Source: Flavobacteriaceae bacterium
GTDB lineage: Bacteria; Bacteroidota; Bacteroidia; Flavobacteriales; Flavobacteriaceae
Length of the DNA: 64,000 bases
Direction: 5' to 3'
NCBI GenBank assembly: GCA_017852075.1
Contig: JAFMLQ010000001.1
Location: forward strand, 62,001 to 126,000
Below the pieces are notes generated by a model. It was not told the DNA's origin. It searched no databases and saw nothing but the letters and a program-made list of their open reading frames with translations. Of the stretch, positions 1 to 64,000 are shown piece by piece. Positions within the stretch are counted from its first letter, which is position 1. Every line of letters begins with the position of its first letter. The translations under genes and the position numbers were made by a program.

Positions 1-954
1 GGCTCGGTAATTGTATATCAAAACCAAATCATCGGGGAGGGATGGCACCAAAAATCGGGAGAGCCCCATGCCGAGGTCAATGCCATTGCAAGTGTAGCAG
101 ATAAAACTCTCTTACCTAAAAGTACGCTTTATGTCAATTTAGAGCCTTGTGCACATTTTGGAAAAACCCCGCCATGTACACAAATTATTAAGGATTATCA
201 AATTCCTAGAGTTAAAATAGGATCCATAGATCCTAATCCCAAAGTGGCAGGAAAGGGAGTCCAGCTTTTGGAAAGTTGGGGGTGTCAGGTAACCCATGGA
301 ATACTCAAAAAAGAAGCTGATTTTCTCAACCGTCGGTTTTTTACATTTCATCAGAAAAAACGTCCCTACCTTATTTTAAAGTGGGCACAAACCGCCGATC
401 GGTTTATTGCTCCCTCCCGAAGTGTCAAAAAAAAATCTTCTGTATTCTGGATCACAACTACACAATCCCGTCAAAAAGTACATCGGTGGAGAAGTGAAGA
501 GTATGCAATACTTGTAGGAGTTCAAACAGTTATTGACGACAATCCCCAATTGACCACAAGGGATTGGAAAGGTACCGATCCACTAAGGTTGGTATTAGAT
601 CCTAACCTTCGAATGCCTAAAAACACCTCTTTATATAAAGACAATACAACAAGTTATTTTTTTCATCAACATTCGAAAATACCATCCCATGAGGTTCATC
701 GTTATATTTCTCTAGAGCCTTTTAATCTTAAATCTCTTTTGGATTTTTGTTACAAAGAAGAAATTCAATCTATTATTGTAGAAGGTGGACAAAAAACTCT
801 TCAAGGATTTATCGACCAAAATCTTTGGGATGAAGCGAGAGTGTTTCGCAGTGAAAAAAAGTTAAATAATGGAATCTCTGCTCCGATTTTTAACGAAGAA
901 GCAACACGGACGGAATTCATTAATGGAGACCAACTCTCTTTCTATTTCAATTGA
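1..954 (+). CDS. ribD: RibD, riboflavin deaminase/reductase (5' end cut off)
   Basis: Bifunctional cytosolic enzyme for the second and third steps of riboflavin synthesis: it deaminates the pyrimidine intermediate, then reduces the ribosyl side chain. The frame is open from base 1, so the true start lies outside the window; the ORF track's start at 244 is an internal GTG. Before that point the frame carries the zinc/deaminase signature: PHAEVNA and then EPCAHFGKTPPC. The reductase half follows (LKWAQTADRFIA, EEYAILVGVQTVIDDNP, VEGGQKTLQGF). It ends 8 bp inside the convergent thioesterase gene. Identification is secure; only the N-terminal strands of the deaminase domain are missing. Confidence 0.95.
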   Translation, partial: GSVIVYQNQIIGEGWHQKSGEPHAEVNAIASVADKTLLPKSTLYVNLEPCAHFGKTPPCTQIIKDYQIPRVKIGSIDPNPKVAGKGVQLLESWGCQVTHGILKKEADFLNRRFFTFHQKKRPYLILKWAQTADRFIAPSRSVKKKSSVFWITTTQSRQKVHRWRSEEYAILVGVQTVIDDNPQLTTRDWKGTDPLRLVLDPNLRMPKNTSLYKDNTTSYFFHQHSKIPSHEVHRYISLEPFNLKSLLDFCYKEEIQSIIVEGGQKTLQGFIDQNLWDEARVFRSEKKLNNGISAPIFNEEATRTEFINGDQLSFYFN

Positions 955-1342
955 ATTTTTCAATCACAAAATCAGGACAACGCATAGGGCGTTTTGTCTT
1001 TGGTGATAAAAATGCCAATTGCGTAAATCCTGAGCAAATTAATTCATCGTTTTGATTCACAATTAGATACTCAAAATCTAAGGTTACTTTCGGAGGTTGC
1101 TTTAGGGTAACCGTTACTTGAAAAGTGTCCCCAAAATACAGAGGCAACTTATACTCAATTGCAGCACGCACAACCGGCATTAAAATTCCATCTCGTTCCA
1201 TTTCTGCGTAGGAAATTCCCATTTCCGAAATCCATTCAAGCCTTGCCAGCTCGAAGTATTTCAGATAATTACTATGATGCACAAAGCGCATTTGATCGGT
1301 TTCTGAATATCGAACCGTTACTGTTTTTGTGGTATAATTCAT
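947..1342 (-). CDS. YbgC-like acyl-CoA thioesterase (hotdog fold)
   Basis: A 131-aa single hotdog-domain protein of the 4-hydroxybenzoyl-CoA thioesterase/YbgC type, expected to hydrolyse short or medium acyl-CoA thioesters in the cytosol. The N-terminus shows the family signature RYSETDQMRFVHHSNYL followed by FELARLEW; the Asp of ETDQ is where the catalytic acid of this family lies. ATG start at 1340-1342. It is divergent from dnaA across a 193-bp AT-rich gap and overlaps ribD by 8 bp tail to tail. The substrate cannot be told from sequence. Confidence 0.85.
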   Translation of the reverse strand: MNYTTKTVTVRYSETDQMRFVHHSNYLKYFELARLEWISEMGISYAEMERDGILMPVVRAAIEYKLPLYFGDTFQVTVTLKQPPKVTLDFEYLIVNQNDELICSGFTQLAFLSPKTKRPMRCPDFVIEKFN

Positions 1343-1535
1343 ACTTTAAAGTAAAATGAAAAAGTAGGATTTTAGTGATTTGGACTACTTAATTATCTCG
1401 TCAGAATATCTAAAAAAAAAACTTAAAATTCAATAGGCAATTCATTTTTTTTTTTGAATTTTTTGATGAATATTTGTTCGTGATCTAAAAACATCACTTT
1501 AAACCATAACAAAGAACAAAAACAAGATCAATTAA

Positions 1536-2963
1536 ATGAATAAAACTGCTTCATCGGTATGGGATAACTGTCTTGCTTTTATCAAGGATAATATTCAACC
1601 CCAAGCCTATAAAACCTGGTTTTTACCTATAAAACCAGTGAAGCTGAACGATCAGATCTTAAGCATTGAAGTTCCGAGTAAATTTTTCTATGAGTGGTTA
1701 GAAGAACATTATGTTAAATTGTTAAAAACGGCATTACAAAAAGAGTTAGGAAATGAAGCACGCTTGGTGTACTCTATTCGAATGGAGAATACTTTTGGAA
1801 ATAAAACCGCTTTCACAGAAAACATTCCAAGTAACTACCACGCAGGATTGCTACCCCAAGACGTGGATGCTCCTCTGAACTCACAAGCCTCAGAACTCAA
1901 AAATCCTTTTGTAATCCCAGGTATTAAAAATCTACAAATTGAATCCCAACTCAATCCCAACTATAACTTTGAAAACTTTTTAGAAGGTGATTCCAATCGT
2001 CTGGCTCGCTCAGCAGCTCTTGCTGTAGCAGCAAAACCTGGAGGCACTTCTTTTAATCCCTTGTTAATTTTCGGAGGAGTAGGCCTTGGAAAAACCCACC
2101 TAGCTCATGCAATAGGAGTTGAGATCAAAGAAAAGTATCAAGATAAAACAGTCTTATATATTGCATCAGAAAAGTTTACACAACAGTATATCGAAGCGGT
2201 TAAAAAAAATACCAGAAATGATTTTATTCATTTTTACCAGCTCTTGGATGTACTTATTATTGATGATGTTCAATTCCTTTCTGGAAAAACAGGTACACAA
2301 GATGTGTTTTTCCATATTTTCAACCACTTGCATCAGAATGGAAAACAAGTCATTCTTACCTCAGACAAAGCGCCAGTGGACATGCAGGATATCGAACAAC
2401 GATTGCTATCCCGATTTAAATGGGGGCTTTCTGCTGAATTGCAGCTCCCCAATTATGAAACACGTATTTCCATCTTAAAAAATAAACTTTACCGAGACGG
2501 TGTAAATATCAGTGATGATATTATAGAATACGTAGCCAAAAACATTAAAACTAATGTTCGTGAACTCGAAGGTGCAATCATCTCTCTTATCGCACAGTCT
2601 TCTTTTAACAAAGTAGAAATCACTCAAGAACTGGCTCTAGATGTAGTAATGAAGTTCGTAAAAAATACGAAACGAGAAGTCTCTATCGATTACATTCAAA
2701 AAGTAGTTTCCGACTATTTCCAAATGGATGTGGAAACACTCCAATCCAAAACAAGGAGAAGACATATCGTACAGGCTAGGCAACTCGCTATGTACTTTGC
2801 AAAAAAGTTTACTAAAGCTTCACTAGCAAGTATCGGAAATCAAATAGGAAAACGTGATCATGCTACAGTGCTTCACGCATGCAAAACAGTTGATAATTTA
2901 ACTTTTACGGATAAACAATTCCGTAAATATGTAGAAGATTTAAGTCAAAAACTAACCCTGTAA
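1536..2963 (+). CDS. dnaA: DnaA, chromosomal replication initiator
   Basis: AAA+ ATPase that binds DnaA boxes and opens the origin. The 475-aa protein has domain I (SVWDNCLAFIKDNIQPQAY), a variable linker around residues 90-135, Walker A (GGVGLGKTHL), Walker B (VLIIDDVQFL), the sensor region LLSRFKWGL, and the C-terminal DNA-binding signature KRDHATVLHACKTV. Length is normal. ATG start preceded by an A-rich stretch with no Shine-Dalgarno, as usual in Bacteroidota. I found no cluster of TTATCCACA-type boxes in the 193-bp upstream gap, so the origin need not be here. The phosphatase gene begins 12 bp downstream. Confidence 0.98.
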   Translation: MNKTASSVWDNCLAFIKDNIQPQAYKTWFLPIKPVKLNDQILSIEVPSKFFYEWLEEHYVKLLKTALQKELGNEARLVYSIRMENTFGNKTAFTENIPSNYHAGLLPQDVDAPLNSQASELKNPFVIPGIKNLQIESQLNPNYNFENFLEGDSNRLARSAALAVAAKPGGTSFNPLLIFGGVGLGKTHLAHAIGVEIKEKYQDKTVLYIASEKFTQQYIEAVKKNTRNDFIHFYQLLDVLIIDDVQFLSGKTGTQDVFFHIFNHLHQNGKQVILTSDKAPVDMQDIEQRLLSRFKWGLSAELQLPNYETRISILKNKLYRDGVNISDDIIEYVAKNIKTNVRELEGAIISLIAQSSFNKVEITQELALDVVMKFVKNTKREVSIDYIQKVVSDYFQMDVETLQSKTRRRHIVQARQLAMYFAKKFTKASLASIGNQIGKRDHATVLHACKTVDNLTFTDKQFRKYVEDLSQKLTL

Positions 2964-2975
2964 ACTCTACTTCGA

Positions 2976-3419
2976 ATGGAATCTACAAAAATACTCATGG
3001 TCTGCTTGGGTAACATTTGTAGGTCACCACTTGCACAAGGTATTTTAAACTCCAAAATTACATCCAACACCTTTGTCGACTCTGCAGGGACTGCAGCCTA
3101 TCATGTAGGAAATCCTCCTGACCCAAGAAGTACGGAGATAGCTAAACAAAAGGGCATTGATATTAGTCAGTACCGTGCTCGTAAATTTACCAAAGAAGAT
3201 TTTACAAAATTTGATCAAATTTTTGTGATGGATCAATCCAATTTTGAGGATGTGATTCGACTGGCTGAAACAAAAGCAGAACAGGATAAAGTAAGTTTGA
3301 TACTTCCATTTGAACAAGAAGTACCAGACCCCTATTACGGGGGTAAGGAAGGTTTTGAATATTGTTATTCCCTATTGGATAAGGCATGTGATCAAATCAT
3401 AGAAAAAATGAAGTTATGA
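2976..3419 (+). CDS. Low-molecular-weight protein-tyrosine phosphatase
   Basis: A 147-aa cytosolic cysteine phosphatase of the LMW-PTP/arsenate-reductase-like fold. The P-loop CX5R is visible near the N-terminus (VCLGNICRSPLAQ), and the general acid sits in the late VPDPYYGG motif (DP loop). It lies 12 bp after dnaA and overlaps the next gene's start by 4 bp (ATGA), so dnaA, this gene and the methylase are probably co-transcribed. In Gram-negatives such enzymes often act on tyrosine kinases of polysaccharide export, but no such partner is nearby. Confidence 0.93.
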   Translation: MESTKILMVCLGNICRSPLAQGILNSKITSNTFVDSAGTAAYHVGNPPDPRSTEIAKQKGIDISQYRARKFTKEDFTKFDQIFVMDQSNFEDVIRLAETKAEQDKVSLILPFEQEVPDPYYGGKEGFEYCYSLLDKACDQIIEKMKL

Positions 3420-4144
3420 ATCCAGAACCTTCAGTAAAAGGAACACTATTTCTAATCCCTACCCCACTTGGAGAAAATGCTCCTTTGGAGGTTTTGCCAC
3501 TGTCTATCAAAAAGGTTGTAGAAGACCTGACCTACTTTATTGTAGAAAACGAAAAAATGGCTCGTCGTTTTATCAAAAAAATTAGTCCCAACAAAAATCA
3601 AAACGAATTAGTGCTCTTTCCCTTAAATAAATTTACCTCACAAGAAGAAACCAATTCCTATCTCGAACCCTGTTTGAATGGAATTTCAATGGGACTACTT
3701 TCCGACGTAGGCTGTCCTGGAATTGCAGATCCAGGGGCGGTCATTGTTTCCAAAGCCCATCGTATTGGGATAACAGTAAAACCGCAAATTGGTCCCTCAT
3801 CCATTGTATTGGCAATGATGAGTTCTGGGATGAATGGACAAAATTTTGCCTTTAACGGGTATCTTCCGATTGATAAAAAACAACGTGCCCAATCTCTACT
3901 CAAATACCAACGCATTGCTATCAAAGAAGATCAAGCCCAAATTTTTATTGAAACCCCTTATCGAAGTGAAGCTCTTTTTACTGAAATTTTGAAAGTTTTA
4001 GATTCCAATACCAAATTGTGTGTGGCCTGTGATCTGAGTCTTGATTCTGAATATATAAAGACGTATACTGTTTTAGAATGGAAAAAAAACAAACCCTTAC
4101 TTGAAAAAAGACCTTGTATTTTTATCATAGAAGGTAGCTTCTAA
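3416..4144 (+). CDS. RsmI-like SAM-dependent methyltransferase (tetrapyrrole methylase fold)
   Basis: 242-aa protein of the RsmI/YraL branch of the tetrapyrrole-methylase superfamily. RsmI 2'-O-methylates C1402 of 16S rRNA. Visible motifs are FLIPTPLGE at the N-terminus, GLLSDVGCPGIADPG (SAM-loop equivalent of the RsmI SDAG...DPG motif) and IGPSSIVLAMMSSGMNGQNFAFNGYLP. It is about 40 aa shorter than Escherichia coli RsmI, and Bacteroidota often carry both a full RsmI and this shorter paralogue, so the rRNA target is not certain. Overlaps the phosphatase stop by 4 bp and mltG tail to tail by 4 bp. Confidence 0.82.
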   Translation: MNPEPSVKGTLFLIPTPLGENAPLEVLPLSIKKVVEDLTYFIVENEKMARRFIKKISPNKNQNELVLFPLNKFTSQEETNSYLEPCLNGISMGLLSDVGCPGIADPGAVIVSKAHRIGITVKPQIGPSSIVLAMMSSGMNGQNFAFNGYLPIDKKQRAQSLLKYQRIAIKEDQAQIFIETPYRSEALFTEILKVLDSNTKLCVACDLSLDSEYIKTYTVLEWKKNKPLLEKRPCIFIIEGSF

Positions 4145-5184
4145 CGATATATTTTTTGTTTGTTTAACCAGCGGGTGTAGACTTTTTTATTTTTATTATG
4201 TCCTATTAAATCTTTTGCAAATAAATGAAACCCTGGCTTTTCTGGAGATGCTACAAAGTACAAATACGCATGTTGCTCAGGATTCAAAACGGCCTCAATT
4301 GCACTTAGATCAGGCATTACAATCGGACCTGGAGGAAGGCCACGACTACGATATGTATTGTATGGCGATTTCAACCTCAAATCCTTATAAAGTACTCTTT
4401 TAATCACACGACCAAAATCTCCAGACTCCTTTTTAATAGCGAATATAATGGTGGGATCCGCTTGGAGTTTCATCCCAAGACGCAACCGATTGAGATACAC
4501 CCCTGCAATACGATTTTGTTCTTCTTTTTGTACTGACTCTTTTTGCACTATAGAAGCCAAAATAGATACTTCAATTGGGGTCAATTGCAATGCTTTGGCC
4601 TTCGCTTGTCGAGCATTGTTCCAAAATCGAGTATAATACTCCCACATTCTCTTTCTAAACTCCTCTGGAGTAACATCCCAAAACACATCATAAGTATTTG
4701 GAAGATACATGGTCAATACATTTTCTTTAGTAAAACCAGATTCTGCTAGAAATTTAGGATCTAGAAAAGCGGTGAGCAATTCCAAACTATCTGCTTCGAT
4801 TTGTTGTGCCACACGCCCTGCCAAATCTTCTAGTCGTTCTTGATTATTAAATACTACTTTTGAAGTTGTCTTTCCAGATCGTAACGTGTTGATAATCTCA
4901 TTGTTACTCATGCCTTTAAGGATATTGTATTTTCCAGATCGGATCCGCTGTGCATACCCTTTTTTTTCAGCAGCCAATAAAAAGCGATTTGTGGAGAGTA
5001 GCAAGGGACTTAATTCCACTGCTAGGGAATCAATGGTATCGTCTCGATCGATGAAGACAAAAGAAGAATCATTTTCGAATTGGGTATTACTCCAAAAAAA
5101 GAGTTGGTAGAATTTGAATACAAAAAATAATCCGACACCAACTCCTAAAAGACTTACTATTACAAGGAGCTTCCTACGATACAT
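4141..5184 (-). CDS. mltG: MltG, endolytic murein transglycosylase (YceG-like)
   Basis: 347-aa inner-membrane enzyme that cleaves nascent peptidoglycan glycan strands and is thought to set strand length. One N-terminal membrane segment (residues 6-26, LLVIVSLLGVGVGLFFVFKF) is followed by a LysM-like region and the YceG catalytic domain: ILASIVQKESVQ, NRLRLGMKLQADPTIIFA, SPYNTYRSRGLPPGPI and the C-terminal YLYFVASPEKPGFHLFA. Length matches the family. First gene to end in the reverse cluster dapF-GNAT-mltG; its start codon shares one base with the GNAT stop, indicating translational coupling. Confidence 0.95.
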   Translation of the reverse strand: MYRRKLLVIVSLLGVGVGLFFVFKFYQLFFWSNTQFENDSSFVFIDRDDTIDSLAVELSPLLLSTNRFLLAAEKKGYAQRIRSGKYNILKGMSNNEIINTLRSGKTTSKVVFNNQERLEDLAGRVAQQIEADSLELLTAFLDPKFLAESGFTKENVLTMYLPNTYDVFWDVTPEEFRKRMWEYYTRFWNNARQAKAKALQLTPIEVSILASIVQKESVQKEEQNRIAGVYLNRLRLGMKLQADPTIIFAIKKESGDFGRVIKRVLYKDLRLKSPYNTYRSRGLPPGPIVMPDLSAIEAVLNPEQHAYLYFVASPEKPGFHLFAKDLIGHNKNKKVYTRWLNKQKIYR

Positions 5185-5696
5185 TAGTTAAATAATTTTT
5201 GATAAAGATATTCATCATGAAATTGATCTTCATAAAAATTCCACGCTTTTTTTAATCCCACTTGTTTATAACCGCAAGCCTCAAAAACACGAATGCTCGC
5301 TTTATTTTCAATTGCAATGTTAGCGTAAAGACAATGAATATTCAAGTGCTTGGAAGCATAGGTTCCTAAAAGATTCGTAGCCATTTTTCCGAAACCACTC
5401 CCTCGTTTTTCTTCTTTAATCAAGATTCCTACTCCTGCCCTTCTGTGCAAAGGTTCAAAATCATACAGATCTACAAACCCCAAGACTTCTTTTGTGGATT
5501 CGACTATAACAAAACGTTTTTGTTTGGCTTCAAAAATATCTTGGCTTTGTTGTGCGATGTAGTTTTCCAATAAAGCTTTTGAAAAAGGTTCTGTTCGATT
5601 CGCATATTTCCAATAATCTGAGTCATTTTCTAATTCAAATAAAATCTCAATATCTGATGGCTCAAGGGCACGTAAAAAAATAGGTGCTGATTTCAT
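5184..5696 (-). CDS. GNAT-family N-acetyltransferase (RimJ/RimL-like)
   Basis: 170-aa GCN5-related acetyltransferase transferring acetyl from acetyl-CoA to an unknown amine. The order of motifs is that of the RimJ/RimL/SpeG group: an N-terminal LRALEPSDIEILFELEND, the acetyl-CoA loop EEKRGSGFGKMA, and the late AIENKASIRVFEACGYKQVG followed by FHDEYLYQKLF. It sits between dapF (4-bp overlap) and mltG (1-bp overlap), so it is translated with cell-wall genes, but a role in the wall is only suggested by position. Confidence 0.9.
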   Translation of the reverse strand: MKSAPIFLRALEPSDIEILFELENDSDYWKYANRTEPFSKALLENYIAQQSQDIFEAKQKRFVIVESTKEVLGFVDLYDFEPLHRRAGVGILIKEEKRGSGFGKMATNLLGTYASKHLNIHCLYANIAIENKASIRVFEACGYKQVGLKKAWNFYEDQFHDEYLYQKLFN

Positions 5697-6478
5697 AAGA
5701 GAATCGTACCAGAGAAAACAAAAGTAGCAGGTCCCTGAAGGTGAATTTGGTGATATGTTTGTTGAGCTTCTTCAAAGCTCACCTTTAACACCCCTCCTAG
5801 GGCTTCCAATTCGACTTCAGTGGCTCCTCCTGTTTCTTGAAGAAAGTGCATGACCAGTGCTGCTGCTACAGCTCCAGTTCCACAAGCGAGAGTTTCATTT
5901 TCTACCCCGCGTTCGTAAGTGCGAATCACAAAGTGTTGATCGCTTTTTTTCTGTACAAAATTTACATTGATTCCCCTTTTTGCATAGGGTTCCGAATGAC
6001 GAATGGCAGCCCCTTCTTTTTGGACATCAATAGCTGATACATCATCGACTAACTTGACATAATGAGGCGAACCCGTATCTGTAATGACGGCCTCTGGGAG
6101 TGAGGTGAAACTTTTGACTTCTTGCATCTCCAAACGCACTACCCCTGGTGCTACAATTTGTGCCTTATGGTGTCCATCTATTGCCCTGAACAGGGTTTCA
6201 TGTCCAATTATTTTTTTCTGATAGGCAAAAGCCACAGCACAACGTCCGCCGTTTCCGCATAGAGTACTCGAGTTACCGTCAGAATTGAAATAGCGCATTT
6301 CAAAATCTACCTCAGCAGAGTGATCTATTAAAATTAAACCATCTGCACCTATTCCCTTATAGCGATCACAAAGTGCCTTTCTCTGACTAGCCGTTAGATC
6401 GGAAAAAAAACCTTCCCGATTATCCAACAGAATAAAATCGTTTCCTGCCCCTTGGTATTTATCGAATTTTATCTCCAT
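5693..6478 (-). CDS. dapF: DapF, diaminopimelate epimerase
   Basis: Converts LL- to meso-diaminopimelate, the penultimate step to lysine and a peptidoglycan precursor. Both active-site cysteines are present in their usual settings: STLCGNGGRCAVAFA and ETLACGTGAVAAA; the N-terminus has FDKYQGAGNDFI. I start at the ATG at 6476-6478 (MEIKFDKYQG), not the TTG nine bases upstream used by the ORF track, because family members begin right before this motif. About 261 aa, normal length. First gene of the reverse cluster and divergent from the Deg-type protease. Confidence 0.96.
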   Translation of the reverse strand: MEIKFDKYQGAGNDFILLDNREGFFSDLTASQRKALCDRYKGIGADGLILIDHSAEVDFEMRYFNSDGNSSTLCGNGGRCAVAFAYQKKIIGHETLFRAIDGHHKAQIVAPGVVRLEMQEVKSFTSLPEAVITDTGSPHYVKLVDDVSAIDVQKEGAAIRHSEPYAKRGINVNFVQKKSDQHFVIRTYERGVENETLACGTGAVAAALVMHFLQETGGATEVELEALGGVLKVSFEEAQQTYHQIHLQGPATFVFSGTILL

Positions 6479-6551
6479 AAAGGGCAAATATAAATAAATT
6501 TAGAGCGTGTTAAAGCTGCGTTAAATCAAATTCATTTTTATTTAAATTATT

Positions 6552-6559
6552 TAATTTTG
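6552..6559 (+). promoter_or_regulatory. -7 box of the Deg protease promoter
   Basis: TAATTTTG fits the Bacteroidota -7 consensus TAnnTTTG exactly and lies 17 bp before the protease ATG. No clear -33 TTG is seen at the right distance. Confidence 0.5.
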
Positions 6560-6576
6560 AATAAAAAATTAGAAAA

Positions 6577-7965
6577 ATGAAATCATTTATTAAAACCCTT
6601 ACAATTGCACTTTTGAGTGCTGTTTTTAGTCTTTTTATTTATGATCAATACTGGACTCTCCCAGAGCCACAGCAAGAAGGATTGCACAGCCCCACTTTAA
6701 TCCCTGCGAACTATACGGTAAACACAGCTGGTTTTGCTGCAGAGCGAACAGATTTTACTTCAGCTGCTGCAAAAACCATTGATGCCGTGGTACATGTTAA
6801 AAACACAGCTTTTTCTGGTTCGAACATGCCTAGCTTTTATCGTTATTTTTACGGAGAAGAAGATCTTCCCGAACGCATCGGCACTGGTTCTGGTGTCATC
6901 GTCTCGCCAGACGGCTATATCATTACGAACAATCACGTAATTGAGGATAATAACCAAATTGAAATCACCACGAATGACAACAAAACCTATGAGGCAAAAG
7001 TCATCGGAACTGATCCGGACACGGATATTGCAGTACTCAAAATCAACGCTGACAAAAAACTTCCCTATGTGTTTTTCGGTAATTCGGATGCCACACGTAT
7101 AGGCGAATGGGTACTTGCTGTAGGAAACCCTTTTAATCTAAATTCAACAGTAACCGCAGGAATCATTAGTGCCAAATCCAGAGATCTTAACAAAAGAGAT
7201 GGAGTGAACGAGTCCTACATTCAAACCGATGCGGCAGTAAATCGAGGAAACAGTGGAGGCGCATTAGTCAATACCCGAGGAGAATTGATTGGAATCAATA
7301 CTGCCATCACTTCTGTTTCTGGTGGTTTTGTAGGTTATTCTTTCGCTGTGCCGAGCAATGTAGCACGCAAAGTATTTGAGGATCTTATCGAATATGGTGA
7401 TGTCCAACGGGGGCTTCTAGGAGTGATGGGACAAGCTCTGGATGCTCAATATGCTGATCGTTTTGAAGTGGATGAAACCGAAGGCTTTTACATTACCGAT
7501 CTAGAGGAAGGACTTGGAGCAGCAATGGCTGGAATTCAACCTGGAGATATCATCAAAAGTGTAGACGGAATCGTCATCAATAAATTTGCAGATCTTTCGG
7601 GCTACCTAGCAAGCAAACGTCCTGGTGAAAAGGTAAGTGTGATTTTCAAACGCAATGGAGAAGAAAGAAAGGTTGACGTTCGACTAGAAAAAATAAATCG
7701 TGCCATTTTCTTCTACATGGAAATTCGCGAACTCACCGAGGAACAAAAAGAACAATATGACACTAAAGAAGGGCTTTACATATCCAATATGAATAACCGT
7801 AGACTTTATCAAAGCGGGATTGATAATGGATATCTTATTCTTGAAGTGAATGGTCAAAAAGTAAATAAACTTTCTGATGTAAAAGGTTACGATTTAGGAG
7901 ATCTTGAAAGCATCCTTTTCCTAAATCCTTCAGGAGAAAAAGAAAAAGTAATCTTACAATATTAA
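6577..7965 (+). CDS. Deg/HtrA-type periplasmic serine protease
   Basis: 462-aa envelope quality-control protease. It has an N-terminal signal/anchor segment (LTIALLSAVFSLFIYDQYW), then the trypsin-like domain with the full triad: His in TNNHVIED, Asp in DTDIAVLKI, Ser in RGNSGGALVN. Two PDZ-like regions follow (starting around GLLGVMGQALDAQ and the weaker one after FYMEIRELTEEQ). The first PDZ has the usual AGIQPGDIIKSVDG. Length and order fit DegP/DegQ. A strong terminator follows the gene, so it is monocistronic. Confidence 0.95.
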   Translation: MKSFIKTLTIALLSAVFSLFIYDQYWTLPEPQQEGLHSPTLIPANYTVNTAGFAAERTDFTSAAAKTIDAVVHVKNTAFSGSNMPSFYRYFYGEEDLPERIGTGSGVIVSPDGYIITNNHVIEDNNQIEITTNDNKTYEAKVIGTDPDTDIAVLKINADKKLPYVFFGNSDATRIGEWVLAVGNPFNLNSTVTAGIISAKSRDLNKRDGVNESYIQTDAAVNRGNSGGALVNTRGELIGINTAITSVSGGFVGYSFAVPSNVARKVFEDLIEYGDVQRGLLGVMGQALDAQYADRFEVDETEGFYITDLEEGLGAAMAGIQPGDIIKSVDGIVINKFADLSGYLASKRPGEKVSVIFKRNGEERKVDVRLEKINRAIFFYMEIRELTEEQKEQYDTKEGLYISNMNNRRLYQSGIDNGYLILEVNGQKVNKLSDVKGYDLGDLESILFLNPSGEKEKVILQY

Positions 7966-7987
7966 ACCTGTGAAAGGTTTTCTAAGT

Positions 7988-8018
7988 AAAAGTCGCAGTC
8001 CTACTGCGACTTTTTTTT
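7988..8018 (+). terminator. Rho-independent terminator after the Deg protease gene
   Basis: A perfect 12-bp stem AAAAGTCGCAGT/ACTGCGACTTTT with a CCT loop, followed by more T. The trmD -7 box overlaps its last T. Confidence 0.93.
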
Positions 8019-8025
8019 ATTTTTG
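8018..8025 (+). promoter_or_regulatory. -7 box of the trmD promoter
   Basis: TATTTTTG matches TAnnTTTG exactly, directly after the upstream terminator and 20 bp before the trmD ATG. A -33 element would fall inside the terminator stem and is not obvious. Confidence 0.5.
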
Positions 8026-8045
8026 TTTCATTCATATAGTAAGCC

Positions 8046-8720
8046 ATGCGCATAGACATCATCACCTTATTTCCTGAACTTCTTAAAAGTCCTTTTGAGG
8101 CTTCTATCCTCAAACGAGCTATTGATTCAGGTAAGGCCGAAATAGAATTTCACGACTTGCGCAAATACAGTACTAACAAACAAAAACAGGTAGACGACTA
8201 CCCTTTTGGAGGCGGTGCAGGAATGGTGATGCAAATCGAACCCATAGATCGATGTATTCAAGAATTGAAAGGGCAACGTACCTATGATGCTGTGATCTAC
8301 CTCACCCCAGATGGGTTAACACTGAATCAAAAACAAGCCAATCATTTTTCTACTTTAGAAAACCTTATTTTACTTTGTGGTCATTACAAAGGGGTAGATC
8401 AGCGAGTGCGCGATCACCTGATTACCCATGAAATCTCAATTGGCGATTTTGTCCTCTCTGGAGGAGAACTGGCAGCAGCTGTTTTGTGTGACAGCATCAT
8501 ACGACTCATTCCTGGGGTACTCGGAGACGAGTCTTCAGCACTCACCGATAGTTTTCAGGATGGGATACTAGCACCACCCATTTATACACGCCCAGCGGAG
8601 TATAAAGGTTGGAAAGTTCCTGAAATACTGACTTCTGGAAATACACCAAAAGTAGAAGAATGGCGTGATCAGAAGGCTTTGGAACACACCCAAAAGCGAC
8701 GACCCGATCTTTTGAAGTAA
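8046..8720 (+). CDS. trmD: TrmD, tRNA (guanine-37-N1) methyltransferase
   Basis: Methylates G37 next to the anticodon and prevents +1 frameshifting. 224 aa with the SPOUT trefoil-knot SAM site: [28 protein letters not shown] and [15 protein letters not shown]. Starts at ATG ([13 protein letters not shown]), the invariant family N-terminus. It precedes rplS by 136 bp, keeping the common trmD-rplS order, but rplS has its own promoter and leader here, so the pair is probably not strictly an operon. Confidence 0.97.
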
Positions 8721-8756
8721 CTTTTTTTACTTTCCTTGAATAATTAGAATGCACTA

Positions 8757-8786
8757 TTGTTTAGATCAAAATAAAGTTTAATTTTG
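8757..8786 (+). promoter_or_regulatory. rplS promoter (-33 TTG, -7 TAATTTTG)
   Basis: TTG at 8757-8759 and TAATTTTG at 8779-8786 are 19 bp apart, a very good fit to the Bacteroidota consensus TTG-N19-TAnnTTTG. The predicted transcript start (about 8792-8794) coincides with the foot of the leader hairpin. Confidence 0.7.
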
Positions 8787-8792
8787 CAGGGC

Positions 8793-8835
8793 GAAAAGAT
8801 CAACCACTGACGATATACGTGTATGTTGACTTTTC
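8793..8835 (+). ncRNA. Stem-loop leader of rplS mRNA, candidate L19 autoregulatory element
   Basis: GAAAAG-A-TCAAC (8793-8804) pairs with GTTGA-CTTTTC (8825-8835): 11 base pairs with a single bulged A, closing a 20-nt apical region that contains a smaller ACG/CGT pairing. It begins at the predicted transcription start and ends 21 nt before the rplS ATG. Structured leaders bound by the encoded protein are common for ribosomal genes. I recall that flavobacterial L19 leaders have been proposed, but could not check it. Confidence 0.55.
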
Positions 8836-8856
8836 AAACATTAAAAGATCCTAAAT

Positions 8857-9213
8857 ATGGAAGACTTAGTAAATTTCGTACAAAACGAATTCATCTCAAA
8901 AAAAGATTTCCCTGAGTTTGGCGCAGGTGATACCCTTACCGTTTACTACCAAATTCGAGAAGGAGAAAAAGTTCGTACTCAGTTTTTTAAAGGTGTCGTG
9001 ATTCAAATCAAAGGTCAAGGCATGTCCAAAACTTTTACCATCCGAAAAATGTCGGGTACCGTAGGTGTGGAACGTATTTTCCCAATCAACCTTCCTACAC
9101 TTGAAAAAATTGAAGTCAACAAAAAAGGAAAAGTACGTCAATCTCGTATTTACTATTTTAAAAATTTACGCGGTAAAAAAGCGCGAATAAAAGAAGCACG
9201 ATTGGATTCATAA
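8857..9213 (+). CDS. rplS: Ribosomal protein bL19
   Basis: 118-aa large-subunit protein at the 30S-50S interface. Contains the typical FGAGDTLTVYYQIREGEK, the IRKMSGTVGVERIFPI core and the basic C-terminus YYFKNLRGKKARIKEARL. Preceded by its own promoter and a hairpin leader and followed by a good terminator, so it is a monocistronic unit. Confidence 0.98.
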   Translation: MEDLVNFVQNEFISKKDFPEFGAGDTLTVYYQIREGEKVRTQFFKGVVIQIKGQGMSKTFTIRKMSGTVGVERIFPINLPTLEKIEVNKKGKVRQSRIYYFKNLRGKKARIKEARLDS

Positions 9214-9240
9214 AATCAGCTTTAATTTATATTCTATATA

Positions 9241-9271
9241 CCCGTTGACCTTTAAATCAACGGGTTTTTTT
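9241..9271 (+). terminator. Terminator after rplS
   Basis: CCCGTTGA and TCAACGGG form an 8-bp stem with an 8-nt loop followed by seven T. No further gene on this strand until icd. Confidence 0.9.
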
Positions 9272-9274
9272 GGT

Positions 9275-9457
9275 TTATTTTTTAAGAAAATTGATCTGAT
9301 TTTGATAGAGGCTGTCCACGAGAATCAACAATTTTGTATTGTCCAAACTCATTTGATTACAAATCAGAGATTGGTTTTTTTTCACAAAATCAGATTGGCT
9401 GGAGCTAAGATAAATACCTGAACAAAGGGAAACCCAAAAAAGAATAATCCAATTCAT
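9275..9457 (-). CDS. Possible small exported protein, 60 aa (uncertain)
   Basis: An ATG-started reverse ORF with a hydrophobic N-terminus (WIILFWVSLCSGIYLSS) resembling a signal peptide or anchor, followed by a polar tail rich in Asn, Gln and Lys. I recognise no family. It lies alone in the 327-bp gap between rplS and icd, ends against the rplS terminator and has no clear promoter. It could be a chance ORF; the signal-like start is the only support. Confidence 0.3.
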   Translation of the reverse strand: MNWIILFWVSLCSGIYLSSSQSDFVKKNQSLICNQMSLDNTKLLILVDSLYQNQINFLKK

Positions 9458-9460
9458 GAG

Positions 9461-9483
9461 TCAAATTTGAGGTCAAAATTTGG
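9461..9483. promoter_or_regulatory. Paired AT palindromes upstream of icd
   Basis: TCAAATTTGA is a perfect 10-bp palindrome and is followed after 2 bp by TCAAAATTTGG, a near copy with one extra A. The pair lies about 55 bp upstream of the icd -7 region, a place where a dimeric regulator could bind. Function is only inferred. Confidence 0.3.
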
Positions 9484-9535
9484 GATAAATCTACTCCTTT
9501 TGAGTGAAATATCGCTTAAAGTCAACTCTAGGACT

Positions 9536-9543
9536 TATATTTG
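9536..9543 (+). promoter_or_regulatory. -7 box of the icd promoter
   Basis: TATATTTG matches TAnnTTTG, 24 bp before the chosen icd ATG. It overlaps the TTG that the ORF track took as start, which argues against that start. Confidence 0.55.
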
Positions 9544-9567
9544 CATCCGAAACCTAAATTTAAACAC

Positions 9568-10794
9568 ATGTCCAAGATAAAAGTCGCAAACCCCGTAGTA
9601 GAGATGGATGGAGACGAAATGACCCGCATCATTTGGAAATTCATTAAAGACCAACTCATCCTCCCTTACTTAGATATACAAATAGAATACTACGACCTGT
9701 CCGTTACTTCTCGTGATGCTACAGAAGACAAAATTACTGTTCAAGCCGCCAACGCAATTAAAAAACACAATGTGGGTATCAAATGTGCCACCATTACCCC
9801 AGACGAAGGCCGCGTAAAAGAATTCAATTTATCAAATATGTGGCGCTCTCCCAATGGCACCATCCGCAATATTGTAGGTGGAACCGTCTTTAGAGAACCC
9901 ATCATTATGAAAAACGTACCGCGTTATGTACAAGGATGGACAAAACCCATTTGTATTGGACGCCATGCTTTTGGAGATCAGTACAAAGCGGCAGATACGG
10001 TAACTACAGGGAAAGGAAAACTTACCATGACCTTTACCCCTGATGACGGTGGCACTCCCAAAACCTGGGAAGTTTATCATTTTCAAGAAAATGGAGTAGC
10101 CATGAGTATGTACAACATCGATTCCTCAATATATGGCTTTGCCCGTTCGTGTATGAATCGCGCTTTGGACAAAGGATGGCCGTTATACCTATCAACGAAA
10201 AACACCATTCTTAAGGCTTATGATGGTCGTTTTAAAGATATTTTTCAAGAAGTCTTTGACAATGAATTCAAAGACCGTTTTGACGCAGCAGGGATCACTT
10301 ATGAACACAGACTGATTGACGATATGGTAGCTGCTGCAATGAAATGGAGCGGAGGCTTTGTTTGGGCGTGTAAAAACTATGATGGAGACGTACAGTCGGA
10401 TACCGTTGCGCAAGGCTTTGGTTCTTTAGGGCTTATGACCTCTACCCTAGTGACCCCAGACGGAAAAACCATGGAGGCAGAAGCTGCCCACGGTACCGTT
10501 ACCCGTCATTACCGACAATACCAACAAGGAAATGAAACCTCAACCAATCCTATAGCCTCTATTTTTGCTTGGACTCGTGGTTTGGCACACCGAGGAAAAC
10601 TAGATGAAAATCAAGCGTTAATTGACTTCTGTACGACCCTTGAAAATGTTTGTATTGAAACTGTTGAAAGCGGAAAAATGACCAAAGATCTTGCTGTATT
10701 AATCCACGGTAAAGACATGGACAGTTCCCATTACCTGACTACTCAACAATTCCTTTCCGCACTTAAGGAAAACCTAGAAGCAAAACTCAGATAG
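9568..10794 (+). CDS. icd: NADP-dependent isocitrate dehydrogenase, eukaryote-like homodimeric type
   Basis: TCA-cycle enzyme oxidising isocitrate to 2-oxoglutarate and CO2. The protein is 408 aa from the ATG at 9568 ([20 protein letters not shown]). The track's TTG at 9541 lies in the -7 box and adds ten residues without family support. The sequence is that of the subfamily shared with mitochondrial/cytosolic [58 protein letters not shown] and [12 protein letters not shown]. It is not like E. coli Icd. Own promoter and terminator. Confidence 0.95.
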
Positions 10795-10816
10795 AGATTT
10801 TCGAACTTGAATTAAT

Positions 10817-10845
10817 AAAACCCTGACCCCTTCGGTTGGGGTTTT
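10817..10845 (+). terminator. Terminator after icd
   Basis: AAAACCCTGACC and GGTTGGGGTTTT pair over 12 bp (two G-T wobbles) around a CCTTC loop, about 20 bp after the icd stop. Confidence 0.85.
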
Positions 10846-10964
10846 GTATTTTAGAGCGAATGCATTAAGTTGGAACCTTTTAGATCAATTAAAAATCGAA
10901 TTTTAAAGACGACTTAATTTATAATTCCTGATTCAAATAGGCAATTGCTTCTTATCTTTACGCT

Positions 10965-11780
10965 ATGACATTTGAAAAGATTACGGAATCAGATTCCCAC
11001 CATAACGACTTAGAAAAAAAGAGCATCCGAGAATTATTGGACGGCATGCATCAAGAAGATAAAAACGCCGTTGCTGCTGTTGGTGCGGTTAGGGAGCAAA
11101 CCGCAGCCTTGATCACTAAAGTTGTAGCGCAGCTTCAAAAAGGAGGACGCTTGTTTTATATTGGAGCAGGTACTAGCGGCCGATTGGGTGTTTTAGATGC
11201 ATCCGAATGTCCACCTACCTTTGGCACAGAACCCGAAAAAGTTATTGGCCTTGTTGCTGGGGGCGATCACGCCTTGCGAAACTCTATCGAAAAAGCAGAA
11301 GACGATACCCAACAAGCTTGGAAGGATCTTGAAACATATCAAATTACGTCAAAAGATATCTTGATTGGAATAGCCGCTTCAGGAACTACTCCATACGTAA
11401 TTGGGGGGCTGGCAAAAGCGCAAGAACATGGTATTCCTACAGGTTGCATTGCCTGTAATCTCAATAGCCCACTTGCTGCAGTAAGTGACTACCCAATTGA
11501 AGTAATTGTAGGGCCTGAGTTTCTAACAGGCAGCTCCCGTATGAAAGCAGGAACCGCACAAAAATTAATACTCAATAGCATCACCACCGCAACTATGATC
11601 CAACTGGGGCATGTGAAAGGAAATAAAATGGTGGACATGCAGCTTAAAAACGATAAGTTAGTGGATCGTGCACAACGTTTTGTTATGGACGAACTCAACG
11701 TTTCTCTTGAAACAGCAAAGGACTTATTGGCAAAACACAAAAACATCAGAGGAGCCATTAATGCCTTTCAAAATTCCTGA
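10965..11780 (+). CDS. murQ: MurQ, N-acetylmuramic acid 6-phosphate etherase
   Basis: Cleaves the lactyl ether of MurNAc-6-phosphate to give GlcNAc-6-phosphate during peptidoglycan recycling. 271 aa with a SIS domain: the N-terminal ITESDSHHNDLEKKS, GGRLFYIGAGTSGRLGVLDASECPPTFG (phosphosugar site), IGIAASGTTPYVIGGL and GPEFLTGSSRMKAGTAQKLILN. ATG start. Genes such as anmK, often found nearby, are absent from the window. The next downstream sequence is the recombinase remnant. Confidence 0.95.
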   Translation: MTFEKITESDSHHNDLEKKSIRELLDGMHQEDKNAVAAVGAVREQTAALITKVVAQLQKGGRLFYIGAGTSGRLGVLDASECPPTFGTEPEKVIGLVAGGDHALRNSIEKAEDDTQQAWKDLETYQITSKDILIGIAASGTTPYVIGGLAKAQEHGIPTGCIACNLNSPLAAVSDYPIEVIVGPEFLTGSSRMKAGTAQKLILNSITTATMIQLGHVKGNKMVDMQLKNDKLVDRAQRFVMDELNVSLETAKDLLAKHKNIRGAINAFQNS

Positions 11781-11826
11781 TTTTTTTTATCTTTGAGTAA
11801 ACAGCACCCAAATCTGTTTTCTACCC

Positions 11827-12109
11827 ATGAAAAACCTACGGCTCGTACCCGATTTTTGCAACCCGCAGACTATTGAAAATCCAAATTTCTTTGGGTTTAC
11901 TCTACAACTGTTGTACCCTAGTTTTGCTACTCATCTATTTAGATAATGGTACCAATACGCGCTTTGTACAGGAAGTATTAGGACATAATTTTAGCAAAAC
12001 TACCCAACGGCATACCCTTGTTTCACAGCGTTTTTTGAAATGGATTGAAAGTCCTATTGAACGAATTTTGAAGAATAAAAAAATTGACAATCACTATGTT
12101 AAAAAATAA
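11827..12109 (+). pseudogene. Decayed tyrosine recombinase (integrase) C-terminus
   Basis: Two overlapping frames together give a site-specific integrase C-terminus. Frame one, open from the ATG at 11827 to the TAA at 11944, reads GFTLQLLYPSFATHLF, recalling the family's HTLRHSFATHLL. Frame two (ORF 11873-12109) continues LDNGTNTRFVQEVLGHNFSKTT and HTLVSQRFLKWIESPIERIL. Removing one T from CTATTTAGA joins them as FATHLLDNGTN, so a +1 frameshift is the simplest explanation. The catalytic HxxR region is also altered (LLYPS where LRHS is expected), and the N-terminal half is gone, so it is inactive. Confidence 0.75.
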
Positions 12110-12133
12110 ATAAACCAAAGACATAAAAGTGAA

Positions 12134-12156
12134 ATATCGGAACCCTGTTCTGATAT
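12134..12156. repeat. Inverted repeat downstream of the integrase remnant
   Basis: ATATCGGAAC and GTTCTGATAT are complementary at 9 of 10 positions with a 3-nt spacer. No T-run follows, so it is not a normal terminator; it could be an old recombination site or structured RNA. Confidence 0.45.
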
Positions 12157-12359
12157 CCACCCAGTAGTTGCATAAACAATAATGACTGATCGAACTTAAA
12201 ATGAGTGTTATAAATAAATGTTTAACTTAAATTTAAAAAAATGATTAAAAAACCAATGCAAATAAGACAAGAAAACAAAAATGATTTAGAACCCGTTTAG
12301 AAAATTTTTAATAAACATGAAGGCGTATAAACCTTAGAAGAATCCCCGCCTCATTTTAG

Positions 12360-12367
12360 TATCTTTG
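12360..12367 (+). promoter_or_regulatory. -7 box of the DUF6095 gene
   Basis: TATCTTTG matches TAnnTTTG, 18 bp before the ATG. Confidence 0.5.
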
Positions 12368-12385
12368 CTTATATAGCATCTCGAT

Positions 12386-12619
12386 ATGAACAAAGCTTTA
12401 TTAATAAAAGGCCTTCAACGAATTTCAATATTTATTCTCTGTTGTTTTGTGGGACCATTTATTGTACATCAGGCCTTTAAAAATGAAGGACATCCTTTTT
12501 ATTATCCCGTATTGATTGTGGGTTTAGGGATACTGGCTTTGGCCTTCTATTATGGCTTTTTGGGCATCAAAACACTTGTTGCGGCACTTTTAGGGGAACG
12601 AAAAAATAGGAATCTTTAG
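12386..12619 (+). CDS. DUF6095-like small membrane protein
   Basis: 77-aa protein with two strongly hydrophobic segments (residues about 14-30 and 39-58) separated by a short polar turn (KNEGHPFYYP), with Lys/Arg-rich ends. The pattern GLQ.....F.GP.....AF and the closing GLKT-like GIKTLVAALLG resemble the DUF6095 family of Flavobacteriia as I remember it; function unknown. It has its own -7 box and precedes thrS, which has a separate promoter 20 bp before its start. Confidence 0.75.
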   Translation: MNKALLIKGLQRISIFILCCFVGPFIVHQAFKNEGHPFYYPVLIVGLGILALAFYYGFLGIKTLVAALLGERKNRNL

Positions 12620-12626
12620 TTGGACG

Positions 12627-12657
12627 TTGTATCCCTGCCGAATACCCCCTATCTTTG
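12627..12657 (+). promoter_or_regulatory. thrS promoter (-33 TTG, -7 TATCTTTG)
   Basis: TTG at 12627-12629 and TATCTTTG at 12650-12657 are 20 bp apart, fitting the Bacteroidota consensus; the thrS ATG is 20 bp further on. Confidence 0.6.
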
Positions 12658-12677
12658 CACCGTTTTTAATATAGATT

Positions 12678-14624
12678 ATGATTGAAATTCGTTTTCCTGA
12701 CCAATCGGTTCGCAGCTATGAAAAAGGGACAACCCCTTTTGAAGTTGCGCAAAGTATTAGTGAAGGTTTGGCACGCAATGTCTTATCTGCCGCCTTCAAT
12801 GGAAATACAGTAGAAGCCAGTACCCCTTTGGAGGAGAACGGAAATATTCAGCTCTTCACCTGGAACGACCCGAAGGGAAAAACCGCCTTTTGGCATTCTT
12901 CGGCACACCTATTGGCTCAGAGTATCTTAGCACTATATCCACAGGCAAAACTAACCATAGGTCCTGCTATAGAAAACGGTTTTTATTACGATGTTGATTT
13001 TGGAGAAGCCTCATTTTCAGAAAAAGACCTCCCTGCTTTGGAAAAACAATTTTTAAGTTTTGCTCGAGAAAAGTTTGAATTTAAAATGCGGTTGTCCTCC
13101 AAAGCAGAAGCTTTAGACTTTTATCAAAAGGAAAACAATCCGTTTAAACTAGAACTGATCGAAAATTTGGAAGACGGTACCATCAGTTTTTGCGACCATG
13201 CTGACTTTACAGACTTGTGTCGCGGTGGACATATTCCGCACACGGGATTTGTTAAAGCTGTCAAGCTCCTCAGCGTAGCAGGAGCCTATTGGCGTGGAGA
13301 TGAAACCAAGCCACAATTAACTCGAATTTATGGGATCTCCTTTCCCAAACAAAAAGAGCTTACCGAGTATCTCGCCCTTTTGGAAGAAGCCAAAAAACGT
13401 GATCATAGAAAACTCGGCAAAGAATTGGAGCTTTTCACCTTTTCACAAAAAGTAGGACAAGGTTTACCCCTATGGCTTCCCAAAGGAGCTGCCCTTCGTG
13501 AACGATTAGAAAATTTCTTAAAAACTGCGCAAAATAAAGCAGGCTATGAACAGGTCATTTCTCCCCATATCGGGAACAAAGAACTCTACATAACCTCTGG
13601 ACATTACGAAAAATACGGAGCAGATAGCTTTCAGCCCATACAAACTCCAGCAGATGGCGAAGAGTTTTTGCTCAAACCGATGAACTGCCCCCACCATTGT
13701 GAGATATACAAAAACAAACCCTGGAGCTATCGAGACCTTCCCAAGCGCTATGCAGAATTTGGAACGGTCTATCGTTACGAACAAAGTGGCGAACTGCATG
13801 GCCTTACTCGTGTACGTGGCTTTACCCAAGACGATGCCCACATCTTCTGTATGCCAGAACAATTAGACGAAGAATTTAAAAAAGTAATTGACTTGGTTCT
13901 GTACGTTTTCAGTTCTTTAGGTTTTGAAAACTTTACAGCACAGGTTTCCCTTCGCGATCCAGAAAAACCAGAAAAATACATCGGTGATACCAAAAATTGG
14001 CAACTTGCAGAGCAAGCCATCATCAATGCAGCCAATGAAAAAAATCTGGATTATGTCATCGAAACAGGCGAAGCCGCATTTTATGGCCCTAAATTGGATT
14101 TTATGGTTAAAGATGCTTTAGGACGTCAATGGCAATTAGGGACTATACAAGTAGATTACAACCTGCCCGAACGCTTTGATTTAACCTATAAAGGCAGTGA
14201 TAACGAACTTCACCGACCCGTCATGATTCACCGTGCACCCTTCGGAAGTATGGAGCGTTTTGTGGCTATTCTTCTGGAACATACAGGTGGAAATTTTCCA
14301 TTATGGTTGATGCCCAAACAGGTAAATATCTTGTGTGTAAGTGAAAAACATAAAAATTACGCTCAAAAAGTTTTAAATTTCTTGGAAAATCACGAAATTC
14401 GCGCCCTCTTAGATGATCGAAATGAGACCATTGGGAAAAAAATTCGAGAATCAGAATTATCCAAAGTCCCGTACATGATTATTCTTGGAGAGAAAGAAGC
14501 AGAAACTCAAACCGTTTCCTTGCGCAAACATCAAGAAGGCGATGTGGGTACTTTTGCTTTAGAAACTGTTGTATCACAACTAAAAAAAGAAATAAAGGAG
14601 AGTCAAGCTACCTTTGAAATTTAA
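12678..14624 (+). CDS. thrS: ThrRS, threonyl-tRNA synthetase
   Basis: Charges tRNA-Thr. 648 aa with all domains in order: TGS domain ([21 protein letters not shown]), editing domain with [12 protein letters not shown] and the late [19 protein letters not shown] zinc/editing motif, class-II core with [39 protein letters not shown] and [18 protein letters not shown], and the C-terminal anticodon-binding domain ([15 protein letters not shown]). Length is normal. It heads the thrS-infC-rpmI-rplT unit; infC begins 15 bp after its stop. Confidence 0.98.
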
Positions 14625-14639
14625 TTTAAAATAAGCGAC

Positions 14640-15194
14640 ATAGCAATACGAAGAAGAAGATCGAACAGCCCGGGGAGAGTTTTTAAACAAGACCCCCACC
14701 GTATCAACGAAAAGATTACGGCGCATGAAGTGCGTTTAGTCGGGGACAATGTAGAAGTTGGAGTATATCCACTTAACAAAGCCCTCTCTATGGCACAAGA
14801 ATTAGAGTTAGATCTCGTAGAAATCTCGCCTAAAGCTTCACCTCCTGTTTGTAAAATATTAGAGTATAAAAAGTTTTTATACGAACAGAAAAAACGTGAT
14901 AAGGCTCTCAAAGCAAAATCTACTAAAATTATAGTAAAAGAGATTCGCTTTGGACCCAATACAGATGAACACGATTATGAGTTTAAAAAGAAACACGCAG
15001 AAAAGTTCCTTAACGAAGGAGCGAAGTTAAAAGCGTTTGTTTTTTTTAAAGGTCGTTCCATCGTTTTTAAAGAAAAAGGTCAAATCTTGTTACTGCGTTT
15101 GGCGCAGGATCTAGAGGAGATCGGAAAAGTAGAACAAATGCCTATTTTGGAAGGAAAGAAGATGATCATGTTCATCGCTCCAAAGAAAAAATAA
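14640..15194 (+). CDS. infC: IF-3, translation initiation factor, with an ATA start codon
   Basis: Keeps the 30S subunit free and checks start-codon choice. The ORF track begins at the GTG at 14730 ([10 protein letters not shown]), but the same frame continues upstream and encodes the conserved RRRR patch and [13 protein letters not shown], which family members have. The frame is open only from 14625, just after a TAA, and contains no ATG, GTG, TTG or CTG before 14730; the only candidates are ATA codons. ATA at 14640 yields (M)AIRRRR, the expected flavobacterial N-terminus. About 184 aa. Non-standard infC starts are known from E. coli (AUU) and let IF-3 regulate itself. Confidence 0.9.
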
Positions 15195-15207
15195 AAAAAG
15201 AGACGTT

Positions 15208-15405
15208 ATGCCTAAAATGAAAACAAAATCGAGTGCAAAAAAACGCTTTAAACTAACAGGAAGCGGAAAAATCAAGAGAAAGCACGCGTTCAAGAGTCAT
15301 ATCTTGACCAAAAAATCTAAAAAACGCAAGCTGAAATTGACCCATTCTGGTCTGGTACACGAAAGTGATGCACAGAACATTAAGGAACAACTTCGACTTG
15401 TCTAA
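15208..15405 (+). CDS. rpmI: Ribosomal protein bL35
   Basis: 65-aa basic protein of the large subunit ([20 protein letters not shown], then [20 protein letters not shown]-like repeats). Lies 13 bp after infC and is co-transcribed with it. The following gap to rplT is unusually long (90 bp) and folds. Confidence 0.97.
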
Positions 15406-15417
15406 ACAAAAACCCCA

Positions 15418-15479
15418 GGTTACAGTTTAATTTTTAACCCGAAGTAAGGCTCTATAAGTGTAGAAATACCGCCTCCTTC
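15418..15479 (+). ncRNA. Structured rpmI-rplT spacer, candidate L20-binding leader
   Basis: Two hairpins lie in the spacer: GGTTA/TAACC (15418-15439), and a longer one, GAAG-TA-AGGC-TCTA, pairing with TAGA-AATACC-GCCT-C-CTTC (15441-15479, 12 base pairs with bulges, TAAGTG loop). There is no T-run, so this is not a terminator. L20 represses its own operon through RNA structure in E. coli and Bacillus; here the position directly before rplT suggests a similar role, but that is inference. Confidence 0.45.
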
Positions 15480-15495
15480 AAAAAACAAACAAACA

Positions 15496-15840
15496 ATGCC
15501 AAGATCAGTAAATTCAGTAGCTTCAAGAGCTCGGAGAAAAAAAATCCTCAAACAAGCCAAAGGCTTTTTCGGACGTCGTAAAAACGTTTGGACTATCGCT
15601 AAAAATGCGGTAGAAAAAGCGATGCAATATTCATACCGCGACCGCAGGATCAAAAAACGCAACTTTAGAGCGTTATGGATCACTAGAATCAATGCGGGAG
15701 CAAGAATAAACGGAATGTCATACAGCCAGTTTATGGGTAAAATTAAAGCGAATCATATCGATTTAAACCGAAAAGTGCTCGCCGACCTTGCGATGAACCA
15801 TCCCGATGCCTTCAAAGCTATTGTCGATAAAATCAAATAA
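15496..15840 (+). CDS. rplT: Ribosomal protein bL20
   Basis: 114-aa large-subunit assembly protein and, in other bacteria, translational repressor of this operon. Typical sequence: [55 protein letters not shown] and [20 protein letters not shown]. Last gene of the thrS-infC-rpmI-rplT unit, followed at once by a strong terminator. Confidence 0.98.
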
Positions 15841-15845
15841 TCTTT

Positions 15846-15871
15846 AAACTACCTTCGGGTAGTTTTTTTTT
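15846..15871 (+). terminator. Terminator after rplT
   Basis: Perfect 8-bp stem AAACTACC/GGTAGTTT closed by a stable TTCG tetraloop, followed by a T-run. Confidence 0.95.
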
Positions 15872-15883
15872 ACCTTTATTTTG

Positions 15884-16231
15884 ATGAAAATATATCACAA
15901 CCCCCGTTGCCGGAAATCAAGAGAGGCTCTGCAACTGCTTCAAGAGAAAAAAGTGGATCACGAAGTGATTTTATATTTGGAAAATCCTTTAAGTAAATCA
16001 GATCTGAAAAGGCTTTTAGAAAAAATACAACTTCAACCCAGTGCAATTGTTAGGAAAAATGAAAAAGAATGGAAAGCCATTCCCGATCCTAATACAATGT
16101 CGGAAAATCAAATTTTAGACGCCTTAGTTTCCTTTCCAAAACTCATCGAACGTCCCATTGTTGAAGACAATACAAACGGAGTACTTGCCAGACCTATTGA
16201 AAATTTAATCGAATTTTTAAAAGGGGATTAA
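15884..16231 (+). CDS. ArsC/Spx-family reductase-like protein
   Basis: 115 aa, thioredoxin-fold ArsC family. The N-terminus KIYHNPRCRKSREALQLL holds the single active-site Cys in the ArsC position (HNPxCxxSR). Family enzymes reduce arsenate with glutathione/glutaredoxin or act as Spx-like regulators. I use the second ATG (15884), as the family starts at M-K-I-Y. Only one cysteine is present. No ars genes are nearby, so arsenate reduction is doubtful and a general redox role is equally possible. Confidence 0.8.
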   Translation: MKIYHNPRCRKSREALQLLQEKKVDHEVILYLENPLSKSDLKRLLEKIQLQPSAIVRKNEKEWKAIPDPNTMSENQILDALVSFPKLIERPIVEDNTNGVLARPIENLIEFLKGD

Positions 16232-16272
16232 ACCCTTGAACTTATCGGATGTCAAAGAGCTTTAAATAAGCT

Positions 16273-18723
16273 ATGAAGAAATATTTTTTCCTTATCCTTG
16301 GACTAGTTGTTACAACTGTTTTTGGACAACAACCCCAAACCAATGGAAGACCTCCATTAAAAAAAATAAAATTGACGGGAACAGTCATTGACCAAGAAAC
16401 TCAAGAGGTCTTGGAATATGCCACTATATCTTTAGTAAATGAAGGCTTTCCCGATCGAATTCAAGGCGGTATCACAGATAGCAAGGGAAATTTTGATTTG
16501 GAAATATTCCCAGGAAAGTACAATGTAACTATAGAATACATTGGCTTTGATAAAATAACATTTAATGGAAAAGTCCTCCGGGACAACGAAAATCTAGGCA
16601 CGATTGCTTTGAAAATAGCCGCGGAGTCTTTAGATGAAATAGAACTAGTAGGGGAACGTACCGAAGTAGAAATTCGTTTAGACAAACGTATTTACAATGT
16701 AGGAAAAGACATCACAGTACGCGGAGGATCTGTGGCGGATGTTCTTGACAATGTACCTTCAGTCTCTGTAGATGTAGAAGGAAATATTGCCCTAAGAGGA
16801 AATGAAAACGTTAGAATCCTAATCAATGGCAAACCCTCAGGTCTGGTGGGGCTTTCTGGCCCTCAAGGATTGCGATCCTTACCTGCTGAATCGATCGAAA
16901 AAGTTGAAGTAGTTACTTCTCCCTCTGCCCGATATGAGGCTTCAGGAACTGCAGGAATCCTAAACATCATTCTAAAAAAAGAAGAACTGGAAGGATTTAA
17001 CGGTTCGTTTGTGGTGAATGGTGGATTTCCTACCTCCTATGGTGGAAATGTTTCGCTGAACTGGCGTACCAAAAAAGTAAACCTTTTTAGCACTACCTCA
17101 CTTCGAGATTCTGAATCTCGTGGCGGTGGAATTTTTGAAAGTGAAAATTTTGTCCCACTGCGTTTTGTAAACGAAGACAGAGAGTACATTCGAAATCGAA
17201 AAAGTGTGTTTTTTAATCTAGGAGCAGAATACTACTTTAATGAAAACACATCGCTTACAGTGAGTGGATTTCTCAGAAGGAGTGATAATGAAAGTGATAA
17301 TTCTACCGAGATTAAAAACCTCAATGCGGACGGATTGGTAATCGATGAATTTGGACGTTATCAATTTGAAGAAGAACTGGATAATTCCCAACAATTCACT
17401 GCAAATTTTACCAAGAAATTTGATGATAAGGGTCATGAATTGGTGATCGAATTTCAGACAGAGTCTAGTACTGAAGATCAAAATGATGTTGCAGAAAATA
17501 CGAGCACTTTCAACCAGGAGTCAGAAAGTCTTGAAGATCAAAAAAGAACCTTACTTCAAATGGACTATGTATGGCCCATTGATGAAAATACCCAATTTGA
17601 ATTGGGTTATCGTGGGGATTTCAGCTTTCAAGAAACCGATTATAACGTTTTTGACCTGCTAGATATTGGAAGAACTTCGAATGTCCAACTCACCAACTTT
17701 TTAGGTTTTACTCAAAATATTAACGCTGCCTATACACAATTTGGTCAAAAGGTGAATAAATTTTCATACCTCATGGGTTTGAGAATGGAAAAAACACATA
17801 TTGAGATCGATCAAAAAACCATCAATGTTTTTAAGGAAAAAGACTATACGGATTGGTTCCCTACTCTCAACCTATCGTATGAGTTTAACGAAAAAGAAAA
17901 TTTAACCTTAGGATACAGTAGACGTGTCAGACGTCCCCGCTCTTGGTCGCTCAATCCTTTTAGGTCGTTGACAAGCTTGACCTTTTTTAGACAAGGAAAT
18001 CCAGATTTAGATCCCTCATACTCGAATTTATTTGATTTGGGATACCTTAAAAGATGGGAAAAATTTACGTTCAATGGTTCTGTTTATTTACAACGGGCAA
18101 CCCAAGTTATTGAAAGGATCACAGAAGCCACTGGTGAATTGGTTGTGGTCAGTCAAGATCCCTTGGTTGAACTTCCTGAATTTCGATCTACTTCTATAAA
18201 CTTGTCCGAAAACACCAGAACAGGTACCGAGTTTACCCTTACCTATTCACCTAAAAGACGTGTCCGAATTAGCGGTAACTTTAACCTGTTCAATTCAGAA
18301 ACCGTAGGTACCTATAACGGAACCGTTTTGGATCGTGATATAGTAAGTTGGTTTGCAAGACTAAATAGCAGCTTCCCTCTCCCCTTTGGAATAAACACCC
18401 AACTGAGAGGATTTTATTTCGGCCCAAGAGCCAATGCACAAACCGAGTCAAAAGGAGTCTTTACTTTATCTGGAGCATTAAACAAATCACTATTCAACAA
18501 GAAAGGGGAACTCTCTTTTAGAGTCAGTGACATCCTTAACTCTTCACGAAGAAAAAGTACTACCGAAACAGCCGAATTTAGAAATTACTCCGAATTTCAG
18601 TGGAGACAACCTAGCTATGTATTTACGTTTACTTATCGTATAAACGAGCGGAAAATGGATCGCAAAAGAAATCGCAATCAAAGTTTTGATGGTGGTGATG
18701 ACGGAGGCGGACCTGATTTTTAA
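16273..18723 (+). CDS. TonB-linked outer-membrane receptor-like beta-barrel protein
   Basis: 816 aa. Signal peptide (KKYFFLILGLVVTTVFGQQ), then a carboxypeptidase-regulatory-like beta-sandwich (about 35-115: GTVIDQETQEVLEYATISL, YNVTIEYIGFD), a TonB plug (VLDNVPSVSVDVEGNIALRGNENVRILINGKPS; SIEKVEVVTSPSARYEASGTAGILNIILKK) and an OMP beta-barrel family C-terminal domain with many aromatic-polar strands. It ends in an Asp/Gly-rich tail (FDGGDDGGGPDF). No SusD-like partner follows, so it belongs to the standalone 'outer membrane beta-barrel' group rather than a polysaccharide locus. Substrate unknown. Own terminator. Confidence 0.88.
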   Translation: MKKYFFLILGLVVTTVFGQQPQTNGRPPLKKIKLTGTVIDQETQEVLEYATISLVNEGFPDRIQGGITDSKGNFDLEIFPGKYNVTIEYIGFDKITFNGKVLRDNENLGTIALKIAAESLDEIELVGERTEVEIRLDKRIYNVGKDITVRGGSVADVLDNVPSVSVDVEGNIALRGNENVRILINGKPSGLVGLSGPQGLRSLPAESIEKVEVVTSPSARYEASGTAGILNIILKKEELEGFNGSFVVNGGFPTSYGGNVSLNWRTKKVNLFSTTSLRDSESRGGGIFESENFVPLRFVNEDREYIRNRKSVFFNLGAEYYFNENTSLTVSGFLRRSDNESDNSTEIKNLNADGLVIDEFGRYQFEEELDNSQQFTANFTKKFDDKGHELVIEFQTESSTEDQNDVAENTSTFNQESESLEDQKRTLLQMDYVWPIDENTQFELGYRGDFSFQETDYNVFDLLDIGRTSNVQLTNFLGFTQNINAAYTQFGQKVNKFSYLMGLRMEKTHIEIDQKTINVFKEKDYTDWFPTLNLSYEFNEKENLTLGYSRRVRRPRSWSLNPFRSLTSLTFFRQGNPDLDPSYSNLFDLGYLKRWEKFTFNGSVYLQRATQVIERITEATGELVVVSQDPLVELPEFRSTSINLSENTRTGTEFTLTYSPKRRVRISGNFNLFNSETVGTYNGTVLDRDIVSWFARLNSSFPLPFGINTQLRGFYFGPRANAQTESKGVFTLSGALNKSLFNKKGELSFRVSDILNSSRRKSTTETAEFRNYSEFQWRQPSYVFTFTYRINERKMDRKRNRNQSFDGGDDGGGPDF

Positions 18724-18728
18724 GTATT

Positions 18729-18756
18729 AAAAAAGGAGCTTAAAGCTCCTTTTTTT
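18729..18756. terminator. Bidirectional terminator between the TonB-type receptor and the 58-aa gene
   Basis: AAAAAAGGAGC/GCTCCTTTTTT, 11 bp around TTAAA. A-runs and T-runs on both sides let it serve both converging genes; its T-run touches the stop codon of the reverse small gene. Confidence 0.88.
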
Positions 18757-18931
18757 ATTTTTTTAATTGGTCTACTGCCTCTTTATTTCTTCCGTATTTG
18801 AAATACTCAATTAAAGCTCCTACCAACCAATAAGGAATGACAAAGGTCAGCAAAAAGATCATGAGCCAAAAACCTATGGTCAAAATTGTGAGGAAAGAAA
18901 TAAATCCGAGATATTGGTCAAATTCAAACAT
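18755..18931 (-). CDS. Small two-helix membrane protein, 58 aa (not in ORF track)
   Basis: Read on the reverse strand from the ATG at 18929-18931: MFEFDQYLGFISFLTILTIG, then FWLMIFLLTFVIPYWLVGAL and IEYFKYGRNKEAVDQLKK, stop at 18755. A long hydrophobic stretch (residues 9-42, long enough for one or two helices) is followed by a charged amphipathic tail. A TATTTTTG -7 box lies 18 bp upstream, and the gene converges on a shared terminator. No function is known to me, but composition, promoter and terminator together make it a likely real gene. Confidence 0.7.
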   Translation of the reverse strand: MFEFDQYLGFISFLTILTIGFWLMIFLLTFVIPYWLVGALIEYFKYGRNKEAVDQLKK

Positions 18932-18948
18932 ACTTTGATTTTATATAG

Positions 18949-18956
18949 CAAAAATA
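18949..18956 (-). promoter_or_regulatory. -7 box of the 58-aa membrane protein gene
   Basis: Reverse strand TATTTTTG, an exact TAnnTTTG match 17 bp before the ATG. No -33 found. Confidence 0.45.
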
Positions 18957-19078
18957 AGTATTTTTTCTAATCTTTATTTCTTCAGAGAGCAATTTTAATT
19001 TCAGTTTTTCAACAAAATAATTACTAGGAGTCCATCGGTTTTTCTGAAACCTAGTATTTTTACATAAAAATTTAAAGC

Positions 19079-20473
19079 ATGGAGTATCGAATTGAAAAAG
19101 ACACTTTAGGAGAAGTGAAAGTACCTAAAGAAGTGTATTGGGGTGCGCAAACTGAACGCTCACGTACCAATTTTAAAATTGGAGCCCAAGCCTCTATGCC
19201 CTTGGAAATTGTCTATGGTTTTGCTTATCTCAAAAAAGCAGCTGCTTACACCAACTGTGATCTGGGTGTTTTGACGATGGAAAAGCGCGACTTGATTGCT
19301 CAAGTTTGTGATGAGATTTTGACAGGAAAACTGGACGATCAATTTCCTTTGGTTATTTGGCAAACGGGTTCTGGAACCCAAAGTAATATGAATGTCAATG
19401 AAGTGATTGCCAACAGAGCCCACGTATTGGCTGGAAATAAGTTGGGTGAAGGTGACAAAACTTTAGCTCCCAATGACGATGTTAATAAATCCCAATCTTC
19501 AAACGATACCTTCCCTACAGGAATGCACATTGCTGTTTACAAAAAAATAACAGAAAAAACACTTCCTGGGGTGCAACAGTTGCGAAACGCATTGCATCAA
19601 AAGTCAGAAACCTTTCAAGATGTGGTGAAAATTGGAAGAACTCATTTGATGGATGCTACTCCCCTTACCTTGGGACAAGAGTTTTCGGGATATGTTTCCC
19701 AATTAGACCATGGCATAAAGGCCTTGAAAAATACATTGACACATCTTTCAGAATTAGCCTTGGGAGGAACTGCTGTAGGAACTGGAATCAACACGCCCGA
19801 AGGATATTCCGAAAAAGTAGCTGAATATATTGCACAATTTACTGAACTGCCCTTCATTACCGCACACAATAAATTTGAAGCCCTTGCTGCACACGATGCT
19901 ATTGTAGAAACGCACGGTGCTTTGAAACAATTGGCTGTTTCTTTAAATAAAATTGCCAATGACATCCGTATGCTGTCCTCAGGTCCCCGCTCAGGAATCG
20001 GAGAACTCATTATTCCCGCCAATGAACCAGGTAGTTCCATCATGCCTGGGAAGGTCAATCCTACGCAATCTGAAGCCTTAACCATGGTTTGCGCACAAGT
20101 AATGGGCAACGATGTCGCAGTGAGTGTAGGAGGCGCACAAGGTCATTATGAATTAAATGTTTTTAAACCAATGATGGCAGCCAATACCATCCAATCGGCA
20201 CAATTGCTTGGAGATGCCTGTGTAAGTTTTGCTGTCAATTGTGTTGAGGGGATTGAACCCAATCAAAAACGCATAAACGAATTGGTCCAAAATTCGCTTA
20301 TGTTGGTAACTGCACTCAATACAAAAATTGGCTACTATAAAGCAGCTGAAATTGCCAATAAAGCCCATCAAGAAGGAACCTCACTGAAAGAAGCAAGTTT
20401 GGCGTTGGGGTATCTCACTGAAGATGAATTCGACCTATGGGTACGTCCAGAAGAGATGACAGGTAATGGCTGA
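19079..20473 (+). CDS. fumC: FumC, class II fumarate hydratase
   Basis: TCA-cycle enzyme interconverting fumarate and malate without an iron-sulfur cluster. 464 aa of the fumarase/aspartase superfamily: [69 protein letters not shown] and the signature [15 protein letters not shown]. It overlaps the following GNAT gene by 8 bp. A near-consensus -7 box (TATTTTTA) is upstream. Confidence 0.97.
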
Positions 20474-20930
20474 CATCAAGTTTCGGAAATACATTGCTGA
20501 AGATGCCACCACATTCAAAGCTTTGAATGTGGAATGGCTCGAACTGTATTTTGAAGTAGAGCCCATAGATGAACGGGTTTTAAGCAACCCTCAAACAGAA
20601 ATCTTAGATCCTGGAGGGCATATTCTAATGGCGGAATTGGGTGGAAAAACAATGGGAACCTTTGCCTTTCTCAAAAAAGGTGAGGGCCTTTACGAATTCA
20701 GTAAAATGGCGATTGACCCAAAACACCGAGGGCTAGGATATGGGAATATCATGATGCAATTTGCCATCGCTTTTGCCGAAAAACACCACTGGGATAAAAT
20801 CATATTGTACTCCAGTACAATTCTTAAAAACGCTCTACATCTTTACCACAAATATGGCTTTATCGAGGTCCCTATGGAACCTGATATAATCTACTCTCGT
20901 GGAAATATTAAAATGGAATTGAATTTTTAA
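20466..20930 (+). CDS. GNAT-family N-acetyltransferase
   Basis: 154-aa single-domain acetyltransferase. N-terminal [18 protein letters not shown], central [17 protein letters not shown] (acetyl-CoA pyrophosphate loop, RGxGxG-like) and C-terminal [15 protein letters not shown]. The ATG lies inside the last codons of fumC (8-bp overlap), so it is translated from the same message. Substrate unknown; a link to fumarase is only by position. Confidence 0.88.
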
Positions 20931-20943
20931 ACCAATTATACTT

Positions 20944-22137
20944 TTAGTTCAATTCTGACAAATCAAACCCCAATAATTTCTGTGAAAGCTTGTTTAAAAC
21001 AGAGAAGTCACCTTCAAAATGAAACGTACTGTGCCAGTGTTCCATAGATTCCCCTGGTTGTAATTCTTGAGATTCTGAGGAAGATTCCAATTCATAAAAA
21101 GGGCCTAATTGTGCTCCATCCTCCAAAGGCCCATCATTGTAAGCGTTTACCACATCCCCTTTGTAGGGAAAATCCTGCTGTTCCCAGAGAGAATTCACAT
21201 ATGTTGATCCACCTGAAAATTGAAATTTAACGATGGTTAAAATCTGATTTTTCTTATCATAACTTCCAAAGAAAGGTGATTTAACATTTTGTGGTGGTAA
21301 GCCAATCTTGGATCGGTATGCTCCATCACCCTTAAATAACACAGCATCCTTACTTATGACTAATCGATCTGGACCTATAGAGCCAAAATAATCTGTATTT
21401 AGTTCCAAAGTCCCCTGGTACGGTATAATTACAGTAGTCTCTGGCGAGGGGGCAAACATTCCTAAAATCCAAATCGACAATAACCCTGATTCTTTTTCCC
21501 ATCTCTGACTTCCTGTATTGGTTATTTTATTTTCGGATTGGAACCCTACAAATGAAATTTTAGGATCAATTTCAATTTCAAGTTGGTTTTCAATAGTCAC
21601 TCGATCAAAGATTGAAACGGTTCGGTCAACCTCCAAATTAAAAATAAAGTCTTTATAATTTTTAACCTGAATTTGCTGCGAAAAACGCACGGAATTAAGC
21701 TCCTTCTTTTTTACAATAAAAGGTGCTGTATCTATCGCCTTGGGTGTAAACCAATTGTCCATTGTAAATGTGGTTTCGGGGGCAAAAAATATGGAATACT
21801 GCCCCCCTTCTGGCCCTAACCAAAAACGGTCTTCCCCTCCAAAAACATTGATATGTTTTTCAAATTGATGGGAAGCAACTAGATCATAATTAATCCACCC
21901 ATAACTTTTACCTGCTAGACCCTGCGAAGTACTCGTCATGATACGACCTTGATAGGCAGGTGCAATCGCGAGTTGACATGCATTGTCTTGACTTTTCAAA
22001 ACTATTGTTTCTGTATGGGACTTAAGAAAGGAAACATCATATCCGAAACTTCCTGTTTTTGGTACTTCTGAACATCCCAAAATCAAAACAAATCCCAACA
22101 GTATACTGATGATATTTAATTTCTTATTGAAATCCAT
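20944..22137 (-). CDS. Conserved lipoprotein, DUF6786-like
   Basis: 397 aa. The N-terminus has a lipoprotein signal (IISILLGFVLILGCSEVP, lipobox LGC around residue 22), so it is expected on the outer membrane or periplasmic face. The rest is beta-rich: DNACQLAIAPAYQGRIMTS, FGGEDRFWLGPEGGQYSIFF and NAYNDGPLEDGAQLGPFYELESSS. These resemble, from memory, Bacteroidota DUF6786 proteins, which share strand patterns with aldose-epimerase-type folds. No catalytic claim can be made. Converges with the GNAT gene 13 bp away. Confidence 0.75.
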   Translation of the reverse strand: MDFNKKLNIISILLGFVLILGCSEVPKTGSFGYDVSFLKSHTETIVLKSQDNACQLAIAPAYQGRIMTSTSQGLAGKSYGWINYDLVASHQFEKHINVFGGEDRFWLGPEGGQYSIFFAPETTFTMDNWFTPKAIDTAPFIVKKKELNSVRFSQQIQVKNYKDFIFNLEVDRTVSIFDRVTIENQLEIEIDPKISFVGFQSENKITNTGSQRWEKESGLLSIWILGMFAPSPETTVIIPYQGTLELNTDYFGSIGPDRLVISKDAVLFKGDGAYRSKIGLPPQNVKSPFFGSYDKKNQILTIVKFQFSGGSTYVNSLWEQQDFPYKGDVVNAYNDGPLEDGAQLGPFYELESSSESQELQPGESMEHWHSTFHFEGDFSVLNKLSQKLLGFDLSELN

Positions 22138-22186
22138 TTGATAAAAATACGGTTTTAAATTTCTTAAAACGTTTATTAAGTAATTC

Positions 22187-23881
22187 CTAGTCCCTTGTCA
22201 ATTTTCGATATTGAATACGTTTGGGCAGTACATCTTCTCCTAAACGTTTCTTCTTGTTTTCTTCATAATCGGAATATGATCCTTCAAAGAAATACACCTG
22301 TGAATTTCCCTCAAAAGCAAGAATATGTGTGCAAATTCGATCCAAGAACCAACGGTCGTGAGAAATGACAACAGCACAACCTGCAAAGTTTTCCAATCCC
22401 TCTTCCAAGGCTCGTAATGTATTGACATCCAAATCATTGGTGGGCTCATCTAACAGCAATACATTTCCTTCTTCTTTCAATGTCATTGCCAAATGCAAGC
22501 GATTGCGCTCTCCTCCAGAGAGTGCGGAAACTTTTTTATTCTGTTCGCTTCCGCTAAAATTAAAACGACTTAAAAACGCCCTAGAATTGATTTGTCTTCC
22601 ACCCAAAAGGATTAGTTCTTGCTCATCGCTAAAATTTTGCCAAATGGTTTTTTCTGTATCAATATTGGTGTGCGACTGATCTACATAGGCGAGTTTTACG
22701 GTTTCACCAACAGAAAAACTTCCTCCATCTGGGGTTTCTTCCCCCATGATCATTCGAAAAACAGTTGATTTTCCTGCTCCATTGGCTCCAATCACTCCAA
22801 CGATTCCTGCTTGAGGTAAGTTGAAGTTTAAATCGTCATATAATAATTTTTCACCAAAGGCCTTAGATACTTTGGAAGCCTCAATGACATGCGTTCCCAG
22901 TCGGGGACCATTGGGAATAAAGATTTCCAACTTTTCATCTACCTGCTTTTGATCTTGACTCATCAATTTGTCATAGTTGGCCAATCGGGCTTTTTGTTTT
23001 GATTGTCTTCCTTTTGGAGCCATGCGTACCCATTCCAACTCACGTTCTAAAGTTTTTTGACGTTTGGAAGATTGCTTTTGTTCTTGTGCCAAGCGCTTGG
23101 ATTTTTGATCCAACCATGAAGAGTAATTTCCTTTCCAAGGAATTCCTTCACCCCGATCCAATTCCAGTATCCAACCTGCAACATTATCCAAGAAATAGCG
23201 GTCGTGAGTTACGGCAATAACCGTACCCTGATATTGTGCCAAATGGTGCTCTAGCCAGTGTACCGATTCCGCATCCAGATGATTCGTTGGCTCATCCAAT
23301 AAAAGAACGTCTGGTTTTTGCAATAGTAAACGACACAATGCCACTCTTCTGCGTTCTCCACCAGAAAGAACATTGATTTTCTGATCCCCTGCTGGAGTGC
23401 GTAAGGCATCCATAGCAATTTCTAATTGGGTATCAAGTTCCCAAGCATTTACGGCATCAATCTGATCTTGCAATACTGCTTGACGATCCATGAGTTGCTG
23501 CATTTTATCTGCATTTTCATAGACTTCAGGCAATCCAAATTGATCATTGATTTGATGATATTCCTCCAAAACCGCAACCGTCTCAGCCACGCCTTCTTTA
23601 ACAACCTCCAAAACTGTTTTTTCTTCATCCAACTTTGGCTCCTGCTCCAAGAATCCGACCTTGTGTTCTTTAGAAAAAACTACATCTCCTTGAAAATTTT
23701 TATCAATTCCTGCAATGATTTTGAGAAGGGTTGATTTTCCAGAACCGTTGAGTCCTAGTATTCCTATTTTAGCACCGTAAAAAAAACTCAAATAGATGTT
23801 TTTTAAAACGGGCTGATGGGCGCTAGGGTAAGTCTTAGAAACCCCATTCATCGAAAAGATTATCTTTTTATCTTCAGACAT
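22187..23881 (-). CDS. ettA: EttA, energy-dependent translational throttle (ABC-F)
   Basis: 564-aa soluble ABC-F ATPase that binds the ribosomal E-site and gates elongation by energy state. Two ABC cassettes: GLNGSGKSTLLK, LSGGERRRVALC, LLLDEPTNHLD; then GANGAGKSTVFRM, LSGGERNRLHLA, LLLDEPTNDLD. The inter-domain linker (WLDQKSKRLAQEQ...LEWVRMAPKGRQSKQKARLANYDKL) matches the EttA P-site tRNA-interaction motif. No membrane segments. The start of the message probably includes the small membrane gene just upstream (gap 1 bp). Confidence 0.95.
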   Translation of the reverse strand: MSEDKKIIFSMNGVSKTYPSAHQPVLKNIYLSFFYGAKIGILGLNGSGKSTLLKIIAGIDKNFQGDVVFSKEHKVGFLEQEPKLDEEKTVLEVVKEGVAETVAVLEEYHQINDQFGLPEVYENADKMQQLMDRQAVLQDQIDAVNAWELDTQLEIAMDALRTPAGDQKINVLSGGERRRVALCRLLLQKPDVLLLDEPTNHLDAESVHWLEHHLAQYQGTVIAVTHDRYFLDNVAGWILELDRGEGIPWKGNYSSWLDQKSKRLAQEQKQSSKRQKTLERELEWVRMAPKGRQSKQKARLANYDKLMSQDQKQVDEKLEIFIPNGPRLGTHVIEASKVSKAFGEKLLYDDLNFNLPQAGIVGVIGANGAGKSTVFRMIMGEETPDGGSFSVGETVKLAYVDQSHTNIDTEKTIWQNFSDEQELILLGGRQINSRAFLSRFNFSGSEQNKKVSALSGGERNRLHLAMTLKEEGNVLLLDEPTNDLDVNTLRALEEGLENFAGCAVVISHDRWFLDRICTHILAFEGNSQVYFFEGSYSDYEENKKKRLGEDVLPKRIQYRKLTRD

Positions 23882-23882
23882 A

Positions 23883-24062
23883 TTAAATTCTCCCTCTTAA
23901 AGCGTTAAATGCCCATGCAATAGCATAAAAACCTACTCCTGCGATTGAAAATCCTATGGCATACTCAGGGTATTTGAGCACTCCTATTAGAATCAATGCA
24001 CTCCCAATAATCGCCATGATTAGGGCAGTATATCCTACAATCTTGTTTTTGTTTAAACTCAT
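23883..24062 (-). CDS. CAL67264-type small membrane protein
   Basis: 59 aa from the ATG at 24060-24062 (MSLNKNKIVGYTALIMAIIG). The track's start, 33 bp upstream, adds a polar MFDICFHHKIK that family members lack. Two hydrophobic helices (about 10-27 and 33-52) end in AIAWAFNALRGRI, a motif I associate with the flavobacterial CAL67264 family of unknown function. Stop is 1 bp before ettA, so the two are likely co-transcribed. Confidence 0.78.
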   Translation of the reverse strand: MSLNKNKIVGYTALIMAIIGSALILIGVLKYPEYAIGFSIAGVGFYAIAWAFNALRGRI

Positions 24063-24150
24063 CTTAATTTTGTGATGGAAACAAATATCGAACATTTATT
24101 TAAAATGACACCTATAGAAATTAGTACTTTAGCAATGTCATTCCGATCAA

Positions 24151-25779
24151 ATGAACTTAGAACACGAAAAAAATAAAGATGCCATTAAAATGGCATGGGC
24201 AAAACTTCAAGAGCACGCCCGAACCAACAAATTAGGGGGAGGAAAAGCCCGTTTACAAAAACTCAAAGCGCAGGGAAAGTTATCTGCAAGAGAACGCATC
24301 AATCAATTGGTAGACGATCCCAATGCCGCATATGAAATTGGAATTCTTGCAGCTGAAAATATGTATACAGAATTCGGGGGATGTCCCGCAGCGGGAGTTG
24401 TAGTTGTAATTGGAATGGTTTCGGGTAAGCGTTGTGTTATTGTTGCCAATGACGCCACTGTTAAAGCAGGGGCATGGTTTCCCATGACAGCAAAAAAGAA
24501 CCTTAGAGCACAGGAAATTGCAATGGAAAATCGAATTCCGATTATCTATCTTGTAGATAGTGCTGGAATTTTTCTCCCTTTACAAGACCAACTCTTTGCC
24601 GATAAGGAGAATTTTGGACGAATCTTTAGGAATAACGCCAAAATGAGCAGTATGGGCATAGTCCAAATTGCTGCGGTAATGGGAAGTTGTGTGGCAGGAG
24701 GTGCCTATCTACCAATCATGTCAGATGAGGCGTTGATCGTTGAAAAAACAGGAAGTATCTTTTTGGCAGGAAGTTATTTGGTAAAAGCTGCCATCGGAGA
24801 AGAGGTAGATAATGAATTTTTAGGAGGTGCCGATACCCACAGTGGGATTAGTGGAGTAACCGACTATAAAGTGAAAAACGATCAAGAGGCCTTAGAAAAA
24901 ATCCGCAGTTTGGTAGAAAAAATTGGAACTCACAATAATGCAGGGTTTCAACGTACCTCAACTCAAAAACCCAACGGGGATCCCGATGCAATTTATAAGG
25001 TGATCCCTAAGAAAAGTAACCAACCTTACGATTCTTATGAATTGATTAATCTATTGGTCGATGCAGATTCTGTAGATGAATACAAAAAAGAATACGGCCA
25101 AACTCTAATCACCTCCTACGCAAAAATTGACGGTTGGTCGGTAGGTATTGTGGCTAACCAACGAAAAGTTGTGAAAAGTAAAAAAGGAGAAATGCAATTT
25201 GGAGGTGTCATTTATGGCGATGCGGCAGATAAAGCAACACGATTTATTGCAAATTGCAATCAACGTAACATTCCCCTAGTATTTCTTCAAGATGTTACTG
25301 GATTTATGGTAGGCAGCAAAGCAGAACATGGAGGCATCATCAAGGATGGGGCTAAAATGGTCAATGCCGTTGCTAATTCAGTAGTCCCTAAATTCACAGT
25401 GGTTATTGGAAACTCCTTTGGAGCAGGAAATTACGCTATGTGTGGAAAAGCATTTGATCCACGTTTGATGTTGGCATGGCCTACGGCTAAAATGGCAGTA
25501 ATGGGAGGTCATCAAGCGGCCAATGTATTATTTCAAATCGAAAAATCTGCTGCAAAAAAAGAAGGAATTTCAGTAGATTCAAAAAAAGAAGCTTCCCTAA
25601 AAGAAAAAATCCAAAACGAATACGAAGAAAAAACGGATATACTGTACGCTGCCTCCAACTTATGGGTAGATGCTGTAATTGACCCTGCAGAAACTCGTTC
25701 TTGGATTAGTATGGGAATAGACATGGCAAACCATGCCCCTTCTTCTGAAAAGTTTAATATGGGAGTGCTACAAGTCTAA
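24151..25779 (+). CDS. Acyl-CoA carboxylase beta (carboxyltransferase) subunit
   Basis: 542 aa carrying both halves of the carboxyltransferase (crotonase fold). It moves CO2 from biotin to an acyl-CoA such as propionyl- or methylcrotonyl-CoA. Motifs: LGGGKARLQKLKAQGKLSARERI, an oxyanion region MGSCVAGGAYLPIMSDE, and in the C-half FLQDVTGFMVGSKAEHGGIIKDGAKMV and GNSFGAGNYAMCGKAFDPR. The biotin carboxylase/BCCP partner is not in the window. MccB and PccB cannot be separated by eye; the VGSKAE/GAGNYAMCG pattern is closer to methylcrotonyl-CoA carboxylase. Overlaps menE tail to tail by 12 bp. Confidence 0.88.
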   Translation: MNLEHEKNKDAIKMAWAKLQEHARTNKLGGGKARLQKLKAQGKLSARERINQLVDDPNAAYEIGILAAENMYTEFGGCPAAGVVVVIGMVSGKRCVIVANDATVKAGAWFPMTAKKNLRAQEIAMENRIPIIYLVDSAGIFLPLQDQLFADKENFGRIFRNNAKMSSMGIVQIAAVMGSCVAGGAYLPIMSDEALIVEKTGSIFLAGSYLVKAAIGEEVDNEFLGGADTHSGISGVTDYKVKNDQEALEKIRSLVEKIGTHNNAGFQRTSTQKPNGDPDAIYKVIPKKSNQPYDSYELINLLVDADSVDEYKKEYGQTLITSYAKIDGWSVGIVANQRKVVKSKKGEMQFGGVIYGDAADKATRFIANCNQRNIPLVFLQDVTGFMVGSKAEHGGIIKDGAKMVNAVANSVVPKFTVVIGNSFGAGNYAMCGKAFDPRLMLAWPTAKMAVMGGHQAANVLFQIEKSAAKKEGISVDSKKEASLKEKIQNEYEEKTDILYAASNLWVDAVIDPAETRSWISMGIDMANHAPSSEKFNMGVLQV

Positions 25780-26859
25780 TATCCGATTTGGTTTTTGAGC
25801 CATTGTATCCTTCCGCTTAATTTTTCCACTATAGGTTTGTACAAATTCTTTAAAACAAACAATCGCTTTCGGAACTTCGTAACTCTTAAGACTTTTACAT
25901 TTATCGATCTGTTCGTACAATTTTTCAAGTTGAATTTCTGGATCGTCCTTAACCACAAGCACCACTTTCTCTCCCAAAACGGGATCGGAAATACGATCAA
26001 TAAAAAAATGAAAAGCCAATTGTTCCGAAAGTTTTCTTTCTATCTGTTCTGGATGTAATTTTACACCACCAGAATTGATGACATGATCCACGCGCCCAAT
26101 CAGACGAAAATGAGTAGGACTATACAATTCTACTTCATCATTTGTCACCAAATTAACAACATCCAATTTTGGTGCATCAACAATTAGGCATTGACGCTCG
26201 TCTTGTCGGACCGTAACATTGGGGAGGCATCTGAATTCAGACATGGGATCTTGCATGGTACGTACTGCAATATGCGACAAGGTTTCCATCATGCCATAAG
26301 TTTCATAGGCATTCACTCTGGCATTTAGTAAAGACTTTTGAAGAGCTGAGGAGACAAAAGCTCCTCCAATAATCAACTTTTTAACACGACTCAACTCCTC
26401 AATCGAATGAAATACCTGCATAGGAGTCATGGCAACAAAGTCATACGTTTTTTCGTTTTTGTGAAAAGGGTTTTTTGAGGGAGAAATCAAATCAATTTCT
26501 AATCCTAAAATCATAGCGCGAATCAGCATCATTTTTCCGGCAATAAAGTTCGCTGGGAGGCAATGTAACGCTCGATCCCCCACATTGATGCCAAAAAAAT
26601 CTCCAGTAGCAATGGCACTATTGACTAAAGGTTGTTTTTTAAATAAAAGTTTTTTGGACTGAGCGGTAGTTCCCGAACTTTCCAGATAAATCGAATCCGA
26701 CTGATCCAACCAATCCAAAAGAAAATCACCTAAAAAACGTTCGTATTGGTCTCCTTCTTTAATGAAGTTATAGGCAACTTCTTTTAAATCACTCTGACTG
26801 TAATGGTATCCATTGAGTAAAAATCGATTATGAATTTTTGTGAAATGAGGAATTTGCAT
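25768..26859 (-). CDS. menE: MenE, o-succinylbenzoate-CoA ligase
   Basis: 363-aa acyl-adenylate ligase activating o-succinylbenzoate to its CoA ester. Shorter than E. coli MenE (about 450 aa), as usual in Bacteroidota. The P-loop-like LESSGTTAQSKKLLF is present, then LPANFIAGKMMLIRAM, NAYETYGMMETLSHIA (A5-type) and the hinge RVDHVINSGGVKLHPEQIE (A8). The C-terminal Lys region is YSGKIKRKDTM. Last gene of the reverse menaquinone operon; the CPBP gene ends 1 bp upstream. Confidence 0.9.
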   Translation of the reverse strand: MQIPHFTKIHNRFLLNGYHYSQSDLKEVAYNFIKEGDQYERFLGDFLLDWLDQSDSIYLESSGTTAQSKKLLFKKQPLVNSAIATGDFFGINVGDRALHCLPANFIAGKMMLIRAMILGLEIDLISPSKNPFHKNEKTYDFVAMTPMQVFHSIEELSRVKKLIIGGAFVSSALQKSLLNARVNAYETYGMMETLSHIAVRTMQDPMSEFRCLPNVTVRQDERQCLIVDAPKLDVVNLVTNDEVELYSPTHFRLIGRVDHVINSGGVKLHPEQIERKLSEQLAFHFFIDRISDPVLGEKVVLVVKDDPEIQLEKLYEQIDKCKSLKSYEVPKAIVCFKEFVQTYSGKIKRKDTMAQKPNRILDL

Positions 26860-26860
26860 A

Positions 26861-27763
26861 TTAAAGTCGAGAGGTTAGTTTGTTTTTCCATGCCGTCCAA
26901 TGGTATTTTTTGGACATGATCCATAGAAATAGCGGATAAAAAATAAATAAAGAGATGATCAATTCCGCTCCCAAAGAGGGTGTTGAAATATCGATCAGTA
27001 CAGATTCAGTCTGAAATGCTGTCCATGATGCGGTTACCAATAATGCAGTAAATAAATTATTCGCTGCATGGAATCCTAAAGCCAGTTCAATCCCCTGATC
27101 CATCAGTGTTAAAATTCCTAAAAAGAGTCCTGTACCAATATAATATACCAGAATACCATAGCCGATTTTTTCGACCTCGGGATTAAAAATGTGTAATGAC
27201 CCAAAAATGAGAGAAGTCATGATTAAAGCAACCCAGCGACTTTTGAAATAAGCGGCAAAACCCTGCATTAAATAACCTCTAAAAATATACTCCTCTAAAC
27301 TAGTTTGAATTGGAATCAAAGCTACTGCGATAAGAAAAAGTAGGCTAAAAGCACGGAAGTCAAAATTCCATTGATAGTCTTCAGGGTTTAGAAAATAATC
27401 TGCTCCCACCAAAACAATAGTAACCCCTCCCCACAATACAAAAGCGAAAAATACCCGCTTCCAGTCCAAGCGATCCCGTGAAGTTGATATACTTTTTAAA
27501 CTTCGCTCATGTAATTTTTTGACAACCAAAATCAAACCTAAAAAACCGATAACAAAGGGAATCAATAAAAGAAATAACTGTAAATTTTTATCCAGATTTC
27601 GCAATGCAACCATTGGGTCTCCGCCAGCAGCTGCGATACTTTCTCCTGTCATAAAAAACATGAGGGGAAGCTGACCGATTATAGTAAAGATAATGATGAC
27701 AAAAGAGCCCAAGAGATACATCCAAAAGGGATTTTTGTGACTGAGGACTTGGTTTAGAAACAT
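26861..27763 (-). CDS. CPBP-family intramembrane glutamic protease (CAAX-like)
   Basis: 300 aa, about eight hydrophobic segments. The Abi/CPBP motifs are present: EEYIFRGYLMQG (the EExxxR catalytic pair), FGSLHIFNP (FxxxH) and LGFHAANNLF (HxxxN-type). In eukaryotes related enzymes trim prenylated proteins; in bacteria functions vary. It is embedded between menC and menE with 1-bp gaps, so it is made together with menaquinone enzymes; whether it acts on them or on a prenyl compound is unknown. Confidence 0.88.
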   Translation of the reverse strand: MFLNQVLSHKNPFWMYLLGSFVIIIFTIIGQLPLMFFMTGESIAAAGGDPMVALRNLDKNLQLFLLLIPFVIGFLGLILVVKKLHERSLKSISTSRDRLDWKRVFFAFVLWGGVTIVLVGADYFLNPEDYQWNFDFRAFSLLFLIAVALIPIQTSLEEYIFRGYLMQGFAAYFKSRWVALIMTSLIFGSLHIFNPEVEKIGYGILVYYIGTGLFLGILTLMDQGIELALGFHAANNLFTALLVTASWTAFQTESVLIDISTPSLGAELIISLFIFYPLFLWIMSKKYHWTAWKNKLTSRL

Positions 27764-27764
27764 A

Positions 27765-28793
27765 TTATTTTAATTTATTCCAAGATATTAAATTATCAAC
27801 CCAAAGACAACCCTTTTTAATCACCAAAGGACTTTCAAAATTATTGGTAAAGAGTGATCCTGTACCTAGGCCTTGATGCCCTTTGTACTCTTGCTGATAG
27901 GTCCATTGTGCAATGGCATTGAGACCTACATTACTTTCTAAAGCGCTCGTGACCCACCACCCTATTCCTTGCCTTTCAGCCCACTGAATCCACTGTGAGG
28001 AAGCCCTAAAACCTCCCAGTAGACTAGGTTTTAAAATGATAAAGGCAGGTTGGATGACATCCAATAAAGTCAAACATTCCTCTTCAGAAAACCGTCCAAT
28101 TAATTCTTCATCTAAGGCTATTGGAAGTGGACTCTTTTCGCTCAGGTAGCGCATTGCTTGCCATTGGTTTGCCGCTATAGGCTGTTCAATAGAATGTAAA
28201 TCAAAATCACTCAAACGTTTTAACTTTTCCAAAGCATCACCTGGGGCAAAAGCGCCGTTTGCATCTACTCGAAGTTTCACTTCTTTGGCGTCAAATTCCT
28301 TTCTGATTTGAGTCAATAATGCTAATTCTTCCTCAAAATGAATGGCTCCGATTTTAAGTTTAATACAGTCAAAACCCTTTTCAAGTAACGATTTGATTTG
28401 TTGACTCATATAATCAAAAGTTCCCATCCATACCAAGCCGTTGATAGGAATACAGTCTTTGCCATTGCTGAAATCAGAAGGATATAATTCGAACGGTTGA
28501 TCTTGTGCTAAATCAAGTAGAGCCATTTCATAGCCCATCCGAATCGCAGGCCATTGCTGAAGGTCTGGAAGGGGTGTTCTTTGATTAATTGCAGAACACA
28601 ACAGAGCCAATTGATTTTCAAAGCCAGGTGTATCATCATAGCTAAGACCTGACAACAAACTACATTCCCCTACCCCCTTTTTGTCGTTTTCAGTAAACTC
28701 AATAAACCAACTGTATTTGTTTATCAAAATACCTCGAGAAGTTCCACTGGGGCGTTTGAATTGAAGTGAATGTTTAAAATAACGCGCTTCCAT
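27765..28793 (-). CDS. menC: MenC, o-succinylbenzoate synthase
   Basis: 342-aa enolase-superfamily enzyme dehydrating SHCHC to o-succinylbenzoate. Catalytic and metal residues are visible in order: the Lys pair of FDCIKLKIGAI, Asp in LRVDANGAF, Glu in LHSIEQPI, Asp/Glu in IALDEEL and Lys in FIILKPSLLGGF. Starts at the ATG that overlaps the last base of menA's stop. Confidence 0.93.
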   Translation of the reverse strand: MEARYFKHSLQFKRPSGTSRGILINKYSWFIEFTENDKKGVGECSLLSGLSYDDTPGFENQLALLCSAINQRTPLPDLQQWPAIRMGYEMALLDLAQDQPFELYPSDFSNGKDCIPINGLVWMGTFDYMSQQIKSLLEKGFDCIKLKIGAIHFEEELALLTQIRKEFDAKEVKLRVDANGAFAPGDALEKLKRLSDFDLHSIEQPIAANQWQAMRYLSEKSPLPIALDEELIGRFSEEECLTLLDVIQPAFIILKPSLLGGFRASSQWIQWAERQGIGWWVTSALESNVGLNAIAQWTYQQEYKGHQGLGTGSLFTNNFESPLVIKKGCLWVDNLISWNKLK

Positions 28794-29695
28794 CAGCCCA
28801 AGTATAAAGTAATAAAAATGAGCAACGAAAGTAAAAATGTAGTACCTGCTAATTTTTTCAATTCGGGATCAAGGTCTTTGGGGACTTTATTTTTCACTAC
28901 TACTCTGAGGTGAGCCACCAAAGGAAATACGATAAGCATGGGTAGCCAATAAAATCTAAATTGGGTCCAAAAAAACACTCCCACAAGTACTGTAATAGCA
29001 ATACCAATCAAAACAACATGATACCCCTTTGCTCTTGTGCCCAAAATAACTGCGAGTGTTCGTTTTCCTACAGCTGCGTCATTATCCCGATCACGCATAT
29101 TGTTTAAGTTGAGCACTCCAACCGATAAAAAACCAATCACTAAGGCCAATAAAACTGAAGTAGGATTTATTGTTTTAAGTTGAATAAAATAAGATCCCAT
29201 CACACTTAAACCTCCAAAAAAGAGCAAAACAAAAAAATCTCCCCAACCTCTGTAACCATATGCTCCATCTCCTACGGTATATGTAATGGCTGCCCAAACA
29301 CTCAACACACTCAGACTCAGAAAAATCAAAACATACATCCAAGAACTGGTTCCAAAAGCATAAAAGATAGATCCTAATGCCAAAAGTAAAGCCGTAGCCG
29401 AGCTCACATAAATTCCTTTTTTTAATAACTCACGACTCAAAAGCCCTGCTTGCAAAACCCTTTGGGGTCCTAAACGTTGATCATTGTCCGTTCCTTTGAC
29501 ACCGTCTCCATAATCATTGGCAAGATTTGAAATGATCTGAAAACTTATGGCAGTTAGTGATAATAGCAAAAAAAGAAGCCATGAAAAGTTAAGATCAGAA
29601 AGACAGAGCGCATTTCCAACAATGATTCCCGAAAGGGACAGCGGGAGGGTACGAAGGCGTGCTGCTCGAATCCACACCTGGGTTTGATTCAGCAT
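28793..29695 (-). CDS. menA: MenA, 1,4-dihydroxy-2-naphthoate polyprenyltransferase
   Basis: 300-aa integral membrane prenyltransferase of the UbiA family, adding the polyprenyl tail to DHNA. About eight or nine transmembrane helices. First Asp-rich motif NLANDYGDGVKGTDNDQR; second NNMRDRDNDAAVGKRTLAV. Both bind the Mg-diphosphate of the prenyl donor. Sits 3 bp after menB and shares one base with menC. Confidence 0.95.
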   Translation of the reverse strand: MLNQTQVWIRAARLRTLPLSLSGIIVGNALCLSDLNFSWLLFLLLSLTAISFQIISNLANDYGDGVKGTDNDQRLGPQRVLQAGLLSRELLKKGIYVSSATALLLALGSIFYAFGTSSWMYVLIFLSLSVLSVWAAITYTVGDGAYGYRGWGDFFVLLFFGGLSVMGSYFIQLKTINPTSVLLALVIGFLSVGVLNLNNMRDRDNDAAVGKRTLAVILGTRAKGYHVVLIGIAITVLVGVFFWTQFRFYWLPMLIVFPLVAHLRVVVKNKVPKDLDPELKKLAGTTFLLSLLIFITLYLG

Positions 29696-29698
29696 AGA

Positions 29699-30514
29699 TT
29701 AGGGAAACTTTGGATATTTTTTAAAATTGGGGCTACGTTTTTCCAAAAATGCTTTTTTTCCCTCTTGGGCTTCTTCCATCAAATAATACATCAGTGTAGC
29801 ATCACCTGCCAATTGCATTAAGCCGTGCTGGCCGTCAAGTTCTGCGTTTAAAGAACGTTTAATCATACGGAGGGCAAGTGGACTGCGCTGCTGCATCATT
29901 TCACACCATTCCATAACGGTATCCTCTAAACGATCCAAAGGAACCACTTTATTTATCAATCCCATATCGAGAGCCTCTTGAGCACTGTACTGTTGGCATA
30001 AAAACCAAATCTCTCGTGCTTTCTTTTGACCTACGTGACGTGCCAAATAGGAAGAACCAAAGCCTCCATCAAAGCTTCCCACTTTGGGACCTGTTTGACC
30101 AAAAATAGCATTATCACTAGCAATTGTTAAATCACAAACGACATGAAGGACATGACCTCCACCTATTGCATACCCATTGACCATAGCTATAACAGGCTTG
30201 GGCAACTCCCGGATGCGCTTGTGCAAATCTAAAACGTTAAGTCTTGGAACGCCATCTTCCCCTACATAACCGCCTACACCTTTTACATTTTGATCTCCTC
30301 CACTACAAAACGCTTTATCTCCAATTCCAGTGAAAACAACTACATCAATATCATTGCGTTCCCGACAGATTTCCATAGCTTCCAGCATTTGAATGTTGGT
30401 TTCTGGACGAAAAGCATTATATACCTCGGGTCGGTTGATTGTGATTTTTGCAACACCTTCACACAACTCAAAAAGAATGTCGCTATAGTCTCCTAAAGAT
30501 TTCCATGTTCTCAT
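29699..30514 (-). CDS. menB: MenB, DHNA-CoA synthase
   Basis: 271-aa crotonase-fold enzyme closing the naphthoate ring from o-succinylbenzoyl-CoA. Motifs: [68 protein letters not shown] and the C-terminal [14 protein letters not shown]. The [13 protein letters not shown] stretch is characteristic of MenB among crotonases. 14 bp after menD, 3 bp before menA. Confidence 0.96.
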
Positions 30515-30528
30515 TTCCTGCTAATTTT

Positions 30529-32313
30529 TTACGAAAATATAGATTTTGATGCCATTGTTTTAAAATAATTGAGTAAAACAGTATCATTTACTTTCCTCGG
30601 GGTTTGAATTTCTAAAATTTGGGGAACTGAATTTGAATTAAAGAAGCGAGGCAACTTCCTTTTTAAAGCTCTTAATGAATTGACTTTTCTGTATTTAAAA
30701 CCAAACGCTTTAGCTACATATTTTGCGTTGCGTTGGTGAATGGTTTCAAAATAGGTGTCGTACTTAGCACTATCTTTTTCACCAGGTAAAATTCTAAAGA
30801 TACCCCCACCCCCATTATTGATGAGAATGATTTTGAAGTTGCTCGGAATGTAATTATTCCATAATCCATTGATATCGTAAAAGAAACTCAAATCACCAGT
30901 GATGAGCATTGTAGGTTGTTCACTTGCCAAAGCCGCACCAACTGCGGTTGCGGTACTTCCATCAATACCGCTAGTTCCACGATTGCAAAAAATTTGAGTT
31001 TCTGTAGGCCATGAAAACAATTGGGCATAACGTATAGAAGAGCTATTTGCCAATTGCAATTGATATCCCGAAGCCCATTTTGCCGATAAAACTTCAAAGA
31101 CCTTCAGGTCTGAAAATCCAACTTTTTTTAGATATTCCTCTCCTAAAGTTTGACACTGTACAAAAGATTTGTGAACTGTGGATTGAAAATCACTTGTACC
31201 CTTTTTATGGGCAGAATATAAGGCATTTAAAAAGTATTGAGGAGTTGTTTTAAGGTGTTCCGTTAAGCTATAATAGGTATTATATGCCTTCTTTACATCC
31301 ACATGCCAATGGTGCTGAGGACGGTGTTTTCGTAAAAAAGATTTGATTTTTTTTGAAACCACCATTCCTCCAAAGGTCAAAAGAATTTTAGGCTGAAACC
31401 TTTTTCGCCATTTTTCGTCTACTTGCTCCAAAGGAGCCAAAAGTGTATCAATAGAATGGATTGCGTTGGGGTGTTTGATGTTTGAAGTGGTTTCCGTAAA
31501 AACTACAACCGAAGGATCTTCACATAAAGCATCTATCCATTTTTTCTCAACGCAATTGGGAGCTAAGGTTCCGACAATCACCCACTTTTTATCATATTTA
31601 TTCCAAAGTTCGGAGAGGGATTTTATTTTAGATGAGGCAACCTGGGGAACTCCTATCTCCGTTTTCACTTTTGGCAGGGGAATTTTTTCAGAAGTCGTTT
31701 CATAGAGTGGTTCTTCCAAGGGAATATTCAAATGCACAGGACCACTTTGCTTAAGGGCCGTTTCTAGCACTCTTACAATCTCTATTTCGTTGTGCTTTTG
31801 ATGATTATTTTGAATTTCTTTTACTAATTCAAAATTGGCCTGAGGAGGCAAGAGTGCTTGCATTGGGTTCTCCAGCAAAGTCTCTGTAGCATGAATCACA
31901 TCTGGTTTTAAAACTGCAGCAGTGTCAAGGTGGGGCTCAAACACCCCCGTTTGGCGAATGGTTTGTCCATCGCCGATATCGATACGATGGGGCATACGAT
32001 CAGCAGAAAGAATAACAAGTGGAATATCGCTGTAATACGCTTCGGCAACTGCAGGATAAAAATTGAGTAACGCAGAACCAGAAGTACATACCACAGCCAC
32101 AGGCTCCCGAAGTTGTTGGGCCATCCCTAGTGCGAAAAAAGCTGCAGCACGTTCATCGACTATACTATATGTTTTAAAAAAAGGTTGAGAAACAAAACCG
32201 TTGGTTAGAGGTGCATTTCGGGAACCCGCGCAAATCACAATCCGTTCGACACCAGCAGCTTCGCATAGACGAACAACCGTTTGGGCAAGGGGAATCGAGG
32301 GATATGTACTCAT
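30529..32313 (-). CDS. menD: MenD, SEPHCHC synthase
   Basis: 594-aa thiamine-diphosphate enzyme coupling isochorismate with the succinyl semialdehyde unit from 2-oxoglutarate. N-terminal CAGSRNAPLTNGF and VDERAAAFFALGMAQ (ThDP-activating Glu in DERAA), VCTSGSALLNFYPAVAEA, and the C-terminal ThDP site GTSGIDGSTATAVGAAL...LITGDLSFFYDINGL with the GDLSF...NN pattern (LINNGGGGIF). Length is somewhat above average. It starts 62 bp after menF, the largest gap of the operon. Confidence 0.96.
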   Translation of the reverse strand: MSTYPSIPLAQTVVRLCEAAGVERIVICAGSRNAPLTNGFVSQPFFKTYSIVDERAAAFFALGMAQQLREPVAVVCTSGSALLNFYPAVAEAYYSDIPLVILSADRMPHRIDIGDGQTIRQTGVFEPHLDTAAVLKPDVIHATETLLENPMQALLPPQANFELVKEIQNNHQKHNEIEIVRVLETALKQSGPVHLNIPLEEPLYETTSEKIPLPKVKTEIGVPQVASSKIKSLSELWNKYDKKWVIVGTLAPNCVEKKWIDALCEDPSVVVFTETTSNIKHPNAIHSIDTLLAPLEQVDEKWRKRFQPKILLTFGGMVVSKKIKSFLRKHRPQHHWHVDVKKAYNTYYSLTEHLKTTPQYFLNALYSAHKKGTSDFQSTVHKSFVQCQTLGEEYLKKVGFSDLKVFEVLSAKWASGYQLQLANSSSIRYAQLFSWPTETQIFCNRGTSGIDGSTATAVGAALASEQPTMLITGDLSFFYDINGLWNNYIPSNFKIILINNGGGGIFRILPGEKDSAKYDTYFETIHQRNAKYVAKAFGFKYRKVNSLRALKRKLPRFFNSNSVPQILEIQTPRKVNDTVLLNYFKTMASKSIFS

Positions 32314-32375
32314 GCTTCAAGAATCAACTTCGAGTTTTCAAAAGTACAAAAACCCAAGGGCATAAACGAAAGACT

Positions 32376-33422
32376 TTACAGGACTTTTGCTATGGTTTGT
32401 GCTTTTTGTTGGGTTTCCTCCCATTCTTTTTCGGGATGGCTCCCCGAGGTGACACCAGCCCCTACATACAAATTAAACACTCCTAATTCATAGGAAGCAC
32501 ATCGTAAATTGACAAACAAATGTGCGTTATTTTTACTTATGGGACCAAAATACCCAGTGTATAAAGAACGGTTGTAACCTTCCTCTGCTTTGATAAATTC
32601 GATTGCTTCTGCTTTAGGAATTCCTCCTACAGCTGGTGTGGGATGTAACGCCTCTGCTAAAAGGTGTAAAGGCTTCTGAAATTTGGGCAATTCAAACAAA
32701 CTGCTCCGATGGACTAGATTGCCGGCTCGAACATTGCGCGGAGGGTGTTCTATCGTTTCTTCTGTCGTAAAAAAAGGGGAAAGATCCTGCCGAATTTGTT
32801 CCACTACCAACTCCTGCTCTTCGATTTCTTTGTGCTTCCAAACAGGTATTGTATTGATTTGAAAAACTTGAGTACCCGCCAATGCTTCAGTTTGTACTCT
32901 TTCCTCAGTCTTTTTTAAAAATTTTTCTGGACTGGCACCCAGCCAACAACCTCCTTGAGGGTGCCTCCATAAATATACCATTGCTTCATTATAGTCCCCA
33001 AGTAAATCCATAAATACAGCAACAGGGCTTTTGCTACTTTGATATTTTATTTTACGAGAAACAACAACTTTTTTATAAGCCTTATTTTTGATTCCATCCA
33101 AGGCCTTTTCAACCAATTGAATGAAAGATACTTTCTCCGTTGTAGCTTCCGGAAAGGTGATTTCGGAACGGGATTGCTTTTGCTGTTTGGGATAGAAAAA
33201 CTTTTTTTGGAAGGTGTCCGAAATAAAATAAGTAGGCGCTTCAGAATCAAAAGGAGCCAATACAAACCCCGATTCATTCAATGTTTTTGTGGTATGTAAA
33301 GTATGATCCTCTTGAAAGTAAAGTTGTACCTCTTCAGACTCTGGAAGGCCAAAGACCACAAAAGGCTTTTGTGATTGCCAAAGTTGTTCCAAATGGCTCT
33401 GGAGCGCAAGAGAGGGTTCCAT
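32376..33422 (-). CDS. menF: Isochorismate synthase (MenF-type chorismate-binding enzyme)
   Basis: 348 aa of the chorismate-utilising family, converting chorismate to isochorismate. Contains KVVVSRKI (early strand), EALAGT, HPTPAVGGIPKAEAIEFI and ERxxY-like EEGYNRSLYTGYFGPIS, then the C-terminal AGAGVT-like YVGAGVTSGSHPEKEW. It is about 80 aa shorter than E. coli MenF, with a reduced N-terminal half, as in other Bacteroidota. Starts directly after the thioesterase stop (no gap). Confidence 0.93.
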   Translation of the reverse strand: MEPSLALQSHLEQLWQSQKPFVVFGLPESEEVQLYFQEDHTLHTTKTLNESGFVLAPFDSEAPTYFISDTFQKKFFYPKQQKQSRSEITFPEATTEKVSFIQLVEKALDGIKNKAYKKVVVSRKIKYQSSKSPVAVFMDLLGDYNEAMVYLWRHPQGGCWLGASPEKFLKKTEERVQTEALAGTQVFQINTIPVWKHKEIEEQELVVEQIRQDLSPFFTTEETIEHPPRNVRAGNLVHRSSLFELPKFQKPLHLLAEALHPTPAVGGIPKAEAIEFIKAEEGYNRSLYTGYFGPISKNNAHLFVNLRCASYELGVFNLYVGAGVTSGSHPEKEWEETQQKAQTIAKVL

Positions 33423-33839
33423 TTATATTTTTTTACGACTGTAGGTAGTCAGCTTGCAAAGTGAAATCAGGTTTCCTACTTCATCTTCTACACGAATTTC
33501 CCAAAGCTGAATACTTTTCCCTTGATGCAGTGGGCGAGCAGTTGCATATACAAAACCGCTAGCAACACTTTTTAGATGATTGGCGGTAATTTCGATACCG
33601 CGCACTTGGGCATTAGGATCTTTATTTAGAACAAAAACAGCAGCACTCCCAACACTTTCTGCCAGAGCAGCTGTAGCACCCCCATGCAACACACCATCGG
33701 GTTGGTGGACTTTCGAAGTTACGGGCATTCTGGCTTTTAAAAAGTCTTCCCCCACATCGGTATATTCGATCTCTAAGGTTTCCATTAAAGTATTTTTACA
33801 AATCCCATTGGTTAATGCCAAAACCTGCTCCTTTTCCAT
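33423..33839 (-). CDS. PaaI-type hotdog thioesterase, candidate DHNA-CoA thioesterase
   Basis: 138 aa, first gene of the menaquinone operon. The PaaI/YdiI signature HQPDGVLHGGATAALAESVGSAA is clear; the Glu of ALAES corresponds to the catalytic Glu in this group. E. coli YdiI (MenI) of the same family hydrolyses DHNA-CoA. With menB and menA in the operon and no other thioesterase, this is the best candidate for that step; direct proof is lacking, and the fold is promiscuous. Confidence 0.85.
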   Translation of the reverse strand: MEKEQVLALTNGICKNTLMETLEIEYTDVGEDFLKARMPVTSKVHQPDGVLHGGATAALAESVGSAAVFVLNKDPNAQVRGIEITANHLKSVASGFVYATARPLHQGKSIQLWEIRVEDEVGNLISLCKLTTYSRKKI

Positions 33840-33920
33840 GTTTATTTTTTTGCTAAAATAAGAAAACCTACTGTTAGACTATTAAATGCGTTCCTGTTTT
33901 AGGTTGTGATTATAATTCAA

Positions 33921-33951
33921 AAAAAAGCCCCCTGAAATTCAGAGGGCTTTT
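33921..33951 (-). terminator. Terminator after dnaK
   Basis: AAAAGCCC/GGGCTTTT with an inner CTG/CAG stem; on the reverse strand it is followed by a long T-run. It also separates dnaK from the downstream menaquinone operon. Confidence 0.88.
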
Positions 33952-33972
33952 GAGCTTCAAAAGAAAAAAGGG

Positions 33973-35883
33973 TTATTCTTTAACTTCTTCAAAATCTACG
34001 TCCTGAACATCGTCACCATCTTTCGATTGAGATTCGGACTGAGGTGCTTCGGAACCAGCATCAGCCGCTCCTCCTGCCTCTGCTTGGGCTTTATACATCT
34101 CCTCAGAAGCGTTTTTCCAAGCTTCGTTGATCGCTTCTAACGATTTGTCAATCGCTTCCGAATCTTTGGATTCATGAGCTTTTTTCAAATCTTCTAAAGC
34201 TGATTCAATCGGTGCCTTTTTATCGTCAGATAGCTTGTCTCCAAACTCCTTCAATTGCTTTTCGGTTTGAAAAATCATCTGATCGGCACTATTGAGTTTT
34301 TCCGCTTCTTCTTTGACTTTTTTATCGGCATCGGCATTGGCTTCTGCCTCTTTTTTCATTTTTTCAATTTCTTCCTCGGTCAGTCCTGAGGAAGCTTCAA
34401 TACGAATGTCTTGAGATTTATTTGTTGCCTTGTCCAACGCACTCACCTTGATGATTCCGTTGGCGTCGATATCAAAAGTAACCTCAATTTGTGGTGTTCC
34501 TCGTTGTGCAGGAGGAATACCATCTAGGTGAAAACGTCCAATGGTTTTGTTGTCCGAAGCCATAGAGCGTTCACCTTGAAGCACATGAATCTCTACTGAG
34601 GGCTGATTGTCTGCAGCAGTAGAAAAGATTTGTGATTTTTTACTCGGTATGGTGGTGTTGGACTCGATAAGTTTGGTCATCACCCCTCCCATCGTTTCAA
34701 TTCCTAAAGAAAGTGGTGTGACATCCAATAGCAGAACATCTTTAACATCTCCCGTTAGCACCCCTCCTTGAATCGCAGCACCAATAGCAACCACTTCATC
34801 TGGGTTTACACCTTTAGAAGGTTTTTTTCCAAAAAACTTTTCTACTTCTTCTTGAATGACTGGAATCCGAGTGGATCCTCCTACAAGTATTACCTCATCT
34901 ACATCTCCAGTAGAAAGGCCTGCATCATCCAAAGCTTTTTTCACAGGCGTCATAGAACGTTTTACCAGATCATCTGCTAATTTTTCAAAATTAGCTCGGG
35001 TCAGGGTCGTAACTAGGTGCTTAGGGCCAGAATCGGTTGCCGTTACGTAGGGTAAATTAATCTCAGTCTGGGTGGATGAGGACAATTCGATTTTTGCTTT
35101 TTCTGCTGCTTCTTTTAATCGTTGGAGAGCCATGGGATCTTTACGCAAGTCAATTGCCTCGTCTTTTTGGAAAGTTTCTGCCAAAAAGTCGATGATCACT
35201 TGGTCAAAATCATCACCACCTAAGTGAGTATCTCCATTGGTCGATAGTACTTCAAAAACACCATCACCCAATTCGAGAATTGAGATGTCAAAAGTTCCTC
35301 CTCCAAGGTCATAAACCGCAATTTTCTTATCGGATCCTCCTTTGTCTAAACCATAAGCAAGTGCAGCAGCAGTGGGTTCGTTTATGATACGCTGTACCTT
35401 CAATCCTGCAATTTCACCTGCCTCTTTAGTTGCCTGACGCTGGGAGTCATTAAAGTATGCAGGGACAGTAATCACCGCCTCTGTTACATCTTGACCGAGG
35501 TAATCCTCGGCTGTTTTTTTCATTTTTTGCAAGGTCATGGCAGAAAGTTCTTGAGGACTGTACAAACGTCCATCGATATCCACACGAGGTGTATCGTTAT
35601 CGCCTTTTACCACTTTATAAGCCACTGTTTTTACATCACTACTTGACTCGGAAAACTTGTTTCCCATAAATCTTTTGATGGATGCTATGGTTTTGGTCGG
35701 GTTTGTAACCGCTTGACGCTTGGCAGGATCTCCAACTTTAATTTCTCCACCTTCTACAAAAGCAATGACTGATGGTGTGGTACGTTTTCCTTCTGCATTT
35801 GGAATAACGACGGGTTCATTGCCTTCCATTACAGAGACACATGAATTCGTAGTTCCTAAATCGATTCCAATTATTTTACTCAT
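33973..35883 (-). CDS. dnaK: DnaK, Hsp70 chaperone
   Basis: 636 aa ATP-driven chaperone. Nucleotide-binding domain: [57 protein letters not shown] and [14 protein letters not shown]. Substrate-binding domain: [24 protein letters not shown]. The lid and tail end in the acidic [13 protein letters not shown], the DnaJ-interacting type of tail. Stands alone (grpE-dnaJ are 18 kb away) but shares an upstream promoter pattern with them. Length is normal. Confidence 0.98.
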
Positions 35884-35910
35884 GATTTCAATTTAAATTT
35901 TCTAATACTG

Positions 35911-35952
35911 GACAAGCATTATGCCATATTGATAAAACTGACAGCATGACAG
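35911..35952 (-). promoter_or_regulatory. dnaK promoter: sigma-54-like -24/-12 plus paired TGTCA boxes
   Basis: Reading the reverse strand, CTGTCATGCTGTCA (two TGTCA boxes whose starts are 8 bp apart) is followed after 12 bp by TGGCATAATGCTTGTC. The latter resembles the sigma-54 core TGGCAC-N5-TTGCA, with GG-N10-GT in place of GG-N10-GC. The -12 end is about 28 bp before the dnaK ATG. The same arrangement precedes grpE at 55597-55636. Confidence 0.6.
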
Positions 35953-36033
35953 TTTGGTGAAAAACACTACATTTTTAATCTTCGTGCGGATGCAATTGGT
36001 AAAACAATAGTATTTTTACCCAATAGAACAATT

Positions 36034-36846
36034 ATGGCAACACCCACTTACAGTCGCGTAACGACGAAGTCCTTACAAGAAATGAAAACCAATAGCGAAA
36101 AAATCTCTATGCTCACTGCATATGATTTTACTTTTGCTGGTTTGGTAGATGCATCGGGAATTGATATCATACTTGTAGGCGATTCTGCCTCCAACGTAAT
36201 GGCTGGACATGAGACTACCCTTCCCATTACTTTGGATCAGATGATTTATCATGCCAGTAGTGTGGTACGTGCGGCGAACCGTGCTTTGGTCGTTGTAGAT
36301 TTGCCTTTCGGTACCTATCAGTCCGATTCAAAAGAAGCGCTTCGTTCTGCCATACGAATCATGAAAGAGTCGGGAGCACATGCCGTAAAATTGGAAGGTG
36401 GAGCTCAGGTCAAAGAGTCTATTGAACGGATCATTCAAGCTGGAATTCCAGTTATGGGTCACCTAGGACTTACCCCACAATCCATTTATAAGTTTGGTAC
36501 CTACACGGTTCGAGCCAAAGAGGATCAAGAAGCTCAACAACTTCTGAAGGATACTAAAATGCTTGAAAAATTGGGTTGTTTTGGAGTTGTTTTGGAAAAA
36601 ATTCCAGCAGCACTTGCTCAACAAGCTACTCAATCTGTTCGTATCCCCATCATTGGAATTGGTGCAGGGGGTGCTGTGGATGGTCAAGTTTTAGTGCTAC
36701 ATGATATGTTGGGGATGAATAAAGAATTTAGTCCTCGTTTTTTAAGACGTTATGCCGATTTGGATAAAGTGATTATTAAAGCTATCACCCAATATACCCA
36801 AGACGTAAAGTCACAAGATTTTCCTAATGAAAAAGAACAATATTAG
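36034..36846 (+). CDS. panB: PanB, ketopantoate hydroxymethyltransferase
   Basis: Adds a hydroxymethyl group from methylene-THF to 2-oxoisovalerate in pantothenate/CoA synthesis. 270 aa TIM barrel with [26 protein letters not shown] (metal Asp), [41 protein letters not shown] and [23 protein letters not shown]. Divergent from dnaK. A TATTTTTA -7-like box lies 15 bp before the ATG. The RluA-type gene begins 3 bp after its stop. Its substrate links it to the branched-chain amino-acid genes 3 kb away. Confidence 0.97.
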
Positions 36847-36849
36847 CCC

Positions 36850-37533
36850 TTGGAAGTAAAGGATCGTATCCTTTTTGAAGACAACCACCTACTTGTAATC
36901 CACAAGAGGCCGGGAGAATTGGTTCAGGGAGATCGAACGGGAGACCGAACCCTAGCTGATCTTGTCAAATCCTATCTTAAAAAAAAGCACCTCAAACCTG
37001 GAGCTGCGTATTTGGGCATTGTGCATAGACTGGATCGACCTACCAGTGGTGTGCTAGTTTTTGCAAAAACTTCCAAGGCTTTGAGCAGACTGAATCAGCA
37101 GTTTCAATCTCGTACTCCCCAAAAAACCTATTGGGCTTTGGTAGATAAACAATTTCCCGAAAACGAGGGTACCCTGGAGCATTGGATGACAAGAAATGCC
37201 CAACAAAACAAATCCAAAGCCCACAAAAACAAAGTGCCGAATAGTAAACAAGCTCGTCTTCACTTTAAGCGTATTCGCGACTTTGACAGATACTGTTTGT
37301 TGGAAATCAAACTGGAAACAGGACGACACCACCAAATTCGCGCCCAGCTCAGTAGCTTGAATTTTCCTATCCAGGGAGACCTGAAATATGGAGCGCCAAG
37401 AAGTAATAAAGATGGAAGCATCAGCCTTCATTCGCGAACACTCACAATTGACCATCCTGTAACCAAAGAATCGCTATTTTTTATTTCAGATCCGGAGAAA
37501 GTGGGGATATGGAAGAGCGTTCTTTCCGGTTGA
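36850..37533 (+). CDS. RluA-family pseudouridine synthase (TTG start)
   Basis: 227 aa RNA-modifying enzyme. The catalytic-Asp motif is GIVHRLDRPTSGVLVFAKT; also LEIKLETGRHHQIRAQL and the KxxLLFI-like ending ESLFFISDP. There is no S4 domain, so it resembles the shorter RluA/RluC-like group; the RNA target is unknown. The frame has no ATG before the conserved core (EVKDRILFEDNHLLVIHKRPG), so the TTG at 36850 is the most likely start. Its last 53 bp overlap the reverse gene 37481-39067. Confidence 0.9.
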   Translation: MEVKDRILFEDNHLLVIHKRPGELVQGDRTGDRTLADLVKSYLKKKHLKPGAAYLGIVHRLDRPTSGVLVFAKTSKALSRLNQQFQSRTPQKTYWALVDKQFPENEGTLEHWMTRNAQQNKSKAHKNKVPNSKQARLHFKRIRDFDRYCLLEIKLETGRHHQIRAQLSSLNFPIQGDLKYGAPRSNKDGSISLHSRTLTIDHPVTKESLFFISDPEKVGIWKSVLSG

Positions 37534-39067
37534 GAGTCGCTGCTTTGTCTCGAATAACCTGAGCAATGGGTACATTGTCAATTTTACTTTCCAACCAAGA
37601 AAGAATGTCCAAATATAAAAAAGAACGGCGCTCATAGGGATCATTTTCATATTGCAGTAACTCCTTGTACAGGTTTTCAAATGCCGTTTTGAGTTCGTGA
37701 GGATAAATCTCACCCAGACCTCTCACAAAGCGAATCATCGCTTTTTGCACCTCATGAAGGTCGTTCATTTTAATCAAAAACTTGTAAGTCTCTCGCAAAT
37801 GGGATTCTAAATGGTAATCAAACCCCGCTTCGTAATGTGCGAAAATATTTAGCACTCTAGAAAAACACAATAGATCTTCTCGCATTTTTAGACTTTTATT
37901 ACTGATAATTTTGTCTAAAAAAACAATACAGTTTTCGTAATCTTCAGCGCCAAAATAGATACATGCCATTTTGTAGTAAAACATCATGATATGATGAGGA
38001 TCAATTTGATTGCTGTAATCTCTGATTCCTTTTTTGATCTCAGGAATCAAGATCAACCCTGCTTCAAAACTACCCTCCAAAAAATGCACATTCAATTGAT
38101 TGCTGTAATAGAATTGAAATCGAAGAGCTTTAAGGTTATCATTTTTAGGGAAATTGGCATGTTGTGTCCAATAGCCCATTTGTTTTAGGGTTTCTTTAAA
38201 CTTTGAAGGATACTTGATCAAAGCCAAACTTTCCATAAGATAATTGTTCCCTTTCAAGTAAAAAACAGGATGAATACTGATCATGGCCGGGGACTCTTCG
38301 AACATTTCAACCCATTTTGAAGCATAACGGTAAGAAGACAGGAAGTCTTGAGTCAAAAAGCTATACCAAACATGGGCTTTATAATACCATAATTTTTCTC
38401 TAAAGCCAAGGTTATCGTAGTCAATTTTAGGCAATTTTTCATAAAAAAATTGAGTGATTTCTCGAAATTCTTGATCGCTTTTGGCATAGCCTGCTTTGAT
38501 CAGACGTTCGTACAATTGTAAAGAAAGGTTCGAGAGCTGCGTGGCAAGATTGTTTTGACTTCTTAAATCCTCTGCTTCTGTGATCAAGGTGTCGGTACGG
38601 TTGCTCAAACTTCTAGTAATGTATTGAGATTCAATTACTTTTTCCAATTCTACAATATCGTATGCAACATATTTCTCCTCGTGTTTCAAGGCCAATATTT
38701 TTGCTTTTTCCAACACTTTTAGGCTTTGCTTATACAGGCCCTTTTGGTAAAGAATGGTAGCGAAATCCAACTGTTCTCGAATCTGGATACGAATGTTTTT
38801 GTGCATGGGATTCATGCGCAAACTAATTAAAATCTGCTTGTATAAATGTGCTTTGAGATTTGATAACTGCTGTTTGGTAACGATGCCCTTTTTCAAAATG
38901 ATTTTTTCGTCATAGCGCTTCATTTTGTCCATCAGCTGAAACAAATTTAAAAACTTTGAATTCTCATTAGAATCCATACGTCCGACATAGAGGGTAAACT
39001 GCCTTTTTTCTGATTTAGTAAGGGACTTAATCAGGACAAATAAATTATCTTTCTGCTCATTTGTCAT
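37481..39067 (-). CDS. Uncharacterised conserved helical protein, TPR-like
   Basis: 528 aa, soluble, almost entirely predicted helical: KSLTKSEKRQFTLYVGRM at the start, coiled and TPR-like helices throughout (LYKQSLKVLEKAKILALKHEE; CIYFGAEDYENCIVFLDKIISNKS). No signal peptide or membrane segment. I know similar large proteins from Flavobacteriia without a function. Its 3' end overlaps the RluA-type gene by 53 bp, unusually long for this compact window. The ORF is clearly coding by its length and even amino-acid use. Confidence 0.82.
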   Translation of the reverse strand: MTNEQKDNLFVLIKSLTKSEKRQFTLYVGRMDSNENSKFLNLFQLMDKMKRYDEKIILKKGIVTKQQLSNLKAHLYKQILISLRMNPMHKNIRIQIREQLDFATILYQKGLYKQSLKVLEKAKILALKHEEKYVAYDIVELEKVIESQYITRSLSNRTDTLITEAEDLRSQNNLATQLSNLSLQLYERLIKAGYAKSDQEFREITQFFYEKLPKIDYDNLGFREKLWYYKAHVWYSFLTQDFLSSYRYASKWVEMFEESPAMISIHPVFYLKGNNYLMESLALIKYPSKFKETLKQMGYWTQHANFPKNDNLKALRFQFYYSNQLNVHFLEGSFEAGLILIPEIKKGIRDYSNQIDPHHIMMFYYKMACIYFGAEDYENCIVFLDKIISNKSLKMREDLLCFSRVLNIFAHYEAGFDYHLESHLRETYKFLIKMNDLHEVQKAMIRFVRGLGEIYPHELKTAFENLYKELLQYENDPYERRSFLYLDILSWLESKIDNVPIAQVIRDKAATLNRKERSSISPLSPDLK

Positions 39068-39224
39068 TGTAATCTATTTTAATGCAAAATACTAATAATT
39101 AGCAGGTTATATACCAGTTATTCCTGTCGAATGTTGTAATACAAAAATAGCTATTTTTAGTTTAGTAAAATGAAAACTGTAATTTAGTTTATTAATCATC
39201 AATCTGGCTTCGACTAAATAGCAC

Positions 39225-40373
39225 ATGGAATACGTTGAAATATTTGACACCACCCTACGCGATGGAGAGCAGGTTCCAGGATGTAAATTAGATTCTGTAA
39301 CAAAGTTAATGATAGCAGAGCAATTAGACCAACTTGGAGTCGATGTTTTGGAAGCTGGGTTTCCGATTTCAAGTCCAGGTGATTTTAAAGCTGTTGAAGA
39401 TATTTCAAAACTCGTGAAAAATGCACGAGTATGTGGATTGACTCGAGCGGTCAAAAAGGATATCGACGTGGCCGCAGAAGCCTTAAAATCGGCCAAACGT
39501 TCTCGTATTCACACGGGTATCGGTACTTCTGAAAGTCACATGCGTTATAAATTTAACGCTTCACCAGAACAAATCATTGAGCGTGCTGTAGCTGCCGTTA
39601 CCCATGCCAAAAGTTATGTCGAAGATGTGGAGTTTTATGCTGAAGATGCTGGAAGAACAGAAAATGAGTTTCTCGCCAAAGTATGTGAGGCTGTGATCAA
39701 AGCTGGGGCCACAGTACTCAACATTCCTGATACTACAGGCTATTGCCTTCCAGAAGAATACGGAGCAAAAATGAAGTATTTAAAAGAAAATGTGACCGGA
39801 ATTCACAAAGCCACCCTTTCCTGTCATTGTCACAATGACTTGGGTCTTGCCACTGCAAATTCAATCGCAGGAGTGCAACACGGTGCAAGACAGATAGAAT
39901 GTACAATCAATGGTATTGGAGAACGGGCCGGAAATACCTCCTTGGAAGAAGTGGTTATGATTTTACGTCAGCATCCCACTTTAAATTTAGATACTCGTAT
40001 TCAATCGAAACAATTGTTCGGTATCAGCCAACTCGTCTCAGAAAGTATGGCAATGCCCGTTCAGCCCAACAAAGCCATTGTAGGGGCAAATGCCTTTGCA
40101 CACTCTTCGGGTATCCACCAAGATGGAGTGATAAAAAAACGAGAAACTTACGAAATTATCAACCCTACAGACGTTGGGGTAAACCAGTCATCTATTATTC
40201 TTACCGCAAGAAGCGGAAGAGCTGCCCTTGCCTATCGTGCAAAAAACATAGGGTATGAATTGGATAAATTACAACTGGATAAAGTATACCAACAGTTTTT
40301 GATCGTTGCCGATCAACAAAAAGAGATTGGAGATGAAGATCTCCCAAAAATAATCGAAGCCACTAACATTTAA
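39225..40373 (+). CDS. leuA: LeuA-type 2-isopropylmalate synthase lacking the regulatory domain
   Basis: 382 aa, DRE-TIM (HMGL-like) Claisen condensation enzyme joining acetyl-CoA to 2-oxoisovalerate. The catalytic barrel is complete: [58 protein letters not shown] (metal His pair) and [30 protein letters not shown]. It ends after the barrel plus a helical subdomain; the ~120-aa leucine-binding domain is absent, so allosteric control by leucine would have to come from elsewhere. First gene of the leu operon, 17 bp before leuC. Confidence 0.9.
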
Positions 40374-40390
40374 TTCAAACGCGCATTGAG

Positions 40391-41785
40391 ATGAAAAAAA
40401 CCCTATTTGATAAAGTATGGGATTCACATATAGTAAAAAGTATAGAAGAAGGACCTGATGTGCTTTTTATCGACCGTCATATGGTTCATGAGGTAACTAG
40501 TCCTGTTGCTTTTTTAGGTTTAAAAAACAGGGGGATTTCGGTGCTTCATCCTGAAAAAACCTTTGCCACAGCAGACCATAACACACCAACCCTAAATCAG
40601 CATCTCCCAGTTGCAGATCCTCTATCTAGAAATCAGTTAAAAGCGCTGGAAGAAAATGCGAAAGAACACGGTATTTCTTATTGGGGATTAGGACATCAAA
40701 AAAATGGAATTGTACATGTTGTTGGTCCTGAATACGGAATTACACAGCCTGGTGCTACTATAGTTTGTGGCGACTCTCACACCTCCACTCATGGTGCTTT
40801 TGGAGCTATTGCCTTTGGAATTGGAACTTCAGAAGTAGAAATGGTCTTGGCTACACAGTGCATCATGCAACCTAAACCCAAGAAAATGCGAATTACCATT
40901 GACGGTAATCTCAATCACGGAGTTACACCTAAAGATGTAGCTTTATTTATCATATCTCAATTGACCACTTCTGGGGCTACTGGATATTTTGTAGAATACG
41001 CAGGTGAAGTATTTCGTACGCTGAGTATGGAAGGAAGGATGACGGTATGTAATTTAAGTATTGAAATGGGTGCACGCGGGGGAATGATTGCTCCTGATGA
41101 AAAGACCTTTGCCTATATCAAAGACAGAGAGTTTACACCCAAAGGTTCAGCTTGGGAAAAAGCCATGGGTTATTGGAATACGCTATATACCGACGAAGGA
41201 GCTGTTTTTGACAAAGAATTTATTTTTGACGGCTCCGAAATTGATCCGATGATTACTTTTGGTACCAACCCGGGTATGGGAATGAGCATTACCAAAGCAA
41301 TTCCAAAAGCCGAAGAAATTCAAGGTAGTGCAGCAACCTATGCCAAATCCCTAGAATATATGGGTTATCACGAAGGAGAAAAAATGATTGGCAAACCCAT
41401 AGATTATGTCTTTATAGGTAGCTGTACCAATGGTCGTATCGAAGATTTTAGGGCATTTGCTCAAATTGTAAAAGGACATAAACGTGCTCCCAATGTGACA
41501 GCCTGGCTGGTTCCTGGATCACATAAAGTTCTAAACTCTATCAAAGAAGAAGGGCTTCTAGAAATTTTTGAATCTGCTGGATTTCAGCTCAGAGAACCTG
41601 GCTGCTCTGCTTGCTTGGCAATGAATGACGACAAGATTCCAGCTGGTAAATATGCGGTAAGTACGTCCAACAGAAATTTTGAGGGACGTCAAGGTCCTGG
41701 AGCAAGAACACTTCTGGCAAGCCCTCTAGTAGCTGCTGCTGCTGCAATTACAGGAAAAATAACAGACCCGAGAACTTTAATCTAA
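40391..41785 (+). CDS. leuC: LeuC, isopropylmalate isomerase large subunit
   Basis: 464 aa aconitase-fold subunit that with LeuD isomerises 2- to 3-isopropylmalate. Fe-S ligands are the Cys in [14 protein letters not shown] and the pair in [11 protein letters not shown]. Substrate region: [24 protein letters not shown]. Starts with the typical [13 protein letters not shown]. 4 bp before leuD. Large and small subunits separate, as in bacteria. Confidence 0.97.
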
Positions 41786-41789
41786 GAAC

Positions 41790-42386
41790 ATGGCATACGA
41801 TTCATTCCACATTTTAAAAAGTACAGCTGTACCCCTACCCATTGAAAACGTAGATACGGATCAAATCATACCCGCTCGCTTTCTCAAAGCAACCGAACGC
41901 AAAGGTTTTGGCGATAATTTATTTCGCGATTGGAGGTATAATCAAGATAATACCCCGAAAAAAGAGTTTGTTTTAAACAATTCCCAATTTAAGGGTAAAA
42001 TTTTGGTGGGAGGTCACAATTTCGGATCGGGTTCTTCTAGAGAACATGCCGCTTGGGCAGTTTATGACTATGGTTTTCGTTGTGTTGTTTCTAGCTTTTT
42101 TGCAGATATTTTTAAAAATAATTGTCTCAACATTGGAGTATTACCCGTTCAAGTATCTTCAGAATTTTTAACTACAATTTTTGAAACCGTAGAGGAAAAT
42201 CCAGATACTGAACTCCAAATAGACTTGCCTCAACAAAAAATCCAACTAATCAGTATGGGTGCCTCAGAATCCTTTGAAATCAATACTTATAAAAAAAATA
42301 ATATGCTAAATGGATATGATGATATTGACTATTTACACAGTATTAAAGAAGATATCATAGCCTTTGCTGCAAATACACCTTTATAG
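41790..42386 (+). CDS. leuD: LeuD, isopropylmalate isomerase small subunit
   Basis: 198 aa swivelling domain of the isomerase. Motifs: [20 protein letters not shown] and [51 protein letters not shown]. Directly between leuC and the second LeuA-type gene. Confidence 0.97.
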
Positions 42387-42404
42387 CAATTTACTCTTAC
42401 TAAA

Positions 42405-43922
42405 ATGAGCACGAGCATTGAAATTATGGATACCACCTTGAGGGACGGAGAACAAACCTCAGGCGTTTCTTTTTCTGTATCTGAAAAATTGACTCTTGCT
42501 CAATTATTACTCCAAGAGTTGAATATCGATCGTATTGAAATTGCTTCAGCAAGAGTTTCCGATGGGGAATTTAAAGCAGTGAAAGAAATCACGAACTGGG
42601 GGAAAGCAAACGGTCTGATCGATAAGATAGAGGTTCTCACCTTCGTGGATAACGGTACTTCTGTAAAATGGATGAAAAAAGCAGGAGCAAGGGTTCAAAA
42701 TCTCTTGACCAAAGGTTCATTAAATCATTTAAAACATCAGCTGAAACAAGAACCCGAGACACACTTTGAAAATGTAGCAAAAAGCATTGCTCTGGCTGCA
42801 AGAGAGGGTTTTACAACCAACGTCTATTTGGAAGACTGGAGTAATGGAATGGCAAATTCAGAAGCTTATGTTTTTAGATTTTTAGATTTTTTAGCTACGC
42901 AACCTATTGCTCGTATTTTACTACCCGATACCTTAGGTGTTTTGACCCCTGAAAAGACTGCTCTATATCTAAATTCAATCATCAAACGCTATCCTGATCT
43001 CCATTTTGATTTTCATGGACACAATGACTATGACCTCAGCGTAGCCAATACGATGGAAGCCGTAAAAGCTGGAGTAAAAGGGTTGCATCTCACCATAAAC
43101 GGTATGGGAGAGCGGGCAGGAAATGCACCACTGGCAAGTGTGGTTGCAGTACTTAATGATTTCATGCCCGAAACCAAAATCAATATTAAGGAAGATGCAC
43201 TGTATCGCGTCAGTCAGTTGGTAGCTACTTTTACAGGGTTTAGAATTCCAGTCAATAAGCCTATCGTAGGAGAAAATGTATTTACCCAAACAGCTGGCAT
43301 TCACGCAGATGGAGACCACAAAAACAATTTATATTTCAATGACTTACTCCCAGAACGTTTTGGAAGAAAACGAAAATATGCCTTGGGAAAAACATCTGGA
43401 AAAGCTAATATTCAAAAAAATCTACAAGAATTAGGACTTACTCTTAATGACGATGACATTAAAAAAGTAACCCAACGCATCATAGAGCTTGGAGACAAGA
43501 AAGAACGAGTCACAGCTGAAGATTTACCCTTCATCATTTCTGATGTACTAGGAAATAACATTCCCGACAAGGTTAAAATTAGTTCTTATGTGTTAACCCA
43601 TTCTAAGGGGCTCAAACCCACAACGAGTGTCTCTATTCAAATCGACAATCAAATCTTTGAAGAAAATGCTTCGGGAGACGGTCAGTATGATGCGTTTTGG
43701 AATGCACTACACAAAGTATATCAAAAGCAAAAGATAGATTTACCTGATTTAATAGATTACGCTGTTCGGATTCCTCCGGGTAGTAATTCAGATGCCCTTT
43801 GTGAAACCACAATTACTTGGAGTAACGGAAAACGTGATTTTAAAACCCGTGGACTTGATTCTGATCAAACGGTTTCTGCTATCAAGGCTACCGAAAAAAT
43901 GTTAAACATCATTCAACCTTAA
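42405..43922 (+). CDS. LeuA-superfamily synthase with regulatory domain (citramalate or isopropylmalate synthase)
   Basis: 505 aa. HMGL-like barrel ([70 protein letters not shown]) followed by the LeuA dimer regulatory domain (about 385-505, e.g. VKISSYVLTHSKGLKPTTSVSIQ). The motif VYLEDWSNGM replaces the usual isopropylmalate-synthase sequence and is closer to citramalate-synthase-like enzymes I remember, so it may take pyruvate for isoleucine, with LeuCD and LeuB shared. Both interpretations stay open. 18 bp after leuD. Confidence 0.85.
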   Translation: MSTSIEIMDTTLRDGEQTSGVSFSVSEKLTLAQLLLQELNIDRIEIASARVSDGEFKAVKEITNWGKANGLIDKIEVLTFVDNGTSVKWMKKAGARVQNLLTKGSLNHLKHQLKQEPETHFENVAKSIALAAREGFTTNVYLEDWSNGMANSEAYVFRFLDFLATQPIARILLPDTLGVLTPEKTALYLNSIIKRYPDLHFDFHGHNDYDLSVANTMEAVKAGVKGLHLTINGMGERAGNAPLASVVAVLNDFMPETKINIKEDALYRVSQLVATFTGFRIPVNKPIVGENVFTQTAGIHADGDHKNNLYFNDLLPERFGRKRKYALGKTSGKANIQKNLQELGLTLNDDDIKKVTQRIIELGDKKERVTAEDLPFIISDVLGNNIPDKVKISSYVLTHSKGLKPTTSVSIQIDNQIFEENASGDGQYDAFWNALHKVYQKQKIDLPDLIDYAVRIPPGSNSDALCETTITWSNGKRDFKTRGLDSDQTVSAIKATEKMLNIIQP

Positions 43923-43932
43923 TATCCTATTT

Positions 43933-44997
43933 ATGCATTTAAAAATTGCCCTATTGGCAGGAGATGGTATCGGTCCTGAAGTGATCGAACAAGCTGTAAA
44001 AGTTTCAGATGCTATTGCGAAAAAATTCAATCATACCATTGAATGGATGCCAGCGCTTACTGGAGCTGCAGCTATAGATGCTGTGGGCGAACCCTATCCT
44101 GACGCAACGCACGAAGTATGTCTCGCCGCTGATGCCGTACTTTTTGGAGCTATTGGCCACCCGCGCTTTGATAATGATCCTTCGGCGAAAGTGCGCCCAG
44201 AACAAGGTTTACTCAAAATGCGAAAAAAATTAGGTCTATTTGCCAACGTACGCCCCACCTTTACCTTTCCTTCTCTTTTGGATAAATCACCATTAAAAAA
44301 AGAACGGATTGAAGGAACTGATCTCGTTTTTCTTCGAGAATTGACAGGGGGTATCTATTTTGGAGAACGTGGAAGAAAAGACAATGGTAATACCGCGTTT
44401 GACACATGTACCTACACTAGAGAAGAAATCAAACGACTGGCAATCAAAGGCTTTGAATTGGCAATGACAAGATCTAAAAAACTATGCTGTGTAGATAAAG
44501 CCAACGTATTGGAAAGTTCACGACTATGGAGGGAGACCGTACAAGGGCTGGAAAAAGATTACCCTGAGGTAGAAGTTTCTTATGAATTTGTAGATGCCGT
44601 AGCCATGCGTTTGGTTCAATGGCCCAACAGTTACGATGTACTGATTACAGAAAATCTATTTGGTGACATTCTTACCGATGAAGCCTCTGTCATTTCAGGC
44701 TCTATGGGCTTGATGCCCTCCGCTTCTGTGGGTACTGAAAACGCCCTATATGAACCTATTCACGGGTCTTTTCCTCAAGCCACCGGACTGGGAATTGCCA
44801 ATCCTTTGGCGACTGTCCTGTCTGCTGCAATGCTCTTTGAGATGAGTTTTGGGTTAACCGAAGAAGGAACGGCCATTCGCAAAGCGGTGGATCAATCACT
44901 TGCGGAAGGGAAAGTTACAGAAGATCTTGCTGAGCCAGGAGCCAAAGCTCTCTCCACATCTGAGGTAGGAGACTATCTGGTCACACTCCTTCAGTAA
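43933..44997 (+). CDS. leuB: LeuB, 3-isopropylmalate dehydrogenase
   Basis: 354 aa NAD-dependent oxidative decarboxylase. IALLAGDGIGPEVIEQAVK, FGAIGHPRFD, LVFLRELTGGIYFGERGR, CVDKANVLESSRLWRE, DAVAMRLVQWPNSYDVLITENLFGDILTDEASVI and the NAD loop GSFPQATGLGIANPLA. Last gene of the leucine operon. Confidence 0.97.
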   Translation: MHLKIALLAGDGIGPEVIEQAVKVSDAIAKKFNHTIEWMPALTGAAAIDAVGEPYPDATHEVCLAADAVLFGAIGHPRFDNDPSAKVRPEQGLLKMRKKLGLFANVRPTFTFPSLLDKSPLKKERIEGTDLVFLRELTGGIYFGERGRKDNGNTAFDTCTYTREEIKRLAIKGFELAMTRSKKLCCVDKANVLESSRLWRETVQGLEKDYPEVEVSYEFVDAVAMRLVQWPNSYDVLITENLFGDILTDEASVISGSMGLMPSASVGTENALYEPIHGSFPQATGLGIANPLATVLSAAMLFEMSFGLTEEGTAIRKAVDQSLAEGKVTEDLAEPGAKALSTSEVGDYLVTLLQ

Positions 44998-45031
44998 AAA
45001 TATGTTACTTTAGAGGAAATATACTGCCTCA

Positions 45032-45190
45032 ATGAAAATAAAATGTGAGAATTGCGAGACGTCCTTGATAGATCAGGGTCAGCCGTCCTATCATTGTTCC
45101 TACAATTGCACCTATTGCAAAACGTGTTCTGAAACTATTTTTAATTTTATTTGTCCTAATTGTTCAGGCAAGCTTCAGTTAAAAGAATGA
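45032..45190 (+). CDS. DUF1272-like small Cys-rich protein, 52 aa (not in ORF track)
   Basis: ATG at 45032: MKIKCENCETSLIDQG, then PSYHCSYNCTYCKTCSE and FICPNCSGKLQLKE. Eight cysteines in C-x2-C-type pairs look like a small zinc ribbon. The pattern KCExCxxxL...AYxCSYECTFC...CPNCxGxL is that of DUF1272 as I know it; function unknown. 34 bp after leuB and 25 bp before the broken membrane gene. Confidence 0.75.
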   Translation: MKIKCENCETSLIDQGQPSYHCSYNCTYCKTCSETIFNFICPNCSGKLQLKE

Positions 45191-45215
45191 ATCACCATAT
45201 ATAAGCTCAAGTCTA

Positions 45216-45872
45216 ATGAACTTTTTATACCCCTACCTTCTTACCCTTCACATTTTGTTTGGAAGTATTGGACTTCTATCTGGCAGCCTTAATATCCTAA
45301 GAAAAAAAGGAGGCTCAATCCATGTGAAAGTTGGAAAAGTTTTCATTTCAAGTATGTTGATCACGGGTTTTGCTGGGCTTTTAATGGCAATACTAAAACC
45401 CAATACGTTTCTCTTTATCGTTGGCGTTTTTACCATTTTTCTGGTAGGAACAGGACAACGCTAAATGCATTTAAAAAAACTGGGGCAAGGACAAAAACCC
45501 AAACCAATAGATTGGATACTGAGTTTGAGTATGTTGCTCGCAGGGGTGGTCTTTGTCTGTTGGGGAATGATCATGCTCTTAGTAAATAAAGACAGCATGG
45601 GGATTGTGCTCTTGGTCTTTGGTCTCATTGGATTACAGAACGTAAGAAAAGACTTACAGAACTACCGAGGAAAAATCAAATTCAAAATGTACTTGCTTCG
45701 AGAACATATTATTCGAATCACTGCTGCATATATTGCTTCTTTTTCAGCTTTTATAGTGGTGAATCAAAATCATTTTCCGAATTGGATTCCTGAAGTTGTA
45801 TATTGGCTCTTGCCAACCGTATTTTTAACCCCTTTAATTTTTAAATGGGTTCGTTTGTATGTCAAAAAATGA
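45216..45872 (+). pseudogene. DUF2306-like membrane protein interrupted by an in-frame TAA
   Basis: Two ORFs in the same frame (45216-45464, 82 codons; 45465-45872, 135 codons) are separated by a single TAA at 45462. Joined, they give one protein of about 218 residues, with LLTLHILFGSIGLLSGSLNILRKKGGSIHVKVGKVFISSML at the start (the HxxxGxxxLxSG...KG...H...G pattern of DUF2306-type proteins) and further hydrophobic helices. The stop falls between GTGQR and MHLKKLGQGQKPKP, a point where relatives continue. One base change (TAA from a Tyr codon) would explain it. It could also be a sequencing error. Confidence 0.72.
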
Positions 45873-45908
45873 GAAATTTGCTGTTTTAATCTTAAGATAA
45901 AAATCACT

Positions 45909-46556
45909 TTGAAAAAAACAAAACGATCTACCGTAAAAAGGGCACCAAAAAGGGGACATTATGATTCCGAAACTGTCCACAAAATTTTAGACCAAAATCA
46001 CATTTGTCATGTAGGAATTGTATACAACGGAGCCCCTTTGGTCATTCCAACTTTATATGGAAGATCTGGAAACCAACTCTTTATTCACGGTGCCTCCGTA
46101 AGCCGTCTTATGACAGAGCTAGAACAAGAAATCGAACTAAGTATATCCGTAGCAAAAACCAAAGGTTTGGTATTGGCACGCTCTGCCTTTCACCACTCCT
46201 TAAACTACGAATCAGTAGTGCTTTTTGGCAAAGGAAAAAGCATTACCGATACAGAAGAAAAGCGGGATGCCTTAAAAAGTGTCTCGGACCATTTAATTCC
46301 TGGTAGATGGGAAGAAGTTCGTCAACCAACAACCAAAGAACTCAAAGCAACAAAAATCATTGCCATTCCCTTGGAAGAAGTAACTGCCAAAATTAGAACT
46401 GGAGGACCTGTAGATGATAAATCAGACTATAAACTGGATGTATGGGCAGGTGAGCTTCCTTTGATAGAACATTACGGAAGTCCAATACCTGATGAAAATT
46501 TTGATTCAAAAAGTAAAAATTTACCTCAAAGTGTCCTCAGCCTTCTCGACAGTTAA
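45909..46556 (+). CDS. Pyridoxamine-phosphate-oxidase-fold (FMN-binding) family protein, TTG start
   Basis: 215 aa split-barrel protein of the type often called 'pyridoxamine 5'-phosphate oxidase family' (NimA-like flavin/haem binders). Motifs: HKILDQNHICHVGIVYNGAPLVIPTLYGR, LFIHGASVSRLM and YESVVLFGKGKSITD. No ATG precedes the conserved core, and the TTG at 45909 gives a basic N-terminus KKTKRSTVKRAPKRG. The substrate is unknown. Stands alone. Confidence 0.82.
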   Translation: MKKTKRSTVKRAPKRGHYDSETVHKILDQNHICHVGIVYNGAPLVIPTLYGRSGNQLFIHGASVSRLMTELEQEIELSISVAKTKGLVLARSAFHHSLNYESVVLFGKGKSITDTEEKRDALKSVSDHLIPGRWEEVRQPTTKELKATKIIAIPLEEVTAKIRTGGPVDDKSDYKLDVWAGELPLIEHYGSPIPDENFDSKSKNLPQSVLSLLDS

Positions 46557-46662
46557 AAAAATCTGTTAAATCGTTTAAACCCCAAGTATTTAAAAGAAGA
46601 TTTAGTACTTTGAGGATCTGAAAATTTCTGTTTCTCACAAGGGAAAAGTTAAAAACAAAACT

Positions 46663-47316
46663 ATGAAAACCTTACTATCACTTATTTTTATCATCACCTT
46701 ACAGACTTGTATTTCGAGTTCTCCACCCGTTAATCATGACGATCCACTTTGGAGTCCCACTCAAACTGTCCAAGATGGAATGAAAAAAGCCTATTTTGCT
46801 TCTGGATGTTTTTGGTGTGTAGAAGCCATTTATGAGAGTGTGATGGGGGTTTCAGAAGCTTATTCAGGGTATTCTGGAGGACAAACCAAAAATCCCAATT
46901 ACAATCAAATTGGAACGGGAAGAACAGGACATGCCGAAGCGGTAGAAGTCATTTATGACCCTAAAGTAGTAAGTTTTGAAACCTTGGTACAAGTCTTCTT
47001 TGGTTCTCATGATCCCACTACAGCCAACAGACAAGGCCCCGATTATGGATCGCAATACCGTTCTATTGCATTTTACACCACTGACCAAGAGCGTGAGATC
47101 ATCCAAAACTACATACAAATACTTGAGGATGGCAACTATTTTAGCAAGCCAATCGTGACAGAAATTAAGCCTTTGGAAAAATTTTATTACGCTGAAGAAT
47201 ACCATCAAGATTATGAAAAAAACAACCCCGATAACCCCTATGTGCAACAAGTTTCAATCCCAAGACTTCGAAAATTTCAGAAGCAATATCCCGAACTGTT
47301 AAAAGAGGAACATTAA
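46663..47316 (+). CDS. msrA: MsrA, peptide-methionine (S)-S-oxide reductase, exported
   Basis: 217 aa. A signal segment (TLLSLIFIITLQTC) with a lipobox-like end (Cys at residue 16) suggests a lipoprotein in the periplasm or outer membrane. The catalytic core begins at AYFASGCFWCVEAIYESV (active-site Cys in GCFWC), then GYSGGQTKNPNY, TGHAEAVEVIYDP and YAEEYHQDY. Repairs oxidised methionine, here probably in envelope proteins. No MsrB in the window. Confidence 0.93.
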   Translation: MKTLLSLIFIITLQTCISSSPPVNHDDPLWSPTQTVQDGMKKAYFASGCFWCVEAIYESVMGVSEAYSGYSGGQTKNPNYNQIGTGRTGHAEAVEVIYDPKVVSFETLVQVFFGSHDPTTANRQGPDYGSQYRSIAFYTTDQEREIIQNYIQILEDGNYFSKPIVTEIKPLEKFYYAEEYHQDYEKNNPDNPYVQQVSIPRLRKFQKQYPELLKEEH

Positions 47317-47319
47317 CGA

Positions 47320-48225
47320 TTGAAGACTTTTAGCCTAGATAATGGAACGCTCAAAGCTGTTTTTCTTTCATATGGAGCGATTTTACATCAGCTATGGGTG
47401 AAAAATAAAAATGGAGAGGCTCTGAATGTCATTCAAGGATTGGATCAACCTGAAGCATATCTGTCCGATATTTGGTCTCGTGGGGCTGTCATAGGCAGGT
47501 ATGCTGGGAGACTAGAAAATCCGATTCAAATCGAGGGTAAAAAAATTGAAATAGAGCATCAAAACGAAATACTGCTTCACAGTGGCAAAAAAGGATGGAA
47601 TACACAGTACTGGACTACAATACCTTCAGCTGATCCTTTTGAACTTATTTTTGAATATAAATGTCCCGCAGGTGTTGGAGGTTTTCCTGGGACTGTAAAT
47701 GCGAGGGTGTCTTATCGTCTTGAGGAAAATCAACTCAAAATAGGCTATCGTGCCACAACGGATGCTTCTACCCATGTCAATTTGACCAATCACGCTTATT
47801 TTAACCTCAACCCAAAAGGTAAAATCAATACCCATCAGTTACAAGTCTGCGCTGACCAATACTTAGAACTCAAGCCCAATTTGGTACCTACGGGAAAACT
47901 ATTGAATGTCGTTCATACTCCTTTTGACTTTAAAACTCCCAAAGTCCTTGGTACAACCCGTTTGGATGATTATTTTGTCCTAAGCCCTACAAATGAAGCC
48001 GTTGTATCCCTTTATGAGCCCCAAAGCGGAATAGAAATGAAAACCTATACCAACCAGCCAGGTTTGGTGGTCTTTACTCCACCACATTTTGAAGCCATTT
48101 GTTTTGAAACCCAAAAGTTTTCGAACACTCCAAACATTCCTTCATTTCCATCTACTTTATTGAAACCTGGAACAATATATGATCACCAAACCCATTTTAA
48201 ATTTAGTTTAAGAAACGAAGGGTAA
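47320..48225 (+). CDS. galM: Aldose 1-epimerase (GalM-type), TTG start
   Basis: 301 aa mutarotase interconverting alpha and beta anomers of hexoses. Family motifs: SLDNGTLKAVFLSYGAILHQL, GRYAGRLENP (substrate Arg), VNLTNHAYFNL (catalytic His) and the C-terminal CFETQKFSNTPNIP (catalytic Glu). TTG at 47320 gives KTFSLDNG, the normal start region; no ATG is available. Follows msrA by 3 bp and overlaps PAP2 tail to tail by 23 bp. Confidence 0.9.
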   Translation: MKTFSLDNGTLKAVFLSYGAILHQLWVKNKNGEALNVIQGLDQPEAYLSDIWSRGAVIGRYAGRLENPIQIEGKKIEIEHQNEILLHSGKKGWNTQYWTTIPSADPFELIFEYKCPAGVGGFPGTVNARVSYRLEENQLKIGYRATTDASTHVNLTNHAYFNLNPKGKINTHQLQVCADQYLELKPNLVPTGKLLNVVHTPFDFKTPKVLGTTRLDDYFVLSPTNEAVVSLYEPQSGIEMKTYTNQPGLVVFTPPHFEAICFETQKFSNTPNIPSFPSTLLKPGTIYDHQTHFKFSLRNEG

Positions 48226-48769
48226 GTCGCTCCCACATTTTGTGAAATCCAAAACCGATACCACTGCCTACAAGCGCCCCACAAAAAATATCTATAGGAA
48301 AATGAACACCTATATACACCCGACTGTAAGCGATAAGTACTGCAATCAATAGCAATACGTAAGGGATATAAAGGGAAAATGACTTGAAAATACCTCCAAA
48401 AAATAGAGCCAATGCAAAAGAGTTGGAGGCATGTCCAGAAAAAAAACTGTACCGACCGCCGCAAGTCGGTTTCACCAACCGGACCAGAGATTGAATTTCA
48501 GGATCATAGCACGGACGCAAACGTCCTACTTGGGTTTTAAAAAGGTTGGTCAATTGATCGGTGCACAAAATGAGCAGTCCAGTAAAGAACAATAAATAAA
48601 TTGCCGTTCTCCAAGAGCTTTTATACCCTACATAAAGCCATAATCCAAGATAGACAATTACATTCGAAGCTCTGTGAGTCATCAGCATCCAAAAGGCATC
48701 AAAAGCTGGAGTTCCTTGGTTGTTAAGCCATAAAAAAAGTTCCTTGTCCCAAGCTAGAATGGATTCCAT
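48203..48769 (-). CDS. PAP2-family lipid phosphatase
   Basis: 188 aa integral membrane phosphatase, possibly acting on undecaprenyl diphosphate or phosphatidic acid. The three PAP2 motifs are complete: KTQVGRLRP, SFFSGHAS and SRVYIGVHFPIDI. I start at the ATG at 48767-48769 (MESILAWDKELF); the track start 54 bp upstream would run into the preceding acidic gene. Between six helices, the motifs face the periplasm. Confidence 0.9.
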   Translation of the reverse strand: MESILAWDKELFLWLNNQGTPAFDAFWMLMTHRASNVIVYLGLWLYVGYKSSWRTAIYLLFFTGLLILCTDQLTNLFKTQVGRLRPCYDPEIQSLVRLVKPTCGGRYSFFSGHASNSFALALFFGGIFKSFSLYIPYVLLLIAVLIAYSRVYIGVHFPIDIFCGALVGSGIGFGFHKMWERLTLRFLN

Positions 48770-48773
48770 TGAA

Positions 48774-48998
48774 TTAGTCGAGTGATTCCATTTCAGCATC
48801 GTAAAATGCAAAGGCAGCTTCAATTAGTGAGGTAGATTCCTCTTCCAAATTTGCTTCGTCCTCCTTATCAAATTCTTCTAACCAATGTACTTCATCATTG
48901 GTTACATTGAGAATGAATCTTGGATATTCTGTATGCACAATAAAGAGTGCATCTTCGAATTTAGAATTGTCGGCAATTAAAAATTTAGGTAGTTCCAT
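48774..48998 (-). CDS. Small acidic conserved protein
   Basis: 74 aa, very acidic, no membrane segment: KFLIADNSKFEDALFIVHTEYPRFILNV, then EVHWLEEFDKEDEANLEEES. I recognise it as a conserved flavobacterial protein of unknown function. It overlaps the end of the MATE gene (14 bp) and ends 4 bp before PAP2, so the three are one transcript. Confidence 0.8.
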   Translation of the reverse strand: MELPKFLIADNSKFEDALFIVHTEYPRFILNVTNDEVHWLEEFDKEDEANLEEESTSLIEAAFAFYDAEMESLD

Positions 48999-50379
48999 GC
49001 TGCAAATTTAAAATTAACTTTTTAGTCAAATAATGAAATCTTAAAAAAAGAAGGGATGCGGAAGCCGTCAAACCCGAAAGCAATCCGATCCAGATACCCA
49101 CAGTGCCTAACTCAGTATGCAATCCCAGGTAATACGAAATCGGAAACCCAAAAACACCGTATGAAAAAAAAGTGATCCAAGCTGGGATATTGACATCTTG
49201 AAGACCGCGAAGAGCTCCCAACACTACGGCTTGGATGCCGTCCGATATTTGAAAAAAAGCAGAAACAATCAATAAAGAAGAGGCGATTGTTACAACTTCC
49301 GACACATCTGAGTATTGCAAGGGATTCGTTCCGTCTAAATAAAGCCAAGGGAGGTATTGATTTCCCAATAAGAAAAATAAACAAAAGGCAATATCAAATA
49401 TGAAAATCAAAAGAAAAATGGAATGGGCGATACGTTTTAATGAAACAAAATCTTTTTTCCCTTTTTGATTGCCCACCCGAATCATAGCCGTCACCCCAAG
49501 ACCCATTGCGAACATGAAGGTCATAGATGAAAGGTTCAGTGCAATCTGATTGGCAGCCTGAGGATTTTTTCCCAAAAATCCGGAGAGCCAAATTGCTGCG
49601 GTAAAAAAGAATACTTCAAAAAACATTTGAAGTGCTGAAGGAAAGCCTAATCGAATGATTTTCTTGAGCAAGGACCAATCGGGTAATTTGAACTTGATAT
49701 TTTCAACGAAAAGAATAAAACGTGTATTATAGCGCACATAAACTGCCATAAAAAGTAGCATAAAACAGCGAGAACAGAGTGTTCCTACAGCAGCTCCCTC
49801 TACCCCCATTTCTGGAAAAATCCAGTTTCCAAAAATTAAAAAATAATTTAGAATGACATTCATCACATTGCCGAGAAGTGTCGCATACATAGCTGGTCGT
49901 GTAAAGGATAGTCCTTCTGAAAATTGCTTAAATCCTTGAAAACAAATCAAGGGAATTAAAGAAATCCCAACCCACTGTAAATAAGGGAAAGAAAAGACAA
50001 CTACCTCTTCAGGTTGTCCCATTTGAAATAAAAGTGGTTTACTCAATAATACTCCTATAGAAAGAAGAATACCAAGGAGTAAACAAAGTATCAAACCATG
50101 GAAAAAAACATTACGTCCTAGTTTAACATTCTTCATTCCATCGCTCTCGGCAATAAGTGGGGTAATGGCGGTAGAAAAACCAATTCCCAATGACATGGCC
50201 ACAAAGAAAAAACTATTTCCCAGTGAAACTGCTGCTAATTCTGCAGTACCTAACTGTCCAACCATGATGTTATCGATGAATTGAACTAGAGTATGCCCTA
50301 ATAAACCAATAATGACAGGGTACGCAAGGTTTAGATTATAACGAAATTCTTTCGTGTATAGCTGGAAGGTATTCAACAT
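48985..50379 (-). CDS. MATE-family efflux transporter
   Basis: 464 aa with twelve hydrophobic helices, a Na+ or H+-coupled multidrug exporter. Typical NorM/DinF features: VIIGLLGHTLVQFIDNIMVGQLGTAELAAVSLG at the N-terminus, the pseudo-repeat with GFPSALQMFFEVFFFTAAIWLSGFLG in the second half, and GLQDVNIPAWITFFSYGVFGFPISY. Substrates unknown. Ends in overlap with the acidic protein gene. Confidence 0.92.
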   Translation of the reverse strand: MLNTFQLYTKEFRYNLNLAYPVIIGLLGHTLVQFIDNIMVGQLGTAELAAVSLGNSFFFVAMSLGIGFSTAITPLIAESDGMKNVKLGRNVFFHGLILCLLLGILLSIGVLLSKPLLFQMGQPEEVVVFSFPYLQWVGISLIPLICFQGFKQFSEGLSFTRPAMYATLLGNVMNVILNYFLIFGNWIFPEMGVEGAAVGTLCSRCFMLLFMAVYVRYNTRFILFVENIKFKLPDWSLLKKIIRLGFPSALQMFFEVFFFTAAIWLSGFLGKNPQAANQIALNLSSMTFMFAMGLGVTAMIRVGNQKGKKDFVSLKRIAHSIFLLIFIFDIAFCLFFLLGNQYLPWLYLDGTNPLQYSDVSEVVTIASSLLIVSAFFQISDGIQAVVLGALRGLQDVNIPAWITFFSYGVFGFPISYYLGLHTELGTVGIWIGLLSGLTASASLLFLRFHYLTKKLILNLQHGTT

Positions 50380-50391
50380 TAGTTGGTGCAG

Positions 50392-51774
50392 TTAAAAACC
50401 GAACTGATCGACCAAGTAAATCAAGCTGGTCATAGCAGCAGCACCTAGTTCCAATTCTCTTTTATTGATTGCATCAAATGTATCATTAGCAGCGTGATGA
50501 TAATCAAAATACCGCTGTGAGTCGGGACGTAGTCCCGCAAGTACGGTTTTTCCATTACGGAGAGGCCCTATATCAGCACCACTTCCTCCAAGCGTAAACC
50601 GATCCACTAGAAAAGGCTCTAAGTAGGGTTTCCAAGATTCAAGTTGTTTAAATTGGTCAGGATTCGCTTCAAAAGAAAATCCTCTTGGAGTAAATCCACC
50701 TGAATCAGATTCCAAGGCAAAAATGTGATTTTCTCCATTCTGTTGCGCATTCTTTGCATAAGTGGTCCCACCTCTTAATCCGTTTTCTTCATTCATATAG
50801 AGCACGACACGGATTGTTCTTTTAGGTTGGTAGTTCATTTTTTTAAAAAGATGTAACACCTCCATCGACTGGACAATACCAGCACCGTCATCGTGTGAAC
50901 CGTCACCCAAATCCCAGGAATCCAAATGCCCCCCTACAACAATGATTTCTTCAGGAAATTCACTGCCTTTGATTTCGCCAATAACGTTATGTGAAGGAAC
51001 ATCGGGGAAATTTCTACAATCTTGTTTTAAATAAAAATAAAGCTCCTTGTTTAGTGCGAGCATAGAACTGAGTAATTGAGCGCCATTAGTACTTATGGCT
51101 GCTGCAGGAATTCGCATCTTATTGGGAAGGTCTCCATAACGCATATTCCCAGTATGGGGATAGTCATCCAACCTCAAGTTCATAGAGCGGACAATGACTC
51201 CCACGGCACCCATACGAGCTGCTTTGGCAGCTCCACTAGAACGTTGGTCTACCGTTTTAGAATAGGCGTCAAAAGTATTGATAAGATCAGCAGGCATTGC
51301 TCTATTGTAAAATACAAACTTGCCTTTTATCTTTTCTTCTCCTAATGCTTCTAATTCTTCAAAATCTTTTACTTCTATCACTTTTGCGCGAAGTCCTGCG
51401 GCAGGGGTGGCGATAGATCCTCCCAAGGCGCATACGGGAACATTCATACTCATACCAGGCCCCGTTATAATACGTGCATATTCGAAATTTCCTCGCACCC
51501 ATTTGGGAACCATCACGTTTTCTAAGAAAACTCGGTCTAAACTCAGGTCATTGAGTTCTTCTTTTCCCCATTTTACAGCACGTTCCGCGTTTAAAGAGCC
51601 TGACAACCTACCTCCTATTTGATTGGACAAATGATCCAACCAATTGTAAGCCTTACCTTCTGTAAGGGCCAACTTATATATCTCTTGAATTTGTTTTTGA
51701 TGCTTGTCGTTCTGCCCTAAAAGCGGTTGAAAAATCAAAAGAAAGAAAAGAATCTTGTGGATGTGTTTTAGCAT
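50392..51774 (-). CDS. Exported M28-family metallopeptidase
   Basis: About 460 aa from the ATG at 51772-51774 (LKHIHKILFFLLIFQPLLG, a signal peptide). The track's 18 extra residues upstream lack that fit. A PA-like insert domain is followed by the zinc-binding M28 core: GGHLDSWDLGDGSHDDGAGI (His, Asp), MNEENGLRGGT (Glu pair), LESDSGGFTP and the last His in YFDYHHAANDT. Likely a periplasmic or outer-membrane aminopeptidase. Its start lies 1 bp past the regulator's stop, so it is the last gene of mscS-regulator-peptidase. Confidence 0.9.
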   Translation of the reverse strand: MLKHIHKILFFLLIFQPLLGQNDKHQKQIQEIYKLALTEGKAYNWLDHLSNQIGGRLSGSLNAERAVKWGKEELNDLSLDRVFLENVMVPKWVRGNFEYARIITGPGMSMNVPVCALGGSIATPAAGLRAKVIEVKDFEELEALGEEKIKGKFVFYNRAMPADLINTFDAYSKTVDQRSSGAAKAARMGAVGVIVRSMNLRLDDYPHTGNMRYGDLPNKMRIPAAAISTNGAQLLSSMLALNKELYFYLKQDCRNFPDVPSHNVIGEIKGSEFPEEIIVVGGHLDSWDLGDGSHDDGAGIVQSMEVLHLFKKMNYQPKRTIRVVLYMNEENGLRGGTTYAKNAQQNGENHIFALESDSGGFTPRGFSFEANPDQFKQLESWKPYLEPFLVDRFTLGGSGADIGPLRNGKTVLAGLRPDSQRYFDYHHAANDTFDAINKRELELGAAAMTSLIYLVDQFGF

Positions 51775-51775
51775 T

Positions 51776-52939
51776 TTATTTAGGTGCAAATTGAACAATA
51801 TTTTCTGTACTAATTGGATTGTCTCCAAGAATCATCAATCGCTCAATGACATTGCGCAATTCTCTGACGTTTCCCGTCCAAGGATAGTTATTTAATTTTT
51901 CAAGAGCCTCTTTAGAAAATGTTTTTCTTTCCAATCCTTGCTCTTTAGAGAGTAAATCAACAAAATGTTCAGTGAGTAAGGGTATATCTTCTTTTCGGTC
52001 TCCTAAAGAAGGAACATGAATCATAATCACCGCTAGTCGATGGTACAAATCTTCTCGGAATCGACCTTCTTCTATTTCTTTTTTCAAATCCTTATTTGTA
52101 GCGGCAATCACACGCACATCTACCGAAATGTCCTTTTCATTTCCTACCCGTTGTATTTTTCGTTCTTGTAAAGCCCTCAGTACCTTGGCTTGAGCCGTCA
52201 AGCTCATATCTGCAATTTCATCCAAGAAAAGCGTTCCTTTATTTGCCGCTTCAAACTTTCCAGAACGATCTTTGACGGCTGAGGTAAAAGCTCCTTTTAC
52301 GTGACCAAAAAGCTCGCTTTCAATTAATTCAGATGGGATTGCTGCACAATTGACTTCAATAAAATTTTCTGCATTTCGATCGCTTTGTTGATGCAATTGA
52401 TGCGCAACTAATTCTTTTCCAGTTCCATTTTCTCCTGTGATTAATACACGTGCATCGGTTGTAGCAACTCGCGCAATCATATCAATTACCTCATTAATGG
52501 CTTGGCTTTCTCCAACGATATTGTATTTCTGAGCTACTTTACGCTTTAATTTTTTATTCTCAGAACGCAACGATTTATTCTCTAGTGCATGACGTACTGC
52601 GGTAAGCAATCGATTTAAATCAGGGGGCTTTGAAATAAAGTCATAAGCCCCTAACTTCATAGCCTCTACAGCAGTTTCGACATTTCCATGTCCTGTGAGC
52701 ATTATAAAGGGAACCCCTATCTTTTTACTGTTCGTGTTTTGAAGTACTTCAATTCCATCCATCTTTGGCATCTTGATATCGCATAGTACCAAATCGTACT
52801 TATACTTTTCTATCATTGCTAAACCTTTTTTACCATCCTCAGCTTCTTCGACCTCGTATGTTTTAGCTTCATCACTGAGAATACGGACTAGTACTCGGCG
52901 GATAGGTTCTTCATCTTCTATGATTAAAATCTTTGTCAT
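51776..52939 (-). CDS. Sigma-54-type response regulator without DNA-binding domain
   Basis: 387 aa. Receiver domain (1-120) with phospho-Asp in DLVLCDIKMPKMDG and IMLTGHGNVETAVEAMKLGAYDFISKP. Then an AAA+ activator domain (about 140-385): Walker A GENGTGKELVA, the sigma-54-contacting loop ELFGHVKGAFTSAVKDR (GAFTSA instead of GAFTGA), GTLFLDEIADM and an Arg-finger region. It stops at NVRELRNVIERLMILGDNPISTENIVQFAPK with no Fis-type helix-turn-helix, so it may act without its own enhancer, as FlgR of Helicobacter does. No kinase gene is adjacent. Confidence 0.92.
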   Translation of the reverse strand: MTKILIIEDEEPIRRVLVRILSDEAKTYEVEEAEDGKKGLAMIEKYKYDLVLCDIKMPKMDGIEVLQNTNSKKIGVPFIMLTGHGNVETAVEAMKLGAYDFISKPPDLNRLLTAVRHALENKSLRSENKKLKRKVAQKYNIVGESQAINEVIDMIARVATTDARVLITGENGTGKELVAHQLHQQSDRNAENFIEVNCAAIPSELIESELFGHVKGAFTSAVKDRSGKFEAANKGTLFLDEIADMSLTAQAKVLRALQERKIQRVGNEKDISVDVRVIAATNKDLKKEIEEGRFREDLYHRLAVIMIHVPSLGDRKEDIPLLTEHFVDLLSKEQGLERKTFSKEALEKLNNYPWTGNVRELRNVIERLMILGDNPISTENIVQFAPK

Positions 52940-53784
52940 TGTAATGCCTTAGGGGGATTTAAAAAACTAATCGTGCGCTGTGGAAAAGGAATTTGGATAC
53001 CTTCTTTTTGAAATGCTCTAAAAATAGAATAGCGCATATCACTTTTTACAATATTAGATTCAAAACTACTGTTTACAGCAAAAAAGATTTGAAAATGCAA
53101 CGCATTATCTCCAAAATCTTCAAAAATCACAAAAGGTTTAGGATTTTCAAGTATGCTTTTGTTTTCATTTGCCAATTGTAACAATATGGAGGTTACCTGA
53201 TCAATATCACTGTCATAGGCTACTCCAACAGCCACACTTTCTTTGGTAATCACACCATTTTCTGTCCAATTAAATAGTGTAGAAATTAAAAACTTATGAT
53301 TTGGGATAATCAATACTTTATTTTCACGAGTAACAGCCCTTGTTGTTCGAAGCTTGATGTTTTCAACTTTCCCTACTTGCCCTTCCACTTCAATGATATC
53401 ACCTACATGAACAGACTGATCTACGAGTATAAAAATTCCTGAAATGATATCTTGAATAAAAGTTTGTAGTGCTAGCCCCACACCCACCAAAAGTGCTGCA
53501 GAAGCGGCAAATATTGCCGTAACATCAGCTCCAATATTCTGTAGTGTAATCAGAAGAACAATGATGTATATAAAGTAATTGAAAAATGAAAAGACACTTT
53601 TGAACTTTGTTTTGGCATCATTGGATAGGGTACGATAAATGATTTTCCTAAAGAGCTTTAGAAAAAATGAAGTGAGAATAAAAACCAGAAGAATAATCAA
53701 TATCGTTTTGGGTGTAAACGATACTGATTTTCCAATGGAAAATTGATGATTGAAAAACTCGAGTATTTTGTTAATTAGATTCAT
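52936..53784 (-). CDS. MscS-family mechanosensitive ion channel
   Basis: 282 aa. Three hydrophobic helices (about 26-50, 67-87 and 91-113), then the conserved pore/upper vestibule: LLVGVGLALQTFIQDIISGIFILVDQSVHVGDIIEVEGQVGKVENIKLRTT and PNHKFLISTLFNW. Releases solutes upon hypo-osmotic swelling. Overlaps the response regulator by 4 bp, so the two are made together. Confidence 0.93.
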   Translation of the reverse strand: MNLINKILEFFNHQFSIGKSVSFTPKTILIILLVFILTSFFLKLFRKIIYRTLSNDAKTKFKSVFSFFNYFIYIIVLLITLQNIGADVTAIFAASAALLVGVGLALQTFIQDIISGIFILVDQSVHVGDIIEVEGQVGKVENIKLRTTRAVTRENKVLIIPNHKFLISTLFNWTENGVITKESVAVGVAYDSDIDQVTSILLQLANENKSILENPKPFVIFEDFGDNALHFQIFFAVNSSFESNIVKSDMRYSIFRAFQKEGIQIPFPQRTISFLNPPKALQ

Positions 53785-53813
53785 TTGGGAATAAAGTTAC
53801 TATAAAAACAAAA

Positions 53814-53835
53814 CCCACCCCCGCAAGAGGATGGG
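53814..53835 (-). terminator. Terminator between dnaJ and mscS (second of a tandem)
   Basis: Reverse strand CCCATCCTC/GGGGGTGGG, 9 pairs with three G-T wobbles, TTGC loop, followed by TTTTGTTTTT. Lies after the first hairpin at 53858-53890. Confidence 0.75.
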
Positions 53836-53857
53836 AAAAAATTGCTATGAAAAAGAA

Positions 53858-53890
53858 AAATGATACTAATACAGAATACCAGTATCATTT
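53858..53890 (-). terminator. Terminator hairpin directly after dnaJ
   Basis: AAATGATACT and AGTATCATTT form a perfect 10-bp stem with a 13-nt loop; the reverse strand continues TTCTTTTTC. 35 bp after the dnaJ stop. Confidence 0.7.
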
Positions 53891-53924
53891 CAAATATATT
53901 ATTTTTTTTTTAAAACCTACTAAT

Positions 53925-55037
53925 TTAAGCAAACATATCCTTCACTTTCTCAAAAAAGGATTTGTCTGATTTTTCGGGATGCGGAATAAAATTAGTATCT
54001 CCCTGCATTTTTTCGAAAAATTGACGCTGTTCTTTGTTTAACGTTTTTGGCGTCCAAACATTCACATGAACTAATAAATCTCCACTTCCATAGCCGTTGA
54101 TGCTCGGCAAACCTTTTCCTCTAAGACGGAGAGTTTTTCCAGACTGAATTCCAGGCTCTAGTTTTATCCTAGCTTTACTATCGAGTAGATTAAGATCTTT
54201 TGAGATACCTAAAGCGGCTTCTGAAATACTAATATATAAATCAAAATGCAGGTGATTCCCCTCTCGCACGAAGGTATCGTGAGGCAATTCTTCAATCAAA
54301 ACAAGCAAATCGCCTGATATGCCATTGGCTGGAGCTTCATTTCCCTTACCACTAACCTTAAGCTGCATTCCTTCTTCTACCCCTGCAGGTATTTTAATGG
54401 AGACGGTTTCTTCTTTTCGAATCATGCCCTGTGCATCAGTACCTGAAGGCCGATTTAAAAGTGTTTTACCCCCTCCTCCACAAGCGGAGCACACAGCAGA
54501 GGTTTGCATACGGCCCAAAATGGTATTGGCAATTTTCATCACTTGCCCTTTTCCATTACAGGTTGAACAAGTTCCATATTGAACTCCTGGAGCTTGAACT
54601 TTACGAGGTACCTTTATTTTCTTCTCTATACCTTTTGCAATTTCCTCCAAGCTAAGTTTAACTCGAATTCGCATATCTGATCCTTTGGCTCGTCGCTGAC
54701 CTCCACTGGAGAAACCACCACCAAAACCTCCGCCTCCAAAAGCACTCCCGAAAATATCTCCAAATTGACTGAAGATATCGTCCATATTCATACTGCCGCC
54801 AAAGCCTTGCCCCCCTTCGAAAGCGGCATGTCCAAACTGGTCGTATTTGTTGCGCTTCTCTTGGTCACCTAAAACCTCATAAGCTTCTGCAGCTTTTTTA
54901 AAATTCGCCTCAGCAGCTTTATCATTTGGATTTTTATCGGGGTGATATTCAATTGCCTTTTTTCTGTAGGCTTTTTTGATTTCTGCCGCAGTTGCGTTTT
55001 TAGAAATCCCTAATATTTCGTAATAATCTTCTTTCAT
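53925..55037 (-). CDS. dnaJ: DnaJ, Hsp40 co-chaperone
   Basis: 370 aa. J-domain (DYYEILGISKNATAAEIKKAYRKKAIEYHPDKNP with HPD), Gly/Phe-rich linker (FGGGGFGGGFSSGG), but only part of the classical four-repeat zinc centre: CSTCNGKGQ and CSACGGGGK are two CxxC pairs, so the protein has one zinc-binding site rather than DnaJ's two. C-terminal peptide-binding domain follows. Stimulates DnaK. 2 bp after grpE. Confidence 0.94.
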   Translation of the reverse strand: MKEDYYEILGISKNATAAEIKKAYRKKAIEYHPDKNPNDKAAEANFKKAAEAYEVLGDQEKRNKYDQFGHAAFEGGQGFGGSMNMDDIFSQFGDIFGSAFGGGGFGGGFSSGGQRRAKGSDMRIRVKLSLEEIAKGIEKKIKVPRKVQAPGVQYGTCSTCNGKGQVMKIANTILGRMQTSAVCSACGGGGKTLLNRPSGTDAQGMIRKEETVSIKIPAGVEEGMQLKVSGKGNEAPANGISGDLLVLIEELPHDTFVREGNHLHFDLYISISEAALGISKDLNLLDSKARIKLEPGIQSGKTLRLRGKGLPSINGYGSGDLLVHVNVWTPKTLNKEQRQFFEKMQGDTNFIPHPEKSDKSFFEKVKDMFA

Positions 55038-55039
55038 AC

Positions 55040-55570
55040 TTATTGTCCTACAACCACTTTGGGATAACGGATGATTCGGTCACCCAACTGGTAACCCACC
55101 TCTACGATATCAATGATTTTCCCTTTATCCTCCTTTTTAGGCGCTGGAATTTGTGTAATGGCCTCGTGAAGCTCTGCATCAAACGAATCACCAATTTTTT
55201 CTTCTGTTTGTTTCAATCCATTGGTTTTAAGTACTTCGGAAAATTTGTTGTATATCAATTGTATTCCCTCCTGATCTATACCACCCTTTGCTTTTTCCAT
55301 CTGCTGATTGGCTCGGTTAAAGTCATCCAAAACAGGAATTAGAGCACTTATAACTTCTTGATTGGCTGTTTTAAAAAGTTCAATTCGCTCTTTAGCTGTT
55401 CTCTTTTTAAAATTTTCAAATTCAGCGAAAAGTCTAAGGTATTTGTCTTTTTCTTGTTCAATTTCCTTTTTTAAGGCATCGATTTGATCCGTAACTTTGG
55501 ATTTTATATCCTTTTTCTTGGTTTCTTTTTTTGATTTAGAATCCTTCTGTGGCGCTTCTTTTTTTGTCAT
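55040..55570 (-). CDS. grpE: GrpE, DnaK nucleotide exchange factor
   Basis: 176 aa. Lys-rich disordered N-terminus, long helix (EIEQEKDKYLRLFAEFENFKKRTAKER with the conserved FENFKKR), helix bundle and the beta-wing QLGDRIIRYPKVVVGQ. Releases ADP from DnaK. First gene of grpE-dnaJ; a sigma-54-like promoter lies 27 bp upstream. Confidence 0.96.
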   Translation of the reverse strand: MTKKEAPQKDSKSKKETKKKDIKSKVTDQIDALKKEIEQEKDKYLRLFAEFENFKKRTAKERIELFKTANQEVISALIPVLDDFNRANQQMEKAKGGIDQEGIQLIYNKFSEVLKTNGLKQTEEKIGDSFDAELHEAITQIPAPKKEDKGKIIDIVEVGYQLGDRIIRYPKVVVGQ

Positions 55571-55596
55571 TTAAGATGAGTTTTCAAAAGCTGTTT

Positions 55597-55636
55597 TGCA
55601 AAAGTTTTGCCATGATGAAAAAATGTCAAAATGTCA
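55597..55636 (-). promoter_or_regulatory. grpE-dnaJ promoter: sigma-54-like -24/-12 plus paired TGACA boxes
   Basis: Reverse strand TGACATTTTGACA (box starts 8 bp apart), 11 bp, then TGGCAAAACTTTTGCA. GG-N10-GC spacing and the TTGCA end fit the sigma-54 consensus TGGCAC-N5-TTGCA closely. The -12 GC is 27-28 bp before the ATG. Same layout as upstream of dnaK. Confidence 0.65.
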
Positions 55637-56554
55637 TATTTTATGTTTGGCAACCTCTTCCATTGCCTCCTCAATATTGGGAAAGGAAAAGACAAATCCG
55701 TTTTTTAACACCTTGTCTGCACTAACCCAATGACTATCCAATACGAGACTACTCATTTCTCCCACTGTAAATCGAATCAAAAACTTAGGAATTGGGGGTA
55801 GAAAATAAGGGCGTTTTAAGGCTTTAGACAGCGCTTTGATAAACTTTGTTTGAGAAACTGGATGGGGTGCTACAGCGTTGAAAGCCCCTTCCCATTCAGC
55901 ACTTGTTGCTGCTATGAACAAACCTACCACATCTTTGATATGGATCCAAGATTGTCCTTGTTTTCCATTGCCAAAAGCAGCTCCTAAACCCAATGCTGTA
56001 GGGATTCTTAAAGGTCCTAATACTCCTCCTTGGGCGCTTAGCACCAACCCAATTCGCAATTTGGCAACTTTGATATCAAGAGATTTAAATTGATCCACTT
56101 CTCGTTCCCATGAAATCACTACATCCTCCATAAAAGAATTGGGGTGTACTGGAGTATTTTCATCTACTGTATTGTCAAAGTCAGGGGGATAAATTCCAAT
56201 TGCGGAAGCAGCAACTATTTGCTTTACTTGATGAAGCGTTTTAAGCTGTTCTATACTCGAAAGAAGCAAACGGGTAGAATCTATTCTACTGGAACGAATT
56301 TGTTTTTTATTCTTCGAAGTCCAAAGCTTTGAAATACTTGCTCCTGCCAAGTGAATTATGGTATCTACCCCTTCAAAACAAGCATTGTCTATTTCTGATT
56401 GAGAAGGGTTCCAATAAAATCCTTTTGCACCATTGATATGAGTAGCTTTATTTTTATTGGTTGTTAAAAAATGAATCTTAAATCCCTCAGATAAAGCCTT
56501 GTGCACTAGTGCGCGTCCTACCAAACCTGTAGCTCCTGTAATAAGTAGTTTCAT
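55634..56554 (-). CDS. TIGR01777-type NAD-dependent epimerase-like protein
   Basis: About 306 aa, SDR superfamily. N-terminal NAD site KLLITGATGLVGRALVHKAL; then YWNPSQSEIDNACFEGVDTIIHLAGASISKLWTSKNKKQI, typical of the TIGR01777 (YfcH/SulA-like) group; ASAIGIYPP is the Ser-containing active-site strand and the C-terminus has the DUF1731-like PFLIR region (PKFLIRFTVGEMSSLVLDSHWVSADKVLKNGF). I use the ATG at 56554 (second), matching the family. Function unknown. Confidence 0.88.
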   Translation of the reverse strand: MKLLITGATGLVGRALVHKALSEGFKIHFLTTNKNKATHINGAKGFYWNPSQSEIDNACFEGVDTIIHLAGASISKLWTSKNKKQIRSSRIDSTRLLLSSIEQLKTLHQVKQIVAASAIGIYPPDFDNTVDENTPVHPNSFMEDVVISWEREVDQFKSLDIKVAKLRIGLVLSAQGGVLGPLRIPTALGLGAAFGNGKQGQSWIHIKDVVGLFIAATSAEWEGAFNAVAPHPVSQTKFIKALSKALKRPYFLPPIPKFLIRFTVGEMSSLVLDSHWVSADKVLKNGFVFSFPNIEEAMEEVAKHKI

Positions 56555-56663
56555 ATCTTTTTTTCTTTTCAATGCAATCTTCTAGAATAGGCTTTTTTTT
56601 GATTCAAATGATACTCAAAATAACATCAACATGAAGTCTTGTTGTCCAACCAAAAGTAAACAT

Positions 56664-57344
56664 TTAAGGCTTTACAGCACGCAACATTTCTCTTTTCCCT
56701 GGCGGTCCCGGCAATCTGGATACTTGAAACCCAGCCTCTTCCAGTCCACGCCGGACACTACCTTTTGCACAATAACTGACCCATACTCCACCCACACTTA
56801 AAAGATCATAACATTTTTTCATCCATCGGGGTTCCCATAATTCAGGTTGAGCATGGGCACCAAAGGCATCGTAATAGATCACATCAAAAAGCTGGGAGGA
56901 CTGAAATTTCTCAAAATGAATCTTACTTTTAATAAATTTGAAATAATGCGACAGAAAATACCTTTTTTGCCAGTCCATGATAGAAAAATCGCGAAATGAA
57001 AATGAAGCTGAACTTCCCTCAAAAAAAGAATCATAATTCAAGCTATGTAGTTCATGGATTGTCAATGGAAAGGCTTCTAAAGAAAGGTAATCAATCTCCT
57101 TTTGAAACCGCTCCGCTTCTAAATAACTTAGGTAGGTTACAAGACCAGTACCATAACCCAATTCCAAAATACGACACGCTTTATTGGGATTGTTTTCTGC
57201 CCAAAAATGAAAACCGGTATCGATGTACACAAATTTTGATTCTATCATCGCACCGTGACGGGAATGATAGGTTTCTTTTAACCCCTCTATTCTAAAAGTA
57301 AAGGAACCATCCGACGTCTTAATTATTTGCTTTTCATGAGCCAT
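56664..57344 (-). CDS. mnmD: MnmD, tRNA U34 methyltransferase
   Basis: 226 aa Rossmann methyltransferase (the stand-alone form of the MnmC C-domain function) that completes 5-methylaminomethyl-uridine at tRNA wobble position 34. Signature strands: HSRHGAMIESKFVYIDTG, LELGYGTGLVTYL (SAM loop) and DVIYYDAFGAHAQPELWEPRWM with the Asp-Ala-Phe core, GGVWVSYCAKGSVRRGLEEAGF. ATG start at 57344. Divergent from ilvE. Confidence 0.9.
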   Translation of the reverse strand: MAHEKQIIKTSDGSFTFRIEGLKETYHSRHGAMIESKFVYIDTGFHFWAENNPNKACRILELGYGTGLVTYLSYLEAERFQKEIDYLSLEAFPLTIHELHSLNYDSFFEGSSASFSFRDFSIMDWQKRYFLSHYFKFIKSKIHFEKFQSSQLFDVIYYDAFGAHAQPELWEPRWMKKCYDLLSVGGVWVSYCAKGSVRRGLEEAGFQVSRLPGPPGKREMLRAVKP

Positions 57345-57507
57345 ATAAAGTGATAAGGCAGTTCATATGTTTTTTTTTAAAATTAATCAATGCTATTCTA
57401 TTTTTATCATATCATTCACATGAGATAAAAATTTTCAAATAAATCTTAAACAAGTAATATTATATTGAAACAAAAAAAACTAATTTTACTTTAAAAGACT
57501 AACAGTA

Positions 57508-58557
57508 GTGATTTCAATTCAAAAATCCTCCCAATCCAAAATAAACAGTGTCTCATTTGACAATCTTGTTTTTGGAAAAACATTTACTGACCATATGTTC
57601 ATCTGTCATTATAAAGAGGGAAAATGGCAAACACCTATGATCAAACCCTATGAGCCCCTGACATTAGATCCTTCGGCAAGTGTTTTACACTATGGACAGG
57701 CTGTCTTTGAGGGAATGAAAGCATTTAAAGACGATCATAATAAAATTTGGCTTTTTCGTCCAGATGAAAATTTTAGAAGAATTAATATTTCTTCGCATCG
57801 TATGCAAATCCCTGAATTTCCAGAGAACTATTTTTTTGAGGGACTCAAACAACTTTTAAAATTAGATCACGAATGGATTGTTCCAGGGCAAGGAAACTCT
57901 TTATACGTAAGACCTTTTGTGTTTGCCAGTCAGCCTACAGTCCAAGCTGCTGCTTCCAACGAATATATTTTTATGATAATTTGTGCGCCAGTATCTACCT
58001 ATTATTCAGGCACAGAAATTAATGTCTTAATCGCTGAAGAGTATAGTAGAGCTGCTAATGGAGGTGTAGGTTTTGCTAAGGCAGCTGGAAATTATGGAGC
58101 ACAATTTTACCCCACTTCAGAGGCTTTAAAAAAAGGGTTTCAGCAAATTATTTGGACCGATGCCGATCGTCACGAATACCTTGAGGAATCAGGTACTATG
58201 AATATTTTTTTTATGATCAACGACACCCTGATTACCGCTCCTACTAATGATCGAATTTTAGACGGTGTCACCCGAAAGAGTATTGTTCAACTTTCAAAAG
58301 ATAGAGGAATTGCTGTGGAAGAAAGACCTATCAAGGTGAGTGAAATTGTAGAAGCTCATAAGCAAGGAATTCTTCAAGAAATCTTTGGCACAGGCACTGC
58401 TGTAGTGGTACTTCCTATCCATAGTTTTTCTTATCGCGAAGTTACCTATCGACTTCCTGAAGAAAACACTATCGCCAAGTTACTTAAAAACGACCTTCTA
58501 GGGATTCAATACAATACAATGGAGGATCCCCACAAATGGAGGGTTGCTGTAGACTAA
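57508..58557 (+). CDS. ilvE: IlvE, branched-chain amino-acid aminotransferase (GTG start)
   Basis: 349 aa fold-type IV PLP enzyme, last step of Val, Leu and Ile synthesis. SASVLHYGQAVFEGMKAFKDD, then LFRPDENFRRIN and the PLP-Lys region ANGGVGFAKAAGNYGAQFYPT (Lys of GFAKAAGNY), then EESGTMNIFFMIN and GVTRKSIVQLSKDRGI. GTG at 57508. Complements the leu operon. Confidence 0.95.
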   Translation: MISIQKSSQSKINSVSFDNLVFGKTFTDHMFICHYKEGKWQTPMIKPYEPLTLDPSASVLHYGQAVFEGMKAFKDDHNKIWLFRPDENFRRINISSHRMQIPEFPENYFFEGLKQLLKLDHEWIVPGQGNSLYVRPFVFASQPTVQAAASNEYIFMIICAPVSTYYSGTEINVLIAEEYSRAANGGVGFAKAAGNYGAQFYPTSEALKKGFQQIIWTDADRHEYLEESGTMNIFFMINDTLITAPTNDRILDGVTRKSIVQLSKDRGIAVEERPIKVSEIVEAHKQGILQEIFGTGTAVVVLPIHSFSYREVTYRLPEENTIAKLLKNDLLGIQYNTMEDPHKWRVAVD

Positions 58558-58946
58558 GGTTGCTTTAAAATTTTCTCGATATTCGGCTTAAAATAATGAG
58601 GCCCTTTTAAAACCTTCCCATCCTCACGATAAATGGGTTTTCCGTCTGCTCCCAGTTTGCTCATATTACTGCGCTGTATTTCTTCAAAAATTGCTTCAAT
58701 TTTATCTTGAAAACCATGCGCTATAATTGTTCCACATAAAATGTAGAGCATATCTCCCAAGGCATCTCCAATTTCAACCAAATCATTGGACTGAGCTGCT
58801 TCTAAATATTCTTCATTTTCTTCTTTCATCAGTTCGAATCGGAGTTGTGCAATAGCTTTTGGCAAATTTGCATTGGGATGTGACTCTACTCCCAAGCCAA
58901 AAGCTTGGTGAAATGCGGTTACCGCTTGAATTGGTTTTTTTATCAT
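58554..58946 (-). CDS. MazG-like nucleotide pyrophosphohydrolase
   Basis: 130 aa all-helical (HAD-independent) NTP pyrophosphohydrolase. The EExxE...ExxD metal site is visible: ELMKEENEEYLEA and EIGDALGDMLYILCGT. It ends with a Lys/Gly/Tyr tail (GKVLKGPHYFKPNIEKIL). Probably sanitises nucleotide pools or acts on phosphoribosyl-ATP-like substrates. 4-bp overlap with ilvE at the 3' ends. Confidence 0.85.
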   Translation of the reverse strand: MIKKPIQAVTAFHQAFGLGVESHPNANLPKAIAQLRFELMKEENEEYLEAAQSNDLVEIGDALGDMLYILCGTIIAHGFQDKIEAIFEEIQRSNMSKLGADGKPIYREDGKVLKGPHYFKPNIEKILKQP

Positions 58947-59001
58947 TTATGAATACTGTGTTAATGGTTTTATTATTTCTAAATTAGTCAAAAAATAAGA
59001 G

Positions 59002-59190
59002 ATGTTTTCATCGGGTCAATTGATTTTTGGAATTTGTTTTTTAATTGTATTTACGGGAATCATTATATTATCCTACAGGAGTGATAAAAAAAGACAACCC
59101 AAATATTTTAAAGGTAGTTATAAGATCCTTTTAGGTTTTCTTATCGCCTTTAGCTTTTTAGTCTTGATCAAATATCTTACTCAACAATGA
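59002..59190 (+). CDS. Small two-helix membrane protein upstream of crcB
   Basis: 62 aa: helix 1 FGICFLIVFTGIIILSY, a basic loop RSDKKRQPKYFKGSYK, helix 2 ILLGFLIAFSFLVLIKYL. Unknown function. Overlaps crcB by 4 bp (ATGA), so it is translationally coupled to it. Confidence 0.75.
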   Translation: MFSSGQLIFGICFLIVFTGIIILSYRSDKKRQPKYFKGSYKILLGFLIAFSFLVLIKYLTQQ

Positions 59191-59558
59191 AATCTTTACT
59201 CTATGTCTTTTTAGGAGGAGGTTTGGGGAGTCTTTTTCGATTTTTGATTTCAAAATTTATTTCCAGTTCAAAAAATGGTTTTCCTTGGTCAACACTTCTA
59301 GCCAATTATGTGGGATGTCTTCTTATTGGTGTCCTTCTGGGTTGGGCAATCAAAAACAACACCACTCGTTCTGATTTGTATCTGCTTTTAGTCATCGGTT
59401 TTTGTGGGGGATTGACAACTTTTTCGACTTTCAGCTTAGAAGGTCTATCTTTCTTAAAATCAGGTGACTACACCAGTTTCATAAGCTATTCTCTAGCCAG
59501 TGTGCTTGGCGGAATTGCTTTTGTTGGTTTGGGTCATTACCTCTATCGATTAGGTTGA
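59187..59558 (+). CDS. crcB: CrcB/Fluc fluoride channel
   Basis: 123 aa with four hydrophobic helices, exporting fluoride. Conserved FLGGGLGSLFRFLISKFI, LLANYVGCLLIGVLLGW (family N in LxxNxxGxFxxG) and GFCGGLTTFSTFSLE, which carries the Phe-box and Na+ site. No fluoride riboswitch hallmark is recognisable upstream. Confidence 0.94.
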   Translation: MKSLLYVFLGGGLGSLFRFLISKFISSSKNGFPWSTLLANYVGCLLIGVLLGWAIKNNTTRSDLYLLLVIGFCGGLTTFSTFSLEGLSFLKSGDYTSFISYSLASVLGGIAFVGLGHYLYRLG

Positions 59559-59658
59559 TTCTCAAAATCCATTTTTTTTAATTATTCATAAAATATTCCG
59601 TTTATTTTATATACACCCCTATTTTTTTGGTGTAAAAATTTATTATTATACAAAAGTA

Positions 59659-59695
59659 AAAAAGATACCCCCTGAAATATAGGGGGTATCTTTTT
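59659..59695 (+). terminator. Strong hairpin between crcB and the porin gene
   Basis: GATACCCCC/GGGGGTATC, 9 bp perfect, extended by A/T pairs, loop TGAAATATA, followed by TTTTT. It lies 101 bp after crcB and 42 bp before the porin ATG, so it is either the crcB terminator or a premature terminator in the porin leader. Confidence 0.8.
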
Positions 59696-59736
59696 GTAAG
59701 TATAATTTTACGGTCAAACTTATATATTTAAAAACT

Positions 59737-60780
59737 ATGAAAAATACATTCAATTTAATTCTGGTTTGCCAATTGATTGCGACAACCTGGTTGCAAGGGC
59801 AAGAAACACCAGATTCTGCTCCAGAAACCCCTTCACTAAAATTTAACGGTACTGTAGACACTTATTTTCGATCCAGCTTTACAGAGGATCCCACTTCTCC
59901 TGGTACTTCTTTTGCAGACCTCAACGGATTTTCTTTAGGTATGGCAAATTTCATTGTCTCTTACGAAGGAGAAAAATCAGGCTTTGTAGCCGATGTGGTA
60001 TTTGGACCCCGAGGTTCTAATGCAGTATTTGGTTCCGTAAGAGAATCATTTGATGGTCTTGGTTACGGATTCTCCTCCGAAATTATCAATCAATTATATG
60101 TGTATTACAATTTGGCTGAAGGAGTGACCGTAACTTTAGGAAACTTCAACACCTTTTTAGGATACGAAGTGATTTCACCTGCCGCCAACTTTAATTATTC
60201 AACTTCATATATGTTTTCCTATGGCCCTTTTTCTCACACGGGTCTAAAACTGGACTTTGCCATTTCGGACGATGTATCGTTAATGGTAGCCTTGATGAAT
60301 CAGACAGATGAAACCGAAGCTAATTACTCCCGATACACCGCGTTTGGCGCACAATTAGGCCTATACGGACAGTACATCAACTTTCTAGGAGGAGACGGGT
60401 ATGCTCAGATAGACTTTACAGGTGGATTCGACTTGTCGGAAGAATTATTTCTTGGGATCAATGCAACCTCAGCATCGCTCGAAGGGGATCAAGGATTTTC
60501 AGGAATAGCGCTCTACCCCCAATTGACAACTAATGACAATTTTGCTATTGGAGTAAGAGGGGAGTTCTTCTCTGAAACTAGTGGTTTTGGTGCTCTTACT
60601 GATGAGGGTGATGCAGACAATTTCTCATTCACAATAACAGGAAGTTATACAACTGGAGATTTTATTTTGAAACCTGAATTTAGAATTGATTCAGCCTCAT
60701 CAGAGATTTTTGCGATTTCACCTTCAGAAATGTCAGATCGCTTATCCTCTTTTGTAATTGCTGCGATATACTCCTTTTAA
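59737..60780 (+). CDS. Outer-membrane porin-like protein linked to ammonium uptake
   Basis: 347 aa with a signal peptide (NTFNLILVCQLIATTWLQGQ) followed by an all-beta, Gly/aromatic-rich chain ending in the C-terminal aromatic strand (FVIAAIYSF), typical of an outer-membrane beta-barrel of the OprP/porin type. KFNGTVDTYFRSSF and GFDLSEELFLGINATSA are representative. Position before glnB and amt suggests an ammonium or small-solute pore, as in other flavobacteria, but specificity is inference. Confidence 0.85.
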   Translation: MKNTFNLILVCQLIATTWLQGQETPDSAPETPSLKFNGTVDTYFRSSFTEDPTSPGTSFADLNGFSLGMANFIVSYEGEKSGFVADVVFGPRGSNAVFGSVRESFDGLGYGFSSEIINQLYVYYNLAEGVTVTLGNFNTFLGYEVISPAANFNYSTSYMFSYGPFSHTGLKLDFAISDDVSLMVALMNQTDETEANYSRYTAFGAQLGLYGQYINFLGGDGYAQIDFTGGFDLSEELFLGINATSASLEGDQGFSGIALYPQLTTNDNFAIGVRGEFFSETSGFGALTDEGDADNFSFTITGSYTTGDFILKPEFRIDSASSEIFAISPSEMSDRLSSFVIAAIYSF

Positions 60781-60799
60781 AAACCAATAATATTGGTTT
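60781..60799 (+). repeat. Hairpin just after the porin stop
   Basis: AAACCAAT-AAT-ATTGGTTT, 8-bp stem, 3-nt loop, starting at the base after the TAA. No strong T-run follows; it may stabilise the porin mRNA end or weakly terminate. Confidence 0.5.
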
Positions 60800-60870
60800 A
60801 ATTTGAATTGCAGTAAAAAGTAATATTCTATAATTCAACTTAAATCATTAATCAACTAAATATCTAGAAC

Positions 60871-61209
60871 ATGAAAAAAATAGAAGCAATTATTCGAAAA
60901 TCTAAATTTGATGACGTAAAGTCCGCCTTACACAATGTAGAAGTCAACTTCTTTAGTTACTGGGATGTAACTGGGGTTGGAAACGAGAAAGAGGGACATG
61001 TGTACCGTGGAATCAGTTACAGTACCTCTGAAATACAAAGACGACATCTGTCGATCGTAGTCAATGATGACTTTGTACAAATTACAATCGATGCCATTTT
61101 GAAATCAGCGGCTACAGATCGCGTAGGAGATGGAAAAATTTTTATAACTCCCGTCGAAGAAGCCTACCGAATCAGGACAGGCGAAAAAGGGGGAAAATCA
61201 CTAAACTAA
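60871..61209 (+). CDS. glnB: PII nitrogen-regulatory protein (GlnB/GlnK-like)
   Basis: 112 aa trimeric signal protein sensing ATP/ADP and 2-oxoglutarate. MKKIEAIIRKSKFDDVKSAL, T-loop region GVGNEKEGHVYRGISYSTSE (the family Tyr before RG is kept), and B-/C-loop residues in AATDRVGDGKIFITPVEEAYRIRTGEKG. It precedes amt by 23 bp, the classic GlnK-AmtB pair, so it probably plugs the channel. The T-loop differs strongly from proteobacterial GlnB, and I cannot say whether it is uridylylated. Confidence 0.93.
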   Translation: MKKIEAIIRKSKFDDVKSALHNVEVNFFSYWDVTGVGNEKEGHVYRGISYSTSEIQRRHLSIVVNDDFVQITIDAILKSAATDRVGDGKIFITPVEEAYRIRTGEKGGKSLN

Positions 61210-61232
61210 AAAACTAATTTAAAACTATAATT

Positions 61233-62474
61233 ATGGAAAGTACTGCGCTTTTTACCGCTAACAATGTATGGATGATGATCTGTACTGCACTCGTATTCTT
61301 TATGCACTTGGGGTTTTCTTTTTTGGAAATTGGACTTACACGTCAAAAAAATACGGTAAACATTTTATTTAAAAATTTCTTTGTCATTACAGTAGGTCTT
61401 CTCCTCTACGCCATAGGAGGATTCAATTTGATGTATCCCGGCTTTGAAGAGGGAGCCACAGGTTTTTTAAAATTTGCAGGTTTTGGAATCGCTGCACCTG
61501 AAGGGGGGATGACACCAGACTATGCCAGTGGAGGATACACCTGGTGGACTGACTTTCTTTTTCAAGGAATGTTTGCAGCTACTGCAGCCACTATTGTTTC
61601 TGGTGCTGTTGCAGAACGCATCAAACTCAATAGTTTTATGCTCTTTACTATATTATATGTAGGAATTGTCTATCCGATAATTGGTTCTTGGAAATGGGGT
61701 GGTGGATTTTTAGATCAGTGGGGATTTTATGATTTTGCTGGATCTACTTTAGTTCATTCTGTCGGAGGTTGGGCAGCCCTCATTGCCGTCTATCTTCTCG
61801 GGGCTCGTATTGGTAAGTTTGATATCAACGGAAAAGCCAAAGCTATTCCAGGGCATAATATTCCTCTTGCCGCAGCTGGGGTTTTGATTCTTTGGCTAGG
61901 CTGGTTTGGATTCAATGGTGGCTCAGTTTTATCGGCTGATCCCGAATTGACCTCTCTCACTCTGGTTACTACTTGTCTTGCAGCTGCCGCAGGAGGAGTG
62001 AGTTCGACTATCATATCTAATCTTATGTATAAAAATTTTGACCTTACTATGTTTATGAACGGTGTACTAGGTGGGCTTGTTGGAATTACAGCTGGCGCAG
62101 ATCAAATGGGTCCCACCGACGCCGTCATTATAGGGACTGTGGCAGGAGTTATTATTGTGTTTGGAATTTCACTTATTGACAAACTCAAATTGGATGATCC
62201 TGTAGGTGCTATTGCCGTACATTTAATATGTGGAATTTGGGGAACTCTAGCTGTAGGTATTTTTGGGGCCATGGCAGGGTTCGATCAATTCATAATTCAA
62301 CTTATTGGCGTCGGTATCGTGGGTGCTTTTTCTGTAGGTACTTCTTTTGTAATTTTAATTGTGATTAAAAAGACCCTCGGACTTCGCGTTGAAAAAGAAG
62401 AAGAGCTCAAGGGGCTTGATCTAGCAGAACACGGCATGGATGCTTACGCTGACTTTCGTTTAAATCAACATTAA
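61233..62474 (+). CDS. amt: Ammonium transporter (Amt/MEP)
   Basis: 413 aa with eleven hydrophobic helices. FFMHLGFSFLEIGLTRQKNTVNILFKNF; ammonium path WWTDFLFQGMFAATAATIVSGAVAERIK; DFAGSTLVHSVGGWAALIAVYLLGARIGKF (first of the twin His) and HLICGIWGTLAVGIFG (second). Cytoplasmic C-tail LRVEKEEELKGLDLAEHGMDAYADF carries the typical ELxGLDxxEHG motif. Operon with glnB. Confidence 0.97.
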   Translation: MESTALFTANNVWMMICTALVFFMHLGFSFLEIGLTRQKNTVNILFKNFFVITVGLLLYAIGGFNLMYPGFEEGATGFLKFAGFGIAAPEGGMTPDYASGGYTWWTDFLFQGMFAATAATIVSGAVAERIKLNSFMLFTILYVGIVYPIIGSWKWGGGFLDQWGFYDFAGSTLVHSVGGWAALIAVYLLGARIGKFDINGKAKAIPGHNIPLAAAGVLILWLGWFGFNGGSVLSADPELTSLTLVTTCLAAAAGGVSSTIISNLMYKNFDLTMFMNGVLGGLVGITAGADQMGPTDAVIIGTVAGVIIVFGISLIDKLKLDDPVGAIAVHLICGIWGTLAVGIFGAMAGFDQFIIQLIGVGIVGAFSVGTSFVILIVIKKTLGLRVEKEEELKGLDLAEHGMDAYADFRLNQH

Positions 62475-62502
62475 AATTAGATCAAAGTATTTTACATTTT
62501 TA

Positions 62503-62536
62503 AAAAAACCTTCTGTCATGACAGGAGGTTTTTTTT
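62503..62536 (+). terminator. Terminator after amt
   Basis: AAAACCTTCTGT/ACAGGAGGTTTT with a CATG loop and one G-T wobble, followed by a T-run; 30 bp after the amt stop. Confidence 0.88.
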
Positions 62537-62557
62537 ATTATATTAGAAAAAAAAATC

Positions 62558-64000
62558 ATGCGAATCCTATTTTTACTTGTAAGCCTCTTTTTTTTCATAA
62601 CCACATTTGCGCAAAATCAAACTTCATCTTCTGAAGGTCCCTTCAGTCAATTGATTATTCGCGGCGCCACACTGATTAATGGTAATGGTGCACCTCCTAT
62701 TGGACCCGTAGACATCAGCATTGAAAATAATAAAATTACCGCCATTGATGTAGTTGGCTATCCAGGGGTAACGATTAACGAATCCAAAAGACCCCAGCTT
62801 AAAAAAGACGGAAAAGAGATAGATGCAACGGGTATGTTTGTGCTTCCCGGATTTATAGATATGCACGGTCATATTGGAGGAAAAGGACAAGGAGCAGATT
62901 GGGATTATGTTTTTAGGCTTTGGCTAGCACATGGAGTAACAACAGTTCGTGAGCCTAGTGGTCGCGGGATCGAATATGCCACAGATCTTAAAAAACGAAG
63001 TTCCAATAATGAGATTATTGCTCCTAGAATATTGGCCTATACTGGTTTTGGACAGGGCAGTAAAAAACCCATCACCACTCCTGAACAGGCAAGAGAATGG
63101 GTACGCCTGAACGCAAAAAACGGTGCTGACGGAATCAAGTTTTTTGGAGCTGAACCCGATATTATGAAAGCGGCATTAGATGAAAATAGAAAATTGGGAC
63201 TACGCTCCGCATGTCATCATGCTCAACTCAGTGTAGCTCGATGGAATGTCTTGCATTCTGCAAGAGCAGGTCTTACTACTATGGAGCATTGGTATGGACT
63301 GCCAGAAGCGTTATTCGAAGATCGTACTGTACAGAACTATCCTTTGGACTATAACTACCAAAACGAACAACACCGTTTTGGAGAAGCAGGAAAATTGTGG
63401 AAACAAGCAGCAGCCCCCTATTCTGATCATTGGAATAAGGTGATGAATGAATTGATTGACTTAGACTTTACCTTAGTCCCTACTTTTAATATTTACGAAG
63501 CAAGTAGAGACCTACACCGTGCAAGAAGAGCCGAGTGGCATGAAGACTATACACTTCCCTCTTTATGGCGCTTTTATCAACCCAGTAAAATTTCTCATGG
63601 TTCCTACTGGCATTTTTGGGGTACCGAAGAAGAAGTCGCTTGGAAAGAAAATTATAAACTTTGGATGACCTTTGTCAACGAATATAAAAATCGTGGAGGA
63701 CGTGTGACCACAGGATCCGACTCAGGATTTATTTTCCAGTTATACGGCTTCGCCTACATTAGAGAGATGGAAATGTTAAGAGAAGCAGGGTTCCACCCGC
63801 TTGAAGTTATTCGTGCTGCCACCTTAAACGGTGCAGAAGCATTGGGGATAGACAAGCAAACTGGTTCTATAGAAATCGGGAAAAGTGCAGATTTTGTTAT
63901 TGTCGAAGAAAATCCATTAGAAAATTTTAAAGTACTTTATGGTACAGGTGCCATCAAATTAACGGAAGACAATGAAGTGGTTCGTGTAGGCGGTGTCAAA
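62558..64000 (+). CDS. Exported amidohydrolase (3' end cut off; not in ORF track)
   Basis: Open from the ATG at 62558 to the end of the window, 481 codons, no stop. Signal peptide RILFLLVSLFFFITTFAQN; then the amidohydrolase core: LVLP-like GMFVLPGFIDMHGHIGG (metal His-x-His), GADGIKFFGAEP (bridging-Lys candidate), ACHHAQ, TTMEHWYG, TTGSDSGFI (metal Asp), and near the window end AATLNGAEALGIDKQTGSIEIGKSADFVI. Periplasmic hydrolase of an unknown amide or cyclic substrate. The C-terminal remainder lies beyond the window. Confidence 0.88.
   Translation, partial: MRILFLLVSLFFFITTFAQNQTSSSEGPFSQLIIRGATLINGNGAPPIGPVDISIENNKITAIDVVGYPGVTINESKRPQLKKDGKEIDATGMFVLPGFIDMHGHIGGKGQGADWDYVFRLWLAHGVTTVREPSGRGIEYATDLKKRSSNNEIIAPRILAYTGFGQGSKKPITTPEQAREWVRLNAKNGADGIKFFGAEPDIMKAALDENRKLGLRSACHHAQLSVARWNVLHSARAGLTTMEHWYGLPEALFEDRTVQNYPLDYNYQNEQHRFGEAGKLWKQAAAPYSDHWNKVMNELIDLDFTLVPTFNIYEASRDLHRARRAEWHEDYTLPSLWRFYQPSKISHGSYWHFWGTEEEVAWKENYKLWMTFVNEYKNRGGRVTTGSDSGFIFQLYGFAYIREMEMLREAGFHPLEVIRAATLNGAEALGIDKQTGSIEIGKSADFVIVEENPLENFKVLYGTGAIKLTEDNEVVRVGGVK

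Follow-up and report, generated by a model that had tools for sequence, protein, structure and literature searches.

In other bacteria, genes such as dnaK, grpE, groES, clpB and hsp20 are placed under joint control by RpoH, HrcA/CIRCE, HspR/HAIR or CtsR, which do the same job as the element described here but through another sigma class or repressor logic and at other DNA sites. Sigma-54 promoters start transcription about 12 bp past the -12 element, and their expression needs rpoN and an activator. For Flavobacterium psychrophilum, the main text of one study reports mapped SM4 (sigma-54-type) starts for groESL, lon, dnaK, grpE-dnaJ, htpG and clpB and places groESL, lon, dnaK, grpE-dnaJ and htpG in one co-expression cluster; it names three possible activators, none of which is assigned there to chaperones (PMC9723704). 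The text of a 2025 computational survey likewise describes an enrichment of chaperone genes in the sigma-54 regulons predicted for Flavobacteriia and Bacteroidia (PMC12316311). The sigma-54 part of the system analyzed below is therefore not new, having been published for F. psychrophilum.

The dnaK and grpE promoters

We analyzed a 64-kb stretch of Flavobacteriaceae DNA (the window), in which an earlier note had described paired TGNCA boxes, with starts 8 bp apart, upstream of dnaK and grpE on the reverse strand, each followed after 11-12 bp by a sigma-54-like -24/-12 element. The features of the two loci are as follows.

35939..35951, (-): paired box of dnaK, TGTCATGCTGTCA (sequence match, kept in relatives)
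35913..35926, (-): sigma-54-type -24/-12 element of dnaK, TGGCATAATGCTTG (sequence match)
33973..35883, (-): dnaK, 636 aa, HSP70 (ORF and Pfam)
55624..55636, (-): paired box of grpE, TGACATTTTGACA (sequence match)
55599..55612, (-): sigma-54-type -24/-12 element of grpE, TGGCAAAACTTTTG(C) (sequence match)
55040..55570, (-): grpE, 176 aa (ORF and Pfam)
53925..55037, (-): dnaJ, 370 aa (ORF and Pfam)
52936..53784, (-): gene for an MscS-type mechanosensitive channel, located between dnaJ and EBP1 and listed as context
51776..52939, (-): EBP1, receiver and AAA sigma-54 interaction domain, no HTH, GAFTSA

Both box pairs were found with the 8-bp register described. The dnaK element (35951-35913, reverse strand) reads TGTCA TGC TGTCA-N12-TGGCA-TAATGC-TTG and ends 29 nt 5′ of the ATG, and the grpE element (55636-55599, reverse strand) reads TGACA TTT TGACA-N11-TGGCA-AAACTT-TTG(C) and ends 28 nt 5′ of the ATG, so that the distance between boxes and -24 is 12 bp at dnaK and 11 bp at grpE, as claimed. 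The -24/-12 elements are also present at both genes, but the dnaK -12 is TTGT and not TTGC. A GG at -24 and a G(C) at -12, in the arrangement GG-N10-G, occur in both window promoters, in a large majority of groES promoters and in all pattern matches; the C of the -12 element is often replaced by A or T, the base after TTG being A, C or T across homologs. The genome encodes RpoN, and the reading of these sites as sigma-54-type promoters is supported by the -24/-12 layout together with the starts mapped in F. psychrophilum (PMC9723704).

Pfam confirmed the identities of DnaK, GrpE and DnaJ. The dnaJ start lies 2 bp past the end of grpE, and dnaJ is presumably on the same transcript. Downstream of grpE-dnaJ (window 51776-53784), the MscS-type channel gene and the EBP1 gene overlap by 4 bp. 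In the first grpE box (TGACA, 55632-55636), the initial TGA also serves as stop codon for the epimerase gene upstream, which places this operator partly within the neighbouring reading frame.

At either spacing, no sequence in the window other than the dnaK and grpE elements fits the full pattern without a mismatch, and by chance only 0.2-0.3 matches would be expected there even at 3 mismatches. The box pair alone is not enriched, with 7 occurrences found at one mismatch in the 64 kb against 7.7 expected; the significance of the element therefore rests on the combination of its parts and on conservation. The sequence TGGCA-N6-TTG by itself is frequent (100 in the genome against 42 for a reversed control) and is therefore no chaperone marker. 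We rejected an opposite-strand box pair at the grpE promoter (TGTCA..TGTCA then TGGCA, 55624-55661), which is the palindrome already described, seen from the other strand, and has no good -12.

Conservation and downstream genes

The earlier note had proposed checking whether TGWCA-N3-TGWCA-N11-13-TGGCA-N6-TTG marks dnaK, grpE, groES, clpB and htpG in related genomes, and scans of the family, the class and species genomes gave a strongly positive answer. At family level, TGTCA-N3-TGTCA-N6..16-TGGCA occurred in 41 of 151 genomes, compared with 1 match for the reversed control. Nearly all of these matches had a spacing of exactly 12 bp though 6 to 16 was allowed, and nearly all of those for which DNA was retrieved lay 5′ of htpG, dnaK or grpE. 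The window's own genome has TGTCATCTTGTCA-N12-TGGTA-N6-TTG upstream of htpG.

An exact 39-bp pattern with TGWCA boxes was then scanned over 84,980 species genomes and gave at least 120 matches. All but one (L151) of the 80 listed are named Bacteroidota, and the lineages include Flavobacteriales, Cytophagales, Sphingobacteriales, Bacteroidales, Saprospiraceae and others. BLAST identified the downstream gene, among the at least 120 matches, as grpE in 54 cases, dnaK in 32, htpG in 13 and groES in 1. The 20 that remain of those 120 comprise 8 at the edge of the retrieved DNA and 12 that could be read, namely trxA (4), clpB (2), hsp20 (2), lon, a zinc metallopeptidase, a SMODS nucleotidyltransferase and one gene that matched no Pfam family; Pfam was used to verify these types, except that three of the four trxA were assigned by eye only. 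About 110 of the 112 readable matches (among the at least 120) are thus protein-quality-control or thiol-redox genes. When one mismatch was allowed, 73 of 119 class genomes (about 50 families sampled) had a match as against one control match, and every locus that was classified was trxA, htpG, dnaK or grpE, 1 of 27 (L311) being unreadable. The other 46 of the 119 had no match at one mismatch, and sets selected by the pattern therefore overstate how uniform the element is. Outside the class Bacteroidia, a phylum-wide sample gave only three matches, one of them at hsp20.

The groES promoters provide a set gathered independently of the pattern, by synteny with EBP2, the activator gene considered below. 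Here TGWCA stands exactly 12 bp 5′ of TGGCA/TGGTA in 37 of 55 promoters and in at most 3 at any other distance, shuffled sequences giving 0.04. The first groES box is degenerate, usually TGMAA in the family, and keeps the same register. In the window's genome, the region 5′ of groES contains a TTGACA, TTGGCATAGTTTCTG and, farther out, the box-like pair TGACAGGCTGACA. As far as sequence comparison can establish them, the layout of the promoter, its conservation and its gene specificity are demonstrated by these data, and we regard the element as a real, class-wide sigma-54 heat-shock promoter.

Two further placements of the element were observed. It lies 5′ of trxA (thioredoxin) in Mucilaginibacter, Pedobacter and several other class lineages (L178, L191, L238, L250, L293, L294, L316), and in a Taibaiella MAG (L137:2050-2925) it lies 5′ of the SMODS nucleotidyltransferase gene (CBASS-like), possibly a defence gene under heat-shock control.

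The candidate activator EBP2 and other explanations

Two true sigma-54 activators, EBP1 and EBP2, are encoded in the genome (88.9% complete), in which EBP2 is the only EBP with an HTH. EBP2 (P0001) consists of an AAA+ domain with GAFTGA and Walker motifs, which matches PspF, NtrC1, FleQ and ZraR chains, and a C-terminal Fis-type HTH (HTH_8, PF02954); it has no recognisable N-terminal sensor domain, and its linker of about 110 residues contains a conserved EREILYKVLFDMKSDL stretch. The gene order is miaB-EBP2-lptE-(TPR)-secG-groES, and in 54 further genomes groES and EBP2 are at most about 4.7 kb apart. EBP2 was detected in 97 of the 101 family genomes and in 114 of the 119 class genomes, almost always with one match each. 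When nine apparent absences were rechecked, one complete genome turned out to have a cut-off copy, and the others are 69-95% complete. An apparent loss in the complete genome G430 was accordingly discarded, since the match (67% identity, residues 3-122) is cut off beside an apparent assembly gap, within an absurdly long open frame. EBP2 was not found in G394 (95% complete) or in G386, a 91% complete MAG in which the boxes are present; conversely, G363 (0.49 Mb) has no box at up to 3 mismatches, though EBP2 is its sole EBP (G363:C1:150057-151253). The distribution of EBP2 and its linkage to groES are thus documented in the genome sequences, and they make it the best candidate for the chaperone activator.

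The centre bases of the paired box favour TGACA..TGTCA over TGTCA..TGACA by 44 to 12 in hosts and by 44 to 2 in phages, an inverted-repeat bias that fits a symmetric dimer site. The box spans about -51 to -39, around -45; an enhancer so near -24 is unusual, EBP binding sites being typically at -80 to -150. Based on the anatomy and conservation of the sites, from which we infer both the protein-DNA binding and the stress signal, we propose a model in which RpoN-RNA polymerase would bind TGGCA-N6-TTG (-24/-12) and an EBP2 dimer would bind the palindrome-like TGWCA-N3-TGWCA at about -51 to -39. Sensor-less EBP2 might be kept inactive by the chaperones themselves; when misfolded proteins accumulate, it would oligomerise at the box and the promoter would open, switching on dnaK, grpE-dnaJ, htpG and groES-groEL and, depending on the lineage, clpB, lon, hsp20 and trxA. 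The long EBP2 linker may make DNA looping unnecessary, and this would account for the nearness of the site to -24. We give a probability of roughly 0.7 to a class-wide Bacteroidia heat-shock regulon with RpoN promoters and the paired box as EBP2 dimer site.

The same box could instead bind another protein, a dimeric repressor or accessory regulator, at what is still a sigma-54 promoter, with the activator working from elsewhere or from solution. Chaperone genes are often repressed in other bacteria, by HrcA/CIRCE, HspR/HAIR or CtsR; the box is palindrome-biased and sits near -24, where a repressor could block activation, and no other recurrent TGWCA position was found upstream of the host promoters in our set. 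However, the box moves with the -24/-12 element at fixed spacing, EBP2 with its HTH needs a site, the searches, which were aimed at activators, brought up no candidate repressor, and the paired box looks unlike CIRCE or HAIR. An activator at the boxes is favoured over a repressor on two grounds: the genomes encode a conserved sigma-54 activator that has a DNA-binding domain and is linked to groES, and the box tends to a dimer-type palindrome. We consider the other-protein explanation unlikely, if the most serious of the alternatives.

EBP1 would offer an activator of a different kind, a receiver-AAA protein (51776-52939) that acts from solution without an HTH, as is known for FlgR, and its place in the order grpE-dnaJ-mscS-EBP1, about 2 kb downstream of grpE-dnaJ, speaks in its favour. 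It has GAFTSA instead of GAFTGA, though, and would leave the conserved box unexplained; moreover, EBP2 is the sole EBP of G035 (91% complete), yet the box is kept there at grpE and dnaK. We therefore hold this role for EBP1 to be improbable. That the elements are chance likenesses, or ordinary sigma-A promoters with no shared regulation, agrees with the chance-level count of the box pair alone at one mismatch in the window, but is refuted by the way the full element recurs, at a constant spacing and before the same genes throughout the class, with controls near zero, and is further opposed by the SM4 starts given in the main text of the F. psychrophilum study (PMC9723704); we give this explanation almost no weight. 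The element thus points to what is likely a common sigma-54-driven heat-shock circuit with one conserved protein as its activator. Heat-shock control in Bacteroidota, which are not known to use RpoH, would now have a precise operator, a short target list and one candidate activator, EBP2, present in nearly every class member sampled. If this is true, core protein folding in a major bacterial class is governed by sigma-54, a factor generally associated with nitrogen, motility and the cell exterior, and the viral sequences suggest that phages use the same switch.

Phage promoters and comparison with known systems

In viral contigs the exact pattern occurred in 95 stretches; as controls, reversing the boxes gave 6 and increasing the spacing by 5 bp gave 14. 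The 87 readable downstream proteins include 26 Hsp20, 22 Hsp70, 16 small UVR-motif proteins and 2 sigma-70-type factors; one viral downstream match is a portal protein. Across these loci (L435-L529), the element stands before DnaK, Hsp20 and small UVR-motif genes (e.g., L437, L440, L476 and L513), and genes nearby include phage primase, endolysin, SbcCD and phage sigma-factor families. In published megaphages of 634-735 kb, the gene for a related DnaK is preceded by a sigma-54-like core and variant boxes; no such promoter was found upstream of the dnaK genes of Prevotella Lak megaphages. We consider it probable that Bacteroidota phages wire DnaK, Hsp20, small UVR-motif and some sigma-factor genes to the host sigma-54 heat-shock activator by way of this paired-box promoter, so that folding stress during infection would turn on a phage regulon.

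Several features of the viral copies were seen besides. In two phages a sigma-70-type factor lies behind the promoter (L475:12413-13213 and L487:5221-6018), an arrangement that suggests a phage cascade triggered by host stress. A 136-kb viral contig, IMGVR_UViG_3300012920_000022, carries four near-identical promoter cores (L452, L464, L505, L509), which precede genes not recognisable as chaperones. A second box pair is frequent in phages (L435-L529), 20-32 bp 5′ of the first; hosts do not have it.

As far as could be checked, the paired operator, the assignment of EBP2 and the phage use are new and the sigma-54 link is known; neither the paired box nor its activator is mentioned in the openly accessible main texts searched. 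The SM4 promoters of F. psychrophilum resemble the element in their -24/-12 type and in the genes they serve, whereas the main text of that study (PMC9723704) contains no TGWCA pair and no class-wide or phage analysis. For the regulons of the 2025 survey (PMC12316311), the text searched names no upstream activator site for chaperones and states that activator specificity is unavailable for all organisms. The conserved element differs in sequence from CIRCE, the inverted repeat of the HrcA regulon. Chaperone genes are known in phages of Flavobacteriia, and the moraphages and megaphages (LR745206, LR756501-LR756504) are, as here, large Bacteroidota phages with DnaK, DnaJ and Hsp20; the main text searched does not mention promoters that tie these genes to the sigma-54 heat-shock element of the host (PMC12619734). 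Among activators, PspF and other sensor-less sigma-54 proteins are most like EBP2, whose AAA+ domain starts near the N-terminus and which ends in a Fis-type HTH. EBP2 differs from the PspF type in its linker of about 110 residues with EREILYKVLFDMKSDL, in its other targets and in a proposed site that adjoins -24.
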